Of a DNA stretch of 64,000 bases, positions 1 through 64,000 are shown piece by piece (position 1 is the first letter of the stretch; every line of letters starts with the position of its first letter). The position numbers and the translations under genes are program-made. The notes beneath the pieces were generated by a model, which was given only the letters and a program-made list of their open reading frames with translations, made no database searches and was not told the origin of the DNA. The stretch comes from Thermodesulfobacteriota bacterium. GTDB taxonomy: Bacteria; Desulfobacterota; Desulfobacteria; Desulfobacterales; Desulfosudaceae. The stretch spans positions 1 to 64,000 of the forward strand of contig JBFMDX010000015.1 of NCBI GenBank assembly GCA_040753795.1, written 5' to 3'.

Positions 1-9
1 TGCAAATGA

Positions 10-669
10 GTTCTATCGGGGGGCAACAAAACAAGGGGGGTAAAAAAGAGGTCTTTATGGGGGACTCGCATCAGAATATATCCGGGCCAATACTACGATG
101 CCGAGACGGGGCTGCATTATAACGGGTGGCGGTATTATGAGCCGGGGACGGGGAGGTATTTGAGGAAGGATCCGATAGGGATCAAGGGCGGGATAAATCT
201 TTACATTTATGTAAAAGATAATCCCGTAAAGATTATTGACTTCAATGGGGGCTGGAGCGTTTCTGGAGGAGGATATGCTGGCGCTGGAGCTGAGTTCTCT
301 TTTAATTATGACACTTGTTGCGAAGATGGAAAAACAAAAAAGGTCGCTTCTCTGACTTCATGTGTTGGATTCGGTGTTGGTACCTCAGCGAAAACGAAAT
401 TTGAATTGCCACCTATCCTCCCGTCTTTGCCACTATCTTCTAATGTTGGTAATAGGGGCAATAAATGCCCGAAGACCGGTGATGTCTATTTAGAAAAATC
501 ATTAGCATTAGGTTATTATATAGGCGCTGCAGGTGCAGTCCGAATTGGGCGAGATTTTGTGGAAGCTGAGGCATCAGCTGCTTTAGTAGTTGGAGCTGAA
601 GTAGTTCCGATTAAAGCATGCGCTATTAATGTACTATGGAAAAAGACTATTAATGATTGTTGTAATTAG
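10..669 (+). pseudogene. RHS-repeat protein, orphan C-terminal fragment with variable tip
   Basis: The frame is open from base 10 and has no credible start codon, so this is a 5'-truncated RHS/YD-repeat gene rather than a full CDS. Bases 90-250 encode the end of the RHS core: [11 protein letters not shown], then [10 protein letters not shown] and [12 protein letters not shown]. In RHS proteins this core closes the shell around a C-terminal toxin. The following tip of about 135 residues is glycine-rich and cysteine-containing, AT-rich compared with the core, and matches no toxin family I recognise. A small membrane protein gene follows at once, the usual place for an immunity gene. A frame-linked upstream RHS gene outside the window is unlikely because of the stop at 7-9. 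It may be a silent tip cassette used for recombination. Confidence 0.75.
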
Positions 670-698
670 AATAGAAAATGGCGGAGGCGGAAACAATA

Positions 699-1118
699 AT
701 GGTAAAAAATGATGCGGGGAGTATTTATGGGCTATTCTTACTAAGCTATTCTGCTCTTTTGTTTTTGATATATTTAACTATGAGCGCTTTGGGGGTAATA
801 GTTATTTCTGTTTTTAACTCAATGGTTGAGGTTGGTTTCTCAGAGATACTATTCAAGGCAGTATTTTATAGTGCAGTGATAATTTTCATAGTGTATCTCT
901 TATCTAATATCATACTCAATATCTTTTATTATTATAAATACCTTAATAATAAGAAAAAAATGAGTAGTGGAGAAACATTCTTTTCAATAATTATTAAGCA
1001 TCCTTTTTTTTGTAACACTTACTACTTCGATGAATTTTATGGACGGTATCTCCCATATATTCTATATCGATTTTTGGGGAAGTTCCTTATAGAATCTAGA
1101 AATAAGATCGTGAAATAG
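699..1118 (+). CDS. Small integral membrane protein, candidate RHS immunity protein
   Basis: About 139 residues with two strongly hydrophobic stretches (roughly residues 7-40 and 48-80) and a basic, Tyr/Phe-rich C-terminal half, so an inner-membrane protein with a cytosolic tail is likely. I chose the ATG at 699 because a GGAGG lies about 11 bases upstream; an earlier ATG at 678 would put that sequence inside the gene. It starts 29 bases after the RHS tip ends and shares the tip's AT-rich composition, which is the normal arrangement for a toxin and its cognate immunity gene. No family is recognised, so the immunity role is inferred from position alone. Confidence 0.6.
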   Translation: MVKNDAGSIYGLFLLSYSALLFLIYLTMSALGVIVISVFNSMVEVGFSEILFKAVFYSAVIIFIVYLLSNIILNIFYYYKYLNNKKKMSSGETFFSIIIKHPFFCNTYYFDEFYGRYLPYILYRFLGKFLIESRNKIVK

Positions 1119-1245
1119 TTGGTGCGCGGGTGGCACCGGCAGTGTCCTAATCACCAGATCTTAACACAGGTAGTGTCCAGAATTTTTCGCACTTTCTAAT
1201 GACCATATGATAGCCCAGCATTCTGTTGGGTTGGAGTTTCCAGAG

Positions 1246-1275
1246 AGCCCCAGGGTGTCATGACACCCTGGGGCT
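1246..1275. repeat. 30-bp perfect palindrome, copy 1
   Basis: AGCCCCAGGGTGTCA is followed directly by its exact reverse complement. It lies just past the transposase stop codon on the minus strand, where a transcript hairpin or terminator would be expected, but no clear U-tract follows. The equivalent palindrome in the neighbouring copy has a paired base change. Confidence 0.7.
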
Positions 1276-1281
1276 TCGCCG

Positions 1282-1380
1282 TCAGGCGGCGGCCTTGTCA
1301 ATTTCCTGTAAACGATCCATATTCAGATATCGAGTGATTCCCCATTTACTCCCGGCAATGTAACGGAGCCGGGCCGCTGG
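1282..1380 (-). pseudogene. IS256-family transposase, C-terminal remnant (copy 1)
   Basis: On the minus strand this encodes the last ~32 residues of an IS256/Mutator-type transposase: ARLRYIAGSKWG, then RYLNMDRLQEI and a stop at 1282-1284. This C-terminal signature is characteristic of the family. Nothing upstream of 1380 continues the frame because the next tandem copy begins there. It cannot encode an active transposase. Confidence 0.7.
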
Positions 1381-1454
1381 TAGTGTCCAGAATTTTTCGC
1401 ACTTTCTAATGACCATATGATAGCCCATCATTCTGTTGGGTTGGAGTTTCCAGA

Positions 1455-1486
1455 AAGCCCCTGGGTGTCATGACACCCAGGGGCTT
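1455..1486. repeat. 32-bp perfect palindrome, copy 2 (compensatory change)
   Basis: AAGCCCCTGGGTGTCA is followed by its exact reverse complement. Relative to copy 1, A in the left arm is T and the matching T in the right arm is A, so pairing is kept. This supports selection on, or template-based correction of, a hairpin structure. Confidence 0.7.
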
Positions 1487-1493
1487 CGCCGCG

Positions 1494-1673
1494 TCAGGCG
1501 GCAGCCTTTTCAATTTCCTGCAAACGATCCATGTTCAAATATCTTTTGGTTCCCCATTTACTCCCGGCAATGTAACGGAGCCGGGCCGCTACCAGCATCA
1601 AGGCTGATTGCCCGTCAGGAAACGCACCGACCACTCGCGTCCTGCGCCTAATCTCACGCATGATCCGCTCCAG
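1494..1673 (-). pseudogene. IS256-family transposase, C-terminal remnant (copy 2)
   Basis: The minus strand encodes about 59 residues of an IS256-family C-terminus: ERIMREIRRRTRVVGAFPDG, then LMLVAARLRYIAGSKWG, then YLNMDRLQEIEKAAA and a stop at 1494-1496. The reading stops matching near 1673, where sequence from a different IS begins, so the catalytic DDE part is absent. It is a dead remnant left at the junction of two mobile elements. Confidence 0.8.
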
Positions 1674-1908
1674 AGGGCAAAGAGGATTTCCGGGTTTTCA
1701 ATCAGAGATTTTGCTTTTGCAGGCAGGTTGAGGGCGGTCGCCGATGGTTTTTCGGATGAGTTGGCAAAGGCCGTCGGCGGTTATAGTTGTTTAGCGGATG
1801 TGCGGCTTTTTTTTATGGCGGCTGTTGTCAGGCCGCCTTTTTTACATGGTAGTTGTTGAGCAGGCCGCCGAGCCATGATTCACGGCAAACATCTTCCGGG
1901 TCGACAGG
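1671..1908. repeat. 3' end of integrase-core IS, degenerate copy (R1)
   Basis: This stretch aligns by eye with 5826-6050 at roughly 80% identity, sharing for example ggatgtgcggcttt and ccttttttacatggtagt. The minus strand encodes the last residues (GGLLNNYHVKKAA, stop at 1828-1830) of the same transposase that is more complete at 5980-6558. The noncoding part, 1671-1827, is the downstream end of that IS. Confidence 0.7.
1828..1908 (-). pseudogene. Integrase-core transposase, last ~26 codons
   Basis: The minus strand reads PEDVCRESWLGGLLNNYHV then KKAA and a stop, nearly the same as the C-terminus of the transposase at 5980-6558. All catalytic residues are missing. Confidence 0.7.
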
Positions 1909-1935
1909 TCCCTGCCTCATGAAACGGAAGAGACG

Positions 1936-3024
1936 TCAGCCCGTTTCCGATCCATTCGGCATTTTTCCCGCAAACGGCCTTTTGCCAAAAGTATAGTAAG
2001 TTCCCTTGCCGGCGCCTTGCTGCCGCAGATAATCGTTCGCGACCAACTCGCGCAGCCTGACTTTAATCGTGTTCCGATTGGCCCGGGTAATTGCATGAAG
2101 GTCAGAAATCGATGCCCGACCTTGTTCCTTCACAATTTCCAAAATCCGGATTGAAAGCTCCAGCAACTTGCTCAGGGCTTCTTCCCGCTCAACCTTCTGC
2201 GCCAGGCTATCTTTCTGTTTCTTGAGGCACTTTAAAAAAAAGAGCAGCCAGGCCGAAAGCTCTGCGTCACCCTTGCCAATAGTTTTCTGGGCTTTCCGTA
2301 AAGCCAGATAATACCCTTCCTTGTTTTGTTCGATAACACTTTCGAGCGAGCTGTAAGGGACATAAAGATATCCGTTTTTAAGCAAGAGCAAGGTGGTAAG
2401 TATCCGTGCCAGTCTGCCGTTGCCGTCCTGAAAGGGATGAATCGCCAGAAAATGCACCACAAAAATTGCCGTTACCAGGAGCGGGTGCATTCGGTTCTCT
2501 TTAAAACAGCTTTTAGCCCATTGAACCAGGGCCTCCATTCTGGCAGGTGTTTCAAAGGGTGAGGCTGTTTTGAAAATGATTCCCAGACTTTTCCCGTTTT
2601 GATCAAAAGCTTCCACGTGGTTCGGCAGTTTTTTGTATTCTCCCCGATGCCGGATATCTTTTGAACTGAACTGCAAAAGAATCCGATGCAATTGTTTGAT
2701 ATGGTTCTCCGTCAGCTGTATGTCCTCGTAAGATTCAAAAACAAGGTTCATGGCCGCGGCATATCCGGCAACCTCCTCTTCGTCCCTGCTGCGAAAAGAA
2801 CGGGTATCAAGCCCGGCCAGCAGGGCTTCGACTTCCTGATCGGTCAGCTTGACTCCTTCGATCCGGGTCGATGAACCGATCGACTCGATGGTGGCTATTT
2901 TTTTGAGGGTATTCAGCCGGTCCGGGGCCAGATTACCTATAGCTCGCCATGTCCCTTTAAACTCATCAATTTCAGAGATAAGCCGCAATATATCATTTGT
3001 GATATTAACGATCGGCTCTTTCAT
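1936..3024 (-). CDS. Fic family protein with N-terminal inhibitory helix and C-terminal winged helix
   Basis: A 362-residue protein. The Fic core has the complete active-site motif HPFQDGNGR (residues ~196-204), which in this family usually transfers AMP from ATP to a target protein hydroxyl. An inhibitory helix motif [S/T]xxxE[G/N] is visible near residues 52-57 (STRIEG), which places it in the class with self-inhibition from the N-terminal side. The last ~80 residues look like a DNA-binding winged helix, so it may repress its own gene or act as a regulator. I chose ATG 3024 because GGAAAGGGAC precedes it; a longer frame to 3168 would run into the RHS junction. It lies between IS remnants and an RHS fragment on the opposite strand and has lower GC than the RHS core, consistent with transfer. 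The target is unknown. Confidence 0.9.
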   Translation of the reverse strand: MKEPIVNITNDILRLISEIDEFKGTWRAIGNLAPDRLNTLKKIATIESIGSSTRIEGVKLTDQEVEALLAGLDTRSFRSRDEEEVAGYAAAMNLVFESYEDIQLTENHIKQLHRILLQFSSKDIRHRGEYKKLPNHVEAFDQNGKSLGIIFKTASPFETPARMEALVQWAKSCFKENRMHPLLVTAIFVVHFLAIHPFQDGNGRLARILTTLLLLKNGYLYVPYSSLESVIEQNKEGYYLALRKAQKTIGKGDAELSAWLLFFLKCLKKQKDSLAQKVEREEALSKLLELSIRILEIVKEQGRASISDLHAITRANRNTIKVRLRELVANDYLRQQGAGKGTYYTFGKRPFAGKMPNGSETG

Positions 3025-3097
3025 CTTGTCCCTTTCCAATACCCATAAAGATACCCGTATATACCCAAAAAAACGTGACCTGTCAATATGGCAATAA

Positions 3098-5191
3098 CAA
3101 CATAACAACCAGCCGGCCGGCAACCTGACGGCCATTGACGAGGCCGCCGGCCACCGCCGGGAATACACCTATGACGCGGCCTGCCAGATGAGCGCCGCCC
3201 GGTATTACGGCCCGTCCGACCATACCACCCCGGTCAAAACCGTGACGTTCACCTATGACGCCCTGGGCAACCTGCTCACCTGGGATGACGGCACCTGTTC
3301 CGGCGCTTACACTTATGACGCGCTGGGCCGCAAGCTGTCCGAGACCGTGGATTACGGGGCTTTTAGTCTCTCCTACGGCTACACTTACTACGCCAACGGC
3401 CTGAAAAAAACCTTCACCGGCCCGGACAACACCACCCACCAGTACACCTATGACGAGAACAACCGGCTGGTCAGCACGTTTATCCCGGGCCAGGGCTACA
3501 TCACCGACACCTTTGACGCCGAGAACTGGAACAGCCCGGCGGCCACGGCCCTGCCCGGCGGGACCACCGCGACCTTCACCTATGACGGTCTCATGCGGAT
3601 CAAGTCCATCACCGCCAACGACCCCACCGGCAACCCCCTGATGAGCCGGTCTTATGAATATTCTCCATCCGGCAACCTGACCGCAAAAACCACCGAGGCC
3701 GGCAGCCACGCGTTCCAGTACGACCTGCTGGACCGCCTGACCCAGGCTTCCTCGTCATCCTCCGGGGAAACCAGCATCGACGAAGCCTACACCTATGACG
3801 CCGACGGCAACCGCCTGACCTCGGCCGACCGGAACGGCGCCTGGGCATACAACGAAAACAACGAACTGTTGTCCATGCCGCCGTCATCTTCCTCCTCTAC
3901 CGGGGGGGCCAGTTACACCTACGACGACAACGGCAACCTGACCGGCAAGACCGTGGACGGGGTCACCACCGGCTACGTCTATTCTCCGGACAACCGGCTG
4001 ATCCAGGTCTGGAACGGCCAGCCCGGCTCCGGCACCCTGATCGCATCCTACGGTTACGACCCATTCGGCCGGCGCCTGTGGAAAGAGGTTGACGGGGTAA
4101 GGACCTGTTTCTTATACTCGGATGAAGGCCTCATCGGAGAGTACACCGCCGCCGGCGCGGAACAGAAAACCTACGGCTGGCGTCCGAACACCCTCTGGGG
4201 CACGGACCCGCTCTTTCTCAAGACAGGGGGCCAGTATTACTGGTTCCAGAACGATCACCAGGGCATCCCCCAGAAACTGGTCATGTCCAACGGGTTGGTG
4301 GCCTGGGACGCCCGGTACGACGCGTTCGGCAACGCCCAAATCACCGCCACGGGCCTGGTCAACAACCTGCGCCTGCCCGGCATGTACGCCGACACCGAAA
4401 CCGGCCTGTACTACAACTACCAGCGCTACTTTGATCCGATCGCCGGCCGCTACATCACCGCCGATCCGTATCAGGACAGCCTCAACCTGTATGTGTACTG
4501 CTACAACAATCCGGGGAGATTGATCGACCCGTTCGGGCTGTGCGCGCTGAGGGGGCTGTTCGGTTCGTTTACGCTGGGTTTTATTGACGATGCATTAAAC
4601 TTCATAATGCGTATCGGGGCAAGGGCCTGGGATTGGTGGAATGACCAGGCATTGATGATCGGCGAGTTTTGGCTTAGCAGGCTGGATAGTGTTCAAGCGT
4701 GGCTGGATGCAATTGGATGGTTCGACCCAACCGGTCTTGCGGATGCGACCAATGCGTTTATTTATTTGCTTCGGGGGCAATTTGGGTATGCAATAATATC
4801 TGGTATCTCCATTGTTGGCGGAGATATCGTCAAGGGGCTGAAATACGGGGGGAAGGCCGCTAGTGCTTCAAAGAGTGGAGGGCGTTTAGGAAGTCAAATA
4901 ACCCGCCAGCATGTTTCTGATGTAGCAACAGAAATGGAATCAAGAGGATGGGAAATTACTCATGGCGGCGGACGTTATCCTGAGGAATATTTGCCCGGGC
5001 CTGGCGGTGCACGAAAAGGGTCCTCCTATCCTGATATCAGTGCAACAAAAGACGGGCGTACTCTCCGAGTCAATACAGTAGACACATACGCTGATGGTGT
5101 AACGCCGACAACGCGGGAAGCCACCAATGCTACTCGCATACGAGAACAAACCGGAGAACACCTGCTACTTGTGCCGAAACCCAAACCTTAA
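3098..5191 (+). pseudogene. RHS/YD-repeat protein, 5'-truncated, with nuclease-like C-terminal toxin tip
   Basis: The frame is open from 3098 (stop at 3095-3097), but the first codons match the middle of a YD-repeat array and there is no start signal, so the N-terminus is missing. Many YD repeats follow (TYDALGN, TYDENN, TYDDNGNL). The core ends with GRYITADPYQ and LYVYCYNNPGRLIDPFG near base 4535. Composition changes from GC-rich to AT-rich at about 4560, where the tip starts. The last ~100 residues contain GSSYPDISATKDGRTLRVN and HLLLVPKPKP, which resemble restriction-endonuclease-fold toxins found on RHS and CDI proteins; I cannot confirm the fold. An immunity candidate starts 14 bases downstream. 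The Fic gene on the other strand abuts the broken 5' end. Confidence 0.8.
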
Positions 5192-5205
5192 TATTAGGTG
5201 ACCTT

Positions 5206-5712
5206 ATGGCAAAAAATCTTACTCCTTTTTTTGCTACAGAAAACGATTTGAACTCATTACTTGAACGAGTGTCGTCAAAGCGAGCTATTCAGATTATTCC
5301 ATGTGGTTTATTTGATGCACCTGAGATTAAACCATCAACTGAAGTTTCAAAACTCAATCCGGGCTCGAATTATCTGGTAGCAGATCGTAATCTTTCTGTC
5401 GAAATAAGAGCTGTGCCTCAACGCAAAGGTGGAGAGAAGTATGCTGTTGATCAACTATCAAATCAAAAGACTGTAGTATTGCGACCTGGTGGATTAGTTG
5501 ACGCTCGTTGTTTAATTGCCGGACAAATCGGAACCACAATCGAAGAAACGACTTCATTGGAAATCTACAAATTATTTGTGTCTGAGCTACGCAGGCAATT
5601 TATAAAGATTAAATCCTATTATGTCGGGCAGGAAGCTTCCAGTTTACTCGATAAAGGAATTAGGTTGACTGCAAACCCAAAGTCGCCGATGACATATGAT
5701 CTTGTTCGTTAG
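5206..5712 (+). CDS. Hypothetical soluble protein, candidate immunity protein for the RHS tip
   Basis: 168 residues, no signal peptide or membrane segment. It starts at ATG 5206 behind AGGTGA, 14 bases after the RHS tip stop, and has the same low-GC composition as that tip. I recognise no family. Cytosolic soluble proteins in this position usually bind and neutralise the nuclease encoded just upstream, so an immunity role is likely but inferred from position. Confidence 0.65.
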   Translation: MAKNLTPFFATENDLNSLLERVSSKRAIQIIPCGLFDAPEIKPSTEVSKLNPGSNYLVADRNLSVEIRAVPQRKGGEKYAVDQLSNQKTVVLRPGGLVDARCLIAGQIGTTIEETTSLEIYKLFVSELRRQFIKIKSYYVGQEASSLLDKGIRLTANPKSPMTYDLVR

Positions 5713-5825
5713 TCGTTATTCCCTGTACTATACAAAAATTCATACGGACTAAAAATTAGGCCTATCAAGGGCTTAAGGCAGAAAATCAGATCAGAATCTC
5801 ATCCGTTTTTGGAGGGCGTGGAGCA

Positions 5826-6050
5826 GGGCAAAGAGAATTTTCGGGGTTTCAGTCAGAGATTTTACTTTTGCAGTCAGGGCGAGGGCGTTTGCCGATGGTT
5901 TTCCAGATAAACTGGCAAAGACTGTCGGCGATTGTCGTTGTTTAATGGATGTGCGGCTTTGGTTATAAAGCGGCTGTCGTCAGGCAGCCTTTTTTACATG
6001 GTAGTGATTGAGCAGACCTCCGAGTAATGATTCACAGCAAACATTTTTCG
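5826..6050. repeat. 3' end of integrase-core IS (R2), partner of 1671-1908
   Basis: This is the downstream end of the IS whose transposase is at 5980-6558, repeated in degenerate form at 1671-1908. Bases 5713-5825, between the immunity gene and this repeat, show no gene, repeat or regulatory site I can support. Confidence 0.7.
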
Positions 6051-6573
6051 GGTGGGCCGGTTTTTCCGGATAATCAAATCCCTCCGGTATGAGATTGTCG
6101 ATGCCCTGGTGCGGCCGCTGCCGGTTGTGATGAGTTTCGATACAGCGCAGGACGTGACGAAAATGCTTTCCTCCCAGGGGGATGATGTTATCCAGGGTTT
6201 CTCTGGCTTCCCGGACAAACCGTTCCGCATAGGCGTTACACATGGGGGCATGGGGCGGCGTTTTGACGATTTTGATGCCGTCGGTCTTGATGATGAAATC
6301 AAACGGCAAAAAACTGGCGTCACGGTCGTGAATGATATAGCGGCAGGAGGCCTTGTCATCGGCAAATTTCATGGACAGGTTTCTGGCCTGCTGCTGCATC
6401 CAGGCGGAGTCCGGGTTGGGCGTACAGCCGGCAATATGGACGCGGCGGGTGCCAAGGTGGATGAAAAACAGCACGTAAAAAGTGACCAGCCCGGTTTTTG
6501 TCCAGACCTCTTCGGTAAAAAAGTCAGTGGCCCAGGCAACGTTCAGGTTGGATTGGGAGTTTCGGGGACACAA
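5980..6573 (-). pseudogene. Integrase-core (rve, DDE) IS transposase, N-terminus lost
   Basis: About 190 residues of an integrase catalytic core. The first Asp is in ATDFF, the second in IIHDRD and the Glu in AYAERFVREARE, with plausible DDE spacing; the C-terminus is GGLLNHYHVKKAA. The usual N-terminal helix-turn-helix half is absent. The frame runs upstream into a 20-base sequence (6559-6577) that also flanks the RAYT gene, so the 5' half was replaced by that element. Only a TTG could serve as a start and it lies within the foreign sequence. The catalytic triad is intact, but without the DNA-binding half it is probably inactive. Confidence 0.75.
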
Positions 6574-6577
6574 TACT
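6559..6577. repeat. RAYT-associated end sequence, copy 1
   Basis: The sequence agtttcggggacacaatact is repeated at 7540-7559 just upstream of the RAYT gene. Here it cuts off the 5' end of the integrase-core transposase. It is probably one end of a RAYT-mobilised element. Confidence 0.6.
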
Positions 6578-6686
6578 AAATTAAGCCCGGCCCGGGGGCG
6601 CCGTGCAGCTCTCCTGGGCGGCGGCTACCGGCTTTACCGGGGTACGGTCCACAACACGAATTCCAGTACAATTCCAGTACCAGTAA

Positions 6687-7298
6687 CCGGAATTCCATAT
6701 CCTAAAAAGTGAGACCGGGCTGCATTACAATAAGTATAGGTTCTATGATCCTGAGGTCGGGAGGTATCTGAGGAAGGATCCGATTGGGTTAGAAGGGGGG
6801 ATGAATCTTTTTGTTTATGTTTCAAACAATCCAATGAACTTTATTGATCCGCAAGGGACTGAGTCACTAACAACTTACGATCCTATTACAGAACTTTTTA
6901 TTAAACAAAATAAACCTGAACCGCTTTCACCTGCGCCATCGGCAGGCACCAGAATTCCGGGAGGTGAAGCAGGTAATGCATTGCAGTGCTTAGTAAAATG
7001 TTTAGGATACAGTGTCAGTCTAATGGTAACTGGTGGCTCAGAGTGCACACTTCAGGGATTTCATACACCAACCAGTAAGACGCCTAATAGCAAGCATTGT
7101 ACTGAACAAGCATTTGACCTAAGTCCTAGCTCCGTTCGTGGCCCAGGGGAAAAGAGAGTATTGTGCTGTGCAATAACGTGTGGAATTAAGTATGCTAAGT
7201 ATGAACCACGACCAGCCCACTATCATTTTCAGACTGTAAAAGAAAACACGCGAGGGATTTTGCCTAAAGAAGAAGAATGTTGTCCAATATATCGTTGA
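6687..7298 (+). pseudogene. RHS C-terminal fragment with peptidase M15-like tip
   Basis: No start codon; the frame opens after a stop at 6684-6686 and within a few codons matches RHS core sequence: ETGLHYNKYRFYDPEVGRYL and then NLFVYVSNNPMNFIDPQG. The tip of ~150 residues has NSKHCTEQAFDLS and PAHYHF, matching the SxHxxGxAxD and HxH zinc-binding pattern of M15/VanY-type D,D-peptidases. Such a domain could cut peptidoglycan cross-links in a rival cell. The tip is unusually Cys-rich (CC appears repeatedly), suggesting an oxidising destination such as the periplasm. The fragment has no N-terminal half, so it is a stored tip or a relic. Confidence 0.75.
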
Positions 7299-7396
7299 GA
7301 TTAGTGCGTGATTATCGAAAACACATTGTCTTCAAATCTATTATTATAGGTCAATTCAGATAAGGTTGGTTTGAGAAACAAAAAGGTGAACTTAAT

Positions 7397-7606
7397 ATGA
7401 AAAAAACGGGGGGGCGATCTAAGGGTAATAGCTGTATTAAACTCTTATTTATTTTAATTCTACTATTGTTATGGATTGTCACTGTTAATGGAGAAACTTC
7501 AGATCTACCGAAGGTACCATATCACGACTGGGGAGCAACAGTTTCGGGGACACAATACTTAATTATTAAGCTTTTGCATGTCACCGTTTTTCCCGTTTTT
7601 CTTTGA
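7397..7606 (+). pseudogene. Short membrane-anchored protein truncated by RAYT-flanking sequence
   Basis: Starts at ATG 7397 behind AGGTGA. It begins with a basic segment and one hydrophobic helix (residues ~14-30), then a short periplasmic part. From base 7540 the frame reads into the RAYT-associated end sequence, so the native C-terminus is lost and the last ~20 residues are foreign. Its place after an M15-type tip suggests a former periplasmic immunity protein. Confidence 0.55.
7540..7559. repeat. RAYT-associated end sequence, copy 2
   Basis: agtttcggggacacaatact, the same 20 bases as at 6559-6577, about 85 bases upstream of the RAYT gene. It interrupts the small gene starting at 7397. Confidence 0.6.
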
Positions 7607-7643
7607 TTGACAGTGGCGGGGGCGTAAGGGTACTGTTCATTTC

Positions 7644-8327
7644 ATGGCCAGGATGGCAAGAGTCATAGCGGTAGGGATGCCGCATCATATCACGCAGCGT
7701 GGCAATCGGCGCCAGCAAACTTTTTTTTCCAAGGAAGACTATACCGCCTACATCGAGCTGATGGCGGAGTGGTGCGTCCGGCATGCCGTGGATATATGGG
7801 CCTATTGTCTGATGCCCAACCATATCCATCTTATCGCCGTGCCTTCAAATTTGGAGGGCCTGCGGCGGGCCATAGGCGAGGCGCACCGGCGGTATACGCT
7901 CAGGATCAATTTTCGGAAAGGCTGGAAGGGGTATCTGTGGCAGGGCCGGTTTTCTTCTTTTGTGATGGACGAGCGCTATGTGCTGGCCTGCGCCCGCTAT
8001 GTTGAAAACAATCCTGTCCGGGCAAGGCTGGTAAAGCAGCCGGAACAATGGCCTTGGAGCAGCGCGGCGGCTCATATCGCCGGGGAAAACGACCAGCTGG
8101 TGAATGTCGCACCGATGCTTTCGCTGATCCGGAGCGATTGGCGGCAATTCCTGGCCGGCGCTTTACTGACGGAGGAAATGAGGGAAATCCGGAAACATGA
8201 ACGAACCGGCCGGCCTCTGGGCAATGCCGGGTTTGTCGAGGGGCTGGAAGAAAAGCTCGGTGTGGCCTTAAAGCCTGGTAAACGGGGGCCGAATCGGGGA
8301 CATGGCACTTCATCCTCTGGTGACTAA
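7644..8327 (+). CDS. REP-associated tyrosine transposase (RAYT, Y1_Tnp domain)
   Basis: 227 residues of the Y1/HuH single-strand transposase family. It begins MARMARV and has the family's PHHITQRGNRRQ segment near residue 12-23, the HuH metal-binding motif within MPNHIHLIAVP (~residues 58-68), the Tyr-containing ARYVENNPVRA helix (~residues 116-126) and PWSSAAAH. RAYTs are domesticated IS200/IS605-like enzymes that mobilise short palindromic REP sequences by cutting single-stranded DNA through the tyrosine. All key motifs are present, so it could be active. The upstream 20-base end sequence occurs twice locally and truncates two unrelated genes. Confidence 0.9.
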   Translation: MARMARVIAVGMPHHITQRGNRRQQTFFSKEDYTAYIELMAEWCVRHAVDIWAYCLMPNHIHLIAVPSNLEGLRRAIGEAHRRYTLRINFRKGWKGYLWQGRFSSFVMDERYVLACARYVENNPVRARLVKQPEQWPWSSAAAHIAGENDQLVNVAPMLSLIRSDWRQFLAGALLTEEMREIRKHERTGRPLGNAGFVEGLEEKLGVALKPGKRGPNRGHGTSSSGD

Positions 8328-8366
8328 TTGGGTTGTCCTTTATATTTTCATATTTACAGAAAGGCC

Positions 8367-8480
8367 ATGATGAACGTCATGAATACCAGGCAGAAATTCT
8401 GGCGCCAGGTTTTGAATATCTACGTCGAACAGAGAGTCACAAGAATCCAGGCAAGAGTTCGGCGTAATCATGGCACATAG
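8367..8480 (+). CDS. Possible 37-residue basic peptide
   Basis: A short frame starting ATG 8367 behind cagaaagg and stopping at 8478-8480, 17 bases before the metalloprotease gene. It is Arg-rich with no recognised domain. It may be chance; support is limited to the start signal and position. Confidence 0.25.
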   Translation: MMNVMNTRQKFWRQVLNIYVEQRVTRIQARVRRNHGT

Positions 8481-8497
8481 TCGCCAAAGGTGTTTTG

Positions 8498-9256
8498 ATG
8501 ATTTGTCCCAAATGTCAGCATGAACAGGATGACGGCCATCGGGAATGCGTGAAGTGCGGCGTCATCTTTGAAAAATACGAGGCTTATCAGCAGGCCCTGC
8601 GCCGGCCCCAGTCGCCGTCCCGGGTCACCCTGAATCATCAAATCCAGGAGGAAAGGGACGGTTTCTTTTCCATTATCAACGAAATCCTGTTCCATGTTCC
8701 GGATGAGGTGAACGCTATTTCCTTCTGGGCGCGGGCGGTATTGCTGGCGGCGTTGTTTGTCTGGGGCTGGAAACTGATCCTGGCGCCCATTGCCGGCAAC
8801 ACGTCGGGCAATGCTTTCATGCACCTGGTCAATCTGCCGTTCCACGAGGCCGGGCACCTGATCTTCAGTCCCCTCGGCCGGATCATGCGTTCTCTGGGCG
8901 GCACCCTGGGACAGATACTGATGCCCGCGGTCTGCATGGTGGTGCTGCTGATCCAGACCCGGGACACTTTCGGCGCGGCGGTGGTGCTCTGGTGGATCGG
9001 CGATAATTTCCTCGATATCGCGCCGTATATCAACGACGCCCGGTCCCTGACCCTGCCGCTGCTGGGCGGCAATACCGGCCGGAGCGCCCCCTATGGGTTT
9101 CACGACTGGGAGTTCATCTTAAAGGAGCTCCATCTTGCCCAATACGATCATCTCCTGGCTAACACGTCCCATAAACTGGGCGCCCTGATCATGCTGCTGT
9201 CATTTGCCTGGGGGGCCGTTGTGCTGTTCCGGCAGTATAAGAATATGGGGCAATGA
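8498..9256 (+). CDS. Membrane zinc metalloprotease-like protein with N-terminal zinc ribbon
   Basis: 252 residues. The N-terminus carries two CxxC pairs (CPKC at residues 3-6, CVKC at 17-20), a small zinc ribbon. After a linker there are several membrane segments, and HEAGH at residues 116-120 within the membrane part matches the HExxH zinc motif of M50/site-2-protease-like enzymes. A later DNFLDIAPY may supply the third ligand, as the Asp-containing helix does in M50. Intramembrane cleavage of a signalling protein is the family role; the substrate is unknown. ATG 8498 is chosen over TTG 8495. It is followed by a convergent tRNA gene. Confidence 0.7.
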   Translation: MICPKCQHEQDDGHRECVKCGVIFEKYEAYQQALRRPQSPSRVTLNHQIQEERDGFFSIINEILFHVPDEVNAISFWARAVLLAALFVWGWKLILAPIAGNTSGNAFMHLVNLPFHEAGHLIFSPLGRIMRSLGGTLGQILMPAVCMVVLLIQTRDTFGAAVVLWWIGDNFLDIAPYINDARSLTLPLLGGNTGRSAPYGFHDWEFILKELHLAQYDHLLANTSHKLGALIMLLSFAWGAVVLFRQYKNMGQ

Positions 9257-9294
9257 ACAGAAGCGAAACGGGTATGTATTTGATATTAAAGAAA

Positions 9295-9336
9295 AAAGAA
9301 CGAAAAAGGGGTTGCCCGGTGAACCGGATAACCCCT
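9295..9336 (-). terminator. Rho-independent terminator of tRNA-Phe
   Basis: On the minus strand, stem AGGGGTT/AACCCCT (9307-9313 with 9330-9336) has an inner CCGG pairing and is followed by a T-rich run. It lies just downstream of the tRNA. It may also stop leftward readthrough into the metalloprotease gene. Confidence 0.75.
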
Positions 9337-9356
9337 CAATCTGACATACTTTTATT

Positions 9357-9432
9357 TGGTGCCGAGGGACGGAATTGAACCGCCGACACAGGGATTTTCA
9401 GTCCCCTGCTCTACCTGCTGAGCTACCTCGGC
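9357..9432 (-). tRNA. tRNA-Phe (GAA)
   Basis: A complete 76-base cloverleaf on the minus strand. Acceptor GCCGAGG pairs with CCTCGGC, the anticodon loop contains CTGAAAA (anticodon GAA), the T arm contains GGTTCAATTCC, and discriminator A is followed by an encoded CCA (9357-9359). Confidence 0.97.
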
Positions 9433-9489
9433 TTGGCTTAATCGGACAAGTTTGGTTTTTAATCGAACAATTTATCCTTGTCAAGGGAA

Positions 9490-10251
9490 TTAACGCGGAG
9501 AGTCTTTTTTTCCCATATCCCCGAACAGGGCCTGGACAATGGCGCAGGCCGCTACGGCGGCGGTGTCCGCTTTGAGAATGCGGGGGCCCAGTCCGGCGCA
9601 GAAAAACTCATTCTCCCGGGCCAGTTCGATTTCCCGGGGCGAAAACCCGCCCTCCGGGCCCAGCAGAAGCAGGATGGAAACCGGGGCGGTATGACGCACC
9701 CGTTCCCGGATGAGGTGGAGGGCGTCTCCGGCTCCGTCACTGAAGAGGATATTGAGGTCATGACGCCGGCGCAGAACCAGGGCTTCCGAGAACTCGGCCG
9801 CCGGGTAAATTTTCGGTATCCGTCCACGCTGGCATTGCTTGACCGACTCCTTAACGATGGTCTGCCAGCGGTCGGTTTTTGACGGTTCGTTTTGACGGTC
9901 GATTTTTATGACGGATCGTTCCGTCTGGAGGGGGATCCATCCGTCGATGCCGAGTTCGGTAAGCTGGCGGAGGACTGTGTCGGTTTTTTTGTTTTTTAAC
10001 AGGGATTGTCCCACGGTGATGCGAACAGGCGAATCGTTCAGGCAGGAGAACGATTCCGTCACTTCAACCGTGACGGTGCCGTCGGATATGCCGGAGACAT
10101 GGGCCCTGAACTCATGGTCCGCACCGTCAAACAGCCAGATTTCATCCCCCGGCTGCATCCGCAGCACATTGACGATGTGATTGGCGTCCGGATTTTCGAT
10201 CACAACCACGGCTCCCGGTCCGGCCGGTTGGTTGATAAAAAAGCGTCTCAT
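9490..10251 (-). CDS. rsmE: 16S rRNA (uracil-1498-N3)-methyltransferase RsmE
   Basis: 253 residues, full length for the family. It starts MRRFFI, has an N-terminal PUA-like part (residues 1-70) and a SPOUT methyltransferase domain. The SAM-binding knot carries GPEGGFSPREIELA and LGPRILKADTAAVAA near the C-terminus, which are RsmE signatures. It methylates U1498 in the decoding centre of 16S rRNA using S-adenosylmethionine. It is followed at 58 bases by tRNA-Phe on the same strand. The protein extends ~10 residues past the last motif, which is normal. Confidence 0.96.
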   Translation of the reverse strand: MRRFFINQPAGPGAVVVIENPDANHIVNVLRMQPGDEIWLFDGADHEFRAHVSGISDGTVTVEVTESFSCLNDSPVRITVGQSLLKNKKTDTVLRQLTELGIDGWIPLQTERSVIKIDRQNEPSKTDRWQTIVKESVKQCQRGRIPKIYPAAEFSEALVLRRRHDLNILFSDGAGDALHLIRERVRHTAPVSILLLLGPEGGFSPREIELARENEFFCAGLGPRILKADTAAVAACAIVQALFGDMGKKDSPR

Positions 10252-10408
10252 AAAAGCGCCTGAGATTTAAACGTCTGTTGCTCTTTTTGCAGGGTCCGTC
10301 CGAAAACCCATTTTTCTTCTTTCATATCTATCAGTTGTCAGCCGGAAATTCAAACCCATTGAAGACCGTCCTGACGAACGGGCAGGGGGATCCTGAAAGG
10401 TAAACACC

Positions 10409-10437
10409 TTGACATGTTTTGTAAGGGCTGATATTTA
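10409..10437 (+). promoter_or_regulatory. Candidate sigma70 promoter for the acidic repeat protein
   Basis: TTGACA at 10409-10414, 17-base spacer, TATTTA at 10432-10437. The -35 is perfect and the -10 weak; AT-rich sequence follows. Bases 10252-10408 upstream contain nothing else I can support. Confidence 0.45.
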
Positions 10438-10454
10438 TATTATATTAAGGTTTA

Positions 10455-10592
10455 ATGGATAAAAATTCCGGTCCCGGGAGCAGCGGGGACGGTTTTTTAA
10501 AGAATGGTTTGGGATCAATGCCTTTTGATGGTTTCCGGGAAGGCGGAAAAGAATCAGAAGGCATGATAATGTTGATCACAACGTCGCCTTGA
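10455..10592 (+). CDS. Possible 45-residue leader ORF
   Basis: ATG 10455 follows AAGG and the frame ends at TGA 10590-10592, ten bases before the start of the acidic repeat protein. The peptide is Gly/Ser-rich, with no known family. A stable hairpin with a T-run lies inside it (10468-10498), so it could be a regulatory leader or chance. Confidence 0.3.
   Translation: MDKNSGPGSSGDGFLKNGLGSMPFDGFREGGKESEGMIMLITTSP
10468..10498 (+). terminator. Terminator-like hairpin in the leader of the acidic repeat gene
   Basis: CCGGTCCC and GGGACGG can pair with one bulged G around a short loop, followed by TTTTTT (10493-10498). It sits between the candidate promoter and the gene, as an attenuator would, or it ends a short transcript. 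Confidence 0.4.
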
Positions 10593-10601
10593 GGGGGAAG
10601 C

Positions 10602-12656
10602 ATGGCAGACAAGAAAAAAGCGAATCAGGACGCCGGGTCCGATAAGGAAAAGCCGAAATCCGCAGGTAAGGCAACTCCACTCATGGCGACGGACGCGGAC
10701 TTGGAAATTCTCGAAATGACGGAACGGACGCTGGTCATTCCCACAGGTGAGGATGAAGAAACCATCTGTCTCAATGATATCATGGATGATGATGAGGGGA
10801 TCGATGCCGCTGAAGTGGCCGAAATCGCTGACGGTGGAGAAGACATGCTTGATCTGACCGGCTCGTCGAACGGATCCGCCGATGACGACATATTGGATTT
10901 AACGGATGAGGTGGAAAACGATGAAGCGGTCGTCGAATTAACCGAAACAGCCGACGATGAAAACGTGCTGGAACTCAGCGATACCGCGGACGGAGAGGAC
11001 GTTCTTGATTTAACCGGTGATGAGGATGAAATCCTGGACCTGGAGGACGGGGAAGACGGAGACGCTATCCAGCTCGAGGACGCGGCGGACGAGGAAGCCG
11101 TTCTGGATTTGACCGATGAGCTGGCCGCGGAAGAGGATGCCCTGGAGTTGACCGATGAATTGATCGAGGGCGAGGATGTGCTGGAGTTGACGGAGGAAGC
11201 CGAAGAAGAGCCCCTGGAGCTGACCGCGGAAGCTGAACCGGATGAGGATGTGTTGGAGCTGACCGACACAGCCGAAGAAGATGAAGATGCTTTGGTGCTG
11301 ACGGAAAACGCCGGAGAGATGGAAGCGGGAGCCGATGTTCTGGACCTGATGGATGAGGCCGAAGAAGAGCCCCTGGAGTTGACTGCGGAAGCCGAACCGG
11401 ATGAGGATGTGCTGGAACTGACCGATGCCGAGGAAGCGGAGGGAGGTGTTTTGACCCTGACCGACGCTGTGGAAGAAGAGGGCTTGCTGGAGTTAACTGA
11501 TACCGCTGAGGAAGACGGCCTCGATCAGGCGGGATCAGAAGACAAGACGTTACGCCTGCCCACCCGGGAAGGGGATGTGCTGGATTTGTCCAGTTTTGAG
11601 CAGGAGGACGGCGAGGTCCTGGAACTGACGGAGTCGGCCGGCGAGGCGGAAGGCCAGGCGGGTGAGGACGAGGACGGGGAGTTCCTTGACCTGGAAGAGA
11701 TCGCCATCGATGCGGAAGAGATGGCGGATGAAGCGGTTGATGAGGGCGGGACAGACGAAGAGCTTCTGGAATTATCCGAGGAGGACGAAGACCTGCTCGA
11801 TATGACCGAAGATGTCGATGATTTTGATGAAGACGAACTGATGGAGGAAGCTGACACTTCCGATGACGAACTTTTGAAAATGTCGGAGACCTCGGAAATA
11901 TCTGTCGATGATATCGATGAACAGGTTGATAAAACCATCGAAATGGATGATATCGCGGGCGTTAAGGTGGAAGAGACGACTCCCGAAGAGGGCGTCCCCG
12001 TCGGAGAAATCCTTGACATGAATGAGGATAACCTGTTCTCGGAAGCGGCTGCCGAAGCATCTGACGATGACATCGGCGGCGTAGCCCTGGATATCGGCGG
12101 GGTTCCCCCCGAGGACCAGCCGCAGGAAGATATCGAAGAAAAAGCTCCGGTCGATGAAGAATTGCTGGAACTGGCGGACACGGTGGAGCTTGAGGATATC
12201 ATGAGCGCCGGTCAGGAGAACCGGGTCGCTCCCAAGGAATGGAAAAAAGCGGTTCCTGTCACGGACCGCGCCCCCGGAAAAGAGGGCGAGGGCGAATTTT
12301 CCGAGTCCCTGGATACGGAGCTGGAATCCGCCCTGGATGTTTCCGAAGGGGAATCGGAAATCCAGAAGATTTTGAGTACCGGCAAAGTGTCGGCGCATGT
12401 TCACAACCGTCAGGAGATTGATATCCCCACCAATTTTGATTCCGCCACCATTCAGGCCTGGCATGAAGGCCTGCGCAAGAAGATTCTCGAGTCCGGCACG
12501 GGACTGCTCTCCGAAGAGCAGCTTGAAAACGCCCTGGTACGGGCGATCAAGGAGACATACGCGGAAAAGCTGGAGAAGCTGATTGAAAAAGCGGTGGAAA
12601 AAACCATTCGGCAGGAAATCGACAAACTGTCCAGGCTGTTGTCAGGAGACGATTAA
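10602..12656 (+). CDS. Very acidic repeat protein with conserved helical C-terminus (PopZ-like architecture)
   Basis: 684 residues. After a basic N-terminus (about residues 1-25), residues ~60-540 are dominated by Asp/Glu and carry about 27 copies of a short motif of the type D/E-x-L-D/E-L-T-D/E (EDVLELTD, DDILDLTDE, EEPLELTAEA). Two nearly identical longer units stand near residues 205-225 and 255-275. The last ~90 residues are different: a conserved-looking segment around EIDIPTNFDSATIQAW, then two amphipathic helices ending EKTIRQEIDKLSRLL. A long acidic disordered region followed by a C-terminal oligomerising helix is the layout of PopZ/DUF2497 polar hub proteins, but I see no firm sequence match. 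The gene has its own leader and a strong terminator. No enzymatic domain is present. Confidence 0.7.
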   Translation: MADKKKANQDAGSDKEKPKSAGKATPLMATDADLEILEMTERTLVIPTGEDEETICLNDIMDDDEGIDAAEVAEIADGGEDMLDLTGSSNGSADDDILDLTDEVENDEAVVELTETADDENVLELSDTADGEDVLDLTGDEDEILDLEDGEDGDAIQLEDAADEEAVLDLTDELAAEEDALELTDELIEGEDVLELTEEAEEEPLELTAEAEPDEDVLELTDTAEEDEDALVLTENAGEMEAGADVLDLMDEAEEEPLELTAEAEPDEDVLELTDAEEAEGGVLTLTDAVEEEGLLELTDTAEEDGLDQAGSEDKTLRLPTREGDVLDLSSFEQEDGEVLELTESAGEAEGQAGEDEDGEFLDLEEIAIDAEEMADEAVDEGGTDEELLELSEEDEDLLDMTEDVDDFDEDELMEEADTSDDELLKMSETSEISVDDIDEQVDKTIEMDDIAGVKVEETTPEEGVPVGEILDMNEDNLFSEAAAEASDDDIGGVALDIGGVPPEDQPQEDIEEKAPVDEELLELADTVELEDIMSAGQENRVAPKEWKKAVPVTDRAPGKEGEGEFSESLDTELESALDVSEGESEIQKILSTGKVSAHVHNRQEIDIPTNFDSATIQAWHEGLRKKILESGTGLLSEEQLENALVRAIKETYAEKLEKLIEKAVEKTIRQEIDKLSRLLSGDD

Positions 12657-12739
12657 TCCCACCATCATGTAGCCGTTCATTGAGCCGCTGCCGGACAGAC
12701 GGATTATTTCATTTAACCCACATAAAAGAATTGAAAAAC

Positions 12740-12770
12740 AAGAGGGATTTTTTAATAATCCCTCTTTTGT
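12740..12770 (+). terminator. Rho-independent terminator after the acidic repeat gene
   Basis: Perfect 10-bp stem AAGAGGGATT/AATCCCTCTT (12740-12749 with 12757-12766), 7-base loop, followed by TTGTTAA. It lies 84 bases past the stop codon. Confidence 0.85.
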
Positions 12771-12790
12771 TAATAACGCCCTTTGGAATT

Positions 12791-12936
12791 AAGGGCATTT
12801 CTAAAAATTAGAATCTGGGTTCGAGGTCAAGGCGTGCGAAAATTTTAACCGGAGGAATACCTTGAAGTGTTTCGAGGCTTAAAATTTGAGCACAACGCCG
12901 ACATCGAGCCAAAGGTCAATTTTTAGAGGTGCCCTT
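12791..12936. repeat. 146-bp imperfect palindromic element (MITE-like)
   Basis: The ends AAGGGCATTTCTAAAAATT and AATTTTTAGAGGTGCCCTT are inverted repeats with two mismatches. Inside, pairs such as GGCGT/ACGCC, AAATTTTAA/TTAAAATTT and CGAGGTC/GACATCGAG continue the symmetry, so almost the whole element can fold into one long hairpin. It contains no ORF and sits between a terminator and valS. The form fits a non-autonomous repeat or an RNA-level structure. Confidence 0.65.
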
Positions 12937-12990
12937 GAGTAAAGGCGAGGGGCGTTTGCTTGATAACATGTCTTCATGGAGTTTTGAAAA

Positions 12991-15660
12991 ATGGAATCCA
13001 ATGCGTTGGATAAAGGATACGACCCCAACGGAGTGGAACAGCGATGGTATGACTTCTGGGAGCGGGAACATCTGTTCGCGGCGCCTGAAGAAGGCGGCGG
13101 GGCCGCCCGGTACGCCATCGTCATTCCTCCGCCCAATGTTACCGGTATGCTTCACATGGGGCACGCCCTCAATGTCACGCTCCAGGATATCCTCTGCCGA
13201 TATCGGCGGCTGCGGGGGGACAGTGTCCTGTGGATGCCGGGAACGGATCACGCCGGCATCGCTACCCAGAACGTGGTCGAGAAGAAACTGAAGGCCGAAG
13301 GAACCGACCGGCATGCTCTGGGCCGGGAGAAGTTTATCGAGCGCGTCTGGGAATGGCGCCGGGAATACGGCGGTACGATTATCCGGCAGTTGAAGCGGCT
13401 GGGCGCCTCCTGCGATTGGGACCGCGAGCGGTTTACCATGGACGAGGGCCTTTCCCGGGCGGTGCGTGCGGTTTTTGTCCGCCTTTATGAAGAAGGCCTG
13501 ATTTACCGGGGCGAATACCTGATCAACTGGTGCCCCCGCTGTCATACCGCCCTGGCCGATATCGAAGTGGAACACGTGGAGCAGAGCGGCGCGCTTTATC
13601 ATATCCGTTACCCGGCCGAAGACGGCGGCAAAGGCTTTGTCGTGGCCACCACGCGTCCCGAGACCATGCTGGGCGACACGGCCGTGGCCGTTCATCCCGA
13701 AGACAAACGCTATGCCGCGGCCGCCGGCCGGAAGGTGAAACTTCCCCTGACGGACCGGATCATCCCGGTCATCAGCGACACTTACGTGGACATGACCTTC
13801 GGCACCGGAGCCCTGAAAGTCACACCGGCTCATGACCCCAACGACTTTGATCTCGGCCGCAGGCACAACCTGGACATCATCAAGGTCATCGACGATAACG
13901 GCAAGATGACCAGTGAGGCCGGTCCCCGTTTTGCGGGCATGGATCGGCTGGCCTGCCGCAAGGCGGTGGTGGCTGCTCTCAAGGAGGACGGGCTGCTGGA
14001 AAAGGTCGAGGATCATGCCCACAGCGTGGGAACCTGTTATCGCTGTCACACCGTGGTGGAGCCCAACCTGTCCAAACAGTGGTTTGTCAACGTCAAACCA
14101 TTGGCGAAAGTGGCCGTCCAGGCGGTTCAGGACGGGAAAACCCGGATTGTTCCCGGGACCTGGGAAAAAACTTATTATGAGTGGATGGACAATATCCGGG
14201 ACTGGTGCGTGTCGCGCCAGATCTGGTGGGGGCATCGCATCCCGGCCTGGTATTGCGATCAATGCGGCCGGGAGATCGTGGCCGAAGAGACACCGTCAAA
14301 TTGCCCGGCCTGCGGGGCCGGGAATCTGCGGCAGGAGGAAGATGTCCTGGATACCTGGTTCAGTTCGGCGCTGTGGCCTTTTTCCACCCTGGGCTGGCCG
14401 GACGCCACGCCCCTGCTGAAAGCCTATTTTCCCACCAGTGTTCTGGTCACGGGGTTTGATATCCTCTTCTTCTGGGTCGCCCGGATGATGATGATGGGCC
14501 TGCACTTCATGAAAGACGTCCCTTTTCATGACGTTTATATTCACGCCCTGGTGCGGGATGAAGAGGGCAAGAAGATGAGCAAATCCACCGGCAACGTCAT
14601 CGACCCCATCCAGGTGATCGATGTTTACGGCGCCGACGCCCTGCGGTTCACTCTGGCGGCTTTTGCCGCCCAGGGCCGGGACATCAAACTGTCCGAGAGC
14701 CGCATCGAGGGCTATCGTCATTTTATCAATAAGCTCTGGAACGCCGCCCGTTTTTCCCTGATGCACATCGACGAGTCTTCCGCCCGTGGCGCGCTGGATC
14801 AGCTCGGACTGGCCGACCGCTGGATCCTGTCGCGACTGGCGGCCGTCCGGGGAGAAGTGACCGACGCCCTGGATCATTACCGTTTCAACGACGCCGCCGG
14901 CGCCCTGTACCGGTTTGCCTGGCATGAGTTCTGCGACTGGTACCTGGAGGCGGTCAAGCCGGATCTTTACGGCAAGGAAAGCGACCTCCGCCGGGACGCC
15001 TCCCGCCGGGTGCTGTGGCGCGTGCTGCGGGACATGCTGGTCATGCTGCATCCGTTTATCCCCTTTGTGACCGAAGAGATCTGGCATATCCTTCCGGGCA
15101 CCGGGGGGTCAATCATGTCCGCCGCGTTTCCGCCGGCCGGGGAGGAGAAAGACGGGCTGCAGCAGGAGCCCGGCGCGGAATCCGAGATGGCACTGGTCAT
15201 GGACGTGATTACCGGCATCCGCAACGTGCGCGGCGAGATGAACATCTCTCCGGGTAAAAACCTGGCGGTGTGCGCCCACGCGGACAACCAGGCCGTGAGC
15301 GACCGGATTGCCGCCAACCGCGACATGATCATCAACCTGGCCCGGCTGGAATCCCTGATCATCCAGCCCACCGCCGAGAAACCGAAGTTCGCCGCCACTT
15401 CCGTCGTAAGAGGCATAACCATTTACGTGCTCCTGGAGGGGGTCATTGATATTGACAAGGAAAAGGGGCGGATCGGCAAGGAGATGGCCAAGATCGGCAA
15501 GGAAATAGAGGCCGCCGCCCGCAAACTGAACAACCACGATTTTCTGAAGAAAGCGCCGGAAGAGGTGATCGCAAGGGCCCGGGAAAACAACCGGGAACTC
15601 CAGGAGAGAAAAGACAAGCTCCAGGCCACCCTGGACAAATTGACGGGGCTGACGCCATGA
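12991..15660 (+). CDS. valS: Valyl-tRNA synthetase
   Basis: 889 residues, slightly shorter than E. coli ValS (951) but complete. Class I signatures are HMGH (residues 55-58, within PPNVTGMLHMGHALN) and KMSKS (528-532), which bind ATP; WWGHRIPAWYC marks the synthetase core, and the CP1 editing domain contains VATTRPETMLGDTAV. Two CxxC pairs near residues 428-445 (CDQCG, CPACG) suggest zinc. The C-terminal ~80 residues form the coiled-coil tRNA arm (KGRIGKEMAKIGKEIE). It charges tRNA-Val and removes misactivated Thr. Start ATG 12991 matches the family N-terminus. The nadC start overlaps its stop by an ATGA. Confidence 0.97.
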   Translation: MESNALDKGYDPNGVEQRWYDFWEREHLFAAPEEGGGAARYAIVIPPPNVTGMLHMGHALNVTLQDILCRYRRLRGDSVLWMPGTDHAGIATQNVVEKKLKAEGTDRHALGREKFIERVWEWRREYGGTIIRQLKRLGASCDWDRERFTMDEGLSRAVRAVFVRLYEEGLIYRGEYLINWCPRCHTALADIEVEHVEQSGALYHIRYPAEDGGKGFVVATTRPETMLGDTAVAVHPEDKRYAAAAGRKVKLPLTDRIIPVISDTYVDMTFGTGALKVTPAHDPNDFDLGRRHNLDIIKVIDDNGKMTSEAGPRFAGMDRLACRKAVVAALKEDGLLEKVEDHAHSVGTCYRCHTVVEPNLSKQWFVNVKPLAKVAVQAVQDGKTRIVPGTWEKTYYEWMDNIRDWCVSRQIWWGHRIPAWYCDQCGREIVAEETPSNCPACGAGNLRQEEDVLDTWFSSALWPFSTLGWPDATPLLKAYFPTSVLVTGFDILFFWVARMMMMGLHFMKDVPFHDVYIHALVRDEEGKKMSKSTGNVIDPIQVIDVYGADALRFTLAAFAAQGRDIKLSESRIEGYRHFINKLWNAARFSLMHIDESSARGALDQLGLADRWILSRLAAVRGEVTDALDHYRFNDAAGALYRFAWHEFCDWYLEAVKPDLYGKESDLRRDASRRVLWRVLRDMLVMLHPFIPFVTEEIWHILPGTGGSIMSAAFPPAGEEKDGLQQEPGAESEMALVMDVITGIRNVRGEMNISPGKNLAVCAHADNQAVSDRIAANRDMIINLARLESLIIQPTAEKPKFAATSVVRGITIYVLLEGVIDIDKEKGRIGKEMAKIGKEIEAAARKLNNHDFLKKAPEEVIARARENNRELQERKDKLQATLDKLTGLTP

Positions 15661-16496
15661 TGGACATGTCTATTGTTGCCGTCATCGAGAACGCGCTCAA
15701 GGAGGACATCGGCACCGGCGATATCACCACCGACACGCTGGTTTCCGAATCAGCCGAAGGCCGGGGTTATGTCATCGCCAAGGAGGCGCTGGTTCTGGCC
15801 GGGATCGACGTGGCCGGTCAGGTGTTTAAGTGCCTGGACCCCGAGGTGACATTTACCGCGCTTTGCCGGGACGGCGACCGCGTTGAACCGGGAACAAGGG
15901 TGTTTGAGATCGGCGGCCGACTGCGGGTTCTGCTCAAAGGCGAACGGACGGCCTTAAATTTTTTGCAGCATCTTTCCGGCATCGCCACCCAGGCCCGTTC
16001 CTGGGTTGAAGCGTTGAGGGGAACCCGCGTTCGTCTGGTGGATACCCGCAAGACCACGCCCGGTCTGCGGATGCTGGAAAAATACGCGGTGCGCGTAGGC
16101 GGGGCCTGCAACCACCGCATCGGACTGTTTGACGGCGTACTCATCAAGGACAACCACATCGTCGCCTGCGGCGGCATTGCCGAGGCCGTGCGGCGGGCCC
16201 GGGCCGGGGTCCACCACCTGGTCCGCATCGAGGTGGAGGCGTCCACCCTCCCGGAAGTGGACGAAGCACTGGCCGCCGGGGCCGACGTCATCATGCTGGA
16301 CAATATGGACCTGCCGCAGATTAGCGAAGCAGTAGCCCGGATCAACGGCCGGGCGACGGTGGAAGTGTCCGGTTCCGTTGCCCGGGACCGGCTGCGGGAA
16401 CTGGCCGAAACCGGCGTGGATATCATTTCGGCCGGGCGCCTGACCCATTCGGCCAGGGCCGTTGACTTGAGCATGAGGATCGAATCCGGCGCCTGA
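15657..16496 (+). CDS. nadC: Nicotinate-nucleotide pyrophosphorylase (carboxylating)
   Basis: 279 residues, full length. It has the N-terminal alpha/beta lid and a barrel with RKTTPGLRMLEKYAVRVGG, NHRIGLFDGVLIKDNH, a Glu-containing IEVEAST and VSGSVARDRL, all conserved in quinolinate phosphoribosyltransferase. It makes nicotinate mononucleotide from quinolinate and PRPP in de novo NAD synthesis. The start overlaps the valS stop (ATGA), indicating translational coupling. No nadA or nadB lies in the window. Confidence 0.96.
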   Translation: MMDMSIVAVIENALKEDIGTGDITTDTLVSESAEGRGYVIAKEALVLAGIDVAGQVFKCLDPEVTFTALCRDGDRVEPGTRVFEIGGRLRVLLKGERTALNFLQHLSGIATQARSWVEALRGTRVRLVDTRKTTPGLRMLEKYAVRVGGACNHRIGLFDGVLIKDNHIVACGGIAEAVRRARAGVHHLVRIEVEASTLPEVDEALAAGADVIMLDNMDLPQISEAVARINGRATVEVSGSVARDRLRELAETGVDIISAGRLTHSARAVDLSMRIESGA

Positions 16497-16529
16497 CGCG
16501 ATGGTCACGGACGACCGATGGGATAATTC

Positions 16530-17456
16530 ATGATACCGATTCGAGACATCAACCCCTCCTCCACCCACCCGGTGATCAACAACGCTATTATTGTTGTCTG
16601 CGTGCTGGTGTTCCTGACCCAGGTTACCTATAGCGGCGGGGAGGAGGCTTTCCTCCGGCATTACAGTCTGATCCCGGCCGAGGCCCGGCTGTTGACCCTG
16701 TTTTCCTATATGTTCCTGCACGGTGGATTCTGGCACCTGCTTTCCAATATGTGGTTTCTGTACATTTTCGGGGATAACATTGAAAACCGGCTGGGACCGG
16801 CGAGATACCTGCTGTTTTACATCGGCTGCGGGCTGGCTTCGGGTCTGGCGCACCTGATTTTCAACGCCGGCTCGACCATCCCCACCGTGGGCGCCAGCGG
16901 CGCCATCGCGGGCGTCATGGGCGCCTACCTGGTTCTGTTCCCCCGGGCGAAAATCCTGACCCTGGTGCCCCTGTTATTCATCCCCATGTTTTTTGAAATA
17001 CCGGCTTTTTTCCTGCTGGGCCTGTGGTTTGTCATGCAGTTGATGAACGCCGCCACTTCCAGCGCCGGTGCCGGCGGCGTGGCCTGGTGGGCTCATGTGG
17101 GCGGGTTTGTGGCCGGAATCGCGGTAATGAAACTGTTCGGCGCCTCGGCGGAAACGTCCGCCGACCGCTATCGGCAGGTGGTCTCCCGGAAAACGACTCC
17201 GCGCCTGCAGGTGATTCATCCGGCCGTGGGCGGCGATGACCCTCACCTCTATGGCCAGATCGTGATTACTCCGGGGGAGGCATCCGGCGGGACAGTCAAG
17301 ACCGTGAATATCCCCTGGGGCTTCCATTCCCGGCTTTACCGGGTGAACATCCCGGCCGGGGTCAGCCCCGGTACCGTTCTGCGGCTTCCCGGTCTGGGCA
17401 AACGGACGGCCGACGGAACGGCCGGTGATTTATATTTGAAGGTAATGATCCGATGA
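16530..17456 (+). CDS. Rhomboid serine protease fused to a DnaJ C-terminal-like domain
   Basis: 308 residues. Residues 1-205 are a six-helix rhomboid: the HLLSNMWFLYIFGD helix with His69 and Asn73, the catalytic Ser123 in GASGA and the catalytic His189 in WAHVGGF, so the dyad is complete. This family cuts transmembrane substrates inside the membrane. From about residue 235 a cytosolic domain follows whose end (VNIPAGVSPGTVLRLPGLG, then GDLYLKVMI) closely resembles the second client-binding domain of DnaJ/Hsp40. There is no J domain or zinc finger. The arrangement suggests a substrate-binding module tethered to a membrane protease. The lepA start overlaps its stop. Confidence 0.85.
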   Translation: MIPIRDINPSSTHPVINNAIIVVCVLVFLTQVTYSGGEEAFLRHYSLIPAEARLLTLFSYMFLHGGFWHLLSNMWFLYIFGDNIENRLGPARYLLFYIGCGLASGLAHLIFNAGSTIPTVGASGAIAGVMGAYLVLFPRAKILTLVPLLFIPMFFEIPAFFLLGLWFVMQLMNAATSSAGAGGVAWWAHVGGFVAGIAVMKLFGASAETSADRYRQVVSRKTTPRLQVIHPAVGGDDPHLYGQIVITPGEASGGTVKTVNIPWGFHSRLYRVNIPAGVSPGTVLRLPGLGKRTADGTAGDLYLKVMIR

Positions 17457-19246
17457 AACTGATTCGCAACTTTTCCATTATCGCGCATATTGACCACGGC
17501 AAGTCCACCCTTAGTGATCGTTTTATCCAGAAGGCGGGGCTGGTTTCCGAAAGAGACTTCCACGACCAGATTCTGGACAGCATGGACATTGAAAGAGAAC
17601 GGGGCATCACCATCAAGAGCCAGACTGTTATGCTGCCTTACCAGGCTGAAGACGGCCAACGCTATCATTTGAACTTCGTCGATACGCCCGGCCATGTCGA
17701 TTTTTCCTACGAGGTGTCCCGGGCCATTGCCTCCTGCGAGGGGGCGCTGCTGCTGATCGACGCCAGCCAGGGCGTGGAGGCCCAGACCGTGGCCAACCTT
17801 TTTCTGGCCATGGAGCATAATCTGGAGATCATTCCGGTCATCAACAAGATCGATCTGATCACGGCGGACGTTGACCGGACCCTGGAGCAGATCGAGGACG
17901 ACCTGGGCCTGGATTCCGAAAAGGCCCTGCGCATATCGGCCAAGGCCGGTATCGGCATCGAGACCGTGCTGGAGGCCATCGTCAGCAGGCTGCCGCCGCC
18001 CCAGGGCGATCCTGAAGCCCCCCTGCGGGCGTTGATCTTCGATTCCACCTATGATGATTACCGGGGAACCATCATTCACTGCCGCCTGTTCGACGGCACG
18101 GTCCAGGCCGGAGACGAGATTCTGCTCATGTCCACCGGCGGGGTATACCGGGTGGAGGAGGTCGGTATTTTCCAGGTGGTCCGCAAGCCGGTCAAACGCC
18201 TGTCCGCCGGCGAAGTCGGGTATATCATCGCCGGTATCAAGACCGTCAGCGATACCCGCTGCGGCGACACCATCACCCTCAAAAACAAACGCTGCCAGTC
18301 GGCCATGCCCGGGTTCAAGCAGGCCAAGCCCATGGTCTTCTCCTCGCTGTTTCCCATTGCCGCCGACGATTACGAGGCCCTGGCCGAGGCCATCGACAAG
18401 CTCCAGCTCAACGACGCCTCCCTGGTCTACGAAAAGACCACCTCCGCCGCCCTCGGTTTCGGGTTCCGCTGCGGATTCCTGGGCCTGCTGCACCTGGAGA
18501 TCGTGCAGGAACGCCTGGAACGGGAATACGACATCTCCATGATTGTCACGGCGCCGTCGGTGCGCTATGAGGTCATCCGTCATGACGGCACGTCCGTGTT
18601 CATCGACAACCCGGACGCCTATCCTGATCCCACCCACATCGCCAGGACCCGGGAACCCTATATCCGGGCCTCCATCATGACGCCGGACCGGTACATGGGC
18701 GCCATCATGACCCTGTGCCTGGAACGACGGGGCACCAACACTACCTATCATTATCTGACCGGCAACCGGCTGGAGATGATATTCGAACTGCCGTTAGCGG
18801 AAGTGGTCTATGACTTTTACGACCGGCTCAAGACCGTGACCCAGGGGTACGGGTCGTTTGATTACGAGGTCAAGGATTACCGCGACGCCGACCTGGTCAA
18901 GGTCGATATCCTGATCAACGGGGAAAAGGTGGACGCTTTCTCGCAACTGGTCCATCGCGGCAAGTCCGTGGAGCGGGCCCGGCAGATTTGCGACCGGCTG
19001 CGCGATGAAATCCCCCGGCAGATGTTCAAGATCGCCATCCAGGGAGCCATCGGCGCCCAGATCATTTCCCGCAAGACCATATCGCCCCTGCGAAAAGACG
19101 TTACCGCCAAATGCTACGGCGGCGATATCTCCCGCAAGCGCAAGCTGCTGGAGAAACAGAAGCGGGGCAAGAAGCGGATGAAGACCGTGGGCAAGGTGTC
19201 CATCCCCCAGTCGGCTTTTCTGGCGGTGCTCAAGACCGACGAGTAG
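17453..19246 (+). CDS. lepA: Elongation factor 4 (LepA)
   Basis: 597 residues, full length. The GTPase domain has AHIDHGKST (P-loop), the RGITIKSQT switch I, DTPGHVDFSYEV and NKIDL. Downstream are the LepA-specific C-terminal features KDYRDADLVKVDILING and GGDISRKRKLLEKQKRGKKR. It is a ribosome-associated GTPase that acts on stalled or mistranslocated ribosomes and during 30S assembly. Its start overlaps the rhomboid stop (ATGA); LepA often lies beside membrane protease genes. Confidence 0.97.
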   Translation: MKLIRNFSIIAHIDHGKSTLSDRFIQKAGLVSERDFHDQILDSMDIERERGITIKSQTVMLPYQAEDGQRYHLNFVDTPGHVDFSYEVSRAIASCEGALLLIDASQGVEAQTVANLFLAMEHNLEIIPVINKIDLITADVDRTLEQIEDDLGLDSEKALRISAKAGIGIETVLEAIVSRLPPPQGDPEAPLRALIFDSTYDDYRGTIIHCRLFDGTVQAGDEILLMSTGGVYRVEEVGIFQVVRKPVKRLSAGEVGYIIAGIKTVSDTRCGDTITLKNKRCQSAMPGFKQAKPMVFSSLFPIAADDYEALAEAIDKLQLNDASLVYEKTTSAALGFGFRCGFLGLLHLEIVQERLEREYDISMIVTAPSVRYEVIRHDGTSVFIDNPDAYPDPTHIARTREPYIRASIMTPDRYMGAIMTLCLERRGTNTTYHYLTGNRLEMIFELPLAEVVYDFYDRLKTVTQGYGSFDYEVKDYRDADLVKVDILINGEKVDAFSQLVHRGKSVERARQICDRLRDEIPRQMFKIAIQGAIGAQIISRKTISPLRKDVTAKCYGGDISRKRKLLEKQKRGKKRMKTVGKVSIPQSAFLAVLKTDE

Positions 19247-19352
19247 GCGGGAATACAAGGCACCGTTCGGACAAAAATTTTCATTTAATTTCAGTCATAA
19301 AGGCAATATATTCCCTTTATCGGACTTGCTTGAACGATACGGAGAGACGGAC

Positions 19353-20174
19353 ATGCCGATTATTACCATATCCAGGGGTTCTTACAGCCGCGGCAAGGAG
19401 GTCGCGGAAAAAGTCGCAGCGCGGCTGGGATATGAGTGCATATCCCGTGATGTTCTTATCGAGGCCTCGGAGATCTTCAATATTCCCGAAATCAGGCTGG
19501 TGAGGGCAATCCATGACGCGCCTTCGGTTCTGGACCGATTCCGCTTCGGCAAAGAACGGTATGTGGCTTTTATCCGGGCCGCCCTGCTGCGGCGGGTGCA
19601 GGGGGACAACATCGTCTATCACGGCCTGGCCGGTCATTTTTTTCTGCAGAACATTCCCCACGTCCTGAAAGTACGGATCATCGCCGACATGGAAGACCGG
19701 GTCCGGGAGGAGATGAAGCGGGAGGGGGTTGCTGCCGACAAAGCCCGGGACCTGATTCAGAAGGATGATGGCGAACGCCGGAAATGGAGCCTCAGCCTTT
19801 ACGGCATCGACACCGCCGATGCCGGCCTGTACGACATGGTTCTGTCCATCAGGACGTTGCGCGTGGATGATGTGGTTGAGGCCATCGTGGATGCCGCCGG
19901 TCGGCCGTGTTTCCGGAATACCGCCGAGTCCCAGCGGATTCTGGACGACCTGACCCTGGCCGCCCAGGTGGAGATCGCCCTCGTGGACGAGTTTCCCCGG
20001 GTGAAGGTGACGGCGGCCGACGGGGTCGTCCATGTTTATATCACGGTGGGGTTGTCCCGTCTCACCAGCAAGAGCGAAAGCGACGTCATCCGCCCGGTGG
20101 AGGAAATCGCCAGGCTGATCGGCGGGGCGCAGGAGGTTAGGGTGCACCTCTCCCACAGCGTCATGACCGATTGA
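19353..20174 (+). CDS. Cytidylate kinase-like protein with C-terminal BON-like domain
   Basis: 273 residues from ATG 19353 (GGAGA upstream; an earlier TTG at 19326 is less likely). The N-terminus, ITISRGSYSRGKEVAEKVAA, is the P-loop region of the cytidylate-kinase-like family (PF13189 type), followed by CISRDVLIEASE and YHGLAGHFFLQ. The last ~80 residues, with VKVTAADGVVHVYI, resemble a BON-type fold. The biochemical substrate of this family is not established; NMP binding is inferred from the fold. It is closely paralogous to 54751-55587 and related to 33086-33844 and 60163-61398. It stands alone after lepA. Confidence 0.8.
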   Translation: MPIITISRGSYSRGKEVAEKVAARLGYECISRDVLIEASEIFNIPEIRLVRAIHDAPSVLDRFRFGKERYVAFIRAALLRRVQGDNIVYHGLAGHFFLQNIPHVLKVRIIADMEDRVREEMKREGVAADKARDLIQKDDGERRKWSLSLYGIDTADAGLYDMVLSIRTLRVDDVVEAIVDAAGRPCFRNTAESQRILDDLTLAAQVEIALVDEFPRVKVTAADGVVHVYITVGLSRLTSKSESDVIRPVEEIARLIGGAQEVRVHLSHSVMTD

Positions 20175-20354
20175 GAGATCCTTCCCCCTGGGCCCCCTGG
20201 CCCCATAGGCCCTTATCCTTCCGGCTGACCGTATCGTGTACGGCGAGTACATCTATTTTTCTTGCTTATTTAGTTTGTTTGTTGTAAAAATTTTTGCTTT
20301 GAATTCGGTTGATTGTTCGGGAAAAACGAATAACCATAAGGAGAGCAGGGCGAT

Positions 20355-20912
20355 ATGAAAAAATATGAAATAAAAGGTCTGATGGTGCCGCTTTCGGAGT
20401 ACGCCACGGTTTCCGAGGATGCCACCCTGTATGACGCAGTTGTCGCTCTGGAAAAGGCCCGGAGTAATTTCCAGTCGGATCGCTATCCCCATCGGGCCAT
20501 TCTGGTTTACGGCAGGAACAATAAAATTGTCGGAAAAGTAGGGTTGCTGGATGTGCTCAAATCTCTGGAACCGAAATATTCTGAGATGCAGAATCGCCCG
20601 GGCGCGAGAGATCTGGGGTTCAGTAAACATTTCATGAAATCCATGCTGGAGAATTTCCGCCTGCTGGACGGGGCCATGGAAAATCTCTGCAAGAAAGCCG
20701 GGGGGACGCGGGTCGGCAATATCATGGTCAAGCCTACCGAAGGGGAATGCGTGGATATCGACGCCTCGATCAATGAAGCCATCCACCTGCTGGTCATGGG
20801 CCATCATCAGTCCCTGCTGGTGACCGATCATGACGGCGATATCGTTGGCATTCTGCGGCTGACCGACATCTTTTCCGTCATCAGTCAGAATATGCAGGCC
20901 TGCGGGCTTTAA
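20355..20912 (+). CDS. CBS-domain pair protein
   Basis: 185 residues with two CBS motifs. The first (residues ~8-75) contains ATLYDAVVALEKA and RAILVYGRNNKIVGKVGLLD; the second (~120-180) contains ASINEAIHLLVMGHHQSLLV and GDIVGILRLTDIF. A helical insert of ~45 residues separates them. CBS pairs bind adenine nucleotides or similar ligands and gate partner proteins. A good ribosome site (aaggaga) precedes ATG 20355. It lies 62 bases upstream of the DASS transporter in the same direction, so it may sense energy state and control that transporter. Confidence 0.85.
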   Translation: MKKYEIKGLMVPLSEYATVSEDATLYDAVVALEKARSNFQSDRYPHRAILVYGRNNKIVGKVGLLDVLKSLEPKYSEMQNRPGARDLGFSKHFMKSMLENFRLLDGAMENLCKKAGGTRVGNIMVKPTEGECVDIDASINEAIHLLVMGHHQSLLVTDHDGDIVGILRLTDIFSVISQNMQACGL

Positions 20913-20974
20913 TAATGGATAAACAAGGACGGGCCTTCCGCCTATCTTAAGAATTCATAAGGAGACCTTCATCC

Positions 20975-22450
20975 ATGGGTAACGCGCAGTCAACGGAAAA
21001 GAACTGGACAAAGATCATCGCCCTGTTTACCGGGCTTTTTTTATTCGCCCTGGTCTATTATTCGCCCCCGTGGTTCGACGCCGTGGACCCGGACGGAAAA
21101 CATTTCGTTTTATCCAAGGAAGGCAAGGGCGCCATCGCTGTTTTCCTGCTGGCCGGCACCTGGTGGGTGTTTGAAGTCATTCCCATCGGCGTTACCAGCC
21201 TGATGATCGGCATCCTGCAGGTGCTGTTTTTTATCCGGCCGGCCAACGAAGCCCTCAAGGACTTCATGGACCCGTCGGTCCTGTTTATTTTCGGATCCCT
21301 GGTCATCGGTCTGGTCTTTACCCGGACCGGCCTGACCCGGCGGCTGGCCTATAAAATGCTCATCATCGTCGGCGAGCGTACCAGTATGATCTATCTCGGC
21401 TGTTTTCTGGTAACGGCCTGCCTTACACTGATCATGGCCCACACGGCCGTGGCCGCCACCATCTATCCCCTGCTGATGGCCATTTACAGCCTGTACGGCG
21501 AGGGAGACAAACCCACCAAGTTCGGCAAGGGGTTGTTCATCGGCATGGCCTACGTGGCCGGCGCCGGCAGCATCATGACCCTGCTGGGCGCGGCCCGGGG
21601 CGCGGTGGCCGTGGGCTTTTTCAAGGATATCATGCACAAGGAAATCGGGTTCTTTGAATTTTCCTACTATCAGATTCCCATCGGTATCCTGATGACCCTG
21701 CTGCTGTGGGGTTTTATGATGATCGTCTGCAAGCCGGAAAAAAAGACCATCCCGGGGCTGAAGGAAAAAGCCCGGGAATTGAACGCGGAACTGGGGAAAA
21801 TCACCCGCCGGGAAATCATCGCGGCGCTTATCGTGGCGGCCTGCGTTATTTCCCTGGGGGCCATCGCGGTTCTAAAATCGTTTGTACCCGGGTTCAAGCC
21901 CCCGGACAAAACCGCCGTCATCCTCCTGTCCACGGTCATGTTCTTCCTGCTCAAGATTCTGACCGTTGAGGACTTGGAAGAAGTTCCCTGGAACATCATT
22001 CTGCTTTTTTCCGGCGCCATGAGTATCGGTTTCTGCCTGTGGCAGACCGGAGCAGCCCAGTGGCTGGCCATCAACTGGCTGGTCCTGTTCAAGGCCGCCA
22101 ACTGGTTCGTGTTCGTCATGGGCATCGCGTTCTTTGTCATGGTCATGACCAACTTCATCATGAACGTGGCGGCCATCGCCATATCATTGCCCGTGGCCCT
22201 GGTCATCGCGCCTTACCTGGGGGTATCGGGCGAAGTCATTCTGTTCGCCTCCCTGATGACCGCCGGCATGCCTTTCATGCTGCTGGTGGGCGCGGCCCCC
22301 AATGCCATCGCCTATGACTCCAAACAGTTCACAACCGGCGAATTTTTCACTTACGGCGTCATTGCCAGTCTTCTGCTGATGGGCATGGTCGCCTTCGCGG
22401 TGCTGGTGGTCTGGCCGCTCATGGGCATGCCGATTCTGCTGCCTAAATAA
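20975..22450 (+). CDS. DASS (SLC13) family anion symporter
   Basis: 491 residues and about 11-12 membrane helices. The family fold is visible: TGTWWVFEVIPIGVTSLMIG-like N-terminal part (here AGTWWVFEVIPIGVTSLMIG), ITRREIIAALIVA before the second half, and LLVGAAPNAIAYDS in the second inverted repeat where characterised members have an SNT motif. DASS proteins carry dicarboxylates, citrate or sulfate with Na+ into the cytosol. The two substrate-site motifs diverge from VcINDY (SNT is replaced by APN), so the substrate is uncertain. It shares a cluster with the CBS protein upstream and a histidine kinase/NtrC-type pair downstream. Confidence 0.85.
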   Translation: MGNAQSTEKNWTKIIALFTGLFLFALVYYSPPWFDAVDPDGKHFVLSKEGKGAIAVFLLAGTWWVFEVIPIGVTSLMIGILQVLFFIRPANEALKDFMDPSVLFIFGSLVIGLVFTRTGLTRRLAYKMLIIVGERTSMIYLGCFLVTACLTLIMAHTAVAATIYPLLMAIYSLYGEGDKPTKFGKGLFIGMAYVAGAGSIMTLLGAARGAVAVGFFKDIMHKEIGFFEFSYYQIPIGILMTLLLWGFMMIVCKPEKKTIPGLKEKARELNAELGKITRREIIAALIVAACVISLGAIAVLKSFVPGFKPPDKTAVILLSTVMFFLLKILTVEDLEEVPWNIILLFSGAMSIGFCLWQTGAAQWLAINWLVLFKAANWFVFVMGIAFFVMVMTNFIMNVAAIAISLPVALVIAPYLGVSGEVILFASLMTAGMPFMLLVGAAPNAIAYDSKQFTTGEFFTYGVIASLLLMGMVAFAVLVVWPLMGMPILLPK

Positions 22451-22490
22451 ACCGGCTTTTGTCCGGTTGATCCATATTGCGATGGTTCGG

Positions 22491-22518
22491 CGGGCCGCCG
22501 GCGAATGGCGGCGGCCCG
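22491..22518 (+). terminator. GC-rich hairpin between transporter and kinase genes
   Basis: Perfect 9-bp stem CGGGCCGCC/GGCGGCCCG (22491-22499 with 22510-22518) with a 10-base loop, followed by tcatccttttc. It may reduce transcription into the kinase gene or mark mRNA processing. Its position favours a kinase start downstream at 22546. Confidence 0.45.
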
Positions 22519-22545
22519 TCATCCTTTTCACGGACTGGCCATACC

Positions 22546-24018
22546 ATGAAGACGATCAGTCTTTCCGTCCGCATCTTTATAAACATATCCCTGCTGCTTT
22601 TGTTGACCATCGGCATGGGCGCTACCACCATCTGGTTCGCCGGCCGGTTCAACGGCATGCTGCAGCAGATTTCCCAGGAATCGATCAATCTGGTCCAGGC
22701 CTCACGGGAGATGGCCACGGAACTGGCCAATCAGAAAGGATATGTGACCTATTATTTTCTGGACGGTGACGACAAATGGCTCAAGGAACTGTCCAAACAC
22801 CGTCAGAGCTTCCGAGAGTGGCTCGGCAAGACCTATGCGATAAAGCACAACGCCGAGCAGGCCCGGCTTCGGGATCGGATCGCCGGCCATTATAATGATT
22901 ACCTCCTGGCCAAGGACAGGGTCATTGAACTGTATCAGTCCGGCGCCAAGCACGAAGGTGAAGTCCTCCACTGGCAGGTCCGCGAAAAGTACTTTCAGCT
23001 TTCCGATCTCTGCCGGGAATACATGAACCTGAACGAGCTTCAGATCCGGAGGGCACGGGAAACCAGTCAGCACCATTTCCGCCAGATCACCTCGGTCACC
23101 ATCACGCTTCTCGTTTGCCACTTTATCCTTTCAGCCCTGCTGATCTTCAACCTGATCAGTCACATCATCATCCCCATTCAACGCCTCTCCCGGGCAGCAG
23201 TTCCCGACGGGGTCTGTCAGGAAAACGGCGATGAACTAAACCGGTTGAAAGAGGGCGTACATGAATTGCTGGACGAACGGGATCGCACCCGCAGTGAGCT
23301 GGCTCAGAGCAAGGAAATGCTGCTGCACTCCGAAAAGATGGCTCTGGTCGGCCGGCTGGCGCCGGTTGTGGCTCACAGCATCCGTAACCCCATGACCTCC
23401 ATCAACATGCGGCTGTTTTCCCTGCAGCGCAATCTGGTCATGACCGAAAATCAGAAAGAGGATTTTGAGGTTGTCTGTGATGAAATGCGCCGGCTTGACA
23501 ATATCGTGCAGAATTTTCTGGAGTTCTCCAAGCCCCATAAACTCAAAAAACAGCGCATCAGCATTTCCAGAATCATCACCACGACCCTGGAATTGCTCTC
23601 TTACCGGCTGGACCTGCACAACATCACCATCCGCCGGAAACAGGAAACGGAAAACCTGGAGCTGGACGCGGATCCCGGACTGCTCAAGGAGGTGTTCGTC
23701 AACCTTGTCGTCAACGCCTGTGAAGCCATGGAAGACGGGGGGGAAATCATTATCGTGGAGAAAGAGGCGGTGGCCGAGAACATCGGCCAGGCCATTATGA
23801 TCGAGGTTATCGATAACGGACCGGGCATGTCTCCGGAAATGCAGGCCCGGGCGTTCAAACCCTTTGAGACCACCAAACCGGACGGCACCGGCCTGGGGCT
23901 GTTTATCGTGCTGAAAATCATCGAGGAACACGGCGGTACCTTGACGTTAAGCTCCCGGGAAGGGCAGGGCACCACTTTTACGATTACCCTGCCGGGTTAT
24001 GAAAAGACGACCGCATGA
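22546..24018 (+). CDS. Membrane sensor histidine kinase (four-helix-bundle sensor)
   Basis: 490 residues from ATG 22546. One membrane helix (~residues 8-30), a periplasmic all-helical sensor of ~160 residues like 4HB-MCP domains, a second helix (~residues 185-205), a HAMP-like segment, then the kinase core. The phospho-accepting His277 lies in [12 protein letters not shown], and the ATP site has [18 protein letters not shown] and GTGLGLFIV. Its stop overlaps the start of the NtrC-type regulator (ATGA), so they form a cognate pair. It lies downstream of the DASS transporter and may report on transported anions. The start codon is uncertain because the ribosome site is weak. Confidence 0.88.
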
Positions 24019-25463
24019 ATACCGTTTTGATTATTGATGACGACGATCAGTTGAGAACGAGTTTCGCCCGGCTGCTGACGGACGAGGGTTATACCGTCAG
24101 GATCGCCCCCAGCGGCGAGACCGGTGTCGAGGAGGTCGGTCGGGAGATCCCCGATCTGGTCGTTCTGGACGTCAAACTGCCGGGAATGACCGGCCTGGAG
24201 ACCCTGGGCCGGATAAGGGAAATCGACGGCACCCTGCCGGTGATCATCATGACCGCCTACGGCACTACCGACACGGCCATTGAGGCCACCAAGCTGGGGG
24301 CGTTTGATTACATTCTCAAGCCCTTTGACATCCCCTTTATGCTCAAGCTCATTCAGCAGGCCCTTGAAGCCGGGCACCTGATGCGCAGCCGGGTGGAAAT
24401 GGACGGGACCCCCGAGAACGCGCCCCGGGACGTCCTTATCGGCCGCAGTCCGGTCATGCAGGAGGTCTACAAATCCATCGGGCGGGTGGCGCCGACTGAC
24501 GCCACCGTGTTGATCCAGGGGGAATCGGGCACCGGCAAGGAACTGGTGGCCCGGGCGGTATACCAGTACAGCAACCGTTCCGATAAACCGTTTTCAGTGA
24601 TCAATTGCGTGGCCCTGCCTGAAACGCTCCTGGAAAGCGAGCTGTTCGGCTACGAACGGGGGGCGTTCACGGGCGCGACCACCCGCCGGATCGGAAAGAT
24701 CGAACAGGCCAACGGCGGTACGATTTTTCTGGATGAAATCGGTGATATGCCCCTTTCCATTCAGGCGAAAATTCTGCGTCTGCTGCAGGAAAGAAATATC
24801 GAACGGCTGGGAGGAGGCAAACCTATCGCCGTGGATGTTCGTATTCTGGCCGCCACCAACCGTAATCTGGAAAAGTCCATTGCCGAAGGGACATTCCGTG
24901 AAGATCTCTATTACCGGCTCAAGGTCGTCACCATCCACCTCCCGCCGCTGCGGGACCGCCGGGAGGATATTCGGCTGCTGTGCGATTATTTCATGGCCCA
25001 TTTTTCAAGGGAAATGGGCATTGAAAACCCCGGGATTACTGAAGATGCCGGCCGAATTATCGCCGCCGGCAACTGGCCCGGCAATGTCCGGGAACTGGGC
25101 AATACGCTGAAAAAGGCCCTGATCTTCAGCAACGGCTATCCCATCCGCCCGGAGGACCTTTCCTACGCCATTTCAAATGTCCGGGAAGAGCCGCCGGAAA
25201 TAGCGACCGATTCCATTGAACGACTCAGCCGGAAATGGGTTAACAGTATCTTGAATTCCAGTCGTTATGATGACAAATTCAATTTTTTGATGGATACGTT
25301 TACCCGGATCGTGATCGGCGAAACATTGAAAATCACCAATGGCAACCGAAGCCAGGCCGCTAAAATACTGGGCCTGGCCAGACCGACCCTGCTGTCCAAG
25401 ATCGATAAACTCAATCTGACCACCGCCACCACCGTCCAGCATGACGAAGAGGATCCTTCCTGA
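24015..25463 (+). CDS. Sigma54-dependent response regulator (NtrC family)
   Basis: 482 residues in three parts. The receiver (1-120) has an acidic cluster DDDD, phospho-acceptor Asp52 in VLDVKLPG and Lys in LKPFD. The AAA+ domain (~145-380) has GESGTGKELVARAV (Walker A), an intact GAFTGA loop that contacts sigma54, GGTIFLDEIGDMP (Walker B) and FREDLYYRLKV (arginine fingers). A Fis-type helix-turn-helix ends the protein, with NRSQAAKILGLARPTLLSKI. It activates RNA polymerase-sigma54 when phosphorylated, presumably by the overlapping upstream kinase. It is a candidate activator for the sigma54 promoters found further on. Confidence 0.95.
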   Translation: MNTVLIIDDDDQLRTSFARLLTDEGYTVRIAPSGETGVEEVGREIPDLVVLDVKLPGMTGLETLGRIREIDGTLPVIIMTAYGTTDTAIEATKLGAFDYILKPFDIPFMLKLIQQALEAGHLMRSRVEMDGTPENAPRDVLIGRSPVMQEVYKSIGRVAPTDATVLIQGESGTGKELVARAVYQYSNRSDKPFSVINCVALPETLLESELFGYERGAFTGATTRRIGKIEQANGGTIFLDEIGDMPLSIQAKILRLLQERNIERLGGGKPIAVDVRILAATNRNLEKSIAEGTFREDLYYRLKVVTIHLPPLRDRREDIRLLCDYFMAHFSREMGIENPGITEDAGRIIAAGNWPGNVRELGNTLKKALIFSNGYPIRPEDLSYAISNVREEPPEIATDSIERLSRKWVNSILNSSRYDDKFNFLMDTFTRIVIGETLKITNGNRSQAAKILGLARPTLLSKIDKLNLTTATTVQHDEEDPS

Positions 25464-25472
25464 TACCCTCCC

Positions 25473-25961
25473 TCAGGGGCCTGAGCGGTCGATTTCTTTC
25501 AGCCGCTTTAAAATATCTTTTGGAGAATTGGATTCTGACAGCTTCAGCAACTGGTTCATCCGTTTCTCTTCGATCTGATTTTTATTCATCACCTTTTTTT
25601 TATAGGCGCTCTTCAGAACATCCAACAGCTCATTCAGTCGGCAGGGTTTCATGAGATAGGCATAGGCGCCGCTTAGCATGGTATCGGCCGCGGCATCAGG
25701 GGTACCATGGCCGGTGAGGATTACGATTTCCATCCAGGGATGCTTTTTCTTCAAGGACCTCAGGGTTTCCTCGCCGTTCATCCCCGGCATTTTCAGATCA
25801 ACCAGGGCGATATCGATTTCCATCTCGTCGGCCGCGTCCAGAGCCTTGTCTCCCCGGTCCACGGCCACCACGTTAAAATCCCTCACCGCCAGCTGTTTGG
25901 TCAGAGAAGCCAGAAACTGCTCCTCGTCATCGACGAACAACAGGTTGATTTTGTTTTCCAT
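25473..25961 (-). CDS. Single-domain response regulator with C-terminal helical extension
   Basis: 162 residues from ATG 25961 (GGAAGGG upstream). The receiver has DDEE, phospho-acceptor Asp55 in LVDLKMPGMNG, TGHGTPDAAADTM and Lys in LMKPCR. A basic helical tail of ~45 residues follows, with no DNA-binding motif. It is convergent with the NtrC-type gene, whose stop is only 9 bases away. It probably acts as a phosphate relay or sink, or through protein contact. Confidence 0.88.
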   Translation of the reverse strand: MENKINLLFVDDEEQFLASLTKQLAVRDFNVVAVDRGDKALDAADEMEIDIALVDLKMPGMNGEETLRSLKKKHPWMEIVILTGHGTPDAAADTMLSGAYAYLMKPCRLNELLDVLKSAYKKKVMNKNQIEEKRMNQLLKLSESNSPKDILKRLKEIDRSGP

Positions 25962-26318
25962 GAGCGTTTTCCCTTCCAGGCAAATCCTTTTTTCCCCGTT
26001 GCCGGGAAAAGCGGCGGTGGCCGCCACCAAACGGTACGGTCCCAAGCCTTATAAAAAGCAAATGCTGTGCCAATGGAATTTTAAACCCCTTCGGAATAAA
26101 AATAAGCGAATACGGTCAGTTGAGTCATCATACCGACAACGGCACGGCCCGCGGCCGGGCCGGTCTGATCAATTCATTACAATCTGTCAATTTTTTCGAC
26201 AAATTTTTCGCCGGGCGTCGCCGCCTCACATGATCCACGGGCCTCCCCGTTTACTATCTTTTATCATAAAAACAAATAGATGTTGAGACAGCGGAATCTT
26301 CATCCCGGGAATTCAGGT
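25962..26318. other. Divergent intergenic region
   Basis: About 360 bases between a minus-strand receiver gene and the plus-strand cluster. Apart from the sigma54 promoter at its right end I see no gene or repeat. An AT-rich stretch lies at 26185-26215 (aattttttcgacaaatttttc) and could hold an activator site. Confidence 0.4.
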
Positions 26319-26334
26319 TGGCATCATGATTGCT
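26319..26334 (+). promoter_or_regulatory. Sigma54 (-24/-12) promoter for the receiver-kinase-transporter cluster
   Basis: TGGCAT-N5-TTGCT, one base away from the consensus TGGCAC-N5-TTGCW. It lies 38 bases before ATG 26372, which gives a short leader and rules out the TTG at 26330 as a start. Confidence 0.7.
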
Positions 26335-26371
26335 CTATGGGAATGGACAGAACACGGAAAGCGGACAAGGG

Positions 26372-26779
26372 ATGCGCGGAAAACACATCATACTCATCGC
26401 CGATAGCAATATTCATGTGAGGAGTTTTCTGGCCCGGGAGTTGAACGATCCGGATTATGAAATTATCCAGGCGGCTAATCACATACAGTTATTTGCGAAA
26501 GTGTTCGGGAACCAGACCCCGGACCTGATCGTCCTTGATCCGGACATACCCTATATCAGTTGCCTGGATGTTCTGCGACGGCTTCTGGATATCACGCCGC
26601 CTATCCCGGTAATCGTTTATACCTATCTTCCGGAATATAAGGATCACCCCCTTGTCAGGAAGACCCGCGGGTTCGTGGAAAAGAGCGGAGACATCAGCGC
26701 CCTGCGGGAAAGGATAGCCGAGGCTCTGATCTCCAATGGTCCCGGTCCCGACGGGGGGGCTTATCATTCCGGCAGGTGA
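26372..26779 (+). CDS. Divergent receiver-domain protein
   Basis: 135 residues with a receiver-like fold: IILIADSNIHVRSFLA at the N-terminus, DLIVLDPDIPYISCLDVL around Asp56, and VEKSG where the conserved Lys would be. The usual acidic pair is reduced to one Asp (DS instead of DD), and the Thr/Ser position reads VYTY. It may be poorly phosphorylated or a non-phosphorylated receiver. ATG 26372 is the first start after the sigma54 promoter. The kinase gene begins 10 bases downstream. Confidence 0.75.
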   Translation: MRGKHIILIADSNIHVRSFLARELNDPDYEIIQAANHIQLFAKVFGNQTPDLIVLDPDIPYISCLDVLRRLLDITPPIPVIVYTYLPEYKDHPLVRKTRGFVEKSGDISALRERIAEALISNGPGPDGGAYHSGR

Positions 26780-26789
26780 AAGACTGGCC

Positions 26790-28547
26790 ATGCCCAACAA
26801 CGGAAAACGGAAACCCGGAGCAGCCGGCCCGAAGAAGCGGCCGGCTTTCGATGCTGGACATGACGATTCCCGCAATTATTTTCGGAAGCTGAAGAAGCGG
26901 GTTCTGTCGATCATGGCTCTCGCCTTTCTGGCTCCCCTGGGGTTGCTCTTCTTTTATTTCCATTTTCAGTTCAATCTGACCATGAAACAAAGCGGCAAAA
27001 TGCAGCTGCTCTCTCTGGCCGAAAGTCAGCGCAACACTATCGATCTCTTCCTTCAGGAGCGGGTGGTCAACATTTTCAACCTCTTCCAGGGATCGGACTT
27101 TACCATCACGCCGCGGCAGGAGGACATGGACCTCTTTTTAAAAAGGCTGCAGGAGGCCAGCGACGCCTTTGTCGACGTGGGTTTTCTGGATGAAACCGGG
27201 CATAAAATAGGATATGCGGGTCCCTATCCTTTTCTGCGGAAGAAAAACTACAAGGATGAACACTGGTTTACCACCCTCATGGGGCAACGGTCCAATTATT
27301 TCATCAGTGACATCTACCGGGGCTTCCGGGACAAACCCCATTTTACCATTGCGGTCAAGCAGCTGATGAAGGATCATTTTTATATTATGCGGGCGACCCT
27401 CGACCCGGATAAATTTTATTATTTTTTAAAAACCATCGGTCAGGGCGAACATGTCAATTCTTCCTTGGTCAACCGTGCGGGAGAGTATCAGCTGGTGGCG
27501 CCCGGTTACGGTGAGGTGCTCCAGAAAAGCGCTTTTCTGCCCGAATCATCGGTAGATGACGACGTGGCGGAAGTCTCACTGAACGGACAGGCCGAGCTGA
27601 TCGGATACGCCTGGCTCAAACAGGTGCCCTGGGCCCTGGTGGTACGGAAGCCGCTTAATATCGCTTACGCCCGGATGTTCGTCACCCGGCGGTATATCTT
27701 CATCGGCAGCGGACTGGCCGTCATTCTGCTTTTCACCGCGGTTGTCATGATTACCGGGCGGCTGCTGAACAAGGCTGAAAAAATGGAAAAAGACCGGCAT
27801 GAACTCAAGTCCCAGCTGTTTCATGCCGCCAAACTGGTCTCCGTGGGCGAACTGGCGGCGGGCGTGGCCCATGAGATCAACAACCCCCTGGCGATCATCT
27901 GTTCCCAGTGCGGGGTGATCCGGGACATGTTTGATCCGGAATTCGGCGGCCGGATGGGCCCTGACACGCCGGCCCAGGTCAACCAGGAGTTGGCTGTCAT
28001 CGACGACGCGGTGACCCGGGCCAAGGGCATCACCCAGAAGCTGCTCATTTCGGCCCGAAAGACCACCCCCCGGATCACCCGGTGCAATGTCAACCAGATT
28101 CTGGACGACCTGGTGGGCGGTTTTCTGGAGCGGGAGTTCAAGGTTTCCAATATCGAACTGATCCGGGATTATGAGCCGGACCTGCCGGACATCATGACCG
28201 ATGCCGACCAGCTTCGCCAGGTGTTTCAGAACCTGATCAATAACGCCGCGGATGCCATTGAGGGGCCGGGCACCATCACTCTGACGACCGGCCTTGCCGA
28301 CGGTGTGGTCAAGGCTTCCGTCACCGATACCGGCCGCGGCATGACCCAGGAGGTGATGGGCAAGATGTTCATGCCTTTTTTCACCACCAAGGAGGTCGGT
28401 AAGGGAACGGGCCTGGGCCTGGGGATCAGCCTGAGTATCGTCGAAGCCATGGGCGGCACTATCACTGTCCAGTCCATGCCGGGGGCGGGCAGTACCTTTA
28501 CGGTCACGCTGCCGATCAACATCATGGAACAATCGGAATCATCATGA
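26790..28547 (+). CDS. Cache-domain sensor histidine kinase
   Basis: 585 residues from ATG 26790. A basic N-terminus, membrane helix (~36-58), periplasmic dCache-like sensor with IGYAGPYPF, HWFTTLMG and GFRDKPHFTIAVK, a second helix (~305-328), then HisKA with His361 in GVAHEINNPLAII and a complete ATP site (NLINNAADAI, DTGRGM, GTGLGLGISLSIVE). Its sensor closely resembles those of the kinases at 49016 and 58364. It is overlapped by the next gene (ATGA), a receiver fused to a transporter, which is therefore its likely phosphorylation target. The signal is probably a small organic or inorganic anion, inferred from the partner. Confidence 0.92.
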   Translation: MPNNGKRKPGAAGPKKRPAFDAGHDDSRNYFRKLKKRVLSIMALAFLAPLGLLFFYFHFQFNLTMKQSGKMQLLSLAESQRNTIDLFLQERVVNIFNLFQGSDFTITPRQEDMDLFLKRLQEASDAFVDVGFLDETGHKIGYAGPYPFLRKKNYKDEHWFTTLMGQRSNYFISDIYRGFRDKPHFTIAVKQLMKDHFYIMRATLDPDKFYYFLKTIGQGEHVNSSLVNRAGEYQLVAPGYGEVLQKSAFLPESSVDDDVAEVSLNGQAELIGYAWLKQVPWALVVRKPLNIAYARMFVTRRYIFIGSGLAVILLFTAVVMITGRLLNKAEKMEKDRHELKSQLFHAAKLVSVGELAAGVAHEINNPLAIICSQCGVIRDMFDPEFGGRMGPDTPAQVNQELAVIDDAVTRAKGITQKLLISARKTTPRITRCNVNQILDDLVGGFLEREFKVSNIELIRDYEPDLPDIMTDADQLRQVFQNLINNAADAIEGPGTITLTTGLADGVVKASVTDTGRGMTQEVMGKMFMPFFTTKEVGKGTGLGLGISLSIVEAMGGTITVQSMPGAGSTFTVTLPINIMEQSESS

Positions 28548-30589
28548 CAGACCAGAGCGAAGCCGGAACAGGACAGGAACGGCCGGTCATTTTGCTGGTC
28601 GATGATGAAGATCATTTCCGAAACGCCATGAACCGGCGGCTGTCGTCCCGCGGTTACCGGGTATACGACGCCGGAAGCGGAGCGGCCGCGGTCAGGATCG
28701 CACGGCGCAGGAAACCGGAGGTCGTCGTGCTGGACCGGAATCTGCCGGACATGGACGACATCCAGGTATTGCGCGAGATCAGGAGGGTTTGCCCGGAATC
28801 GCCGATCATCCTCATTACCGGACAGGACCTGATGGAAACGGACCGCCACAACGCCTTCGCCTGCATGTCCAAGCCCTGCGGCATCAATGAGCTGGTGGAT
28901 ACTATCGAAGCTGCCCGGCAGGAACGGGTTTTTGCCATGGCGCGGCGTGAGACGCCTCCTGATCGGCGCCATGGGCTGGGCCGGTGGCTGGCCGGGGTCC
29001 ATAACGCCCGTCCGGGAGTGATGATACTGGGGGCACTGCTGCTTCTGGTGTTCGCGCTGATGCCGGCACCGGATCGCATGCACCGACTGTTGGCCGCCGT
29101 CAAGGGGCCCGGAGGAGATCCGGCCATGACCGCATACGTTTATTATGGAATCATGGGGCCGAATGAGACCATCGCCGGCCGCTCCCTGATGCAGGCGGCG
29201 TTCTCCCCCGGCACCACGTCCGTTCCGGATTCCGATGCGAAGGCAACGGATCGGGCCGTGTTCCGGGCCAAGGTCATGACCGGCATACTGGCGGCAACCG
29301 TTCTTTTCTGGGCGACGGGCGCCCTCCCTATCGGTATTACCGCTCTTCTGATCGGTATGCTGATGTGTTTTTTCCGGATATTGCCGCCCGAGCAGATCGC
29401 CGGGGCCTATGCCGGAGACGTCGTCCTTTTCCTTTTCGGCGTTATGGCCATGACCGTGGCGGTCATGAAGACCGGCCTGGATAAACATATCGGCGCCCTG
29501 CTGCTGGGAACCGGCGGGGGGATCGGTCGGCTGGCCTTTGTCTTCTGTCCGCTGCTGGCCATTGCCGCCTCTTTTCTTCCGGAATACGCCCTGGTGGCGT
29601 TTCTGGTGCCGGTGGTGACGGCGGCCTGCCTTGATATTCCGCGTCCGGACGGCACCCGCGGGGACCGGCGCCTGGCCGTGATGATGATTTTGATGATCAC
29701 CTTCGCCGTCAATGCCGGGGGCCCGGGATCGCCCGCCGCCGGAGGCAGAAACGCGCTCATGCTGGATTTCTTGACCGAATACGGCGTACCGCTGTCGTTC
29801 GACCGGTGGATCCTGTACGGTCTGCCCTTTGTCCCGGTCATGGGGTTGGTCATCGGTGCGTATTTTTATTTTATGTTCCGTCACCGGATCAAAGATACGA
29901 CCGCGAATTTACCGGCGGCTATCCGGCAGGCAACCGGAAAAATCGAGCGTTTGTCCCGGGACGGGTATGTGACGGCGGCGGTACTCGCCGGTCTGGTGGT
30001 ATTCTGGACCCTGGCGGGCGGTACATACGGCCTGGGCGGGCCGGCCGTTCTGGCGCTGGTCATCCTCAATCTGGCGGGTGTGCTGCGCTGGCGGGATATT
30101 AATAGAATCAACTGGGACGTGATTGCCATATATGCCGGCGCCTGCGCCATGGGGACCGGCCTGGCGTCGACCGGCGCCGCGCTATGGCTGGCCGACGGTT
30201 TCTTCGGTATTCTGCCCGAGTCCTTCCGGAGCGGGCAGGGTTTGGCTGTCGCTTCCAGTCTGCTGGCCGGTCTGCTGGCCAACGTCATCAGTGACGGCGC
30301 GGCCGTGGCCGCCCTCGGACCCGTGTTCGTGCCCATGGCCGCGCTTTCCGGCACCCATCCCGGGATGATCGGGCTGGCCGTCGCCTTTGCCGCTTCGTTT
30401 GCCCATGTGCTGGTGGTCGGCTCGCCCAACAACGCCATCGCCTACGGTATGGCCCGGGATCCGGAAACCGGGCGGCAACTGCTGACTATGAAGGATTTTC
30501 TGGTTCACGGCGGCGCGGTTCTGGGGCTTTCCTTTCTGGTGCTGTGGGGCTGGGCTTTCCGGGGATACTGGCGCTGGATAGGATTTTAA
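28544..30589 (+). CDS. Response-regulator receiver domain fused to a DASS-type anion transporter
   Basis: 681 residues. Residues 14-125 form an intact receiver: ILLVDDED, phospho-acceptor Asp64 in VVVLDRNLPDMD, Thr92 in ILITGQD and Lys110 in MSKPCG. A basic linker (~130-150) follows. Residues ~155-681 are a polytopic membrane domain of the DASS/SLC13 type with about 12 helices, with FWATGALPIGITALLIGM early, AGGPGSPAAGGRNAL at the first substrate-site loop and VVGSPNNAIAYGMA at the second. I know of no described family in which a receiver is joined directly to a secondary transporter. The stop of the upstream kinase overlaps its start, so phosphorylation would control transport itself. Frame and linker are continuous, with no sign of a sequencing artefact. 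Confidence 0.9.
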   Translation: MTDQSEAGTGQERPVILLVDDEDHFRNAMNRRLSSRGYRVYDAGSGAAAVRIARRRKPEVVVLDRNLPDMDDIQVLREIRRVCPESPIILITGQDLMETDRHNAFACMSKPCGINELVDTIEAARQERVFAMARRETPPDRRHGLGRWLAGVHNARPGVMILGALLLLVFALMPAPDRMHRLLAAVKGPGGDPAMTAYVYYGIMGPNETIAGRSLMQAAFSPGTTSVPDSDAKATDRAVFRAKVMTGILAATVLFWATGALPIGITALLIGMLMCFFRILPPEQIAGAYAGDVVLFLFGVMAMTVAVMKTGLDKHIGALLLGTGGGIGRLAFVFCPLLAIAASFLPEYALVAFLVPVVTAACLDIPRPDGTRGDRRLAVMMILMITFAVNAGGPGSPAAGGRNALMLDFLTEYGVPLSFDRWILYGLPFVPVMGLVIGAYFYFMFRHRIKDTTANLPAAIRQATGKIERLSRDGYVTAAVLAGLVVFWTLAGGTYGLGGPAVLALVILNLAGVLRWRDINRINWDVIAIYAGACAMGTGLASTGAALWLADGFFGILPESFRSGQGLAVASSLLAGLLANVISDGAAVAALGPVFVPMAALSGTHPGMIGLAVAFAASFAHVLVVGSPNNAIAYGMARDPETGRQLLTMKDFLVHGGAVLGLSFLVLWGWAFRGYWRWIGF

Positions 30590-30632
30590 CCGGACGGTTG
30601 GACATCGGTTCAACGTCCCGAGGAGTGACTTC

Positions 30633-31100
30633 ATGAAGAATCCGCAAGTGCTGCTGGTGGACGGGGATGAACGATTCCGGTCATCCACCCGGTCGCTGCT
30701 GGAGGCCAGGGGCGTCGCCGTCTGTGCCGTCGACGGTGGGAAAGAGGCCCTGCGGGAGATGGAACACAGACGGTTTGACGTGGTCCTGCTGGACGCGACC
30801 ATACCGGACATGGACGGAGCGGAAACCATGCGCCTGATTAAACAGCGCTTTCCGCTGGTCGAGGTGATCATACTGACCGGCCACGATTCGGTGGATGCGG
30901 CGGCGGAATGCCTGCGAGCGGGAGCCTTTGACTATATCGTCAAACCCTGTGACATTTCGGCCCTGGTGATCAAAGTCCGGGAGGCCGCCTTGAAGAAAAA
31001 GGATATTGAGGATCAGCACCAGAAACGTCGTATCGAACGGATCATCAGCCATCCCATGGCGGTTTTTGAAAGGGACGAAAGAGAGGGGGAATCATCATGA
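30633..31100 (+). CDS. Single-domain response regulator
   Basis: 155 residues behind GAGGAG. Receiver with VDGDERF (Asp10 and Asp12), phospho-acceptor Asp54 in VVLLDATIPDMDG, Thr in LTGHDSVDAA and Lys in VKPCD. A charged helical tail of ~35 residues follows. Its stop overlaps the next gene's start (ATGA). With no output domain it may share phosphate with the receiver-transporter fusion. Confidence 0.9.
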   Translation: MKNPQVLLVDGDERFRSSTRSLLEARGVAVCAVDGGKEALREMEHRRFDVVLLDATIPDMDGAETMRLIKQRFPLVEVIILTGHDSVDAAAECLRAGAFDYIVKPCDISALVIKVREAALKKKDIEDQHQKRRIERIISHPMAVFERDEREGESS

Positions 31101-32056
31101 TCCTGTCTCTGTTTGAACTGCCGAATGTGTACAAGTATCTGGTCATGGCGACCCTGATTTTCCTTTCCGCCGGCCTGTCCTGCTATTATCCCGGAGTGCT
31201 GGGCACCGGAACGGTTTTTACCCACTTTTTTTATTTGCCCATCGTTCTGGCCTGTATCTGGTGGAAAAAGAAGGGTCTGATGGTTATCGTCCTGCTGTCG
31301 GCGATCCTGCTGGTCAGTCAGCATTTGTTCCAGGGGGATGAAAGCTATGCCGACAACATCATGCGTATCCTGATTTTTTTCCTGGTCGCCCTGGTCAGTA
31401 TTCTGCTCAGCGAGGGTATCGAAAAGGCCCGGGAGCGGGCCAATGAGCATCAGCAATGGTATCAGACGATCTTTCACAATGCCGGCGCCGCCATGGCGAT
31501 CGTTGGGAAAGACGCCGTCATTTCCCTGGTCAACGCCGAATTTGAGCATTTGACCGGATATTCCCGGGATGAACTGGGCGATTCAAAAAGTCTGTTTGAA
31601 ATCATTTCCGAAAAACACGCGCATAAAGCCAGAAATTACTACTACCATGTGCGCAAGGAGCGGTTTTACGGATATCCGAACCTGATGGTCAAGCTGGACG
31701 GCAAGAGCGGCGCCGTCAAGGACGTCCGTCTTACCTTCACGCTCGTTCCCGGCACCGGCAAAATGGTCGCCACTCTGGTGGATTTAAGTCAGCTCAAAAA
31801 AGCCATGGAAGAACAGCAGCGGTTGAAGGCGGAACTGGCGGAAACCCTGGCCAAAGTCCTCAGCGGTTATCTGCCGATCTGCTCCCGATGCAAGAAGATC
31901 AAGGAGGATTCCGGCCAGTGGAAGGCCGTGGAAACCTATATCCAGGCCCGCACGGCAGCGGATTTCACTCACACTCTTTGTCCGGAATGCGCCCGGGCAC
32001 TATACCCGGAACTGGTCGGCGACCTGGATGACGATAAGCGGGATATGATCGTATAG
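31097..32056 (+). CDS. Membrane PAS-domain protein with C-terminal Cys-pair module
   Basis: 319 residues. Three or four membrane helices in the first ~110 residues (YYPGVLGTGTVFTHFFYLP), then a PAS domain (~125-235) with FHNAGAAMAIVGKDAVI and NAEFEHLTGYSRDELG, a coiled-coil linker, and a C-terminal module with LPICSRCKKIKEDSGQWKAV and later HTLCPECARALYP. This Cys-pair module (CxxC...CxxC) occurs at the end of many PAS-containing signalling proteins and probably binds metal; its role is unknown. There is no kinase or GGDEF domain, so it must pass its signal to a partner. It overlaps the upstream receiver gene by ATGA. Confidence 0.8.
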   Translation: MILSLFELPNVYKYLVMATLIFLSAGLSCYYPGVLGTGTVFTHFFYLPIVLACIWWKKKGLMVIVLLSAILLVSQHLFQGDESYADNIMRILIFFLVALVSILLSEGIEKARERANEHQQWYQTIFHNAGAAMAIVGKDAVISLVNAEFEHLTGYSRDELGDSKSLFEIISEKHAHKARNYYYHVRKERFYGYPNLMVKLDGKSGAVKDVRLTFTLVPGTGKMVATLVDLSQLKKAMEEQQRLKAELAETLAKVLSGYLPICSRCKKIKEDSGQWKAVETYIQARTAADFTHTLCPECARALYPELVGDLDDDKRDMIV

Positions 32057-32080
32057 AACCCTTAGCCCTTTCTCAACCTG

Positions 32081-32944
32081 TTACCGGGGCATGATGACCT
32101 GGCGCTGAATATTGTTTTTACCATTTTTTTTGGCCCGGTACATCAACTGGTCGGCGGCGTACAGGATTTCATCCACTGAAGACGGGGCCTGCCGGTAGGT
32201 AACCACGCCGATGCTGAAAGTGACCGACCAGCGATTGTTGCGCATGACGGTCGTCAGCCGGTCTTTAAGCTTGTCAACGATCGACTGCGCGTTTTTTTCA
32301 TCCGCTCCGGAGAAAAGAACGCAGAATTCATCCCCGCCCATTCGGGCGGCCATGTCAATCGCCCGGATGTTGACGGCCAGGGTTTCGGCCACGTCTTTCA
32401 AGAGCCGGTCGCCGCCATGATGGCCATGCGCGTCGTTGACGGACTTGAAACCGTCCACGTCCATGCAGAGCAGGGTCAGCGGCAGGTTGAACCGCCCAGC
32501 CCTCTTTACTTCCAGCGCGGTGAATTCCATAAACGCCCGCCGGTTTGACAATCCGGTCAGAGCGTCCGTTCGGGCCAGTTTCTGTTGAAAAAGAAGAGCG
32601 GCTTTGAGCCGCCAGACCAGGACGACGATGATCAGAAAAACCGCCAGGCGCAGGGTTTCATTGATAAACGGCACCCGGAAGGAGGAGAAGGTGCCCATGA
32701 ATTTAAGATCGGCCATCAGCCAGGACAGGGCGCTGGCCACGGCGAACACGATCCCGGTAACCAGTCCCGCCAGCCAGGTCATGATGGCGATGGGAAAGAA
32801 ATAAAAAATAGAAAAAGCGTATTCAGGACCGGTCCAGTAACGGGCATAACCGATCATCACGACCAGCAGTATGCAACAGATATAAACCGTCGGTTTGCCG
32901 AAGGTCTCCAGTCGTTCGATCAGGCGCCAGGCCGTTGCACGCAT
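32081..32944 (-). CDS. Membrane diguanylate cyclase (GGDEF)
   Basis: 287 residues. Four hydrophobic helices in residues ~18-110 form the membrane part, then DALTGLSNRRAF opens the GGDEF domain. The active site reads MGGDEF and an inhibitory site RAID lies five residues before it (RxxD), so it should make cyclic-di-GMP and be shut off by the product. I chose ATG 32944 because GGAG lies nine bases upstream; ATG 32953 has GGAG directly against it. It is convergent with the PAS-protein gene, 24 bases away. Confidence 0.92.
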   Translation of the reverse strand: MRATAWRLIERLETFGKPTVYICCILLVVMIGYARYWTGPEYAFSIFYFFPIAIMTWLAGLVTGIVFAVASALSWLMADLKFMGTFSSFRVPFINETLRLAVFLIIVVLVWRLKAALLFQQKLARTDALTGLSNRRAFMEFTALEVKRAGRFNLPLTLLCMDVDGFKSVNDAHGHHGGDRLLKDVAETLAVNIRAIDMAARMGGDEFCVLFSGADEKNAQSIVDKLKDRLTTVMRNNRWSVTFSIGVVTYRQAPSSVDEILYAADQLMYRAKKNGKNNIQRQVIMPR

Positions 32945-33030
32945 TTCCGTCATCTCCGGGACGAAGACCGGATAGTTGCCCAGCCCATTTTCCAGGTCAG
33001 GCGCTGCTTCTCCAGTTGAGTTGACGCAAA

Positions 33031-33087
33031 GGGTTCAAGGGGGTAAGGGCTTATCTTGATCCCTTGCCCCCCTGGCCCTTGAACCCT
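33031..33087. repeat. Inverted TTCAAGGG-type intergenic repeat
   Basis: AGGGTTCAAGGG and CCCTTGAACCCT (the second at 33076-33087) flank G- and C-runs, so the region can fold into a long hairpin. The unit recurs right away as CCCTTGAACC (33090-33099), inside the 3' end of the kinase-like gene. It may end transcription from both sides. Confidence 0.5.
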
Positions 33088-33844
33088 ACCCTTGAACCGG
33101 GGTATCCCCGAACTTCATGGCAAAGGCCATGCGCACCAGTTCCGCGGCATCCTTGGCGCTGGTGATATAATCGCGGTTGATCACCATGTCGAACTCATAG
33201 GGGGAGGCGTCTTTCTTTTTGAAGTTTTTCCGGAAAAAATCACGCTGCATTTTGTCCTGTTCGTCTATCTCGCGGGCCGCCTGCTTCTCGCTGACGTTGA
33301 GGATCTCGGCCACCCGTTTGATGCGATGTTCCCGTGAACTGATAATTCGGACGGCCAGAACATCCTGGCGGGGCAGGATCAGATGGGTGGCCCGTCCGAC
33401 AAAGATGGTCGGGCCGGTTTCAGCGATTTTCAGAACGGAATCCACCACGTTGCGGAGATAGTCCCCCATGGTGAATGATTTTTCGCCGAACAGCAGGGAG
33501 GCGAATTCGCTGATCATGCCCGAATATTTTTCATCGAAACCTGACAGGGTGCCGGACTTAAGCAGCTTTTCTCCGGCGATATACTCCATGACCTGGCGGT
33601 CGATGACCTTATATCCGATTTTCTTGCCGACGATATCGGCGATTTCCAGCGCGCCGACGCCGATTTTTCTGGAGAAGCAGATATAATGATACGTTGCCGC
33701 GCCTTTTTTGGCGGGCTTTTTCGCCTCTTCCACCTGTTTTTTCATTTCAAATTCCCGGATACATTGATCCACCATTTTTTCCATGCTGGTTCTTTTCTTG
33801 GCGTACATCCCGGGAACATATTGCTTTTGACGTGAATCAGCCAT
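33086..33844 (-). CDS. Cytidylate kinase-like protein
   Basis: 252 residues from ATG 33844 (GAGGAGAGG upstream). A Lys-rich N-terminal extension of ~45 residues precedes the nucleotide-binding region YICFSRKIGVGALEIADIVG, followed by YKVIDRQVMEYIAG, IFVGRATHLIL and AVRIISSREHRIKRVAEI, which mark the family. No Lys stands at the P-loop end (GVGALEI), as in many family members. Substrate unknown. The stop codon lies within an intergenic TTCAAGGG repeat. It differs from the three other kinase-like genes of the window by lacking the BON-like C-terminal domain. Confidence 0.8.
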   Translation of the reverse strand: MADSRQKQYVPGMYAKKRTSMEKMVDQCIREFEMKKQVEEAKKPAKKGAATYHYICFSRKIGVGALEIADIVGKKIGYKVIDRQVMEYIAGEKLLKSGTLSGFDEKYSGMISEFASLLFGEKSFTMGDYLRNVVDSVLKIAETGPTIFVGRATHLILPRQDVLAVRIISSREHRIKRVAEILNVSEKQAAREIDEQDKMQRDFFRKNFKKKDASPYEFDMVINRDYITSAKDAAELVRMAFAMKFGDTPVQG

Positions 33845-33998
33845 TTTCCTCTCCTCAATGTTAGTTACGGTTGATTATCGGTTGGATTCCCCGTGTTGTT
33901 TTTAAAAGACCGGTATCCTTATACACCATCATGATGATTTAATCCATATTTTCCTCTGATCGTGATATGCGCCTTTAGCGATTCCGTGTCGAATACGT

Positions 33999-36701
33999 TC
34001 AGGATGATACCTGGGTCAGGCAGTTGTCTTTTCCTTCACAATCCAGGACCAGTTCATAGGTATCCGATCCGGGAACGCGTCTGACGCCGAAACCCAGCTT
34101 GCGGCCCAGGGCGATCATTTTGGTGTTGTCCGCCAGCACGATCCCTTTTATTTTTTCAAAATTGAGCGGGCGGGCCACTTCCAGGCACCGTTTCATCAGG
34201 GCCGCGCCGATACCTTTGCCGTGCCATTCGTCCGCCACCAGCACCGCGAATTCGGCCTGTTTCCGGTTATGCTCCGGAATGACCCTGGCCACGCCCAGCA
34301 GCCGGTCCCGACCGTCTATGGTTTTGATGGCGACAAAGGCGATTTCCCGGTCATAGTCGATTTGCGTGAACCGCGCCAGCATATGATGCGGCAGTGTTTT
34401 CAGCGGCGAAAAGAAGCGGAAATAGATGCTCTGGGGCGAGAGGGCGTCAAACATTTCCACTACCAGAGGCGCGTCTTCCGGCCGGATGGGGCGAATCAAT
34501 ACTTCTCCGGCATCCTCAAGTTCGAGCCGCTGTTCATAACGGTTGGGGTAGGGGCTGATGACCAAATGAAAGGGCGGCAGTTTGTCCGGGTGAGAAACGA
34601 TAATACGGGCATCAAGGGCCAAGGGTTCGCGGTTGACGATGACCAGGGGGTTGATATCGATTTCCTCAATCTGGGAAAAATCACAGACCATCTGGGAAAG
34701 CCGGATCATCAACTCTTCCAGCCGGGTTAAATCCGCCGCCGGCCGGTTGCGGAATCCTTTGAGAATATTATATACCTTCGTCCCTTCCATCATGCGTCGG
34801 GCCAGCAAGCGGTTTAATGGCGGCAGAGCCAGGGCTTTATCCTGGAAGATTTCCGTGAACACACCGCCCATGCCGAACAGCAGGACCGGTCCGAAATCCC
34901 TGTCTTTTTTGGCGCCGGCGATGAGTTCATAGTCCGGCGAGAGCAGCATTTTCTGGATGGTGACGCCATGAATGGTCGCGTTGGGATTATAGGCCCGGCC
35001 ATTATCCGTTATGGTCCGGAAGGCACAGCGCGCTTTGTCCGGGGTATCGATGTTCAGAATGACCCCGCCGGCATCGGTTTTATGCGTGATCTCCGGCGAA
35101 TGAATTTTCATGACCACCGGATAGCCGATCTCTTCGGCCCGGGACACGGCTTCCGCTTCGTTAGCGGCCGGCAGGGTCCGGTTGACGGGAATGCCGTAAG
35201 CGGCCAGCACGGCCTTGGATTCCGGTTCGGTCAGAATGCCTGATGGGCGCCGCAGTCCTTGATCAATGAGCCCCGCGGCCGTGTCTTTTTCAAAGGTCAG
35301 CTGGTAGGGCAGGGCCGGCGGAATCTCCTGAAGCATCTCGATGTTCCGGGAATACTGATAGAGGTCCATGAAAGCGCGGACGGCACGTTCCGGGGTGTCG
35401 AAAGTGCTGATTCCGGCCCGGTTGAGCATGTCCCGGCCGGCCTCCACCTCGGCTCCGCCCATCCAGGCGGTGAAGGTCGGGACCTGCCGGCCGCGCAGCG
35501 ATTCGATCAGCGCTGCCGCCACGTCCGTGGACCGGGACATGGCCTGGGGCGCGAACATGATCAGCAGGCCGTTTACCTCTTTTGCCTTCATCAGGATGTC
35601 GACGACCTGGCGGAATTTTTCGGGAGAGGCGTCGCCCAGGATATCCACCGGATTGGACCGGCTCCAGTGGGCCGGCAGAAGTTCGTCCAGCCGGCTCAGG
35701 GTTTCCGGATGCAGTTTCACCGGCTCCACCCCGTAGTCGGTCATGGAATCCGCCGCCATGACGCCCGGTCCGCCGGCGTTGGTGACGATAGCCAGCCCCG
35801 GTCCCTGGATGAGCGGCTGCTTGGCCAGCAACTCGGAGCAGTCGAACAGTTCCTGGAAAGTTTTAACCCGGATGACCCCGGCCCGTTTCAGGGCCACGTC
35901 GTAAACGGCGTCCTCGCTGGCCATGGCGCCGGTATGGGAGGCAGCCGCCATGGCGCCGGCTTTGGTCCGGCCGGCTTTTAAGGCGATAATCGGCTTGATC
36001 CTTGAAACCCCGCGGGCGGCGCTCATGAAGTTACGGATCCGGGTCAGGTTTTCGATATACATGACGATGCTGCTGACCTCCGGGTCGGTCCCCAGGTAAT
36101 CAATGACATCTCCGAAATCCACGTCCAGCATGGAACCGAGACTGACGAAATAACTGAATCCGATATGTTCCTTGATTGAAAAATCCAGGATGGAGGTGCA
36201 GATGGCGCCGCTCTGGGAAATAAAGGCCATTTTGCCATGCTTGGGCATCTGGTTGGCGAAGCTGGCGTTCAGGCCGTCCTTGACCGACATGAGGCCCAGG
36301 CAGTTGGGCCCGACAATCCGGAACTGATCTGAGGCGCAGGCGGCCCGTATGGCCTCCTCGGCTTCGACGCCGGCGGCGCCGATTTCCTTGCCGCCGGAGG
36401 AAATGATCACCGCCGCCCCGCAGCCGGTCTCCCGGCACTGCCGGACGATTTCCGGAACCGTGCGGATGGGCGTGACGATGACGACCAGGTCGACCGGCTG
36501 CGGGAGCTGACCGATGGATTTGTAGGCTTTCCGGTCCCACAGCTTGCGATGCCCGGGATTGACCGGAATGACCTCACCGGCAAATCCGCTCATGACCAGG
36601 TTGCGCATGACGGCCGTGCCGATGCTGTCTTCTTTTTCACTGGCGCCGACGACCGCCACCGAGGCCGGGTGAAACAGTTTTTCCAGATGATAAACGCTCA
36701 T
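33999..36701 (-). CDS. ADP-forming CoA ligase-like protein with GNAT domain (Pat-type)
   Basis: 900 residues. In order: CoA-binding domain (AVVGASEKEDSIGTAVMRN), succinyl-CoA-ligase-like domain with AAASHTGAMASEDAVYD carrying the His that is phosphorylated in active ADP-forming ligases, ATP-grasp domain (EIGYPVVMKIHSPEITHKTD), and a GNAT acetyltransferase at ~730-890 (EFAVLVADEWHGKGIGAALM). This layout is that of protein acetyltransferase Pat, which acetylates lysines of acyl-CoA synthetases. The retained His means ligase activity cannot be excluded. It follows a UspA gene by 27 bases in one operon behind a sigma54 promoter, as expected for a stress- or energy-linked control of acyl-CoA metabolism. 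Confidence 0.9.
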   Translation of the reverse strand: MSVYHLEKLFHPASVAVVGASEKEDSIGTAVMRNLVMSGFAGEVIPVNPGHRKLWDRKAYKSIGQLPQPVDLVVIVTPIRTVPEIVRQCRETGCGAAVIISSGGKEIGAAGVEAEEAIRAACASDQFRIVGPNCLGLMSVKDGLNASFANQMPKHGKMAFISQSGAICTSILDFSIKEHIGFSYFVSLGSMLDVDFGDVIDYLGTDPEVSSIVMYIENLTRIRNFMSAARGVSRIKPIIALKAGRTKAGAMAAASHTGAMASEDAVYDVALKRAGVIRVKTFQELFDCSELLAKQPLIQGPGLAIVTNAGGPGVMAADSMTDYGVEPVKLHPETLSRLDELLPAHWSRSNPVDILGDASPEKFRQVVDILMKAKEVNGLLIMFAPQAMSRSTDVAAALIESLRGRQVPTFTAWMGGAEVEAGRDMLNRAGISTFDTPERAVRAFMDLYQYSRNIEMLQEIPPALPYQLTFEKDTAAGLIDQGLRRPSGILTEPESKAVLAAYGIPVNRTLPAANEAEAVSRAEEIGYPVVMKIHSPEITHKTDAGGVILNIDTPDKARCAFRTITDNGRAYNPNATIHGVTIQKMLLSPDYELIAGAKKDRDFGPVLLFGMGGVFTEIFQDKALALPPLNRLLARRMMEGTKVYNILKGFRNRPAADLTRLEELMIRLSQMVCDFSQIEEIDINPLVIVNREPLALDARIIVSHPDKLPPFHLVISPYPNRYEQRLELEDAGEVLIRPIRPEDAPLVVEMFDALSPQSIYFRFFSPLKTLPHHMLARFTQIDYDREIAFVAIKTIDGRDRLLGVARVIPEHNRKQAEFAVLVADEWHGKGIGAALMKRCLEVARPLNFEKIKGIVLADNTKMIALGRKLGFGVRRVPGSDTYELVLDCEGKDNCLTQVSS

Positions 36702-36728
36702 GCCTGTCTGACTCCGCCGATGATACGT

Positions 36729-37652
36729 TTACACCACCCAGACGGTGAAATCCCGGCCGCTGTGGATGACTTTGTAGCTGACCCGTCCCATGAAAAAATC
36801 CTGCACCCGGGACAGGCCCCGGCGGCCGATGACGATGGTGCCGAAATTGCCGGCGTCCGCCTCCCGGACGATTTCCTCGGCCCGGCTGGCCGCCCCGGAA
36901 ACCACTTTTCCGGTAACCTTTTTTTCATCAAAGCCGGCTTTGATCAGCCGCTTTTTGAACTGATCGATTTTCCGGATGACTTCATCCTGCATCAGCGTGA
37001 TAATTTCCGGCGGCAGGTATTCCGGCGTCATGGGGTTTAACGTGCCCATGCCGCGGATGACATGAAAAAGCTCCGCCGAATAATCGTAGGGGCCGAAGTA
37101 CCGTCCGATGAAATCAACGGCCTGGGTGGAGGCGGGTGATCCGTCCACGGCGAGCAACAGCTTTTTGTTGTGGGGCCGTCTGCCGGCCAGCATCATCGGC
37201 ACATCCGGGAATTTGGAGATCAGTTTGGTGGAAACGCTGCCCAGGGTGATGCTTTTGATGGTTCCCATTCCCCGCCGGCGCAGGATAACCGAGTCATATC
37301 CTTTTTTGCATTCGTCCAGGATGTCCCGGGCGATTCCTTTTTCCCGCTGATGAATTTTTATTTTTACCTGTTTTTCCTCAAAACCGGCGGCAATCAGACG
37401 GCGTTTGGCCTCCGCCATGAATTTTTCAAGTGATTCCAGTTTCTCCTTGCGCCACTCTTCAAAACCTTTCAGGACAGTCGGCCGGATGGGGTCCGTGTCC
37501 AGATCCCAGTAACACTCCGGGATTTCGCTGTAGACCTGATACAGCACCAGCTCTCCCTTGCGGAAGGCTTCCACTTCCCTGATATAGTCAATCGTCATCC
37601 AGGATCGGTCAGAACCGTCGACTAAAACCAGTATTTTCTGTTTTTTCTTCAT
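36729..37652 (-). CDS. Tandem universal stress protein (UspA x2)
   Basis: 307 residues, two UspA domains. The first begins ILVLVDGSDRSWMTIDYI; the second begins LLLAVDGSPASTQAVDFIG and ends with IVIGRRGLSRVQDFFMGRVS, matching the ATP-binding pattern GxxGxxxxxxGSVS (here with G in MGRVS). It is likely to bind ATP. A strong ribosome site (GGGAGGAG) precedes ATG 37652. It is the first gene of an operon with the Pat-type gene and has its own sigma54 promoter 119 bases upstream. It is a paralogue of 45875-46807. Confidence 0.92.
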   Translation of the reverse strand: MKKKQKILVLVDGSDRSWMTIDYIREVEAFRKGELVLYQVYSEIPECYWDLDTDPIRPTVLKGFEEWRKEKLESLEKFMAEAKRRLIAAGFEEKQVKIKIHQREKGIARDILDECKKGYDSVILRRRGMGTIKSITLGSVSTKLISKFPDVPMMLAGRRPHNKKLLLAVDGSPASTQAVDFIGRYFGPYDYSAELFHVIRGMGTLNPMTPEYLPPEIITLMQDEVIRKIDQFKKRLIKAGFDEKKVTGKVVSGAASRAEEIVREADAGNFGTIVIGRRGLSRVQDFFMGRVSYKVIHSGRDFTVWVV

Positions 37653-37770
37653 GGTTCATCTCCTCCCAATCAAAGTTAACTTACCGTGTTACCTGGCTTC
37701 CCCTGTGGTCGGCTACATATCAATGGTTCCGGTCCTGATTCTAATCCGGCCCGGCATCGCCATATATAAA

Positions 37771-37786
37771 AGCAAATATAGTGCCA
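37771..37786 (-). promoter_or_regulatory. Sigma54 (-24/-12) promoter of the UspA-Pat operon
   Basis: On the minus strand TGGCAC-TATAT-TTGCT, a full match to the consensus TGGCAC-N5-TTGCW, 119 bases upstream of the UspA start codon. Confidence 0.85.
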
Positions 37787-37975
37787 CCTTATGTATATCC
37801 CCGGTCGTTTGACGTGAATCGGTCGCGATGGTAATGGCGTATGATAAAACGTTGCGATTATAGGAGGTTAGTTGCCATCACGGATCCTGTTCCATGGCAG
37901 GCATGGGAACGAGGCGAGGCGAAAACAAGGCCTGGTGACGGACCGCCGGAAATAATGCTGAAATTCTTTACAAGA

Positions 37976-38021
37976 TGAAAAAGGTTTTCCCTCTGCGCCG
38001 TCCCGTATCCGGCGCGGAGGG
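37976..38021 (-). terminator. Rho-independent terminator of the TauE/SafE operon
   Basis: Stem CCCTC-T-GCGCCG with CGGCGC-G-GAGGG (37989-38000 with 38010-38021, one G-T pair), 9-base loop, then on the minus strand AAAACCTTTTTC. It lies 30 bases past the last gene of the operon. Confidence 0.8.
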
Positions 38022-38050
38022 ACCAATGGAACCGGTGGGGGGAACGATTT

Positions 38051-38287
38051 TCAGGACAGGGGGAATACCGGCTGAATCTTTTCCGCCTCGGCCGGATCGA
38101 CGGGACAGAAACGGTTGAGGCATATTTTGCTGATAATGATAGTGACCAGGGCGGTGGGGATATAGACATAGAGGAAGACCGCGGTCATGGAATCGTTAAA
38201 ACGGCTGGCAATACCAATGGACGCGGTCAACTCCATAAGAACAATTAAATCGATGACAATCATCATCCAGCCTCTTTTTGTTATCAT
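38051..38287 (-). CDS. Small membrane protein
   Basis: 78 residues with two hydrophobic helices (~8-28 and ~35-55) and a charged Pro-containing tail with two Cys. A perfect ribosome site (GGAAGGAGAAAG) precedes ATG 38287. It is the last gene of the TauE/SafE operon and is followed by a terminator. No family is recognised; a role as transporter accessory is inferred from position. Confidence 0.75.
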   Translation of the reverse strand: MITKRGWMMIVIDLIVLMELTASIGIASRFNDSMTAVFLYVYIPTALVTIIISKICLNRFCPVDPAEAEKIQPVFPLS

Positions 38288-38364
38288 GAGCTTTCTCCTT
38301 CCGGAATTCCGGACGGCGGTCGCTCCCGCGCATGGAGAGCGACCGCGCCGGATTGCTGTTGCCG

Positions 38365-38694
38365 TTATTTTTTCATCAGGTCCTGCTTGGTGACATTCAT
38401 TACCTTGGTAGCGATCTTGCGGTTGTCCTCATTTCTGTAGGCAATGCGCAGGATATTTCCGGGTTCGGGTTTGGCGCCGATTTTCGCCTGCGAAACATCA
38501 TATTCGCTTTCAATATTCGTAGCCACCCCGTATTTTGCTTCCTTGCTGAAGTTGGTGTCGTACTCTTTAATTTTAATTATTTTGCTTTCCATATTGTATT
38601 CCAGGCATTCTCCCTGGACGACTTCCTCGGCCAAAGCGGAAGTGGTCAGTAACAACCCGAAAATACAGATACCGATGATCAGATATGATTTCAT
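38365..38694 (-). CDS. Small secreted protein of the TauE/SafE operon
   Basis: 109 residues with a signal peptide (basic MKSY, hydrophobic core, cleavage near TSALA-EE), then a compact beta-rich, lysine-rich domain ending NVTKQDLMKK. A ribosome site aaaggaga is present. No family is recognised. It sits 48 bases downstream of the transporter gene, so a periplasmic role connected with the transported anion is possible. Confidence 0.75.
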   Translation of the reverse strand: MKSYLIIGICIFGLLLTTSALAEEVVQGECLEYNMESKIIKIKEYDTNFSKEAKYGVATNIESEYDVSQAKIGAKPEPGNILRIAYRNEDNRKIATKVMNVTKQDLMKK

Positions 38695-38742
38695 GATTGA
38701 ATCGTCTCCTTTCCCTTGAAGTTCCTCTGATTGGTCATGGGC

Positions 38743-39765
38743 TCATATTTCTGCAGCCGCTTTTTTCTCTCTTAATTCCTCGATAGCCCCCGCCAGCATG
38801 ATCTTGACGATGTAGACGCAGATGGCGCCGATGGTACCCAGAATCAGTACCGCGGCGGCTGAATTGAAACCGAATTCCTTCAGGATGATGGAAATCATGC
38901 AGCAGATAACCGCGATACCGAAGGCGATACGAATGCCGTAGCCCTTGGCGTACTTGGTGGCCACCGTGCCGATCTGGGCGCCGATGGCCGCGCCGGTCAG
39001 CATGACGAAGACCGCCACGATTTCGATCCGGCCCTTGATGGCGTAGGTGAAGGCACCGTAGAGGCCGGAAATCATGACCTCAAACAGGTCCGTGCCCACG
39101 GCGATATGGGTCGGGCAGCCGATCAGGTAAACCAGGGAAGGCATGCGGATCAGCCCGCCGCCGATGCCCAGAAAACCGGCCAGTATGCCGGTGAGCAAGC
39201 TCACGGACATGGGCAGCCAGGCGGAGCAGGTAAAACCGGCGTTCTTGAAATGGACCATGGGCGGGATCTTGATTTTATGAAGGCTTTTGTACCAGGTGAT
39301 GCCTTCGGCCCCGTGTTCGCCCACGTCTCCGGCCGCTTTTTTCCGGGTGGCTTTATAGTAGTCATAGAAGACCAAAAACGCGATCAGGGACAGCAGGCCC
39401 ACATACACCCAACGCACGACCGTTCCTATATTGCCGGCCTTTTCAAGGTGCATGACAATTTGAGCGCCTATTTCAATGCCTACCATGGTACCCACGACCA
39501 TCACCATCCCGAGCTTGTAGTCAACATTGCCGAACTTGGAATGACGGATGGTGGATACCATGGATTTGCCGGCGATATGGGCCATGTCCGTACCAATGGC
39601 AAAGGCCATGGGAAAGCCCAGAATATTCAGCCCCGGCGTTACCATCCAGGCACCGCCCATTCCGAAAAATCCGCCGATGGTGCCTACGGCAAATCCGATC
39701 AACACCAGCCCCGGCCAGAAGATATTCAACCCTGCTATCGGCATATACATGTATAACCAGTCCAT
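38743..39765 (-). CDS. TauE/SafE family anion permease
   Basis: 340 residues, about 8-9 membrane helices in two repeats. The first repeat has VGTIGGFFGMGGAWMVTPGLN and the second LTGILAGFLGIGGGLIRMPSL, the paired glycine-rich signatures of the family (long motif at residues ~26-46 and ~190-210). Members export or import sulfite, sulfate, taurine-derived sulfonates or sulfoacetate. Sulfate-reducing bacteria carry several copies near small membrane proteins, as here. Ribosome site aaggag at ATG 39765. It is the second gene of a four-gene operon behind a sigma54 promoter. Confidence 0.9.
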   Translation of the reverse strand: MDWLYMYMPIAGLNIFWPGLVLIGFAVGTIGGFFGMGGAWMVTPGLNILGFPMAFAIGTDMAHIAGKSMVSTIRHSKFGNVDYKLGMVMVVGTMVGIEIGAQIVMHLEKAGNIGTVVRWVYVGLLSLIAFLVFYDYYKATRKKAAGDVGEHGAEGITWYKSLHKIKIPPMVHFKNAGFTCSAWLPMSVSLLTGILAGFLGIGGGLIRMPSLVYLIGCPTHIAVGTDLFEVMISGLYGAFTYAIKGRIEIVAVFVMLTGAAIGAQIGTVATKYAKGYGIRIAFGIAVICCMISIILKEFGFNSAAAVLILGTIGAICVYIVKIMLAGAIEELREKKAAAEI

Positions 39766-39800
39766 ATGTCTATTTCTCCTTATTTAAAAAAAATGTTGAA

Positions 39801-40118
39801 TCAATGCTCCAGTATCTTCCGGCTCTTCAGGTCCAGACCGGTTTTCGACATGAGCCAGTCCATTAAAAATCCCAGGAGTGCGCCATAGGCAGCTGTAAGA
39901 ACCGTGCACCAGGTGGCAAAAATCACCATGTTGTGATTGTATGCGTCGGCCATGTACTTCATAAAGGCGGTATACAGTCCGTCACCCATCAGAACCCTGG
40001 TATCCGCGACCACGATCAGCTCGCTTGCTCCGCCGCCTCCTCCTGCCATCGCCATGGACGGTAACAGCAGCGCCAGAACAATGAAACAGCATACTGTAAC
40101 TCGAATTTTCTTTGCCAT
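39801..40118 (-). CDS. Small membrane protein, first gene of the TauE/SafE operon
   Basis: 105 residues. A signal-like N-terminus (residues 1-25, ending SMAMAGGGGG), a middle segment and a second hydrophobic helix (~65-88) with a cytosolic basic tail (KTGLDLKSRKILEH). Proteins of this size and shape occur beside TauE/SafE genes in sulfate reducers, but I cannot assign a function. A strong ribosome site (AAGGAGG) is present, and the sigma54 promoter lies ~100 bases upstream. Confidence 0.75.
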   Translation of the reverse strand: MAKKIRVTVCCFIVLALLLPSMAMAGGGGGASELIVVADTRVLMGDGLYTAFMKYMADAYNHNMVIFATWCTVLTAAYGALLGFLMDWLMSKTGLDLKSRKILEH

Positions 40119-40208
40119 GATCTTTTCCTCCTTACAGTTAGTTAGTGGTTTTTAAAATATGTTGACTTGAACTTGGTTTGGTTGCACAATTATTTTGACG
40201 AATGAGAT

Positions 40209-40224
40209 AGCAATACCCGTGCCA
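40209..40224 (-). promoter_or_regulatory. Sigma54 promoter of the TauE/SafE operon
   Basis: Minus strand TGGCAC-GGGTA-TTGCT, a full consensus match, 91 bases upstream of the first operon gene. It faces away from the plus-strand promoter 8 bases to its right. Confidence 0.85.
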
Positions 40225-40232
40225 TGATTGTA

Positions 40233-40248
40233 TGGCACCCGGATTGCG
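40233..40248 (+). promoter_or_regulatory. Sigma54 promoter of the membrane-bound activator gene
   Basis: Plus strand TGGCAC-CCGGA-TTGCG, matching the consensus except for the last base, 58 bases upstream of ATG 40306. It lies back to back with the TauE/SafE promoter, with 8 bases between their -24 elements. Confidence 0.8.
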
Positions 40249-40305
40249 ATATTTACAAATATTTTATAGATATTTGATTTAAAGAATAATATTCAGGAAA
40301 TTGTG

Positions 40306-42825
40306 ATGGGTATATTAGATCGGTTTGCTGAAGGAATGGCCAACGCCTCCCCTAATCGTGCAAAAGGGTTCAGCTTGCGAACCCGGCTTCTCATGTACAT
40401 TATCCCCGCGGTGGTTCTTGTTCTGATGCTGACTGGATATATTAACTATCAGACATCATTAAATTTTATAAACGAAGCCCTGGAGCGGTCCAGCCGTATT
40501 CAGGTAAAGGCCATGGCCCACGAGATCGATTCGCTTTTTGCGCGGTGCCGGGAGGATTTGCTTCTTGTCGCGCAAGTTGCCGGTGACGGAAGGGGGTTGC
40601 ACGAAAACTTTTCACGTCTGGTGGCGACTCGGAAAACAGACTATCATGAATTACTCTTTATCTCGCATAAAAAAGGCCATCATATTTTTCTTCTGGCAAA
40701 AGGGAATCAGATTTTTCCGGTTTCCCAGGAGGCCATCGCTGATATTACACCCGATCCGTTTGTTACCATCGGCTATCTGGAAAAACTGAATGCCGGAGAT
40801 GTCTGGATTTCCCCGGTTACGGAAGTACAGGAACCCTTTCCCACTGACAATCATCCGGACCAGAAGATCCGTTCCCATGTCATTTATTTTGGAACGCCCT
40901 GTTATTCCGATAATGGAGAAAAGTCCGGTTATCTGCTGTTGTCTCTGGATGTCCGTTTTATCCGTAATCTCCTTTCTGTTTTAAATTCGCCCCGTTCACC
41001 TCTGTGGGCTTTTTCACGGACGTCAGAAACCCGTTTTATCTATCTGTTCGATCTGGAAGGATGGATTCTTTTTCAATCAGAAGATCCGGAAGCGGTGGAT
41101 CTGGATCTGACCACTCATCTGGCCCGGATGGATTACAGCTATGGAACCCTGGGAAAGCCGGGGCTGCCCTTTGCCTACAGGCCCGGATCGATTTATCAGC
41201 CGTTCTGGAAAATGGTGAAAGACGTCGAGGCTGGTAAACACGAACTGATTGAGTTGAAAGCCGCTCCTCATGAGGGGCAGACCGTGCGGGACTATTACCT
41301 GACGTATACCCCGGTTTCTTTTGAAGGCCGGGTATACGCCGGTCTGGCTTATATCGATCGTTCCCGGTTTGCCCTGCTGGCCCAGTACAAGCATTTGGAC
41401 ACCATGCTGATTCTATCCCTTATCACCATCCTTGTTATCTCTTCGGTGATTTTCGTTCTTTCTCATATGATTACCAAACCCATTTACAAACTGGCCGGAG
41501 CGGTGGCTGATACGCAAAACCGTCCGCTTGAGCCGATCCGGATTAAATCGTCGATTTACGAGGTCCGGATGCTGCAGCAGGCCATCAACGCCATGATCGA
41601 AGCGATCAAGGCCCAGATCGTCGCCATCCGGGAACAGGAAAAACGGATCCGGAGTGTGGAAAACAAGGAGAAAATCAATCTGGAGGAAGCGTTCCCCGCG
41701 GTTACGCAACCGACATCCGCGGATGACCTGCCGGAGATCGTCGGATTCGGCAGCCGCATGGAACAGTTCAAAGCTTCTATCCGCAAAGCGTCCCGGGCCG
41801 ACGCCGATGTCCTGATTATCGGTGAAACCGGCACTGGCAAGCAGCTGGCCGCCGAAGCAATCCACCGGCACAGCCGGCGGTCCGGCCGGCCGTTTATTTC
41901 GGTGAACTGTGGTGAACTGTCGGAAAACCTGCTGCTGGACACCCTTTTCGGTCATGTCAAAGGCGCCTTTACGGAAGCCCGGACCGACCGCCGCGGCGCT
42001 TTCCTGGAAGCCGACGGCGGCACGATTTTTCTGGACGAAATCCAGACCGCTTCACCCAACGTGCAGCAGGCGCTTCTCCGGGCGGTGGCCATGCGCACCA
42101 TAAAGCAGCTGGGCTCCGATCAGGACATCGCCATGGACGTGCGGGTAATCTGCGCCACCAATGAAGACCTGAACCGGATGATCGAAAAGCAGCAGTTCCG
42201 GGCCGACCTGTATTACCGGATTAACGTGATCACCATCAATACCCCTCCTTTGCGGGAGCAGAAGGAAAATATTCCGGTGCTGATCAACCATTTCCTGGAA
42301 CAGGTCAGGACATCAACCGGACGCAGGACGCTGGGGATCAGCAAAGGAGCGCTGGAAAAGATGAAAAATCATGACTGGCCGGGCAATATCCGGGAACTGA
42401 AGAACGCCATTACCCGGGCTGGAGTCATGTGCGAAGGCAATACCATTCAGGCCGGTGATATCCTGATCGAAGGCGGCGGTTATCCGGACGCGGACATGGA
42501 TATCTCCGCCGATCCTGAAACAAGGCTGACTTATCCTTCCCTGCTGTCGGAAGAAAATATTGCCGGCAACGGAAACGGCAGTCGTTCTCAACGGGCGGTG
42601 TCAATAGCCGGATTTCAGAACGGTATTCCTCTCAATGAACGCCAGAAGCGGGTTTATCCCTATATCCTCTCCCGGGGGACTATCACCCGCAGCGAGTATC
42701 AGGCCCAGGCCGGGGGAAGCATTTCTTCCCGGACCGCCATTTATGATCTTCAAGACCTGGTGCAGAAAGGGCTGCTGAAGAAAGAGGGCCTTGGCCCGGC
42801 CACGCGATACCTGACGCCGGATTGA
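40306..42825 (+). CDS. Membrane-bound sigma54-type AAA+ activator with periplasmic sensor
   Basis: 839 residues. Membrane helix ~28-50, a large periplasmic Cache-like sensor (~50-365), second helix (~367-390), HAMP linker, then an AAA+ domain (~475-715): GETGTGKQLAAEAI, GGTIFLDEIQ and FRADLYYRINV. The sigma54-contact loop reads GAFTEA (residues 553-558) instead of GAFTGA. The usual Fis-type helix-turn-helix is replaced by a winged helix at the C-terminus (LNERQKRVYPYILSRGTIT). It would sense a periplasmic ligand and act on sigma54 promoters while tethered to the membrane. ATG 40306 with AGGA upstream is preferred to GTG 40303. Its own promoter and that of the divergent TauE operon are sigma54-type, suggesting autoregulation. 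Confidence 0.9.
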   Translation: MGILDRFAEGMANASPNRAKGFSLRTRLLMYIIPAVVLVLMLTGYINYQTSLNFINEALERSSRIQVKAMAHEIDSLFARCREDLLLVAQVAGDGRGLHENFSRLVATRKTDYHELLFISHKKGHHIFLLAKGNQIFPVSQEAIADITPDPFVTIGYLEKLNAGDVWISPVTEVQEPFPTDNHPDQKIRSHVIYFGTPCYSDNGEKSGYLLLSLDVRFIRNLLSVLNSPRSPLWAFSRTSETRFIYLFDLEGWILFQSEDPEAVDLDLTTHLARMDYSYGTLGKPGLPFAYRPGSIYQPFWKMVKDVEAGKHELIELKAAPHEGQTVRDYYLTYTPVSFEGRVYAGLAYIDRSRFALLAQYKHLDTMLILSLITILVISSVIFVLSHMITKPIYKLAGAVADTQNRPLEPIRIKSSIYEVRMLQQAINAMIEAIKAQIVAIREQEKRIRSVENKEKINLEEAFPAVTQPTSADDLPEIVGFGSRMEQFKASIRKASRADADVLIIGETGTGKQLAAEAIHRHSRRSGRPFISVNCGELSENLLLDTLFGHVKGAFTEARTDRRGAFLEADGGTIFLDEIQTASPNVQQALLRAVAMRTIKQLGSDQDIAMDVRVICATNEDLNRMIEKQQFRADLYYRINVITINTPPLREQKENIPVLINHFLEQVRTSTGRRTLGISKGALEKMKNHDWPGNIRELKNAITRAGVMCEGNTIQAGDILIEGGGYPDADMDISADPETRLTYPSLLSEENIAGNGNGSRSQRAVSIAGFQNGIPLNERQKRVYPYILSRGTITRSEYQAQAGGSISSRTAIYDLQDLVQKGLLKKEGLGPATRYLTPD

Positions 42826-42844
42826 TCCGGAGGAGCGACGACCC

Positions 42845-45448
42845 ATGTGGAAACAGATCAAAGCGCTGCTGAAAAAGAAGTCCGGGCCGGGACATGATCC
42901 GGCCGGGATGATGAATATTTTCCGGAAAAAATACGTCAATTTCAAGGCGCTGCTGGAATCCAACGCCGAACTGCTGAAGATCATCGCCGGCATGGAGGAG
43001 AAGCTGACCGGCCAGTATGTTTTCGGCATGTCCTATATCCGGTCGGAGATGGTGCGGGTTGTTTATCATGCCTTCCGGATGGTCAAGAGTTTTGAGGATC
43101 TGTCCGGGCGGACCTATCCGGATCTGCATGGGACGCTGAACGGCATCCAGGCGGCCGTGAATCAGGAACTGGAACTGAAGAACGTTCCCCGGTTGCCGGA
43201 CGTGGTTCTTCCCTACACGCGCATCACCCACGACATGGTGGATTATGTCGGCGGCAAGAACGCCAACCTCGGGGAAGTGAAGAGCCGCTGTCATCTGCCG
43301 ATTCCCAGGGGGTTTGCCATTACCACCACCGCCTTTGACGAACTGATCGAGTATAACGATATCATGGATGAGATCCGCAAGCTGAAGATGGAAATCAGCG
43401 GTGAGGATCCCCAGTCCCTGATGCGGGTCAGTCATGATATTCAGCGGCTGATTATCGAGGCTGAAATCCCGAAGGCGGTAGAGGAGGCGATCCTCAAGGC
43501 GTATGAACAGGAGATCAGCCCGGAGCGGTCGGTGCCGGTGGCCCTGCGCAGCAGCGCCATCGGAGAGGACAGCGAACTATCCTACGCCGGACAGTACCAG
43601 AGTTTTCTCAATGTTCCCGCCGGGGACCTGATCGGCAAGTACAAGGCGGTGCTGGCCAGCCTGTTCACGCCGCGGGCCGTTTCCTACCGGCTGCACATGG
43701 GGATCCCCTTTGAAGAAGCGGCCATGAGCGTGGCCTGTCTGGAAATGATCCGGGCCCGGGCCGGAGGGGTCGTCTATACCCGCCATCCCTTTCAACTGAC
43801 GGAAAACAACATCATCATCAACGCCACTTGGGGGCTGGGGTCCTATGTGGTGGACGGCACCGTTTCGCCGGATGCCTTCGAGGTGTCCAAGACCTCACCG
43901 CCGGCGCTGCTGAAAAAGACGATTGCTTCCAAATCCGTAGAACTGACGACCAACCCGGACGGGTATCTCATGGAAACACCCGTCAGCGGGGATATCCGCC
44001 AGACGCCCTGTCTGACCGATGAGCAGGCCCTGCGGCTGGCGGAATACGCCCTGAAACTGGAAGCGCATTTCCAGGGCCCCCAGGATATTGAATGGGCGCT
44101 GGACGGCGACGGGAACCTGATCATTCTCCAGAGCCGGCCCCTGATGATCGAGCGGTGCGGGGATGAGACCTGCGCCCCGCAGCGTTTCGAACAATACCCG
44201 GTGCTGGTCGAAGGCGGTGAAGCGGCCAGCCCCGGCGTCGGATGGGGTCCGGCCTGTATCGTCCGTTCCGAGGAAGACCTGCTTTCCTTTCCCGAAGGCG
44301 GCGTGCTGGTCGCCGCCAATTCCTCCCCCGAATACGTCATCGTCATGCCCCTGGCCCGGGCCATCGTTACCAACCTGGGCAGTATTACCGGCCACATGGC
44401 CTCCCTGGCCCGTGAATACAAGATTCCGGCGCTGCTCAACACCAAGAACGCCACCCAGGCCATTCAGCCGGGGGAGATCGTTACCGTCGATGCCTTCGGT
44501 TCCCGGGTTTATGCCGGCAAGGTGGAGGAACTGCTGGATGTTCAGTGGCATCGCGGGGCCTTCATGAAAAAGACGCCGGTGTATCAGGTCCTGGAAAGAC
44601 TCGCGCAACATGTCGTTCCGCTGCATTTAAAGAATCCCCGGTCCCGCAGGTTCACGGCCGGCAACTGCCGGACCATCCATGACATCGTGCGGTTTACCCA
44701 CGAGAAGTCTTACGGCGAGATTTTTCACATCAGCGATTTTACCTCGGATCACGGCCACATTTCCGTCAAGCTGTCCGCGCCCCTGCCCATTGATCTGTAT
44801 GTGATCGACCTGGGCGGCGGACTGGCCGCCCCGGAAAAGGCGAGAAAGATCACCGTCGATCATGTCGTTTCGACGCCCTTCAGGGCTTTGCTGGAAGGCA
44901 TGCTTCACAAGGACCTGAAACCCCTTGAACCCCGGCCCATCGACGTGCGGGGATTCCTTTCGGTCGTCAGCCAGCAGATGCTGGCGCCGCCGAATCCGGT
45001 GGTTGAACGTTTCGGGGATCGGAGCTACGCGATTATTTCCGACAAATACGTGAACTTCAGTTCCCGGGTGGGCTACCACTATAGCATCCTGGATACCTTC
45101 TGCGGGCAGACGGCCATGAAAAACTACATTCATTTCCAGTTCAAGGGCGGGGCCGCCGACAACGTCCGGCGAAACCGGCGGGCCCGGCTGATTCGCAACA
45201 TTCTTGAAGCCAGGGATTTTCTGGTGGAGGTCCAGGGAGACCGGGTCACCGCCCGTTTCAACAAGCAGGCCATGGAACTGGTCCTGGAAAAGCTTGACGT
45301 CCTGGGAAGGCTGCTCATCTTTACCCGGCAGATGGACATGCTGATGAACACGGAGCGAAGCGTTGACGATCTGTCCGCCCGGTTTCTGGATGGCTGCTAC
45401 GACCTGGAAAAACCCCGGGCCTGTCGGGCGGAACCGGAAAAAGGTTGA
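42845..45448 (+). CDS. PEP-synthase-like protein: PEP/pyruvate-binding and phosphohistidine domains, no C-terminal barrel
   Basis: 867 residues. An N-terminal helical part of ~120 residues is followed by the PPDK nucleotide-binding domain (YVGGKNANLGEV, VPVALRSSAIGEDSELSYAG, IEWALDGDGNLIILQSRP) and the swivelling phosphohistidine domain with His517 in GSITGHMASLARE. After ~residue 575 the expected PEP-binding TIM barrel is absent; the last ~290 residues are unrelated to it. It could transfer phosphate from ATP to its own His but not finish the PEP reaction, so a regulatory or phosphotransfer role is likely. It is 19 bases behind the sigma54 activator, in one operon. GGAGGAG precedes ATG. Confidence 0.8.
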   Translation: MWKQIKALLKKKSGPGHDPAGMMNIFRKKYVNFKALLESNAELLKIIAGMEEKLTGQYVFGMSYIRSEMVRVVYHAFRMVKSFEDLSGRTYPDLHGTLNGIQAAVNQELELKNVPRLPDVVLPYTRITHDMVDYVGGKNANLGEVKSRCHLPIPRGFAITTTAFDELIEYNDIMDEIRKLKMEISGEDPQSLMRVSHDIQRLIIEAEIPKAVEEAILKAYEQEISPERSVPVALRSSAIGEDSELSYAGQYQSFLNVPAGDLIGKYKAVLASLFTPRAVSYRLHMGIPFEEAAMSVACLEMIRARAGGVVYTRHPFQLTENNIIINATWGLGSYVVDGTVSPDAFEVSKTSPPALLKKTIASKSVELTTNPDGYLMETPVSGDIRQTPCLTDEQALRLAEYALKLEAHFQGPQDIEWALDGDGNLIILQSRPLMIERCGDETCAPQRFEQYPVLVEGGEAASPGVGWGPACIVRSEEDLLSFPEGGVLVAANSSPEYVIVMPLARAIVTNLGSITGHMASLAREYKIPALLNTKNATQAIQPGEIVTVDAFGSRVYAGKVEELLDVQWHRGAFMKKTPVYQVLERLAQHVVPLHLKNPRSRRFTAGNCRTIHDIVRFTHEKSYGEIFHISDFTSDHGHISVKLSAPLPIDLYVIDLGGGLAAPEKARKITVDHVVSTPFRALLEGMLHKDLKPLEPRPIDVRGFLSVVSQQMLAPPNPVVERFGDRSYAIISDKYVNFSSRVGYHYSILDTFCGQTAMKNYIHFQFKGGAADNVRRNRRARLIRNILEARDFLVEVQGDRVTARFNKQAMELVLEKLDVLGRLLIFTRQMDMLMNTERSVDDLSARFLDGCYDLEKPRACRAEPEKG

Positions 45449-45458
45449 CCGCGCCGGT

Positions 45459-45869
45459 CTACCGGACCTTTTCCTTTTCCTTCTTCTGATCGAACGCGCC
45501 GGATATTTTCAGCAGGATTTCGTCCACGGCGCTGGGCTTGAGGAGATAGTCATAGGCCCCGTATTTGACGATCTCCACGGCCGTTTCCAGGGAGGCGTGA
45601 CCGGACAGTACCACTACCTCGGCGGTAATGCCGCGGCGTCTCATTTCCTGCAGCACCTCGATGCCGTCGAGACCGGGCATTTTCACGTCCAGCAGCACCA
45701 CGTCGTACATCCGGCGGGAAAGTTCTTCCAGGGCCTCCCGGCCGTCGTTGACCGCCTGCGCCGGGATATGGCGCACGTTGAAAATTTTCAGCATGGACCG
45801 GCACAGGGCTTTATCGTCATCGACGATCAGCACGGCTGGTTTTTCCGATGGGAACAGATTTTCGCTCAT
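45459..45869 (-). CDS. Single-domain response regulator
   Basis: 136 residues from ATG 45869, which begins 5 bases after the UspA stop. Receiver with IVDDDKALC, phospho-acceptor Asp61 in VVLLDVKMPGLDG, Ser in VLSGHAS and Lys in LLKPS. Long upstream extension of the same frame lies inside the UspA gene and is not coding. It ends the minus-strand signalling set at 45-50.7 kb and is convergent with the PEP-synthase-like gene. Confidence 0.88.
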   Translation of the reverse strand: MSENLFPSEKPAVLIVDDDKALCRSMLKIFNVRHIPAQAVNDGREALEELSRRMYDVVLLDVKMPGLDGIEVLQEMRRRGITAEVVVLSGHASLETAVEIVKYGAYDYLLKPSAVDEILLKISGAFDQKKEKEKVR

Positions 45870-45874
45870 GGGTC

Positions 45875-46807
45875 TTATACGATCCAGACGGCCCGCTGGG
45901 TGCCCATGTGCAGGACCTTGCGGCTGACGCGGCCCATGAGAAACTCCTCCACGGCGGAAAGACCGCGGCGGCCCATGACGATGGTGCCGTACCCGCCTTC
46001 CCTGGCCGCCTGGACAATACCGCCGGCGCGGGTGATTTTGTTTTCCAGAATCTGTTTGCAGGTCCGGCCGGGATGAAAGCCGGCGTCGATCAGTTTCTGC
46101 TCCGCCTCGAGCATGGGCTTTTCCACCGCCTGGCGGGTTTCGTCCAGCCACAACTTTTCTTCTTCCGACCCGAAAATCTGCTGATCATTGAGAAAAATGT
46201 TCAGCGACCTCACCACATGGCAGAGCATGACGTCCCGTTCGTCCGAGGCCATCAGGTCGCAGACGCAATCCACCGCCTTGAAGGCGCCTGTGGAACCGTC
46301 AAAACCGATCAGAATTTTTTCGGTTTCCGGGCAGCCGCCGATAACAGCCATGGGCAGATGGTCGGAGACGGACAGGAGTTTGTTGACAACGCTTCCCAGG
46401 ACCACTTCCTGAATGCGGCTGATGCCGCACCGGCCCACCACCAGCACATCGTATCCGTTGCGGGATTCAGCCAGGATATCCCGGGCCACACCGGCTTTGC
46501 GGTGATGGTAAGTCGCTTTGATCGCCTGAACGGGGAACCCCTCATCACGCAGGATGGTTGTCGCCTTGGTCAGCGCGTTGGTGATGTTCTGCTTGATCCC
46601 CGCGGCCCAGGCGGTCACCGAGGAGATCGCGCGGCTGGCGACAGGATCCCGGCTCAAATCCAGAAAGGCTTCCGGAACTTCCGTGGCGACGTGAAAGAGG
46701 TTGACATGGGTGGTGTTTTCCGGGAAAAAGCGGCTGATGTACCGAACCGCGTCCATGGATTGGTCGGAGCCGTCAAAAGCCATTAATACGTTCAGTTTTT
46801 TAGTCAT
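45875..46807 (-). CDS. Tandem universal stress protein (UspA x2)
   Basis: 310 residues from ATG 46807 behind AAGGAGG. Two UspA domains; the first begins NVLMAFDGSDQSMDAVRYI, the second ILIGFDGSTGAFKAVDCVC and ends TIVMGRRGLSAVEEFLMGR, the nucleotide-binding loop. It is paralogous to the UspA of the Pat operon. It stands between a receiver-kinase and a single-domain receiver in one run of genes. Confidence 0.92.
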   Translation of the reverse strand: MTKKLNVLMAFDGSDQSMDAVRYISRFFPENTTHVNLFHVATEVPEAFLDLSRDPVASRAISSVTAWAAGIKQNITNALTKATTILRDEGFPVQAIKATYHHRKAGVARDILAESRNGYDVLVVGRCGISRIQEVVLGSVVNKLLSVSDHLPMAVIGGCPETEKILIGFDGSTGAFKAVDCVCDLMASDERDVMLCHVVRSLNIFLNDQQIFGSEEEKLWLDETRQAVEKPMLEAEQKLIDAGFHPGRTCKQILENKITRAGGIVQAAREGGYGTIVMGRRGLSAVEEFLMGRVSRKVLHMGTQRAVWIV

Positions 46808-46856
46808 GGTGTGCCTCCTTGTCTGGATAACTGTTTGGTCATGGTTACTATGCGCC

Positions 46857-47984
46857 TCAATTTTCACGGATGCGCGGCAGCGTCAATTGGAAAACTGTTC
46901 CCTGCTTGACCCGGCTGGACACAGCAATATTTCCACCCAGGCGGTCGACAATAACGGACGTCACGTAAAGCCCGAGCCCGGGACTTTCTTCCGGCCGGGT
47001 GGTGAAAAACGGTTCGAAAACTTTTTCCAGGTCATCCCCGGAAATTCCACATCCGTCGTCTTTTACCGAAAGTCGGACGCCGGCGTCCGTATCGGTCAGT
47101 TCGACCGTGATGGTGCCGTCCGATTCAACGGCGGTAATGGCGTTGGCGATCAGGTTGCCGATAATCTGGCGCACGTCGTCCGGATCACTCCAGATGACGC
47201 CTTCGGCCCGGTCCAGGTCGAGGACGATGTCGATATTTTTCCCCTTGGCCTGTTCCAGTGCCGACTTTACGCAGACCGATACCAGGCTCTTGAGATTGGT
47301 TTGTTCGGTGACCGTTTCGGTCTGCCGGGTGAAGCCGAGCAATGGATGAACAATGCGTCCGATCCGGTCACTGGCGGCTTCCATTTTGCTGATAATGATG
47401 TCAATCTCTTTTTTCCAGGGGATGGCCGTGTTTTCCGCCCTGCCCATCATCAGCCTTAAATATTCTGTGCATTCGATGATAACGGACAGCGGCCTCTCAA
47501 TTTCTCTGGTGATGCCGGTGGACAGGGTGCCAAGTGAGGCGAGACGCTGGGCGGCCGCCAGTTGCTGTGTCATCCGGTGCCTGAATTCCGCCTCCTCCTG
47601 TTTTGTTTTTTCGTGTTTTGTTTTTTCAGCCGCCTGAATGATTTTCTGCGTCAGGTGTTCAAAATCCACCGGTTTGGTGAGGTAGTCAAAAGCGCCTTTT
47701 TTGATTCCCTCTACGCCGTCGGCGGTACTGGCATGGCCCGTGAGGAGGATGGCCTCCGTTCCGGGAAAACGGTCCCGGATCCACCGCAGTACCTCCAGAC
47801 CGTTCATGCCGGGCATTTTCACGTCCAGGATCACCACGTCCACGGGCTCTTTTTCCATAACGGCCCGGCAACGGTCGCCGTTTTCAGCCTCCAGGACAAA
47901 AAATCCCTTTTTCTGGAGCCGTTTTTTCAGCGGTGCCCTGAAGTCGGTCTCGTCATCCACCAGCAGCAGGCGTATGGATTCCAT
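46857..47984 (-). CDS. Receiver-histidine-kinase hybrid with the phospho-accepting His replaced by Arg
   Basis: 375 residues. N-terminal receiver (1-120) with DDE, Asp54 in VVILDVKMPGMNG, Thr82 and Lys104. Then a dimerisation/HisKA region whose H-box reads TGITREIERPLSVI: Arg160 stands where His is invariant (codon AGA, bases 47505-47507). The ATPase domain keeps NLIANAITAV, DDGCGISGDD and a GLGLYV lid, so nucleotide binding looks intact. It cannot autophosphorylate in the normal way. It may be a phosphatase, a regulator of other kinases, or may phosphorylate a partner's His. AGGAG precedes ATG 47984. It lies 49 bases before the UspA gene. Confidence 0.88.
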   Translation of the reverse strand: MESIRLLLVDDETDFRAPLKKRLQKKGFFVLEAENGDRCRAVMEKEPVDVVILDVKMPGMNGLEVLRWIRDRFPGTEAILLTGHASTADGVEGIKKGAFDYLTKPVDFEHLTQKIIQAAEKTKHEKTKQEEAEFRHRMTQQLAAAQRLASLGTLSTGITREIERPLSVIIECTEYLRLMMGRAENTAIPWKKEIDIIISKMEAASDRIGRIVHPLLGFTRQTETVTEQTNLKSLVSVCVKSALEQAKGKNIDIVLDLDRAEGVIWSDPDDVRQIIGNLIANAITAVESDGTITVELTDTDAGVRLSVKDDGCGISGDDLEKVFEPFFTTRPEESPGLGLYVTSVIVDRLGGNIAVSSRVKQGTVFQLTLPRIREN

Positions 47985-48055
47985 ATATCCGCGCTCCTAG
48001 TGTTTCGTTTCCTGATATTGTCCCGGGGAGGAATCAACCGGTCGATCACTGATAC

Positions 48056-48481
48056 TCACGGAGTGTTCGCCGTATTCCGATACGCCTCATCAATTTTCTG
48101 GATCAGTTCCTGGAGTTCGCAGGGCTTGGTCAGATAGTCAAAGGCCCCCAGCTTCAACCCTTCCCGGGCCGCCTCCTGGGAGCCGTGCCCGGTCAACATG
48201 ATGACTTTCATGGACAGCCCCATCTGGTTGAAAATTTTCAGGACCTCAATGCCGTCCATGTCCTCCATTTTCAGGTCCAGGATGGCCACGTCAAAATCCT
48301 TTCCTCTTACCGCCCGGATGGCCTCTCCGCCGCTGTATGCCGATGTCACGTCAAAGTTTCTTTTTCTCAAGCGGTTGGCCAGCACATTGACATATCCCTC
48401 CTCATCATCGACCAGAAGGAGCCGGACAGGTGCGGCCGGCAGGTCTGTTTTGGTTTTGCTGTCCATGATGGATTTAGTCAT
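48056..48481 (-). CDS. Single-domain response regulator
   Basis: 141 residues. Receiver with LLVDDEEGYVN, phospho-acceptor Asp69 in VAILDLKMEDMDG (MEDMDG in place of MPGMDG), Thr in LTGHGSQEAA and Lys in LTKPCE. Its start overlaps the stop of the next upstream receiver gene by 8 bases, so they are translationally coupled. A second ATG at 48466 is possible. Confidence 0.88.
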   Translation of the reverse strand: MTKSIMDSKTKTDLPAAPVRLLLVDDEEGYVNVLANRLRKRNFDVTSAYSGGEAIRAVRGKDFDVAILDLKMEDMDGIEVLKIFNQMGLSMKVIMLTGHGSQEAAREGLKLGAFDYLTKPCELQELIQKIDEAYRNTANTP

Positions 48482-48911
48482 ACCCGCGGTTGAGGATCAG
48501 TTTGTCGATTCTGGCTTTTTCAATCTTTTCGTCATGGGAATGCTTCTTCCTGACGGCTTCTTTTACCTTGGTGATCAGGGTATCGATGTCGCAGGGTTTC
48601 ATCAGATAATCAAACGCACCCAGCTTCATCCCTTCGATGGCGGTTTCTACGGTGGCGTGGCCGGTCAGCATGATAACTTCCTTCAGCGGATGACGTTTTT
48701 TAATCTCCCGCAGGGTTTCAATACCGTCCCTGCCGGGCATTTTCACATCCAGAATGATCACATCCACGCTACCTTCCCTGTCCAGAAGGGTCAACGCTTC
48801 ATCACCGCTGTGGGCGGCAATGATTTTCAACCCCCGTTTGTCCAGGCGCTTGGCCATGGTCTCTACAAAGGGAACCTCGTCATCCACCAGCATGATGGAA
48901 CTCGTTGCCAT
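48474..48911 (-). CDS. Single-domain response regulator
   Basis: 145 residues from ATG 48911 behind AAGGAGA. Receiver with LVDDEVPFVE, Asp55 in VIILDVKMPGRDG, Thr in LTGHATVETA and Lys in LMKPCD, then a basic helical tail. It is located between the Cache kinase 49016-50707 and another receiver. Confidence 0.9.
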   Translation of the reverse strand: MATSSIMLVDDEVPFVETMAKRLDKRGLKIIAAHSGDEALTLLDREGSVDVIILDVKMPGRDGIETLREIKKRHPLKEVIMLTGHATVETAIEGMKLGAFDYLMKPCDIDTLITKVKEAVRKKHSHDEKIEKARIDKLILNRGYD

Positions 48912-49015
48912 TGAATGCTCTCCTTTCTTATATGGTACTGAAAAAACCGTTATTATTATTTTACTTATATTTGAAGCACGGAAAAAAATCAACCGGCGTT
49001 CCCGCGCCGCGCCAG

Positions 49016-50707
49016 TTACTGCTGCTGGAAGGGGACCCAGATCCGGAAGCGCGCTCCTTTTTCCACGGCGCTCTGAACGTCAATTTTGCCTCCCATTTTA
49101 TTAATGATCCCGTAACAGATGGAAAGTCCCAGGCCGGTTCCCTTGCCTACGGGTTTAGTGGTAAAGAAGGGGTCGAAGATGCGGGGAAGATTGGCCTCGG
49201 GAATACCGGGTCCGGTGTCCTCCACGACAATGACGATATGGCCGGGCTTGATCTCGCTGACTTTGGTGGAAATGCGGATGACGCCGCCGGTTTTTTCCAT
49301 GGCATCCAGGGCGTTATTGATCAGGTTCAACAGCACCTGCTGCATTTCGGAGGGAGAGATCATGATGTAAGGCAGATCTTTCTGGAGGTCGGTCTCGATG
49401 ACGACTTTGTTGTATTTGGCCATCTGCCGGGAGAGATTGACGATCTCCACCACCAGGTCGTTGATCTGAACGTCCTTGGTGGTGGAATCCGTTTTTCTGG
49501 CGAAACTTAAAAGCTTGTGGGTGATCTCCTTGCATCTTTTGCCCTGGGTGTTGATCTGGGCCAGCGCCCGTTTGAACTCTTTCAGGTTGGCGCTTCCGGC
49601 CAGATCCTCTTCCTCCAGCAGATCGCCGATCCATCCGGCTTCCTCCACCATGATGGCCACCGGGTTGTTGATTTCATGGGCAATCCCCGCCGCCAGTTCG
49701 CCGATGGAAGCCATTTTGCCGGTTTCGATGATCTGCTGGTTCATGCCTTCCTTGGCGATATCGGCCCTGCGGATGCGCCGGACCATGCGCTGGGATATAT
49801 ATATGGCCATGAACACAATGGCGGCGCCGCCGAAAAGAAAAATAATCAGCGAAATTATCCGCATGCGTTTCAGGTCGGAAAAGGCGTCGGCGCTCTGCTG
49901 CTTGACGATAAGCAGCCAGTCCCCGTTTTTGAGGCTGCCCACGGCATATAAATTATCCATGTCCGTATCATCGGCCAGGCGGGTGATCAGGATGTTGTTA
50001 TGCGCTTTCTCCACCTCTTCCCAGAAGAACATGTACTCGCTGGGCTCAATGGTAATTCCCGCCGTCGGCTGGGTCTGGAATTTGCCGTCCCGGTTGAGGA
50101 TAAAGGCGTAACCGGTCTTGCCGATCCGCAGATTCTGAACCAGGGAATTGAAGGCCATGAAATCGATGGTCGCCCGGATCAGAAACGGGCGTTCGTCGTC
50201 TTTGTGCTTGACGGTGATGATGAAATGGGGTGTTCCCCGGAAGCCCAGGAACACATCGCTGATATACGTGTCACTGTCCCAGGCGTTTTTGAACCAGTCG
50301 GCGCCGGCATAATTGACGTTGGCCAGGCCATGGGGACCGGCGTAGGCCACCTGGTCTCCTTTTCCATCCACAATGCCCAGATCGACGAACACATTGCCGT
50401 AGTCTTCACGGAGATAAAACAGCTTTTTTTCGAGAAAATCGTTGTCGTTCAGGGTCTCATAGGTTCTGGTGATGGCCAGAAAGCGGATATTGGCCAGTTT
50501 TTCATTTAAAAACGTGTCAATCTGCTGCTTGTGCTTCTGCACCAGTTCAGTCAGGTGGGCATAGGTTTTTTCATGATAGGCCGTGCTGAATTGATGGAGC
50601 AGGATGAAAATGACCAGCAGCATCGGAGCGAAAGAAACCGTAATCACGCTGACGATCATGTTCCGGGAAAGCGACTGGTAGTAATTTTTCTGTTTGCCGT
50701 TGGTCAT
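49016..50707 (-). CDS. Cache-domain sensor histidine kinase
   Basis: 563 residues. Membrane helix (~18-40), dCache-like sensor with [19 protein letters not shown] and [14 protein letters not shown], second helix (~285-308), and a kinase core with His in [16 protein letters not shown] and a complete ATP site ([34 protein letters not shown]). It is the first gene of the minus-strand signalling set and probably phosphorylates the receivers that follow. The sensor motif GFRxxPHF is shared with the kinases at 26790 and 58364. ATG 50707 is preferred to GTG 50716. Confidence 0.92.
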
Positions 50708-50716
50708 CTCGCGCAC

Positions 50717-51179
50717 TCACTGTTTTTCGTTGGGTTATCCGCAGAGAGGGGATCGTCTTCGCAACAACATCCGGGTGTTGTCGCTACTCACTGCCGATGG
50801 GCTACTCCAATTATCAGGATTCATGAAGTATGCCAACAACGCTGGAGTTTTCAAAACCGTCCGCGAAAAACAAGGTTTTCCGATGCCGGCCCGGCCCTGT
50901 TTCCGATTATTATTTTTTTTCAATAAGTTGTATCACAATCTCGGCGGCGAACGCTACCAACAATTTTATACCGATCTACATTTTTAGCCCGCATCGTGAT
51001 CTGAATTCAGCGGGGGGGCAAAACAGATTTTTTTTATTTGATTGTTTTTACAGGTTGTAAAGAAAATCGGCAGGCGTGTTTTGACCTGATATCGCGTCTG
51101 CGACAGGCGTGGGGAAGAACCGGAAAATGGCGGAACGAGTCATGCCTGATGCAATCCCCATTTCCCGGCCGGCAGACGG
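50717..51179. other. Intergenic region upstream of the Cache kinase
   Basis: About 460 bases. A short inverted repeat (acaaca-tccggg-tgttgt) near 50763-50781 and two AT-rich runs (50905-50925, 51025-51055) are visible. I find no gene, sigma54 site or transposon remnant here. The kinase promoter probably lies in it. Confidence 0.4.
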
Positions 51180-53180
51180 TTATTTGCCTGTCAGACAAAT
51201 GGACACTTTTTCGAGTTCTCCCGCCTTGGCCATACTGTATTTATCCCAGAAGAGCTTGTCGCTTTCATAAAAAGTCTGGGTCTGGTTACGCTGGAGAAAT
51301 TTTTTGAAATCCCCCGGGCCTCCGTTATACATGGCGTATAAGGCCCGGCTGAGTAAATCGTGGCTCAAGGGGTTGGCCGGATCCATTTTTTTCAGGGCGT
51401 AATCTTTCAGATAGTGAGCCAGGATTTCCGCGCCGGCTTTGGCATTATATTCGATATTCCACCGCAGGCTTTCGACCTTGTAGAATCCCCGCCAGATGCG
51501 CTGGTTGATCTGCATCAGTCCCACCGAGGACTGGTTATAGGAAAGGAGCGGCGTCATATTGCCTTTGACCGTGATAAACTGCCGCCAGCAGCTTTCCTGC
51601 CAGGCGGTGGCCATGATCATCAGCCGGTACATGGGCTGGAGAGAGGCATCGAGCTTGTTGTTGGCCAGGGCTTCGTCGGCGGTTTTTTCCAGTACCTGTC
51701 GAACCCGGGCCAGATAGGGTCCCAGATTGTCTTTGGGAGCGAGCCACTGTTTGAGCGCCTCCAGGTCCGGTGGAGCGGGAGCCTCTTCCGCGTATGCCGG
51801 GGCGATGAGAAGTCGCAGGATAAAACCGGTAATCACCTCCACCGGCGGAGCGGGCGCTGTTTCCTGAGGCGGAGTCGGTTCTACTTCCTGAGGTGGTGCG
51901 GGCTCACCTTCCTGCGCTGGGGCAAGTTCGTCTTTCTGCGGCGGAACGGGCTCGCCCTCCTCCGGCAACGGGATTTCCAGACCATGATAGGCTGGACCGC
52001 TTTCATCCATGGACGGGGCGAACCCCATCAGTTTCCGGAGATTGTCGTCCACCGCCAGGGAATATCCCAGGTCGATTTCCTGGTCGCTGATTAACTGGGC
52101 CATGCGGATCAGGCCGTCCCGGCTGATTTCAATGCCCAGGGTCGGACCCAGCTTGTCCAGGGCGGACAGGACGTCGGCGGCAGTAAAGAACGCCAGATAT
52201 TTCACCATTTTCCCCTGGCCGGATATCCCGCCCAGGCGGTTTCTCAATATGCCGGATAACTGCTCCCAGGCGTAGACAAACTGCTGTCTGACCAGATCAT
52301 TACCGGCGGTTTTATCGTTCACCGCCCGGACAAAACCATAGCGGAGCTCCAGCAGGGTTTCCAACAGGCGCTGCCGTTCTTCGTCCGTCAATTGCCCCTG
52401 CAGAAGTGTTCCCATCTGGTAGATCAGAAAAGCATCCCATAACTCCCAGAGTTCCGACACCCGTTCCATCTCCTCGGCCGACAGTTCCAGGGGCGGTTCT
52501 TCCGCTGCCGGCGGCGGTGTCTCAATGATCATGGACAGCGTCAGGCGGATCGCGTCCGGGTCCACGCGCAGGTCGCTGACTTTCAGCGACGACAACAGTT
52601 GATCCAGTTGCGCTTTGTTTTCCCGGGCAAAGAAAGAGGGCAGGATCGCCCTGATTTCATCCATGGGAAGATCCAGATCAAAGGCGAGGTCACTGAAAAA
52701 GTCCCGGATATGGTCCTGAATCATTTCAACAACGGCCGGGTCAATGGCCACCGGTTTGCGGCTGGCGGCATACAGGCGCGAATCCACCACTTTCAGACGG
52801 ACGCTGGTTCCTTTTTCGTCCAGGATGACCCGCTGATACAGCTCGATGTACCCCTCCCATTTGAACACATCTATGGGGGCGCCCAGCAGGCGGGCGCCCT
52901 GCTTGACCTGGATACTGCTGCCGGTGACGATTAACCCGTTTTCGGAACGGATTTCCGGATTCCAGATGGCGATGTAGGTGGAGTTTATCCCCGTCTTTTC
53001 GTCCACGATAACGGCCCGGCCGCCCGGCTGGTCATAGAGCTGCTCATTCAAGGCCATGCGGATAAGGGCGTAATCCAGGGTGAGGGGGATCGTCACGGTT
53101 TCCGCGGCGGCCCGGGCGGTGCCGGGGATAGTCATCCACATGAAAAGCGCCAGGTTGAGGAGAAGGTATTTGTGTTTCAT
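51180..53180 (-). CDS. Secreted lytic transglycosylase-domain protein
   Basis: 666 residues. Signal peptide (1-25, ending ARAAAE), a long alpha/beta N-terminal region of unknown type (~30-420), a Pro/Glu linker made of repeats of the type EPAPPQE (~410-450), a second hydrophobic stretch (FILRLLIAPAYAEEA), then a transglycosylase domain at ~520-645. The catalytic Glu is in ATAWQESCWRQF; SSVGLMQINQRIW and MYNGGPGDF complete the lysozyme-like fold signature. It should cleave peptidoglycan glycan strands in the periplasm. The internal hydrophobic segment looks like a second signal sequence, so a fusion of two genes is possible. A downstream-facing minus-strand promoter was not identified. Confidence 0.82.
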   Translation of the reverse strand: MKHKYLLLNLALFMWMTIPGTARAAAETVTIPLTLDYALIRMALNEQLYDQPGGRAVIVDEKTGINSTYIAIWNPEIRSENGLIVTGSSIQVKQGARLLGAPIDVFKWEGYIELYQRVILDEKGTSVRLKVVDSRLYAASRKPVAIDPAVVEMIQDHIRDFFSDLAFDLDLPMDEIRAILPSFFARENKAQLDQLLSSLKVSDLRVDPDAIRLTLSMIIETPPPAAEEPPLELSAEEMERVSELWELWDAFLIYQMGTLLQGQLTDEERQRLLETLLELRYGFVRAVNDKTAGNDLVRQQFVYAWEQLSGILRNRLGGISGQGKMVKYLAFFTAADVLSALDKLGPTLGIEISRDGLIRMAQLISDQEIDLGYSLAVDDNLRKLMGFAPSMDESGPAYHGLEIPLPEEGEPVPPQKDELAPAQEGEPAPPQEVEPTPPQETAPAPPVEVITGFILRLLIAPAYAEEAPAPPDLEALKQWLAPKDNLGPYLARVRQVLEKTADEALANNKLDASLQPMYRLMIMATAWQESCWRQFITVKGNMTPLLSYNQSSVGLMQINQRIWRGFYKVESLRWNIEYNAKAGAEILAHYLKDYALKKMDPANPLSHDLLSRALYAMYNGGPGDFKKFLQRNQTQTFYESDKLFWDKYSMAKAGELEKVSICLTGK

Positions 53181-53277
53181 CGCTTCAGTTTTCTGCCTGA
53201 TAATGCAGGGGCGTCCTTCAGGCCGCGCCTGCTACGGCCTTTCCTTGTCGAAAAAAAGGCAATCCGGTTTGACCGGT

Positions 53278-54429
53278 TTAAAATCCTTCCAGTTTGGAAA
53301 TGATCTCACACATGATTTCGTCAGCGCCGCCGCCGATGGAAATCAGCCGGGAATCCCGGAAGGCCCGTGAAATGGCCATTTCATTCATGTAACCCATGCC
53401 GCCGTGCATCTGCAGGCAGCCGTCCATGACCTTGTTGAGCAGCCGGGCGCCGAACAGTTTGGCCATGGAAATCTCTTTGGTGACGTCCTGGCCGGCTGTT
53501 TTCAATCGCACGATATGATAGGTCAATTGCCGCATGGCCTCTATTTCGGACAGCCACAGGGCCAGGCGATGCTGCAGGACCTGCTTCTTGATCAGGGGCT
53601 TGCCGAAAACAATTCGCTGCTTCAGAAATTTCACGGTTTCATCGATCACGCGTCGGGTTGAAATATAGCAGCCGGGCAGGGCGGAGAATCGTTCATGCTG
53701 AAACTGCTGCATCTGGTAAATGAACCCTTCCCCTTCCTGGCCGATGAGGTTTTCAGCGGGAATCCTCAGGTTGTCGAAGAAGAGCTCGGCCGTGTCGCTG
53801 CTGCGCATGCCCATCTTGTCCAGTTTCTTGCTGACATGAAAACCCGGCAGGTTGGTGGGCACGACAAACAGCCCGAAGGAATGGTATCCGGGCGTTTCGC
53901 TGGTCCTGGCCAGCAGGGTCAGAAAATCGGCCTGGGTGCCGTTGGTGATGTAGGTTTTGGAGCCGTTGATGACGTAAGAATCGCCGTCTTTTCTGGCGAA
54001 GGTTTTTATGGCCGCCACGTCCGAACCGGCATCGGGTTCCGTCACCGCGATGGACGCCACCATGTCGCCGGCGATGGCCGGTTTTAAATACGTTTCCTTG
54101 AGATGTTCGCTGCCGAACTGATCAATCGCCGGGGTGGCCATGTTGGTCTGAACCAGGATGGCCATGGGAACGCCGCCGCAGTTGATCAGGGACAGCTCTT
54201 CGATGAAGACCAGTTCGTACCAGTAGTCCAGTCCCATGCCGCCGTATTTCTGATCGTAACGGATTCCCAGAAAGCCGAGATCGCCCATTTTTTTAAACAG
54301 CTCATGAAGGGGAGCAATCCCTTTTTCCTCCCATTCGTCCACGTAAGGATTGATCTCCTTGTTCACAAAATCCCGAACTGCCTTGCGGACCATTTCGTGA
54401 TCCTTGGTGAAATACATCTCGTTGCCCAT
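53278..54429 (-). CDS. Acyl-CoA dehydrogenase
   Basis: 383 residues, normal length. N-terminal helices, then the FAD-binding segment AVTEPDAGSDVAAIKT, the middle beta domain (GDSYVINGSKTYITNG) and the C-terminal helical domain with QMHGGMGYMNE and SIGGGADEIM near the end, as in short- and medium-chain members. It oxidises acyl-CoA to enoyl-CoA, passing electrons to ETF. The catalytic Glu expected in the C-terminal domain is not resolved here by eye (candidate near MHGGMGYMNE). AGGGAA precedes ATG 54429. No other beta-oxidation gene adjoins it. Confidence 0.92.
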   Translation of the reverse strand: MGNEMYFTKDHEMVRKAVRDFVNKEINPYVDEWEEKGIAPLHELFKKMGDLGFLGIRYDQKYGGMGLDYWYELVFIEELSLINCGGVPMAILVQTNMATPAIDQFGSEHLKETYLKPAIAGDMVASIAVTEPDAGSDVAAIKTFARKDGDSYVINGSKTYITNGTQADFLTLLARTSETPGYHSFGLFVVPTNLPGFHVSKKLDKMGMRSSDTAELFFDNLRIPAENLIGQEGEGFIYQMQQFQHERFSALPGCYISTRRVIDETVKFLKQRIVFGKPLIKKQVLQHRLALWLSEIEAMRQLTYHIVRLKTAGQDVTKEISMAKLFGARLLNKVMDGCLQMHGGMGYMNEMAISRAFRDSRLISIGGGADEIMCEIISKLEGF

Positions 54430-54750
54430 GGGGTTCCCTTTCTGTATTTGGTTTAACGTATAAAACCAACATCACTTTCCGGTGAGGCGGTCTTTCCAGA
54501 CGTTACGGTCATTATATATATCCGAATACCGCGGATCATCAAGCTTTTTAATGCCGCTCAACCCTCAACCCTGAATCCTAAACCCCAAGCCTTAAACCCT
54601 GCACCCTACACCTCTTAACCCCGCAACATCACGAAGCGACCTGTTCAAGCCCTGAATTTTACAAATAACCCGGTTTTGTTTTTCCTGGAAAGTATGGTAA
54701 TGTCCGGCCAGTAATCGTTTCAGCAACCAAATCGGAAAAAGGAACACGTC
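54430..54750. repeat. Intergenic region with degenerate AACCCT-type repeats
   Basis: Bases 54555-54620 read as imperfect repeats of aaccct/aatcct/aaacccc. The rest holds the kinase-like gene leader but no clear promoter. The repeat resembles other CCCTTGAACCCT-type intergenic sequence in the window (33031-33100). Confidence 0.5.
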
Positions 54751-55587
54751 ATGCCTGTGATCACCATCTCCCGGGGCTCGTACAGCCGGGGAAAAGAAGT
54801 CGCCGAAAAAGTCGCCGCCAGACTGGGTTTTGAATGTATATCCCGGGATATCCTCCTGGAGGCCTCTGAAGAGTTTAACATACCGGAAATCCGTCTGGTC
54901 CGGGCGCTTCACGACGCCCCGTCGGTCCTGGACCGGTTCACCCACGGCAAGGAACGATATATCAGCTATATCCGCAAAGCCCTGTTAAAACGTGTTCAGA
55001 AGGATAACGTGGTGTACCACGGCCTGGCCGGCCATTATTTTCTGCAGCATATTCCGCATGTGTTTAAAATAAGAGTGATCTCCGATATGGCCGAACGCGT
55101 GAAAGAAGAGATCAAAAGAGAAAACATCACCGGGGAAAAAGCGCTTTATATTCTTAAAAAGGACGATGATGAACGCCGGCGCTGGGGCCTTCAGCTTTAT
55201 GGTATTGATACCTGGGATAGCCAGCTTTACGATCTGGTACTGCATGTCAAGACCATCACCGTGGACGACGCCGTGGACATCATCTGCCGCATGGCTCAGG
55301 CTCCGATCTTCCAGGCGACGCCGGAGTCCAGGCGGATACTGGACAACCTGCTGCTGGCGGCGGAAATAAAGGCGGCCGTGGTGGAACTCGAGCCCATGCT
55401 GAAGGTGACGGCCGAGGACGGTGTGGTTCATATCAGCGGTATCGATACCGTCAGAAAGATCAAACCCCAGGTGCTGGCGGAAATCAAGGCGGTAGCGGCG
55501 GTCCGGGAAGGTGTTCGGAAGGTGATCCTGGACGGTGATTTGACGGACAGCGAACATCATGCCGTCAATCCTTTTCATAACTTGTAA
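54751..55587 (+). CDS. Cytidylate kinase-like protein with C-terminal BON-like domain
   Basis: 278 residues, a close paralogue of 19353-20174: the first 20 residues (ITISRGSYSRGKEVAEKVA) and much of the following domain are the same or similar, with CISRDILLEASEEFN and YHGLAGHYFLQ. The C-terminal BON-like part has LKVTAEDGVVHISG. ATG 54751 is preceded by AAGGA. Substrate unknown. It is a single gene; its promoter lies in the repeat-containing gap. Confidence 0.82.
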   Translation: MPVITISRGSYSRGKEVAEKVAARLGFECISRDILLEASEEFNIPEIRLVRALHDAPSVLDRFTHGKERYISYIRKALLKRVQKDNVVYHGLAGHYFLQHIPHVFKIRVISDMAERVKEEIKRENITGEKALYILKKDDDERRRWGLQLYGIDTWDSQLYDLVLHVKTITVDDAVDIICRMAQAPIFQATPESRRILDNLLLAAEIKAAVVELEPMLKVTAEDGVVHISGIDTVRKIKPQVLAEIKAVAAVREGVRKVILDGDLTDSEHHAVNPFHNL

Positions 55588-55669
55588 ATCCGTTCGTTCC
55601 CGGGGTGTCTCCGGATTGAGAAATTTTCCCCGGGCCACCCGGGAATGATGACGGGGACAGGAGTCAGTC

Positions 55670-56320
55670 ATGACAGCGGAATCAGCGCTTGCCCTTGACG
55701 GCCTCAGGCATTTATCCGCTCTCAAGTGGTATGTCATCCCCCTGCTGGCGATGGTTCTTTATATTTATGTCCTGGAAATCAAGAAAGCCCGGGAGACGGG
55801 CAACTGGGATGCCGTTTTCGCGGGGCTGACCCTGTTTGGCACCGATTTTCTGTTTGAAACCATCAACGGCTGGATTTTTCGCTTTTCGCGGTACTCGGCG
55901 CTCTGGACCACGCCGGGAGAGACAGCCTTAAGGACCATGGTCGGATGGAATATCGAGATCATGTTCATGTTCATGATCGCCGGCATCATTTACACCCACA
56001 CCCTTTCCGGCGACAAAACAGCCAGAATTCTGGCGGTGCCGGAAAAATTCTTCTGGGTTGTCGGCTACGCGGTTTTGTGCGTTTTCGTGGAAGGTCTGCT
56101 GAACATGGGAGGGCATCTGGTCTGGTCATATAAATTCTGGAGCCTTACCCCCACGGGCGTGCTGCCGATCTTCTGCGCCTATTTCTTCCTTTTCTTAAGC
56201 CCCATGCTGGTCATCAGTCTGAAAACCATACGGACCAGAATCCTTTATTCGGGGGCGATATATGCGGCGGCTGTTGTCATGAATATCTTCGCCTTCGGCG
56301 TCATGAACTGGCAGTATTGA
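55670..56320 (+). CDS. Conserved-looking integral membrane protein of unknown function
   Basis: 216 residues with about 6 membrane helices (~19-38, 46-66, 90-112, 122-145, 157-178, 188-212). The loops have several aromatic residues and acidic pairs (FETINGWIFRFSRYS; FVEGLLNMGGHLVW). No family is recognised. Ribosome site AGGAG precedes ATG 55670. It is convergent with the pilin gene. Confidence 0.7.
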   Translation: MTAESALALDGLRHLSALKWYVIPLLAMVLYIYVLEIKKARETGNWDAVFAGLTLFGTDFLFETINGWIFRFSRYSALWTTPGETALRTMVGWNIEIMFMFMIAGIIYTHTLSGDKTARILAVPEKFFWVVGYAVLCVFVEGLLNMGGHLVWSYKFWSLTPTGVLPIFCAYFFLFLSPMLVISLKTIRTRILYSGAIYAAAVVMNIFAFGVMNWQY

Positions 56321-56352
56321 TTTTCGGGGCTGCCCCCCGCGTTCCGGCGCAC

Positions 56353-56748
56353 TTAACGGCGAATGGTCTTGGTATATACGCCGTCTTTCCATCCCGCCAT
56401 TTTTTCCTGATAGCTGCGTGAACACCTTCCGGAGTCGTCCTGGACCGTAATCGTAATGCACAGATTGGGGTCGGCGGAAATAATATCCCAGGTGGCATTG
56501 GTAAGGGGGGTGGGCGCAATCTGGCTTTTATCGATGGTGGTATGAGACGGAATAGCGAAATAGGACGCGATCTCACCGGCAATGATGGACGCGTCCGCCT
56601 CGGCGTGACTGCAAAAGGCTTTATTGCGGTAGGAAATATAATTCGGTATGGCCATGATCGCCAGCAACCCGAGAATGGCGACAACGATCATCAGTTCGAT
56701 CAGCGTAAATCCCTGCCTCCCCGTTCCTGGATAATGGTTTTCCGACAT
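56353..56748 (-). CDS. Type IV pilin-like (prepilin) protein
   Basis: 131 residues from ATG 56748 (GAGGGGG three bases upstream). A 13-residue leader ends at G, followed by FTLIELMIVVAILGLLAI, the prepilin peptidase site and hydrophobic helix of type IVa pilins (Glu5 present). The globular domain has two Cys near its ends (GEIA.. to RCSRSY), probably a disulfide-bonded loop. It would be the subunit or minor pilin of a type IV pilus or type II secretion pseudopilus. No other pilus gene lies in the window. It has its own strong promoter. Confidence 0.9.
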   Translation of the reverse strand: MSENHYPGTGRQGFTLIELMIVVAILGLLAIMAIPNYISYRNKAFCSHAEADASIIAGEIASYFAIPSHTTIDKSQIAPTPLTNATWDIISADPNLCITITVQDDSGRCSRSYQEKMAGWKDGVYTKTIRR

Positions 56749-56782
56749 GGCCCCCTCGATTGTAACTTTCTGTTTTTTCAAC

Positions 56783-56811
56783 TATATAAACGAATGAGCG
56801 CCTCATGTCAA
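56783..56811 (-). promoter_or_regulatory. Sigma70 promoter of the pilin gene
   Basis: Minus strand TTGACA (56806-56811), 17-base spacer, TATATA (56783-56788). The expected transcription start is ~25 bases before ATG 56748. Confidence 0.75.
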
Positions 56812-56858
56812 TAATTAATTGTCACGGGCAATGAGCGATGGGGTCTTCCTTCCGGGCC

Positions 56859-57287
56859 CTACCAGGCTTTGCGGGTCAGGATGTCACGAATGCGCTGCTC
56901 GCTCTTTTTTTCCACCAGAATGATCTTTTCCGCCTTGGCCCGCTTGATGCGGTCGATGATGGTGGCCAGATCCGCCGGTTTTTCAATCAGATCCATGGCG
57001 CCGAGCTTCATGGCCTGGACCCCTTTTTCCACCGTGGCATGTCCGGTCAGCAGGATGACCTGCACGTCGGGGTTCTTCTCCTTGATCCGCTTGAGGGCCT
57101 CCAGGCCGTCCATTTCCGGCATCTGGAGATCCAGCACCACCGCGTCATAGGACTCCTTGTCGATCAGGGAGATAGCGTCCCTGGCGTTGGTAACGGTAGA
57201 CACGTTCATGTCCCGCGTTTTCAGCCGCTCGGAAATAAGATCCAGGAAATCTTTTTCATCATCCACAATCAGAACCTTGTCTGTCAT
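56859..57287 (-). CDS. Single-domain response regulator
   Basis: 142 residues behind AAGGAGG. Receiver with VLIVDDEKDFLD, Asp53 in VVLDLQMPEMDG, Thr in LTGHATVEKG and Lys in IEKPAD, then a basic tail. It is the last gene of the SulP operon, with its own sigma70 promoter in the 60-base gap before it. Confidence 0.9.
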   Translation of the reverse strand: MTDKVLIVDDEKDFLDLISERLKTRDMNVSTVTNARDAISLIDKESYDAVVLDLQMPEMDGLEALKRIKEKNPDVQVILLTGHATVEKGVQAMKLGAMDLIEKPADLATIIDRIKRAKAEKIILVEKKSEQRIRDILTRKAW

Positions 57288-57327
57288 GATACGCCTCCTT
57301 ATGACGTTAGTAATTACCAGATAATTT

Positions 57328-57356
57328 ATTATAGTGCCGGCGCTTTTTCAAGGCAA
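57328..57356 (-). promoter_or_regulatory. Internal sigma70 promoter before the last receiver gene
   Basis: Minus strand TTGCCT (57351-57356), 17-base spacer, perfect TATAAT (57328-57333). It overlaps the stop codon of the preceding gene. Confidence 0.65.
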
Positions 57357-58016
57357 CGCCGGACAGCCGGCCGGAAGGGACACGATCAACCGGCCTTCTT
57401 CTTCGATCGCCCGCAGTTTCGCACCCAGTGCATGCAGCAGCGGCGCCGTTTTTCCGTTCAGAAGCTCGTCGGCCTGGGATCCGGCCAACTCCATCAGCCC
57501 GGAAAATACGATTTCCGCGCCGGCCCCGGATCGTTTGGCGCTTACGTTTATCTTTTTTGTCGTTCCGCACGTATCCATGGACAGGTCCAGCAGAAGCCAG
57601 ATCAGGGTTTCCAGAAAGAAAGGGCACGTGTTGATGGAAATCGGGTCTTCCCCTGTCGTGGAGCTGATTTCAATTCCCCGGTTGACGGCAATCCGATCCG
57701 AAACGCGCAGCATCAGTTCCAGCAGGGAGGAGATATCGACGGCGGCCTGTTTCTCATCCAGACTGTGAGCCAGGCGGTTCATGTTCTTGATGATGGTGTT
57801 GGCCCGCTGCACCTGCTTGAGAATGGTCCCGGCCAGGGAACCCAGGCGTCCGGGATCCAGGGGGACCCCTTTTTTGGCCATCAGGGTGACATCCTCCAGA
57901 AAACCGGCGCTTTCGTTGATCACCGCCAGGGCGTTCTTCAGTTCGTGAGAAATGGAGGCGGAGATTTTGGAATAAAAGGTAAGCCCCGTCTCTTCCGGAA
58001 TCGGTCGGTTTCCCAT
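57348..58016 (-). CDS. HisKA-type protein with intact His but no ATP-binding motifs
   Basis: 222 residues from ATG 58016 (AAAGGAGA upstream). No membrane helix. His24 lies in SISHELKNALAVINES, a complete H-box, followed by the second helix of a dimerisation domain. The C-terminal ~120 residues have the length of a HATPase domain but lack the N-box Asn pair (reads ETLIWLLLDLSMD), the DxGxG motif and the GxGLG lid. It is likely to be phosphorylated by another protein and pass phosphate on, or to scaffold. It lies between two receivers in the SulP operon. Confidence 0.82.
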   Translation of the reverse strand: MGNRPIPEETGLTFYSKISASISHELKNALAVINESAGFLEDVTLMAKKGVPLDPGRLGSLAGTILKQVQRANTIIKNMNRLAHSLDEKQAAVDISSLLELMLRVSDRIAVNRGIEISSTTGEDPISINTCPFFLETLIWLLLDLSMDTCGTTKKINVSAKRSGAGAEIVFSGLMELAGSQADELLNGKTAPLLHALGAKLRAIEEEGRLIVSLPAGCPALP

Positions 58017-58029
58017 GCGTGAGTCTCCT

Positions 58030-58383
58030 TTACCTGGACAGCGCGTCATTTATTTTGGCGATCAGGTCATCAATACTGATAGGCTTGAGCAGGTAATATT
58101 CCGCCTCGGCTACGCCGGCACGGTAATCCTCTTCGGAACCGTGTCCGGTCAGATAAATTGTCTTAACCCCCGGCAGCTGTTTTTCAATGATCTGTTTTAA
58201 CTGCCGGCCTCCCATGTGCGGCATCTTGACATCCAGCACCACCAGGTCATAACGGCGCGTCTTGATCAGTTCCTCGGCTTCTCTGGCGCTGGTGGCCCAG
58301 TCGGCTTCAATGTGCCTTAAGGCCAGTCGTTCGGCCAACGTGGCCACAAAATCTTTTTCATCATCAACCAGGAGCAGTTTCAT
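58030..58383 (-). CDS. Single-domain response regulator
   Basis: 117 residues from ATG 58383 (GGAG seven bases upstream; an adjacent earlier ATG 58386 is possible). Receiver with LLVDDEKDFVA, Asp51 in VVLDVKMPHMGG, Thr in LTGHGSEEDY and Lys in LLKPIS. It overlaps the 3' end of the Cache kinase gene, so the two are coupled. Confidence 0.9.
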   Translation of the reverse strand: MKLLLVDDEKDFVATLAERLALRHIEADWATSAREAEELIKTRRYDLVVLDVKMPHMGGRQLKQIIEKQLPGVKTIYLTGHGSEEDYRAGVAEAEYYLLKPISIDDLIAKINDALSR

Positions 58384-60133
58384 CATTGTTCTCCTTTGTT
58401 TCCGGCCGGGGTGTCAGCGGCAGTGTAATAGTAAAGGTGGTGCCCACTCCGACCCGGCTCTCCACGTCGATCGATCCGCCCAGTTCCTGCGTCAGGGAAT
58501 AGGTGATGGAAAGGCCCAGCCCGGTGCCGCCGGACTGGGCCTTGGTGGAGAAAAAAGGTTCGAAAATGCGTTTGATATCCTTGTCCGGAATTCCGCAGCC
58601 GGTATCTTTCACCTGGAGGCGCAACATTTGGTCAGCGATTCGCTTTGCCGATATGTAAAGGGTGCCACCTTCTGACAGGGCGGCAAAGGAATTGTTGATC
58701 AGGTTCAGCAGAATCTGCTGCAGCTTGCCCCGGTCGGATTCAAACCGGGGTATATCCGGGGGAACGTCGACGGAAATGGTAATGTTACGGTATTCAGCCT
58801 CCTTGCCCAGAAAACCCAGTACGTCGGAGATGACCGCCTTGATGTCGACCGGCTGGACACTGGTATCCATATGGCGGGCGAAGCTGAGCAGCTGCTTGGT
58901 GATTTTGCCGCAGCGGGTCACGGAATCGTGAATCGAATCCACCAGGCCGATAAGCTTGGCGTCTCCGGAATATTTTTCCGTGAACTGGAAAATATCCTTG
59001 ATCAGCCCGGCCTTTTCATTGATCACCGCCAGGGGGTTGTTGATTTCATGGGCCACGCCGGCGGCCAGCCGGCCGATGGAGGCCAGCTTGTTGGCATACT
59101 CCACCTGATGCAGGCTGCGGATGCGGCGTTGATCGGCGATGTAAATCCGGTTGACGAAGTAGGTGGCGAATCCGGTGACCGCGAACAGCACGATGACGAT
59201 GCCGCCCAGCAGGTAAACCAGCATCTCGATGCGGGTCCGGTGCCACGATTCCATGAGTTCTCCGGTCTTGCTGACGATCATCAGGATAAAGGGACTGTCG
59301 GGAATATAGGCATAACCCAGGATATATTCGCCTTCAGCGGAACTGTGATATTGAACCACCTCGGTTTTGTCGGAATAAACGGGAATCGGGAATTCGATTT
59401 TTTCAAACATTTTTTCATGGCCCCGGGAGGGGGTCTGCAGAATTCCCTGGGTATTGACAATAAAAGCGTTGCCTTTTTCGCTCAGCTCAAAACCCGACAA
59501 CTGCTCGTTCAGCCGGCCCGTGTCGATGGATATGCGCAGCACAAAAAATCCCTGATCCGAATTTCCGTGACGGACGGCGATCACGAAATGAGGCTCGTTA
59601 CGGAACCCCATGAACACTTCGCTGATGAACATGCCCCGGTTTATGGCTTCCTGGAACCACTGCTGGTTGCTGTAATCCTTGCCTGCCAGGGGGTAAGGGC
59701 CGCTGTAGGCGACCTGGTTTCCCGAAGCGTCGATCACGCCGATATCCGTTACCCCGCCGATGGCCAGCCGCAGGTTGTCCAGCAGACGGGTCAGCCGGCC
59801 GGAGTCCAGCAGCCGTTCATAGGAATTGTCATTGGCGATAAAATCAAGAGCCGCTTTCCGTTTGGCCAGAAAGGCCGCGATGGTCCGCTTGGCATTGGAA
59901 ACGGTGCGGGAGGTCCGGGCCAGGCTTTCCGATTCCACCGCCCGCTGGGTGACGTTGAAGTCGACCCAGGATACCAGCAGCAGGGGGATGATGGCGGACA
60001 GGCCGGTCAGCATGACCGCCGATTTCCAGAGACGGCCGTAGTTGAACATATAGCGGTCGTATCGTCCCGGGGAAGCGTCATCCTGGCGCCGGAAGACGGG
60101 AAAGAAAAGTTTGAAGGATCGTTTTATTTCCAT
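58364..60133 (-). CDS. Cache-domain sensor histidine kinase of the SulP operon
   Basis: 589 residues. Basic N-terminal segment (1-35), membrane helix (~38-58), dCache-like sensor with VAYSGPYPLAG, QQWFQEAINRG and GFRNEPHFVIAVRH, second helix (~310-335), then HisKA with His in GVAHEINNPLAVINE and a full ATP site ([31 protein letters not shown]). It lies between the kinase-like-receiver gene (29 bases upstream) and the overlapping receiver. It probably reads a periplasmic ligand, perhaps the anion carried by the SulP of the same operon. The start has no strong ribosome site. Confidence 0.92.
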   Translation of the reverse strand: MEIKRSFKLFFPVFRRQDDASPGRYDRYMFNYGRLWKSAVMLTGLSAIIPLLLVSWVDFNVTQRAVESESLARTSRTVSNAKRTIAAFLAKRKAALDFIANDNSYERLLDSGRLTRLLDNLRLAIGGVTDIGVIDASGNQVAYSGPYPLAGKDYSNQQWFQEAINRGMFISEVFMGFRNEPHFVIAVRHGNSDQGFFVLRISIDTGRLNEQLSGFELSEKGNAFIVNTQGILQTPSRGHEKMFEKIEFPIPVYSDKTEVVQYHSSAEGEYILGYAYIPDSPFILMIVSKTGELMESWHRTRIEMLVYLLGGIVIVLFAVTGFATYFVNRIYIADQRRIRSLHQVEYANKLASIGRLAAGVAHEINNPLAVINEKAGLIKDIFQFTEKYSGDAKLIGLVDSIHDSVTRCGKITKQLLSFARHMDTSVQPVDIKAVISDVLGFLGKEAEYRNITISVDVPPDIPRFESDRGKLQQILLNLINNSFAALSEGGTLYISAKRIADQMLRLQVKDTGCGIPDKDIKRIFEPFFSTKAQSGGTGLGLSITYSLTQELGGSIDVESRVGVGTTFTITLPLTPRPETKENNDETAPG

Positions 60134-60162
60134 GATGTTATCACGATTAGGGACGGTCGTTA

Positions 60163-61398
60163 TCAGTCACGTTTTCCGCCGACTGATTTTTTCTGCCGGA
60201 CCTTTTCGTTGGCTTTTTTCAGGGTTTCGCTGAGTTCATCGATATTGACCGGTTTATGCAGATAGGCAAAAGCCCCCAGTTCCATGCACACTTTTCTATC
60301 AGCTTCGGAGCCGTGTCCGGTAAGAATGATGACCTCGATGTCCGGCCGGGTGGCCTTGACACGGCGCAGAACCTCGATACCGTCGATGCCGGGCATTTTC
60401 AAATCCAGGATCATCACTTCGGGTTCCTCTTCGGCCACCATGCTCAGGGCCGATTCACCGTCGTAGGCCACGGCCGAACCCATGTCCCTCATGATCAGGC
60501 GTTCGGACAGGGTCTGGACGAATTCGCGTTCGTCATCGACCAGCAGCACTTTCGAGGGTATCTGGAAATCGTACTTGCGGTAGATATCGGTCTGGTAAAA
60601 CGCTTCGCCGACCCTGGTCTCGACACTTTTGACACCGGGGATTTTTCCCGCCAGAGATTTCAGTTCCTCTTCCAGGCGGGAGAGCATCAGCACGTGTTTG
60701 TTGATGGTGATGATCACCTTTCCGTCCCGGGCCTGGGTGGAAACATTGTGGCCGGCCCTGGCCAGAACCTCTCCGGCCCTGGCCGCCAACTGAAAATCAG
60801 CCACCATCCGGCGGGAGCGGCTGGACGGCTGGACCACATCGGCGTTCATGTGCTGAACGATCAGGTCCACGGCCTCGTTCGGTTTAATCTTGTCCGTGGG
60901 CACGAGCATATCATAAAGTTCCGGTTTCCAGGGATCATCTTCCCCCTTGACGGTTTTAACCCAGACCGCCGCTTCCTCCATGTCCTTTCGAATCAGGGCC
61001 GCGGCCTCTTTTTCAGAGAGCACTTTTTGCTGACGAACCGTCTCGATCCGGTTTTTGACGTCGGCCACCAGGCACACCCGCAGCACGTGGCTGATATCGG
61101 CGGGAATCATCAGGCTGGAATATCCCGAAATAATTAAATTATCCGCGTCAAGAAGATCGGCCAGGGCCAGGCGCAGATAAGCAATGGCCCGTTCCTTTTC
61201 ATGGGTAAACGGGTTGAAAACTGATGCCTTGGGCTGAAAAGCACTTTCGATTTTTTTCTCCGTCATACCTGACAGCCGGGCTGCTTCCGATACCAGGGCG
61301 GCGTCGGTAATCATCCTGTGGCCGGTTTTCCGACGGCAGTCCTCGATGACCGGTTCGGCGTTGCAGTACGTTCCGCTGAAAATCGCTAACGTAGACAT
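60163..61398 (-). CDS. Cytidylate kinase-like protein fused to a response-regulator receiver
   Basis: 411 residues. Residues 1-190 follow the cytidylate-kinase-like family (GHRMITDAALVSEAARLSGM, HEKERAIAYLRLALADLLD, NLIISGYSSLMIPADISHVL). The P-loop position reads SGTYCNAEPVIED, without the Lys that 19353-20174 has there. Residues ~195-275 look like the BON-type domain (VIITINKHVLMLSRLEEELK), and residues ~285-405 are a receiver with VDDEREFVQ, Asp in VMILDLKMPGIDG and Lys in LHKPVN. So a probable pseudo-kinase is put under phosphorylation control. ATG 61398 has AAGGA upstream. It is the third gene in the SulP operon. Confidence 0.88.
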   Translation of the reverse strand: MSTLAIFSGTYCNAEPVIEDCRRKTGHRMITDAALVSEAARLSGMTEKKIESAFQPKASVFNPFTHEKERAIAYLRLALADLLDADNLIISGYSSLMIPADISHVLRVCLVADVKNRIETVRQQKVLSEKEAAALIRKDMEEAAVWVKTVKGEDDPWKPELYDMLVPTDKIKPNEAVDLIVQHMNADVVQPSSRSRRMVADFQLAARAGEVLARAGHNVSTQARDGKVIITINKHVLMLSRLEEELKSLAGKIPGVKSVETRVGEAFYQTDIYRKYDFQIPSKVLLVDDEREFVQTLSERLIMRDMGSAVAYDGESALSMVAEEEPEVMILDLKMPGIDGIEVLRRVKATRPDIEVIILTGHGSEADRKVCMELGAFAYLHKPVNIDELSETLKKANEKVRQKKSVGGKRD

Positions 61399-61429
61399 GA
61401 TATGTTTTCCTTTTTCCCACGTTTGGTTG

Positions 61430-63544
61430 TTATGAAATGCGGCATACCGTTATCAGCGGGCAGTTGGGCTCATCCGAATGCTGATGGGCGTCGGCGTGAA
61501 TGGCGCAAACCGCTTTTTCCATGGTCGGATAGATGTTATCCTGACCGATTTTGGCCAGAAGATGAGTGCGCTCCAACACCTTCATCACCGATTCGTTGAC
61601 CCCGCTAAAAGAAATTTTTACACCCGCGCTGCGGACATTGTCAACCAGCAGGGACAGGGTCTCTTCACCGGAGGCATCGATGTCGTTGATGGCGTTGGCG
61701 GCGATGATAATATGGCGCAGGTCCTTGTGATTGGTCATGCGGTCGCTGATCTTGTCTTCCAGATAGCTGGCGTTGGCGAAAAACAGCGGGCCGTCGAACC
61801 GCACCAGATCGATATACTTGCACTTCTGCAGGCCGTGGATCATGGCGGCCCGGAAAGCGTCGTCTTCCTTGCGGGAGAGCGACGCCACCGTGGGCCGCAT
61901 GCTCTTGTAAAGGAAGACGCACAGGGACAGCACCACTCCCACCATGATGCCCTTGTCCAGGTGCGGGGCAAAGATCAGGGTACAGATAAAGGAAAGGATG
62001 GAGATGGCGCCGTCGTACCACTGGGCCTTCCAGGCGTGCACGAAACCGCTGACGTTGATCAGGCCGATGACCGCCATCATGATGACCGCGGCCAGCACGG
62101 CCTGGGGCAGGTGGTAGAGCAGGGGGGTGAAGAAAAAGAGCGTAACCACCACCGTCAGGGAGGTGACCGCGCTGGACAGGCCGGTCAGGGCCCCGGCCTG
62201 AAGGTTGACGGCGGAACGGGAAAAAGAGCCTGAAACGGCGTAGCTTTTCCCGACGGCGCCGATCATGTTGGCTAGTCCCTGGCCGATCAGTTCCTGGTTG
62301 GGGTCAAGCCGCTGACCGGTTTTGGCGGCCATGGCTTTGGCGATGGAGATGGCCTCCATGAAGCCCAGAAGGGAAATGATGGCCGCGTAAGGAAAGAGAT
62401 GACTCATGATTTTCAGATCCACCCTGGGGATGGACATGGACGGCAGTCCCTTAGGCACCGTGCCCACCACCGCACCGCCGCCGATCATGGTGATTTTTTC
62501 CGGGTTCAGGGGCGCCTCACGCACCTTGATTCGCCAGACCCGGCCGTTCAGGTCTCGGGCGGCGGGGTCATCTTTCAGATAAAAGAAATTTTCATCCTTG
62601 TCGGCCAGGAAAAGAAAGGATCGCAGTTCCTCACGAAACAGGCCGGCTTCCTCATTGAGCGCGTCGATTTTATAGTTGATCACCCGCATGGCGTGTTCGG
62701 CTTCCATCAAGGCCAGAGCGTCATGACTGGTTTTCGCTTCATCCAGTGCCTTCATGATGCCGGTGCGTTCTTCCACCAGCGTTTTGACCTGTTCCATCCG
62801 ACTGTTGTAGCCGGACGCTTTTTCGTGCACGTCGGCATTCTGGACAGCCGTAAGGGGGACCGGTTTATTGTATTCAAATCCCATCAGCCAGGCCATGACG
62901 GTAGTGACCGCCACCGCCACCAGCACATTGGGTATCCGGGGATTGATCCGCTTTAACACCACCATGATGGCAAAGGCCAGAATCCCCATGAAGAGCGTGG
63001 GCCAGTGCGTATAGTGGATGGCGGCCTCTACCGTGCGGACGACGGTTTCATAATGATGGACGGCGTTGTCCACATCGACGCCGAACATCTTGGAAAGCTG
63101 GGAAGTGGCGATAATGATGGCGGCGGCATTGGTAAAGCCGTTGACCACCGGGTGGGAAAGGAAGTTGACCACCAGCCCCAGCCGCAGCACGCCCAGGGAA
63201 AACTGAAAGAAGCCGACCATCAGGGACAGCATGATGGCATAGGTGATGTAGCCCTCGCTGCCTGCCGTCGCCAGAGGGGCCAGAGAGGCGGAGGTCATCA
63301 GGGACACCACCGCCACCGGGCCGGTCGCCAGCTGGCGGCTGGAGCCGAACAGAGCCGCGATCATCGGCGGCAGGAAAGAGGCATACAGACCATAGTAGGA
63401 GGGCATACCCGCCAGCTGAGCATAAGCCATGGATTGAGGAATCAGCACCAGCGCCACGGTCAGCCCGGCGATTCCGTCCGCCTTGAACTTGTCCAGATTA
63501 TAGCCCCGCAACCAGGCCATAAAGGGGAAAATCTTGTTGATCAT
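61430..63544 (-). CDS. SulP family anion transporter with STAS domain and 120-residue insert
   Basis: 704 residues. The membrane domain has the family motifs QSMAYAQLAGMPSYYGLYAS (~37-56), HPVVNGFTNAAAIII and GFMEAISIAKAMA, and the C-terminal STAS domain at ~570-690 has INDIDASGEETL. Between helices at ~residue 230 and 352 there is an insert of ~120 residues with a predicted coiled coil (MEQVKTLVEERTG to EELRSFLFLADKD) that ordinary SulP proteins lack. SulP members carry sulfate, bicarbonate or other anions with Na+ or H+. GGAAGGA precedes ATG 63544. It begins an operon (after the TetR gene) of kinase, receiver and kinase-like genes. Confidence 0.93.
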   Translation of the reverse strand: MINKIFPFMAWLRGYNLDKFKADGIAGLTVALVLIPQSMAYAQLAGMPSYYGLYASFLPPMIAALFGSSRQLATGPVAVVSLMTSASLAPLATAGSEGYITYAIMLSLMVGFFQFSLGVLRLGLVVNFLSHPVVNGFTNAAAIIIATSQLSKMFGVDVDNAVHHYETVVRTVEAAIHYTHWPTLFMGILAFAIMVVLKRINPRIPNVLVAVAVTTVMAWLMGFEYNKPVPLTAVQNADVHEKASGYNSRMEQVKTLVEERTGIMKALDEAKTSHDALALMEAEHAMRVINYKIDALNEEAGLFREELRSFLFLADKDENFFYLKDDPAARDLNGRVWRIKVREAPLNPEKITMIGGGAVVGTVPKGLPSMSIPRVDLKIMSHLFPYAAIISLLGFMEAISIAKAMAAKTGQRLDPNQELIGQGLANMIGAVGKSYAVSGSFSRSAVNLQAGALTGLSSAVTSLTVVVTLFFFTPLLYHLPQAVLAAVIMMAVIGLINVSGFVHAWKAQWYDGAISILSFICTLIFAPHLDKGIMVGVVLSLCVFLYKSMRPTVASLSRKEDDAFRAAMIHGLQKCKYIDLVRFDGPLFFANASYLEDKISDRMTNHKDLRHIIIAANAINDIDASGEETLSLLVDNVRSAGVKISFSGVNESVMKVLERTHLLAKIGQDNIYPTMEKAVCAIHADAHQHSDEPNCPLITVCRIS

Positions 63545-63569
63545 ACCGTCGCCATTCCTTCCGTATTTA

Positions 63570-64000
63570 TCATTTTATCATAAGACCGATTAGACGCATC
63601 AGTTCATTATATAAGGCGCCTGCATCATAAAGGTTGCAGTTTTTGAAGCGGACAATCCCGTCCACCGTGGACAGCAGGACGAGGGCGGTTTTGCGGGGAG
63701 AGAGGTCGCCTACCGATCCGTCCGCTTGTCCTTTGATCAGGGCTTTTTCGAAAATATCCACAAAACAGTTGTAAATTTCTTCCAGCAGGGTCCGGCAGTA
63801 AACGTTTTCTTCGGCGAGTTTGTAAGGGTAGTAGCGATGGAGCAGGAGAAACCAGGGTTGCCGGATACCGGCCAGGTAAAGGTAAAAGGCCAGTGACGCT
63901 TCCAGCAGAGAGGCGCCGTCGGGAAACTCTTTTTCACCAAAATACCGGGAGAACTCTTCCAGTATTCCGTCTTTGACGTTGCTCAATACCGCCAGGAAAA
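63570..64000 (-). CDS. TetR-type regulator, C-terminal part (cut by the window edge)
   Basis: The frame is open to base 64000 on the minus strand, so the gene starts outside the window. About 143 residues are visible: an all-helical ligand-binding domain of the TetR kind, ending IVRFKNCNLYDAGALYNELMRLIGLMIK. The N-terminal helix-turn-helix would lie beyond the edge. It is 25 bases upstream of the SulP gene on the same strand and probably regulates that operon. Confidence 0.75.
   Translation of the reverse strand, partial: FLAVLSNVKDGILEEFSRYFGEKEFPDGASLLEASLAFYLYLAGIRQPWFLLLHRYYPYKLAEENVYCRTLLEEIYNCFVDIFEKALIKGQADGSVGDLSPRKTALVLLSTVDGIVRFKNCNLYDAGALYNELMRLIGLMIK

Follow-up and report, generated by a model that had tools for sequence, protein, structure and literature searches.

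A Candidate Lineage-Specific Sigma54 Promoter Facing the Activator Gene in a Divergent DVU0150/DVU0151-Type Control Region

The segment 40209–40248 of the window, by which the whole 64,000-nucleotide stretch analyzed is meant, is proposed to form the common core of a divergent control region of the DVU0150/DVU0151 type, with one sigma54-type site facing a transporter operon and another facing the gene for a sigma54 activator (EBP). We regard it as an evenly balanced proposition that a lineage-specific sigma54 promoter has taken over an ancestral sigma70 slot on the activator side, and that one activator drives both promoters and thereby couples the two operons. According to this proposal, the activator-ward site would serve the operon of the activator and a PEP-synthase-like protein in place of the ancestral sigma70 promoter; its -24 element would have formed where the -35 region used to be, and the TTGC at -12 would overlap a candidate operator of the activator. 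A signal at the Cache-like region would switch the activator on, which would then drive both its own operon and that of the transporter.

Genes of the Locus and Related Loci

The locus is a DVU0150/DVU0151-type module with the following genes:
38365–38694, minus strand: DUF4881-like gene, the final one on the left (PF16222, E 1.4e-4, under the Pfam cut-off)
38743–39765, minus strand: TauE/SafE (TSUP) transporter gene (PF01925, E 1.6e-42)
39801–40118, minus strand: DVU0150-family small protein gene (NCBIfam NF040783, 117 bits against a cut-off of 70)
40303–42825, plus strand: DVU0151-type sigma54 activator (EBP) gene (PF00158, E 3.9e-61)
42845–45448, plus strand: PEP-synthase-like protein gene, downstream of the activator (PF01326, PPDK_N; PF00391, mobile domain)

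The small protein is hydrophobic and is read here as a membrane protein, and the last ~300 residues of the PEP-synthase-like protein match no Pfam model. For the activator, the ATG at 40306 suits the Shine-Dalgarno sequence at 40295–40299 better than the GTG at 40303. RpoN has one match in the genome. A universal stress protein gene (36729–37652) sits just past the TauE operon, and a good sigma54 site (37771–37786, minus strand, score 16.4) lies upstream of it.

Searches with the sensor half of the activator matched 36 of the 389 genomes of the order, a search of the class returning the same matching genomes (36/389), and 33 of the 395 genomes of a phylum sample, four of which are common to the order set. 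Family searches around two genomes, G128 (1 of 12 genomes) and G253 (2 of 36), gave no further loci. In the window's own family only the window matched (1/3), the other two genomes being without a match, so that close relatives cannot inform on conservation. The 66 loci compared here are 65 fetched regions and the window; they include L081, L097 and L099, which are broken or distant, and a single distant relative from a contig scan of the genomes (L031) was left out. Divergent DVU0150-like and TauE genes are both present in 58 of the 66, a divergent DUF4881-like homolog in 25 and a PEP-synthase-like homolog downstream of the activator in 33, the window being included in the last two counts and some contigs ending early. 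The activators of the nearest relatives, L062, L063 and L069, are 53–56% identical to the window's. Activator starts were extrapolated from the alignment in L062, L063, L064, L065, L066 and L090. A quick tree was built from 61 of the 66 activators, those of at least 600 aa; L065 and L066 stayed out for a 7-residue reading, and L069, whose activator runs off the end of its contig, L081 and L097 because they were too short.

The activator is laid out as a Cache-like sensor region, an AAA+ domain and a conserved C-terminal domain. Its N-terminal region has a dCache match below the Pfam cut-off, and no Fis-type HTH is among the nine Pfam families listed (E up to 0.001). The C-terminal domain is well conserved in the alignment and is probably, on weak evidence, a winged helix: TrmB is the only profile match to the window's domain (E 0.051, below the cut-off), and the matches to solved structures are weak (best E 0.063), several of them being winged-helix or HTH regulators. 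Among single-sequence models of this domain, one reached a mean pLDDT of 72.5 with three helices and the other four 39–41; Foldseek gave no match to them at E ≤ 0.001, the top ones being Lrp/AsnC-like. The sigma54-contact loop (41962–41979, plus strand) reads GAFTEA, not GAFTGA. A GAF[TS][ED]A loop occurs in 47 of the 66 loci and GAFTDS in one further, and a regular expression found no loop match in 18, several of which are truncated or misread.

Geometry of the Opposed Sites

Three elements were read directly from the sequence:
40209–40224, minus strand: TGGCACGGGTATTGCT, sigma54-type site, -24/-12 promoter of the DVU0150-like/TauE operon (score 18.1; conserved)
40225–40232, no strand: TGATTGTA, 8-bp spacer between the two -24 elements
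40233–40248, plus strand: TGGCACCCGGATTGCG, sigma54-type site facing the activator gene (score 12.9; probable lineage-specific promoter)

The description of two outward-facing sigma54-type sites with 8 bases between their -24 elements, first given in a sequence-only reading, is thus correct, and the GG pairs of the two sites are 12 bp apart, centre to centre. On an approximate, untrained matrix made from the sigma54 consensus (maximum score 18.9), the scores are 18.1 for the minus site and 12.9 for the plus site. In the window, TGGCACN5TTGCW with at most one mismatch is matched six times against a shuffled mean of 2.08 and maximum of 5. The whole genome has 15 copies of the core TGGCACN5TTGC and 10 of its reversed control, so an isolated match to it alone is weak evidence. 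Six sites in the 64 kb score at least 12.5; five of these fall at 26–41 kb, and no two of the six other than those at 40209–40248 stand back to back within 60 bp. A second divergent pair of good sites, 26057–26072 (minus strand, 16.8) and 26319–26334 (plus strand, 14.4), is 246 bp apart and flanked by two response-regulator-like reading frames. GTGCCAT-N6-ATGGCAC was also considered as an inverted-repeat operator of another regulator. Its arms are the two -24 elements with the AT next to them, and a palindromic operator is unlikely because the other loci with a TauE-ward site keep the left arm without the right.

The Promoter Facing the Transporter Operon

A TauE-ward sigma54 site scoring at least 11 is found in 58 of the 66 loci, the window included, against a chance expectation of 3.3 loci per strand from first-order resampling; it is absent in L081, L097, L099, L101, L106, L108, L110 and L124. 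Because of this conservation, the minus site is well supported as a conserved, old sigma54 promoter of the DVU0150-like/TauE/DUF4881 operon. By convention the C of TTGC is placed at -12. The transcript from the minus site would accordingly start at about 40198, with a predicted leader of ~80 nt to the DVU0150-like gene, and that from the plus site at about 40259, with a predicted leader of ~47 nt to the ATG at 40306.

A Candidate Operator Motif

Two copies of a candidate operator flank or enter the paired sites:
40182–40191, plus strand: TTGCACAATT, candidate EBP operator O1, just downstream of the putative TauE start site
40244–40251, plus strand: TTGCGATA, candidate EBP operator O2, overlapping the -12 element of the plus site

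The motif comes from unbiased 8-mer counts over the 66 gaps, made with the TauE-ward sites masked and, in five loci, the activator-ward sites as well. The top words include Shine-Dalgarno words together with TTGCGCGA (23 loci against 2.0 expected), TTGCACGA (12 against 1.2) and TTGCGATA (9 of the 66 gaps, the window included, against 0.8), all counts being inflated by kinship of the loci. An operator-like motif is present in 51 of the 66 gaps, by a pattern that was picked after the word counts and has no chance control of its own. In L062, L063 and L069, where the motif reads TTGCRCGAT, TTGCACGAT/TTGCGCGAT stands 19–20 bp upstream of the TauE -24 element; in the window TTGCGATA stands 19 bp upstream of it, and its TTGC is the -12 element of the plus site. 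Elsewhere among the loci TTGCGATA mostly occupies different positions, often downstream ones, and O1-like copies lie 44–48 bp on the downstream side in L076, L077, L079, L085 and L086, the distance being 43 bp in the window. The activator may bind this motif, and under the proposal it would use O1 and O2. TTGCRCGAT would then be a candidate operator for DVU0151-type activators in general, and it may not be new, since a DVU0151 regulon has been predicted, probably from a motif of its own (Kazakov et al., 2015).

The Site Facing the Activator Gene

The plus site matches TGGCAC-N5-TTGC exactly at all 10 core bases, with GG and GC 10 bp apart; TTGC is followed by G where A/T is expected. Of 20,000 first-order resamples of the 184-bp gap, 0.2% contain a plus-strand site scoring 12.9 or more, and over all 66 gaps chance would supply 0.93 loci with a plus-strand site this good (mean of 30 resamplings). 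When the best plus-strand site alone is retained for each locus, 11 of the 66 score at least 11 against 3.3 expected. The hits in L073, L074, L075, L078 and L126 were rejected as promoters; they lack the GG and are operator-like TTGCAC/TTGCAT copies. A count limited to TGG-type sites of at least 11 excludes these five and leaves six EBP-ward sites of the GG type, in the window, L103, L104, L106, L108 and L110. They lie at -70 from the activator start in the window, at -73 and -71 in L103 and L104 (score 16.1) and at -77, -79 and -90 in L106, L108 and L110 (scores 11.3 to 13.5). L103 and L104 carry GG-type sites of at least 11 in both directions, 319 and 309 bp apart. L106, L108 and L110 reverse what most loci show: their activator-ward site outscores a weak TauE-ward match (8.5–10.3).

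In the 61-activator tree, the clade of six rows that holds L103, L104, L106, L108 and L110 also contains L102 (support 97); the window groups with L062 and L063 (support 99). At least two changes are required among the 14 labelled rows. A sigma54 takeover is favored by the presence of GG-type EBP-ward sites in this separate clade at -71 to -90, compared with -70 in the window. The plus site itself is not conserved, being absent from the three nearest relatives L062, L063 and L069. On these sequence comparisons, a functional plus promoter, and with it a two-promoter reading, is plausible and perhaps slightly to be favored.

What the nearest relatives have in this place is a sigma70-type slot, by alignment TTGACA-N16-TACAAT in L062, TTGACA-N16-TAGAAT in L063 and TTGACA-N16-TAATAT in L069. 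The window has in the same slot:
40232–40259, plus strand: ATGGCA-N16-TACAAA, possible remnant of the relatives' sigma70 promoter, by alignment

With a sigma70 matrix that is an approximation, like the sigma54 matrix, the slot scores 13.1 in L062, 13.2 in L063 and 11.4 in L069, and 4.3–4.5 in the window. Measured from the left end of the TauE-ward site, ATGGCA of the window is 23 bases away and the corresponding element of the three relatives 26–27, and this difference of 3–4 bases makes homology of the slot depend on an alignment with short indels. TTGACA at 26–29 bases from that end (scores 8.1–13.2) occurs in at least nine of the 58 loci scanned, namely L062, L063, L069, L089, L092, L093, L094, L095 and L113, all among the best 16 of the 58; L109, also among the best 16, has TTGACG in the slot (score 9.6).

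The same letters can be read as no promoter at all: ATGGCA would be an eroded sigma70 -35 element, followed by the operator TTGCGATA, and the sigma54 match would be coincidental. A weak sigma70-type promoter would then express the activator, which would repress itself by binding over the promoter. The alignment of ATGGCA-N16-TACAAA with TTGACA-N16-TACAAT of L062 and the operator position common to four loci, 19–20 bp from the TauE -24 element, fit this reading, as does the expectation that about one of the 66 gaps would hold such a sigma54 site by chance. The -12 TTGC appears to be accounted for by the operator already, leaving TGGCAC alone as new. Other weak sigma70-like matches exist in the gap, three on the plus strand at 40090–40330 against 1.1 expected, and these could start the activator transcript instead. 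There is also a precedent in DVU2106, whose binding site lies over the sigma70 promoter from which it is itself expressed (Fievet et al., 2014). However, the match left in the slot is very poor, and the best plus-strand sigma70 match of the gap (9.9; its -35 falls towards TauE, at 40162) is at background level, its score being reached by 11 of 40 resamples. Moreover, TGGCAC exactly spaced from TTGC has to be accepted as an additional coincidence, and GG-type sigma54 sites recur in another clade at a similar distance from the start. That the plus site is no promoter is possible, on balance doubtful.

It is improbable that the plus site acts as a decoy or brake, binding sigma54 polymerase unproductively and so keeping the activator low or modulating the TauE promoter. 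Sigma54 binding sites beside a promoter may repress or activate it (PMC3844500), and sigma54 can repress overlapping sigma70 promoters (PMC4551910), but the activator would then need another promoter, and none stands out in the gap scans.

Spacing and Coupling of the Two Promoters

If the sigma54 holoenzyme covers DNA to about -34, both footprints would include the 8-bp spacer, and occupancy is probably one at a time. The claim of the sequence-only reading that both sites could hardly be occupied at once holds to this extent, simultaneous occupancy being sterically unlikely if the holoenzyme reaches about -34. Steric competition between the two promoters is plausible. Under the preferred reading of a sigma54 takeover, two polymerases would contend for the same 8 bp event by event, with the promoters coupled and the flux divided between them; a single shared activator would give coordinated expression with local competition rather than alternative states. 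A further step, more tentative and leaning towards the improbable, is that the sigma factor was changed in place, with the -12 element built from the operator, and that negative autoregulation was thereby turned into a positive loop. The activator, its operators and the two competing polymerases would in that case share ~70 bp (40182–40251).

The opposed-pair pattern GCAAN6TGCCA-N(2–25)-TGGCAN6TTGC occurs once each in four of the 389 order genomes, against a rough chance expectation of ~0.6 at equal base frequencies and none for the reversed control, and in one of 282 genomes of a phylum sample, namely the window. Three of the four order pairs are in divergent gaps (the window, L127 and L130), and L128 is not. 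In L130 the gap separates an AhpC/TSA protein, for which an internal start codon is assumed, from a protein without a Pfam match. In L127 a Na+/sulfate-symporter-like gene is divergent from a response regulator, with the opposed sites 10 bp apart. Two of six searched genomes of its family, both congeners (L132 and L133), have the transporter and divergent response regulator with transporter-ward and regulator-ward sigma54 sites (15.5 and 16.4) that are 208–209 bp apart; being alike, L132 and L133 may amount to a single case. Sites in both directions score 14.4–17.5 across the three loci. Two-sided sigma54 control thus appears to be the common feature and tight spacing incidental, since spacings of 10 and 208–209 bp in this group imply that tight spacing is unnecessary. 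L127 (1500–1541) and L132/L133 (3058–3298) form a small natural spacing series.

An exclusive switch, in which mutually exclusive occupancy would commit a cell to one of the two operons, had been suggested from the arrangement and is very improbable. In its favor, the 8-bp spacing implies steric competition, and sigma54 holoenzyme competes in vitro with an overlapping sigma70 promoter on E. coli promoters (PMC4551910). Against it, the opposed 8-bp arrangement is found in none of the other 65 loci by the best plus-strand site of each; the GG-type sites of L103 and L104 and the opposed sites of the L127-type congeners are hundreds of base pairs apart; L062, L063 and L069 have a sigma70-type promoter in the EBP-side slot; and no memory element is apparent. 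One operon encodes the expected activator of the other (predicted for DVU0151; Kazakov et al., 2015), which predicts co-activation, and a cell that turned the activator off could not maintain expression of the transporter.

Comparison with Known Systems

The closest known system is DVU0150-DVU0146/DVU0151 of Desulfovibrio vulgaris, in which DVU0151 is predicted to target DVU0150-DVU0146 in a sigma54-dependent manner and which shares the DVU0150-family gene with the window (Kazakov et al., 2015; PMC4641369). Like the window EBP, DVU0151 is divergent from the sigma54-dependent operon that is its predicted target; this one-component EBP probably ends in a winged helix and has the loop GAFSEA, whereas the window has GAFTEA (PMC4641369). 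GAFSEA is classed there among the loop variants that would keep activation, a list on which GAFTEA does not stand. A sigma54 promoter of DVU0151 itself is unmentioned in the part of that paper drawn on here, whereas the window has sigma54-type sites on both sides, 8 bp apart. By the DVU0150-family match and the shared architecture, the window activator appears orthologous to DVU0151. Within the open-licence PMC literature, a search on the names DVU0149–DVU0151 led to PMC4641369 only, and no description of an 8-bp sigma54 pair was found by title and beginning of abstract.

Opposed sigma54 promoters under one activator have been described. DVU2106 activates the two divergent sigma54 operons orp1 and orp2 together and represses its own sigma70 promoter (Fievet et al., 2014; PMC3897727). 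This promoter overlaps its own binding site, as we infer for L062, L063 and L069, whereas the window activator gene faces a sigma54-type site; IHF sites lie between the promoters and the EBP sites of orp1/orp2, unlike in the window (PMC3897727). In soxB/soxR/soxC of Bacillus thuringiensis, one sigma54 activator serves two opposing sigma54 promoters from one binding sequence, and SoxR, of a family different from the window activator, inhibits its own expression (PMC4941409). L127, L132 and L133 resemble the window in having opposed sigma54 sites between a transporter and a regulator, but their proteins are unrelated and the spacing is 208–209 bp in the two congeners.

The opposed sigma54 arrangement is known in kind, and the interesting part would be the putative in-place replacement of sigma70 by sigma54. 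If the plus site is used, the window and its nearest relatives would form a natural before/after pair for such a replacement at one gene, and the 8-bp pair would offer a compact test of two same-activator sigma54 holoenzymes unable to sit side by side.
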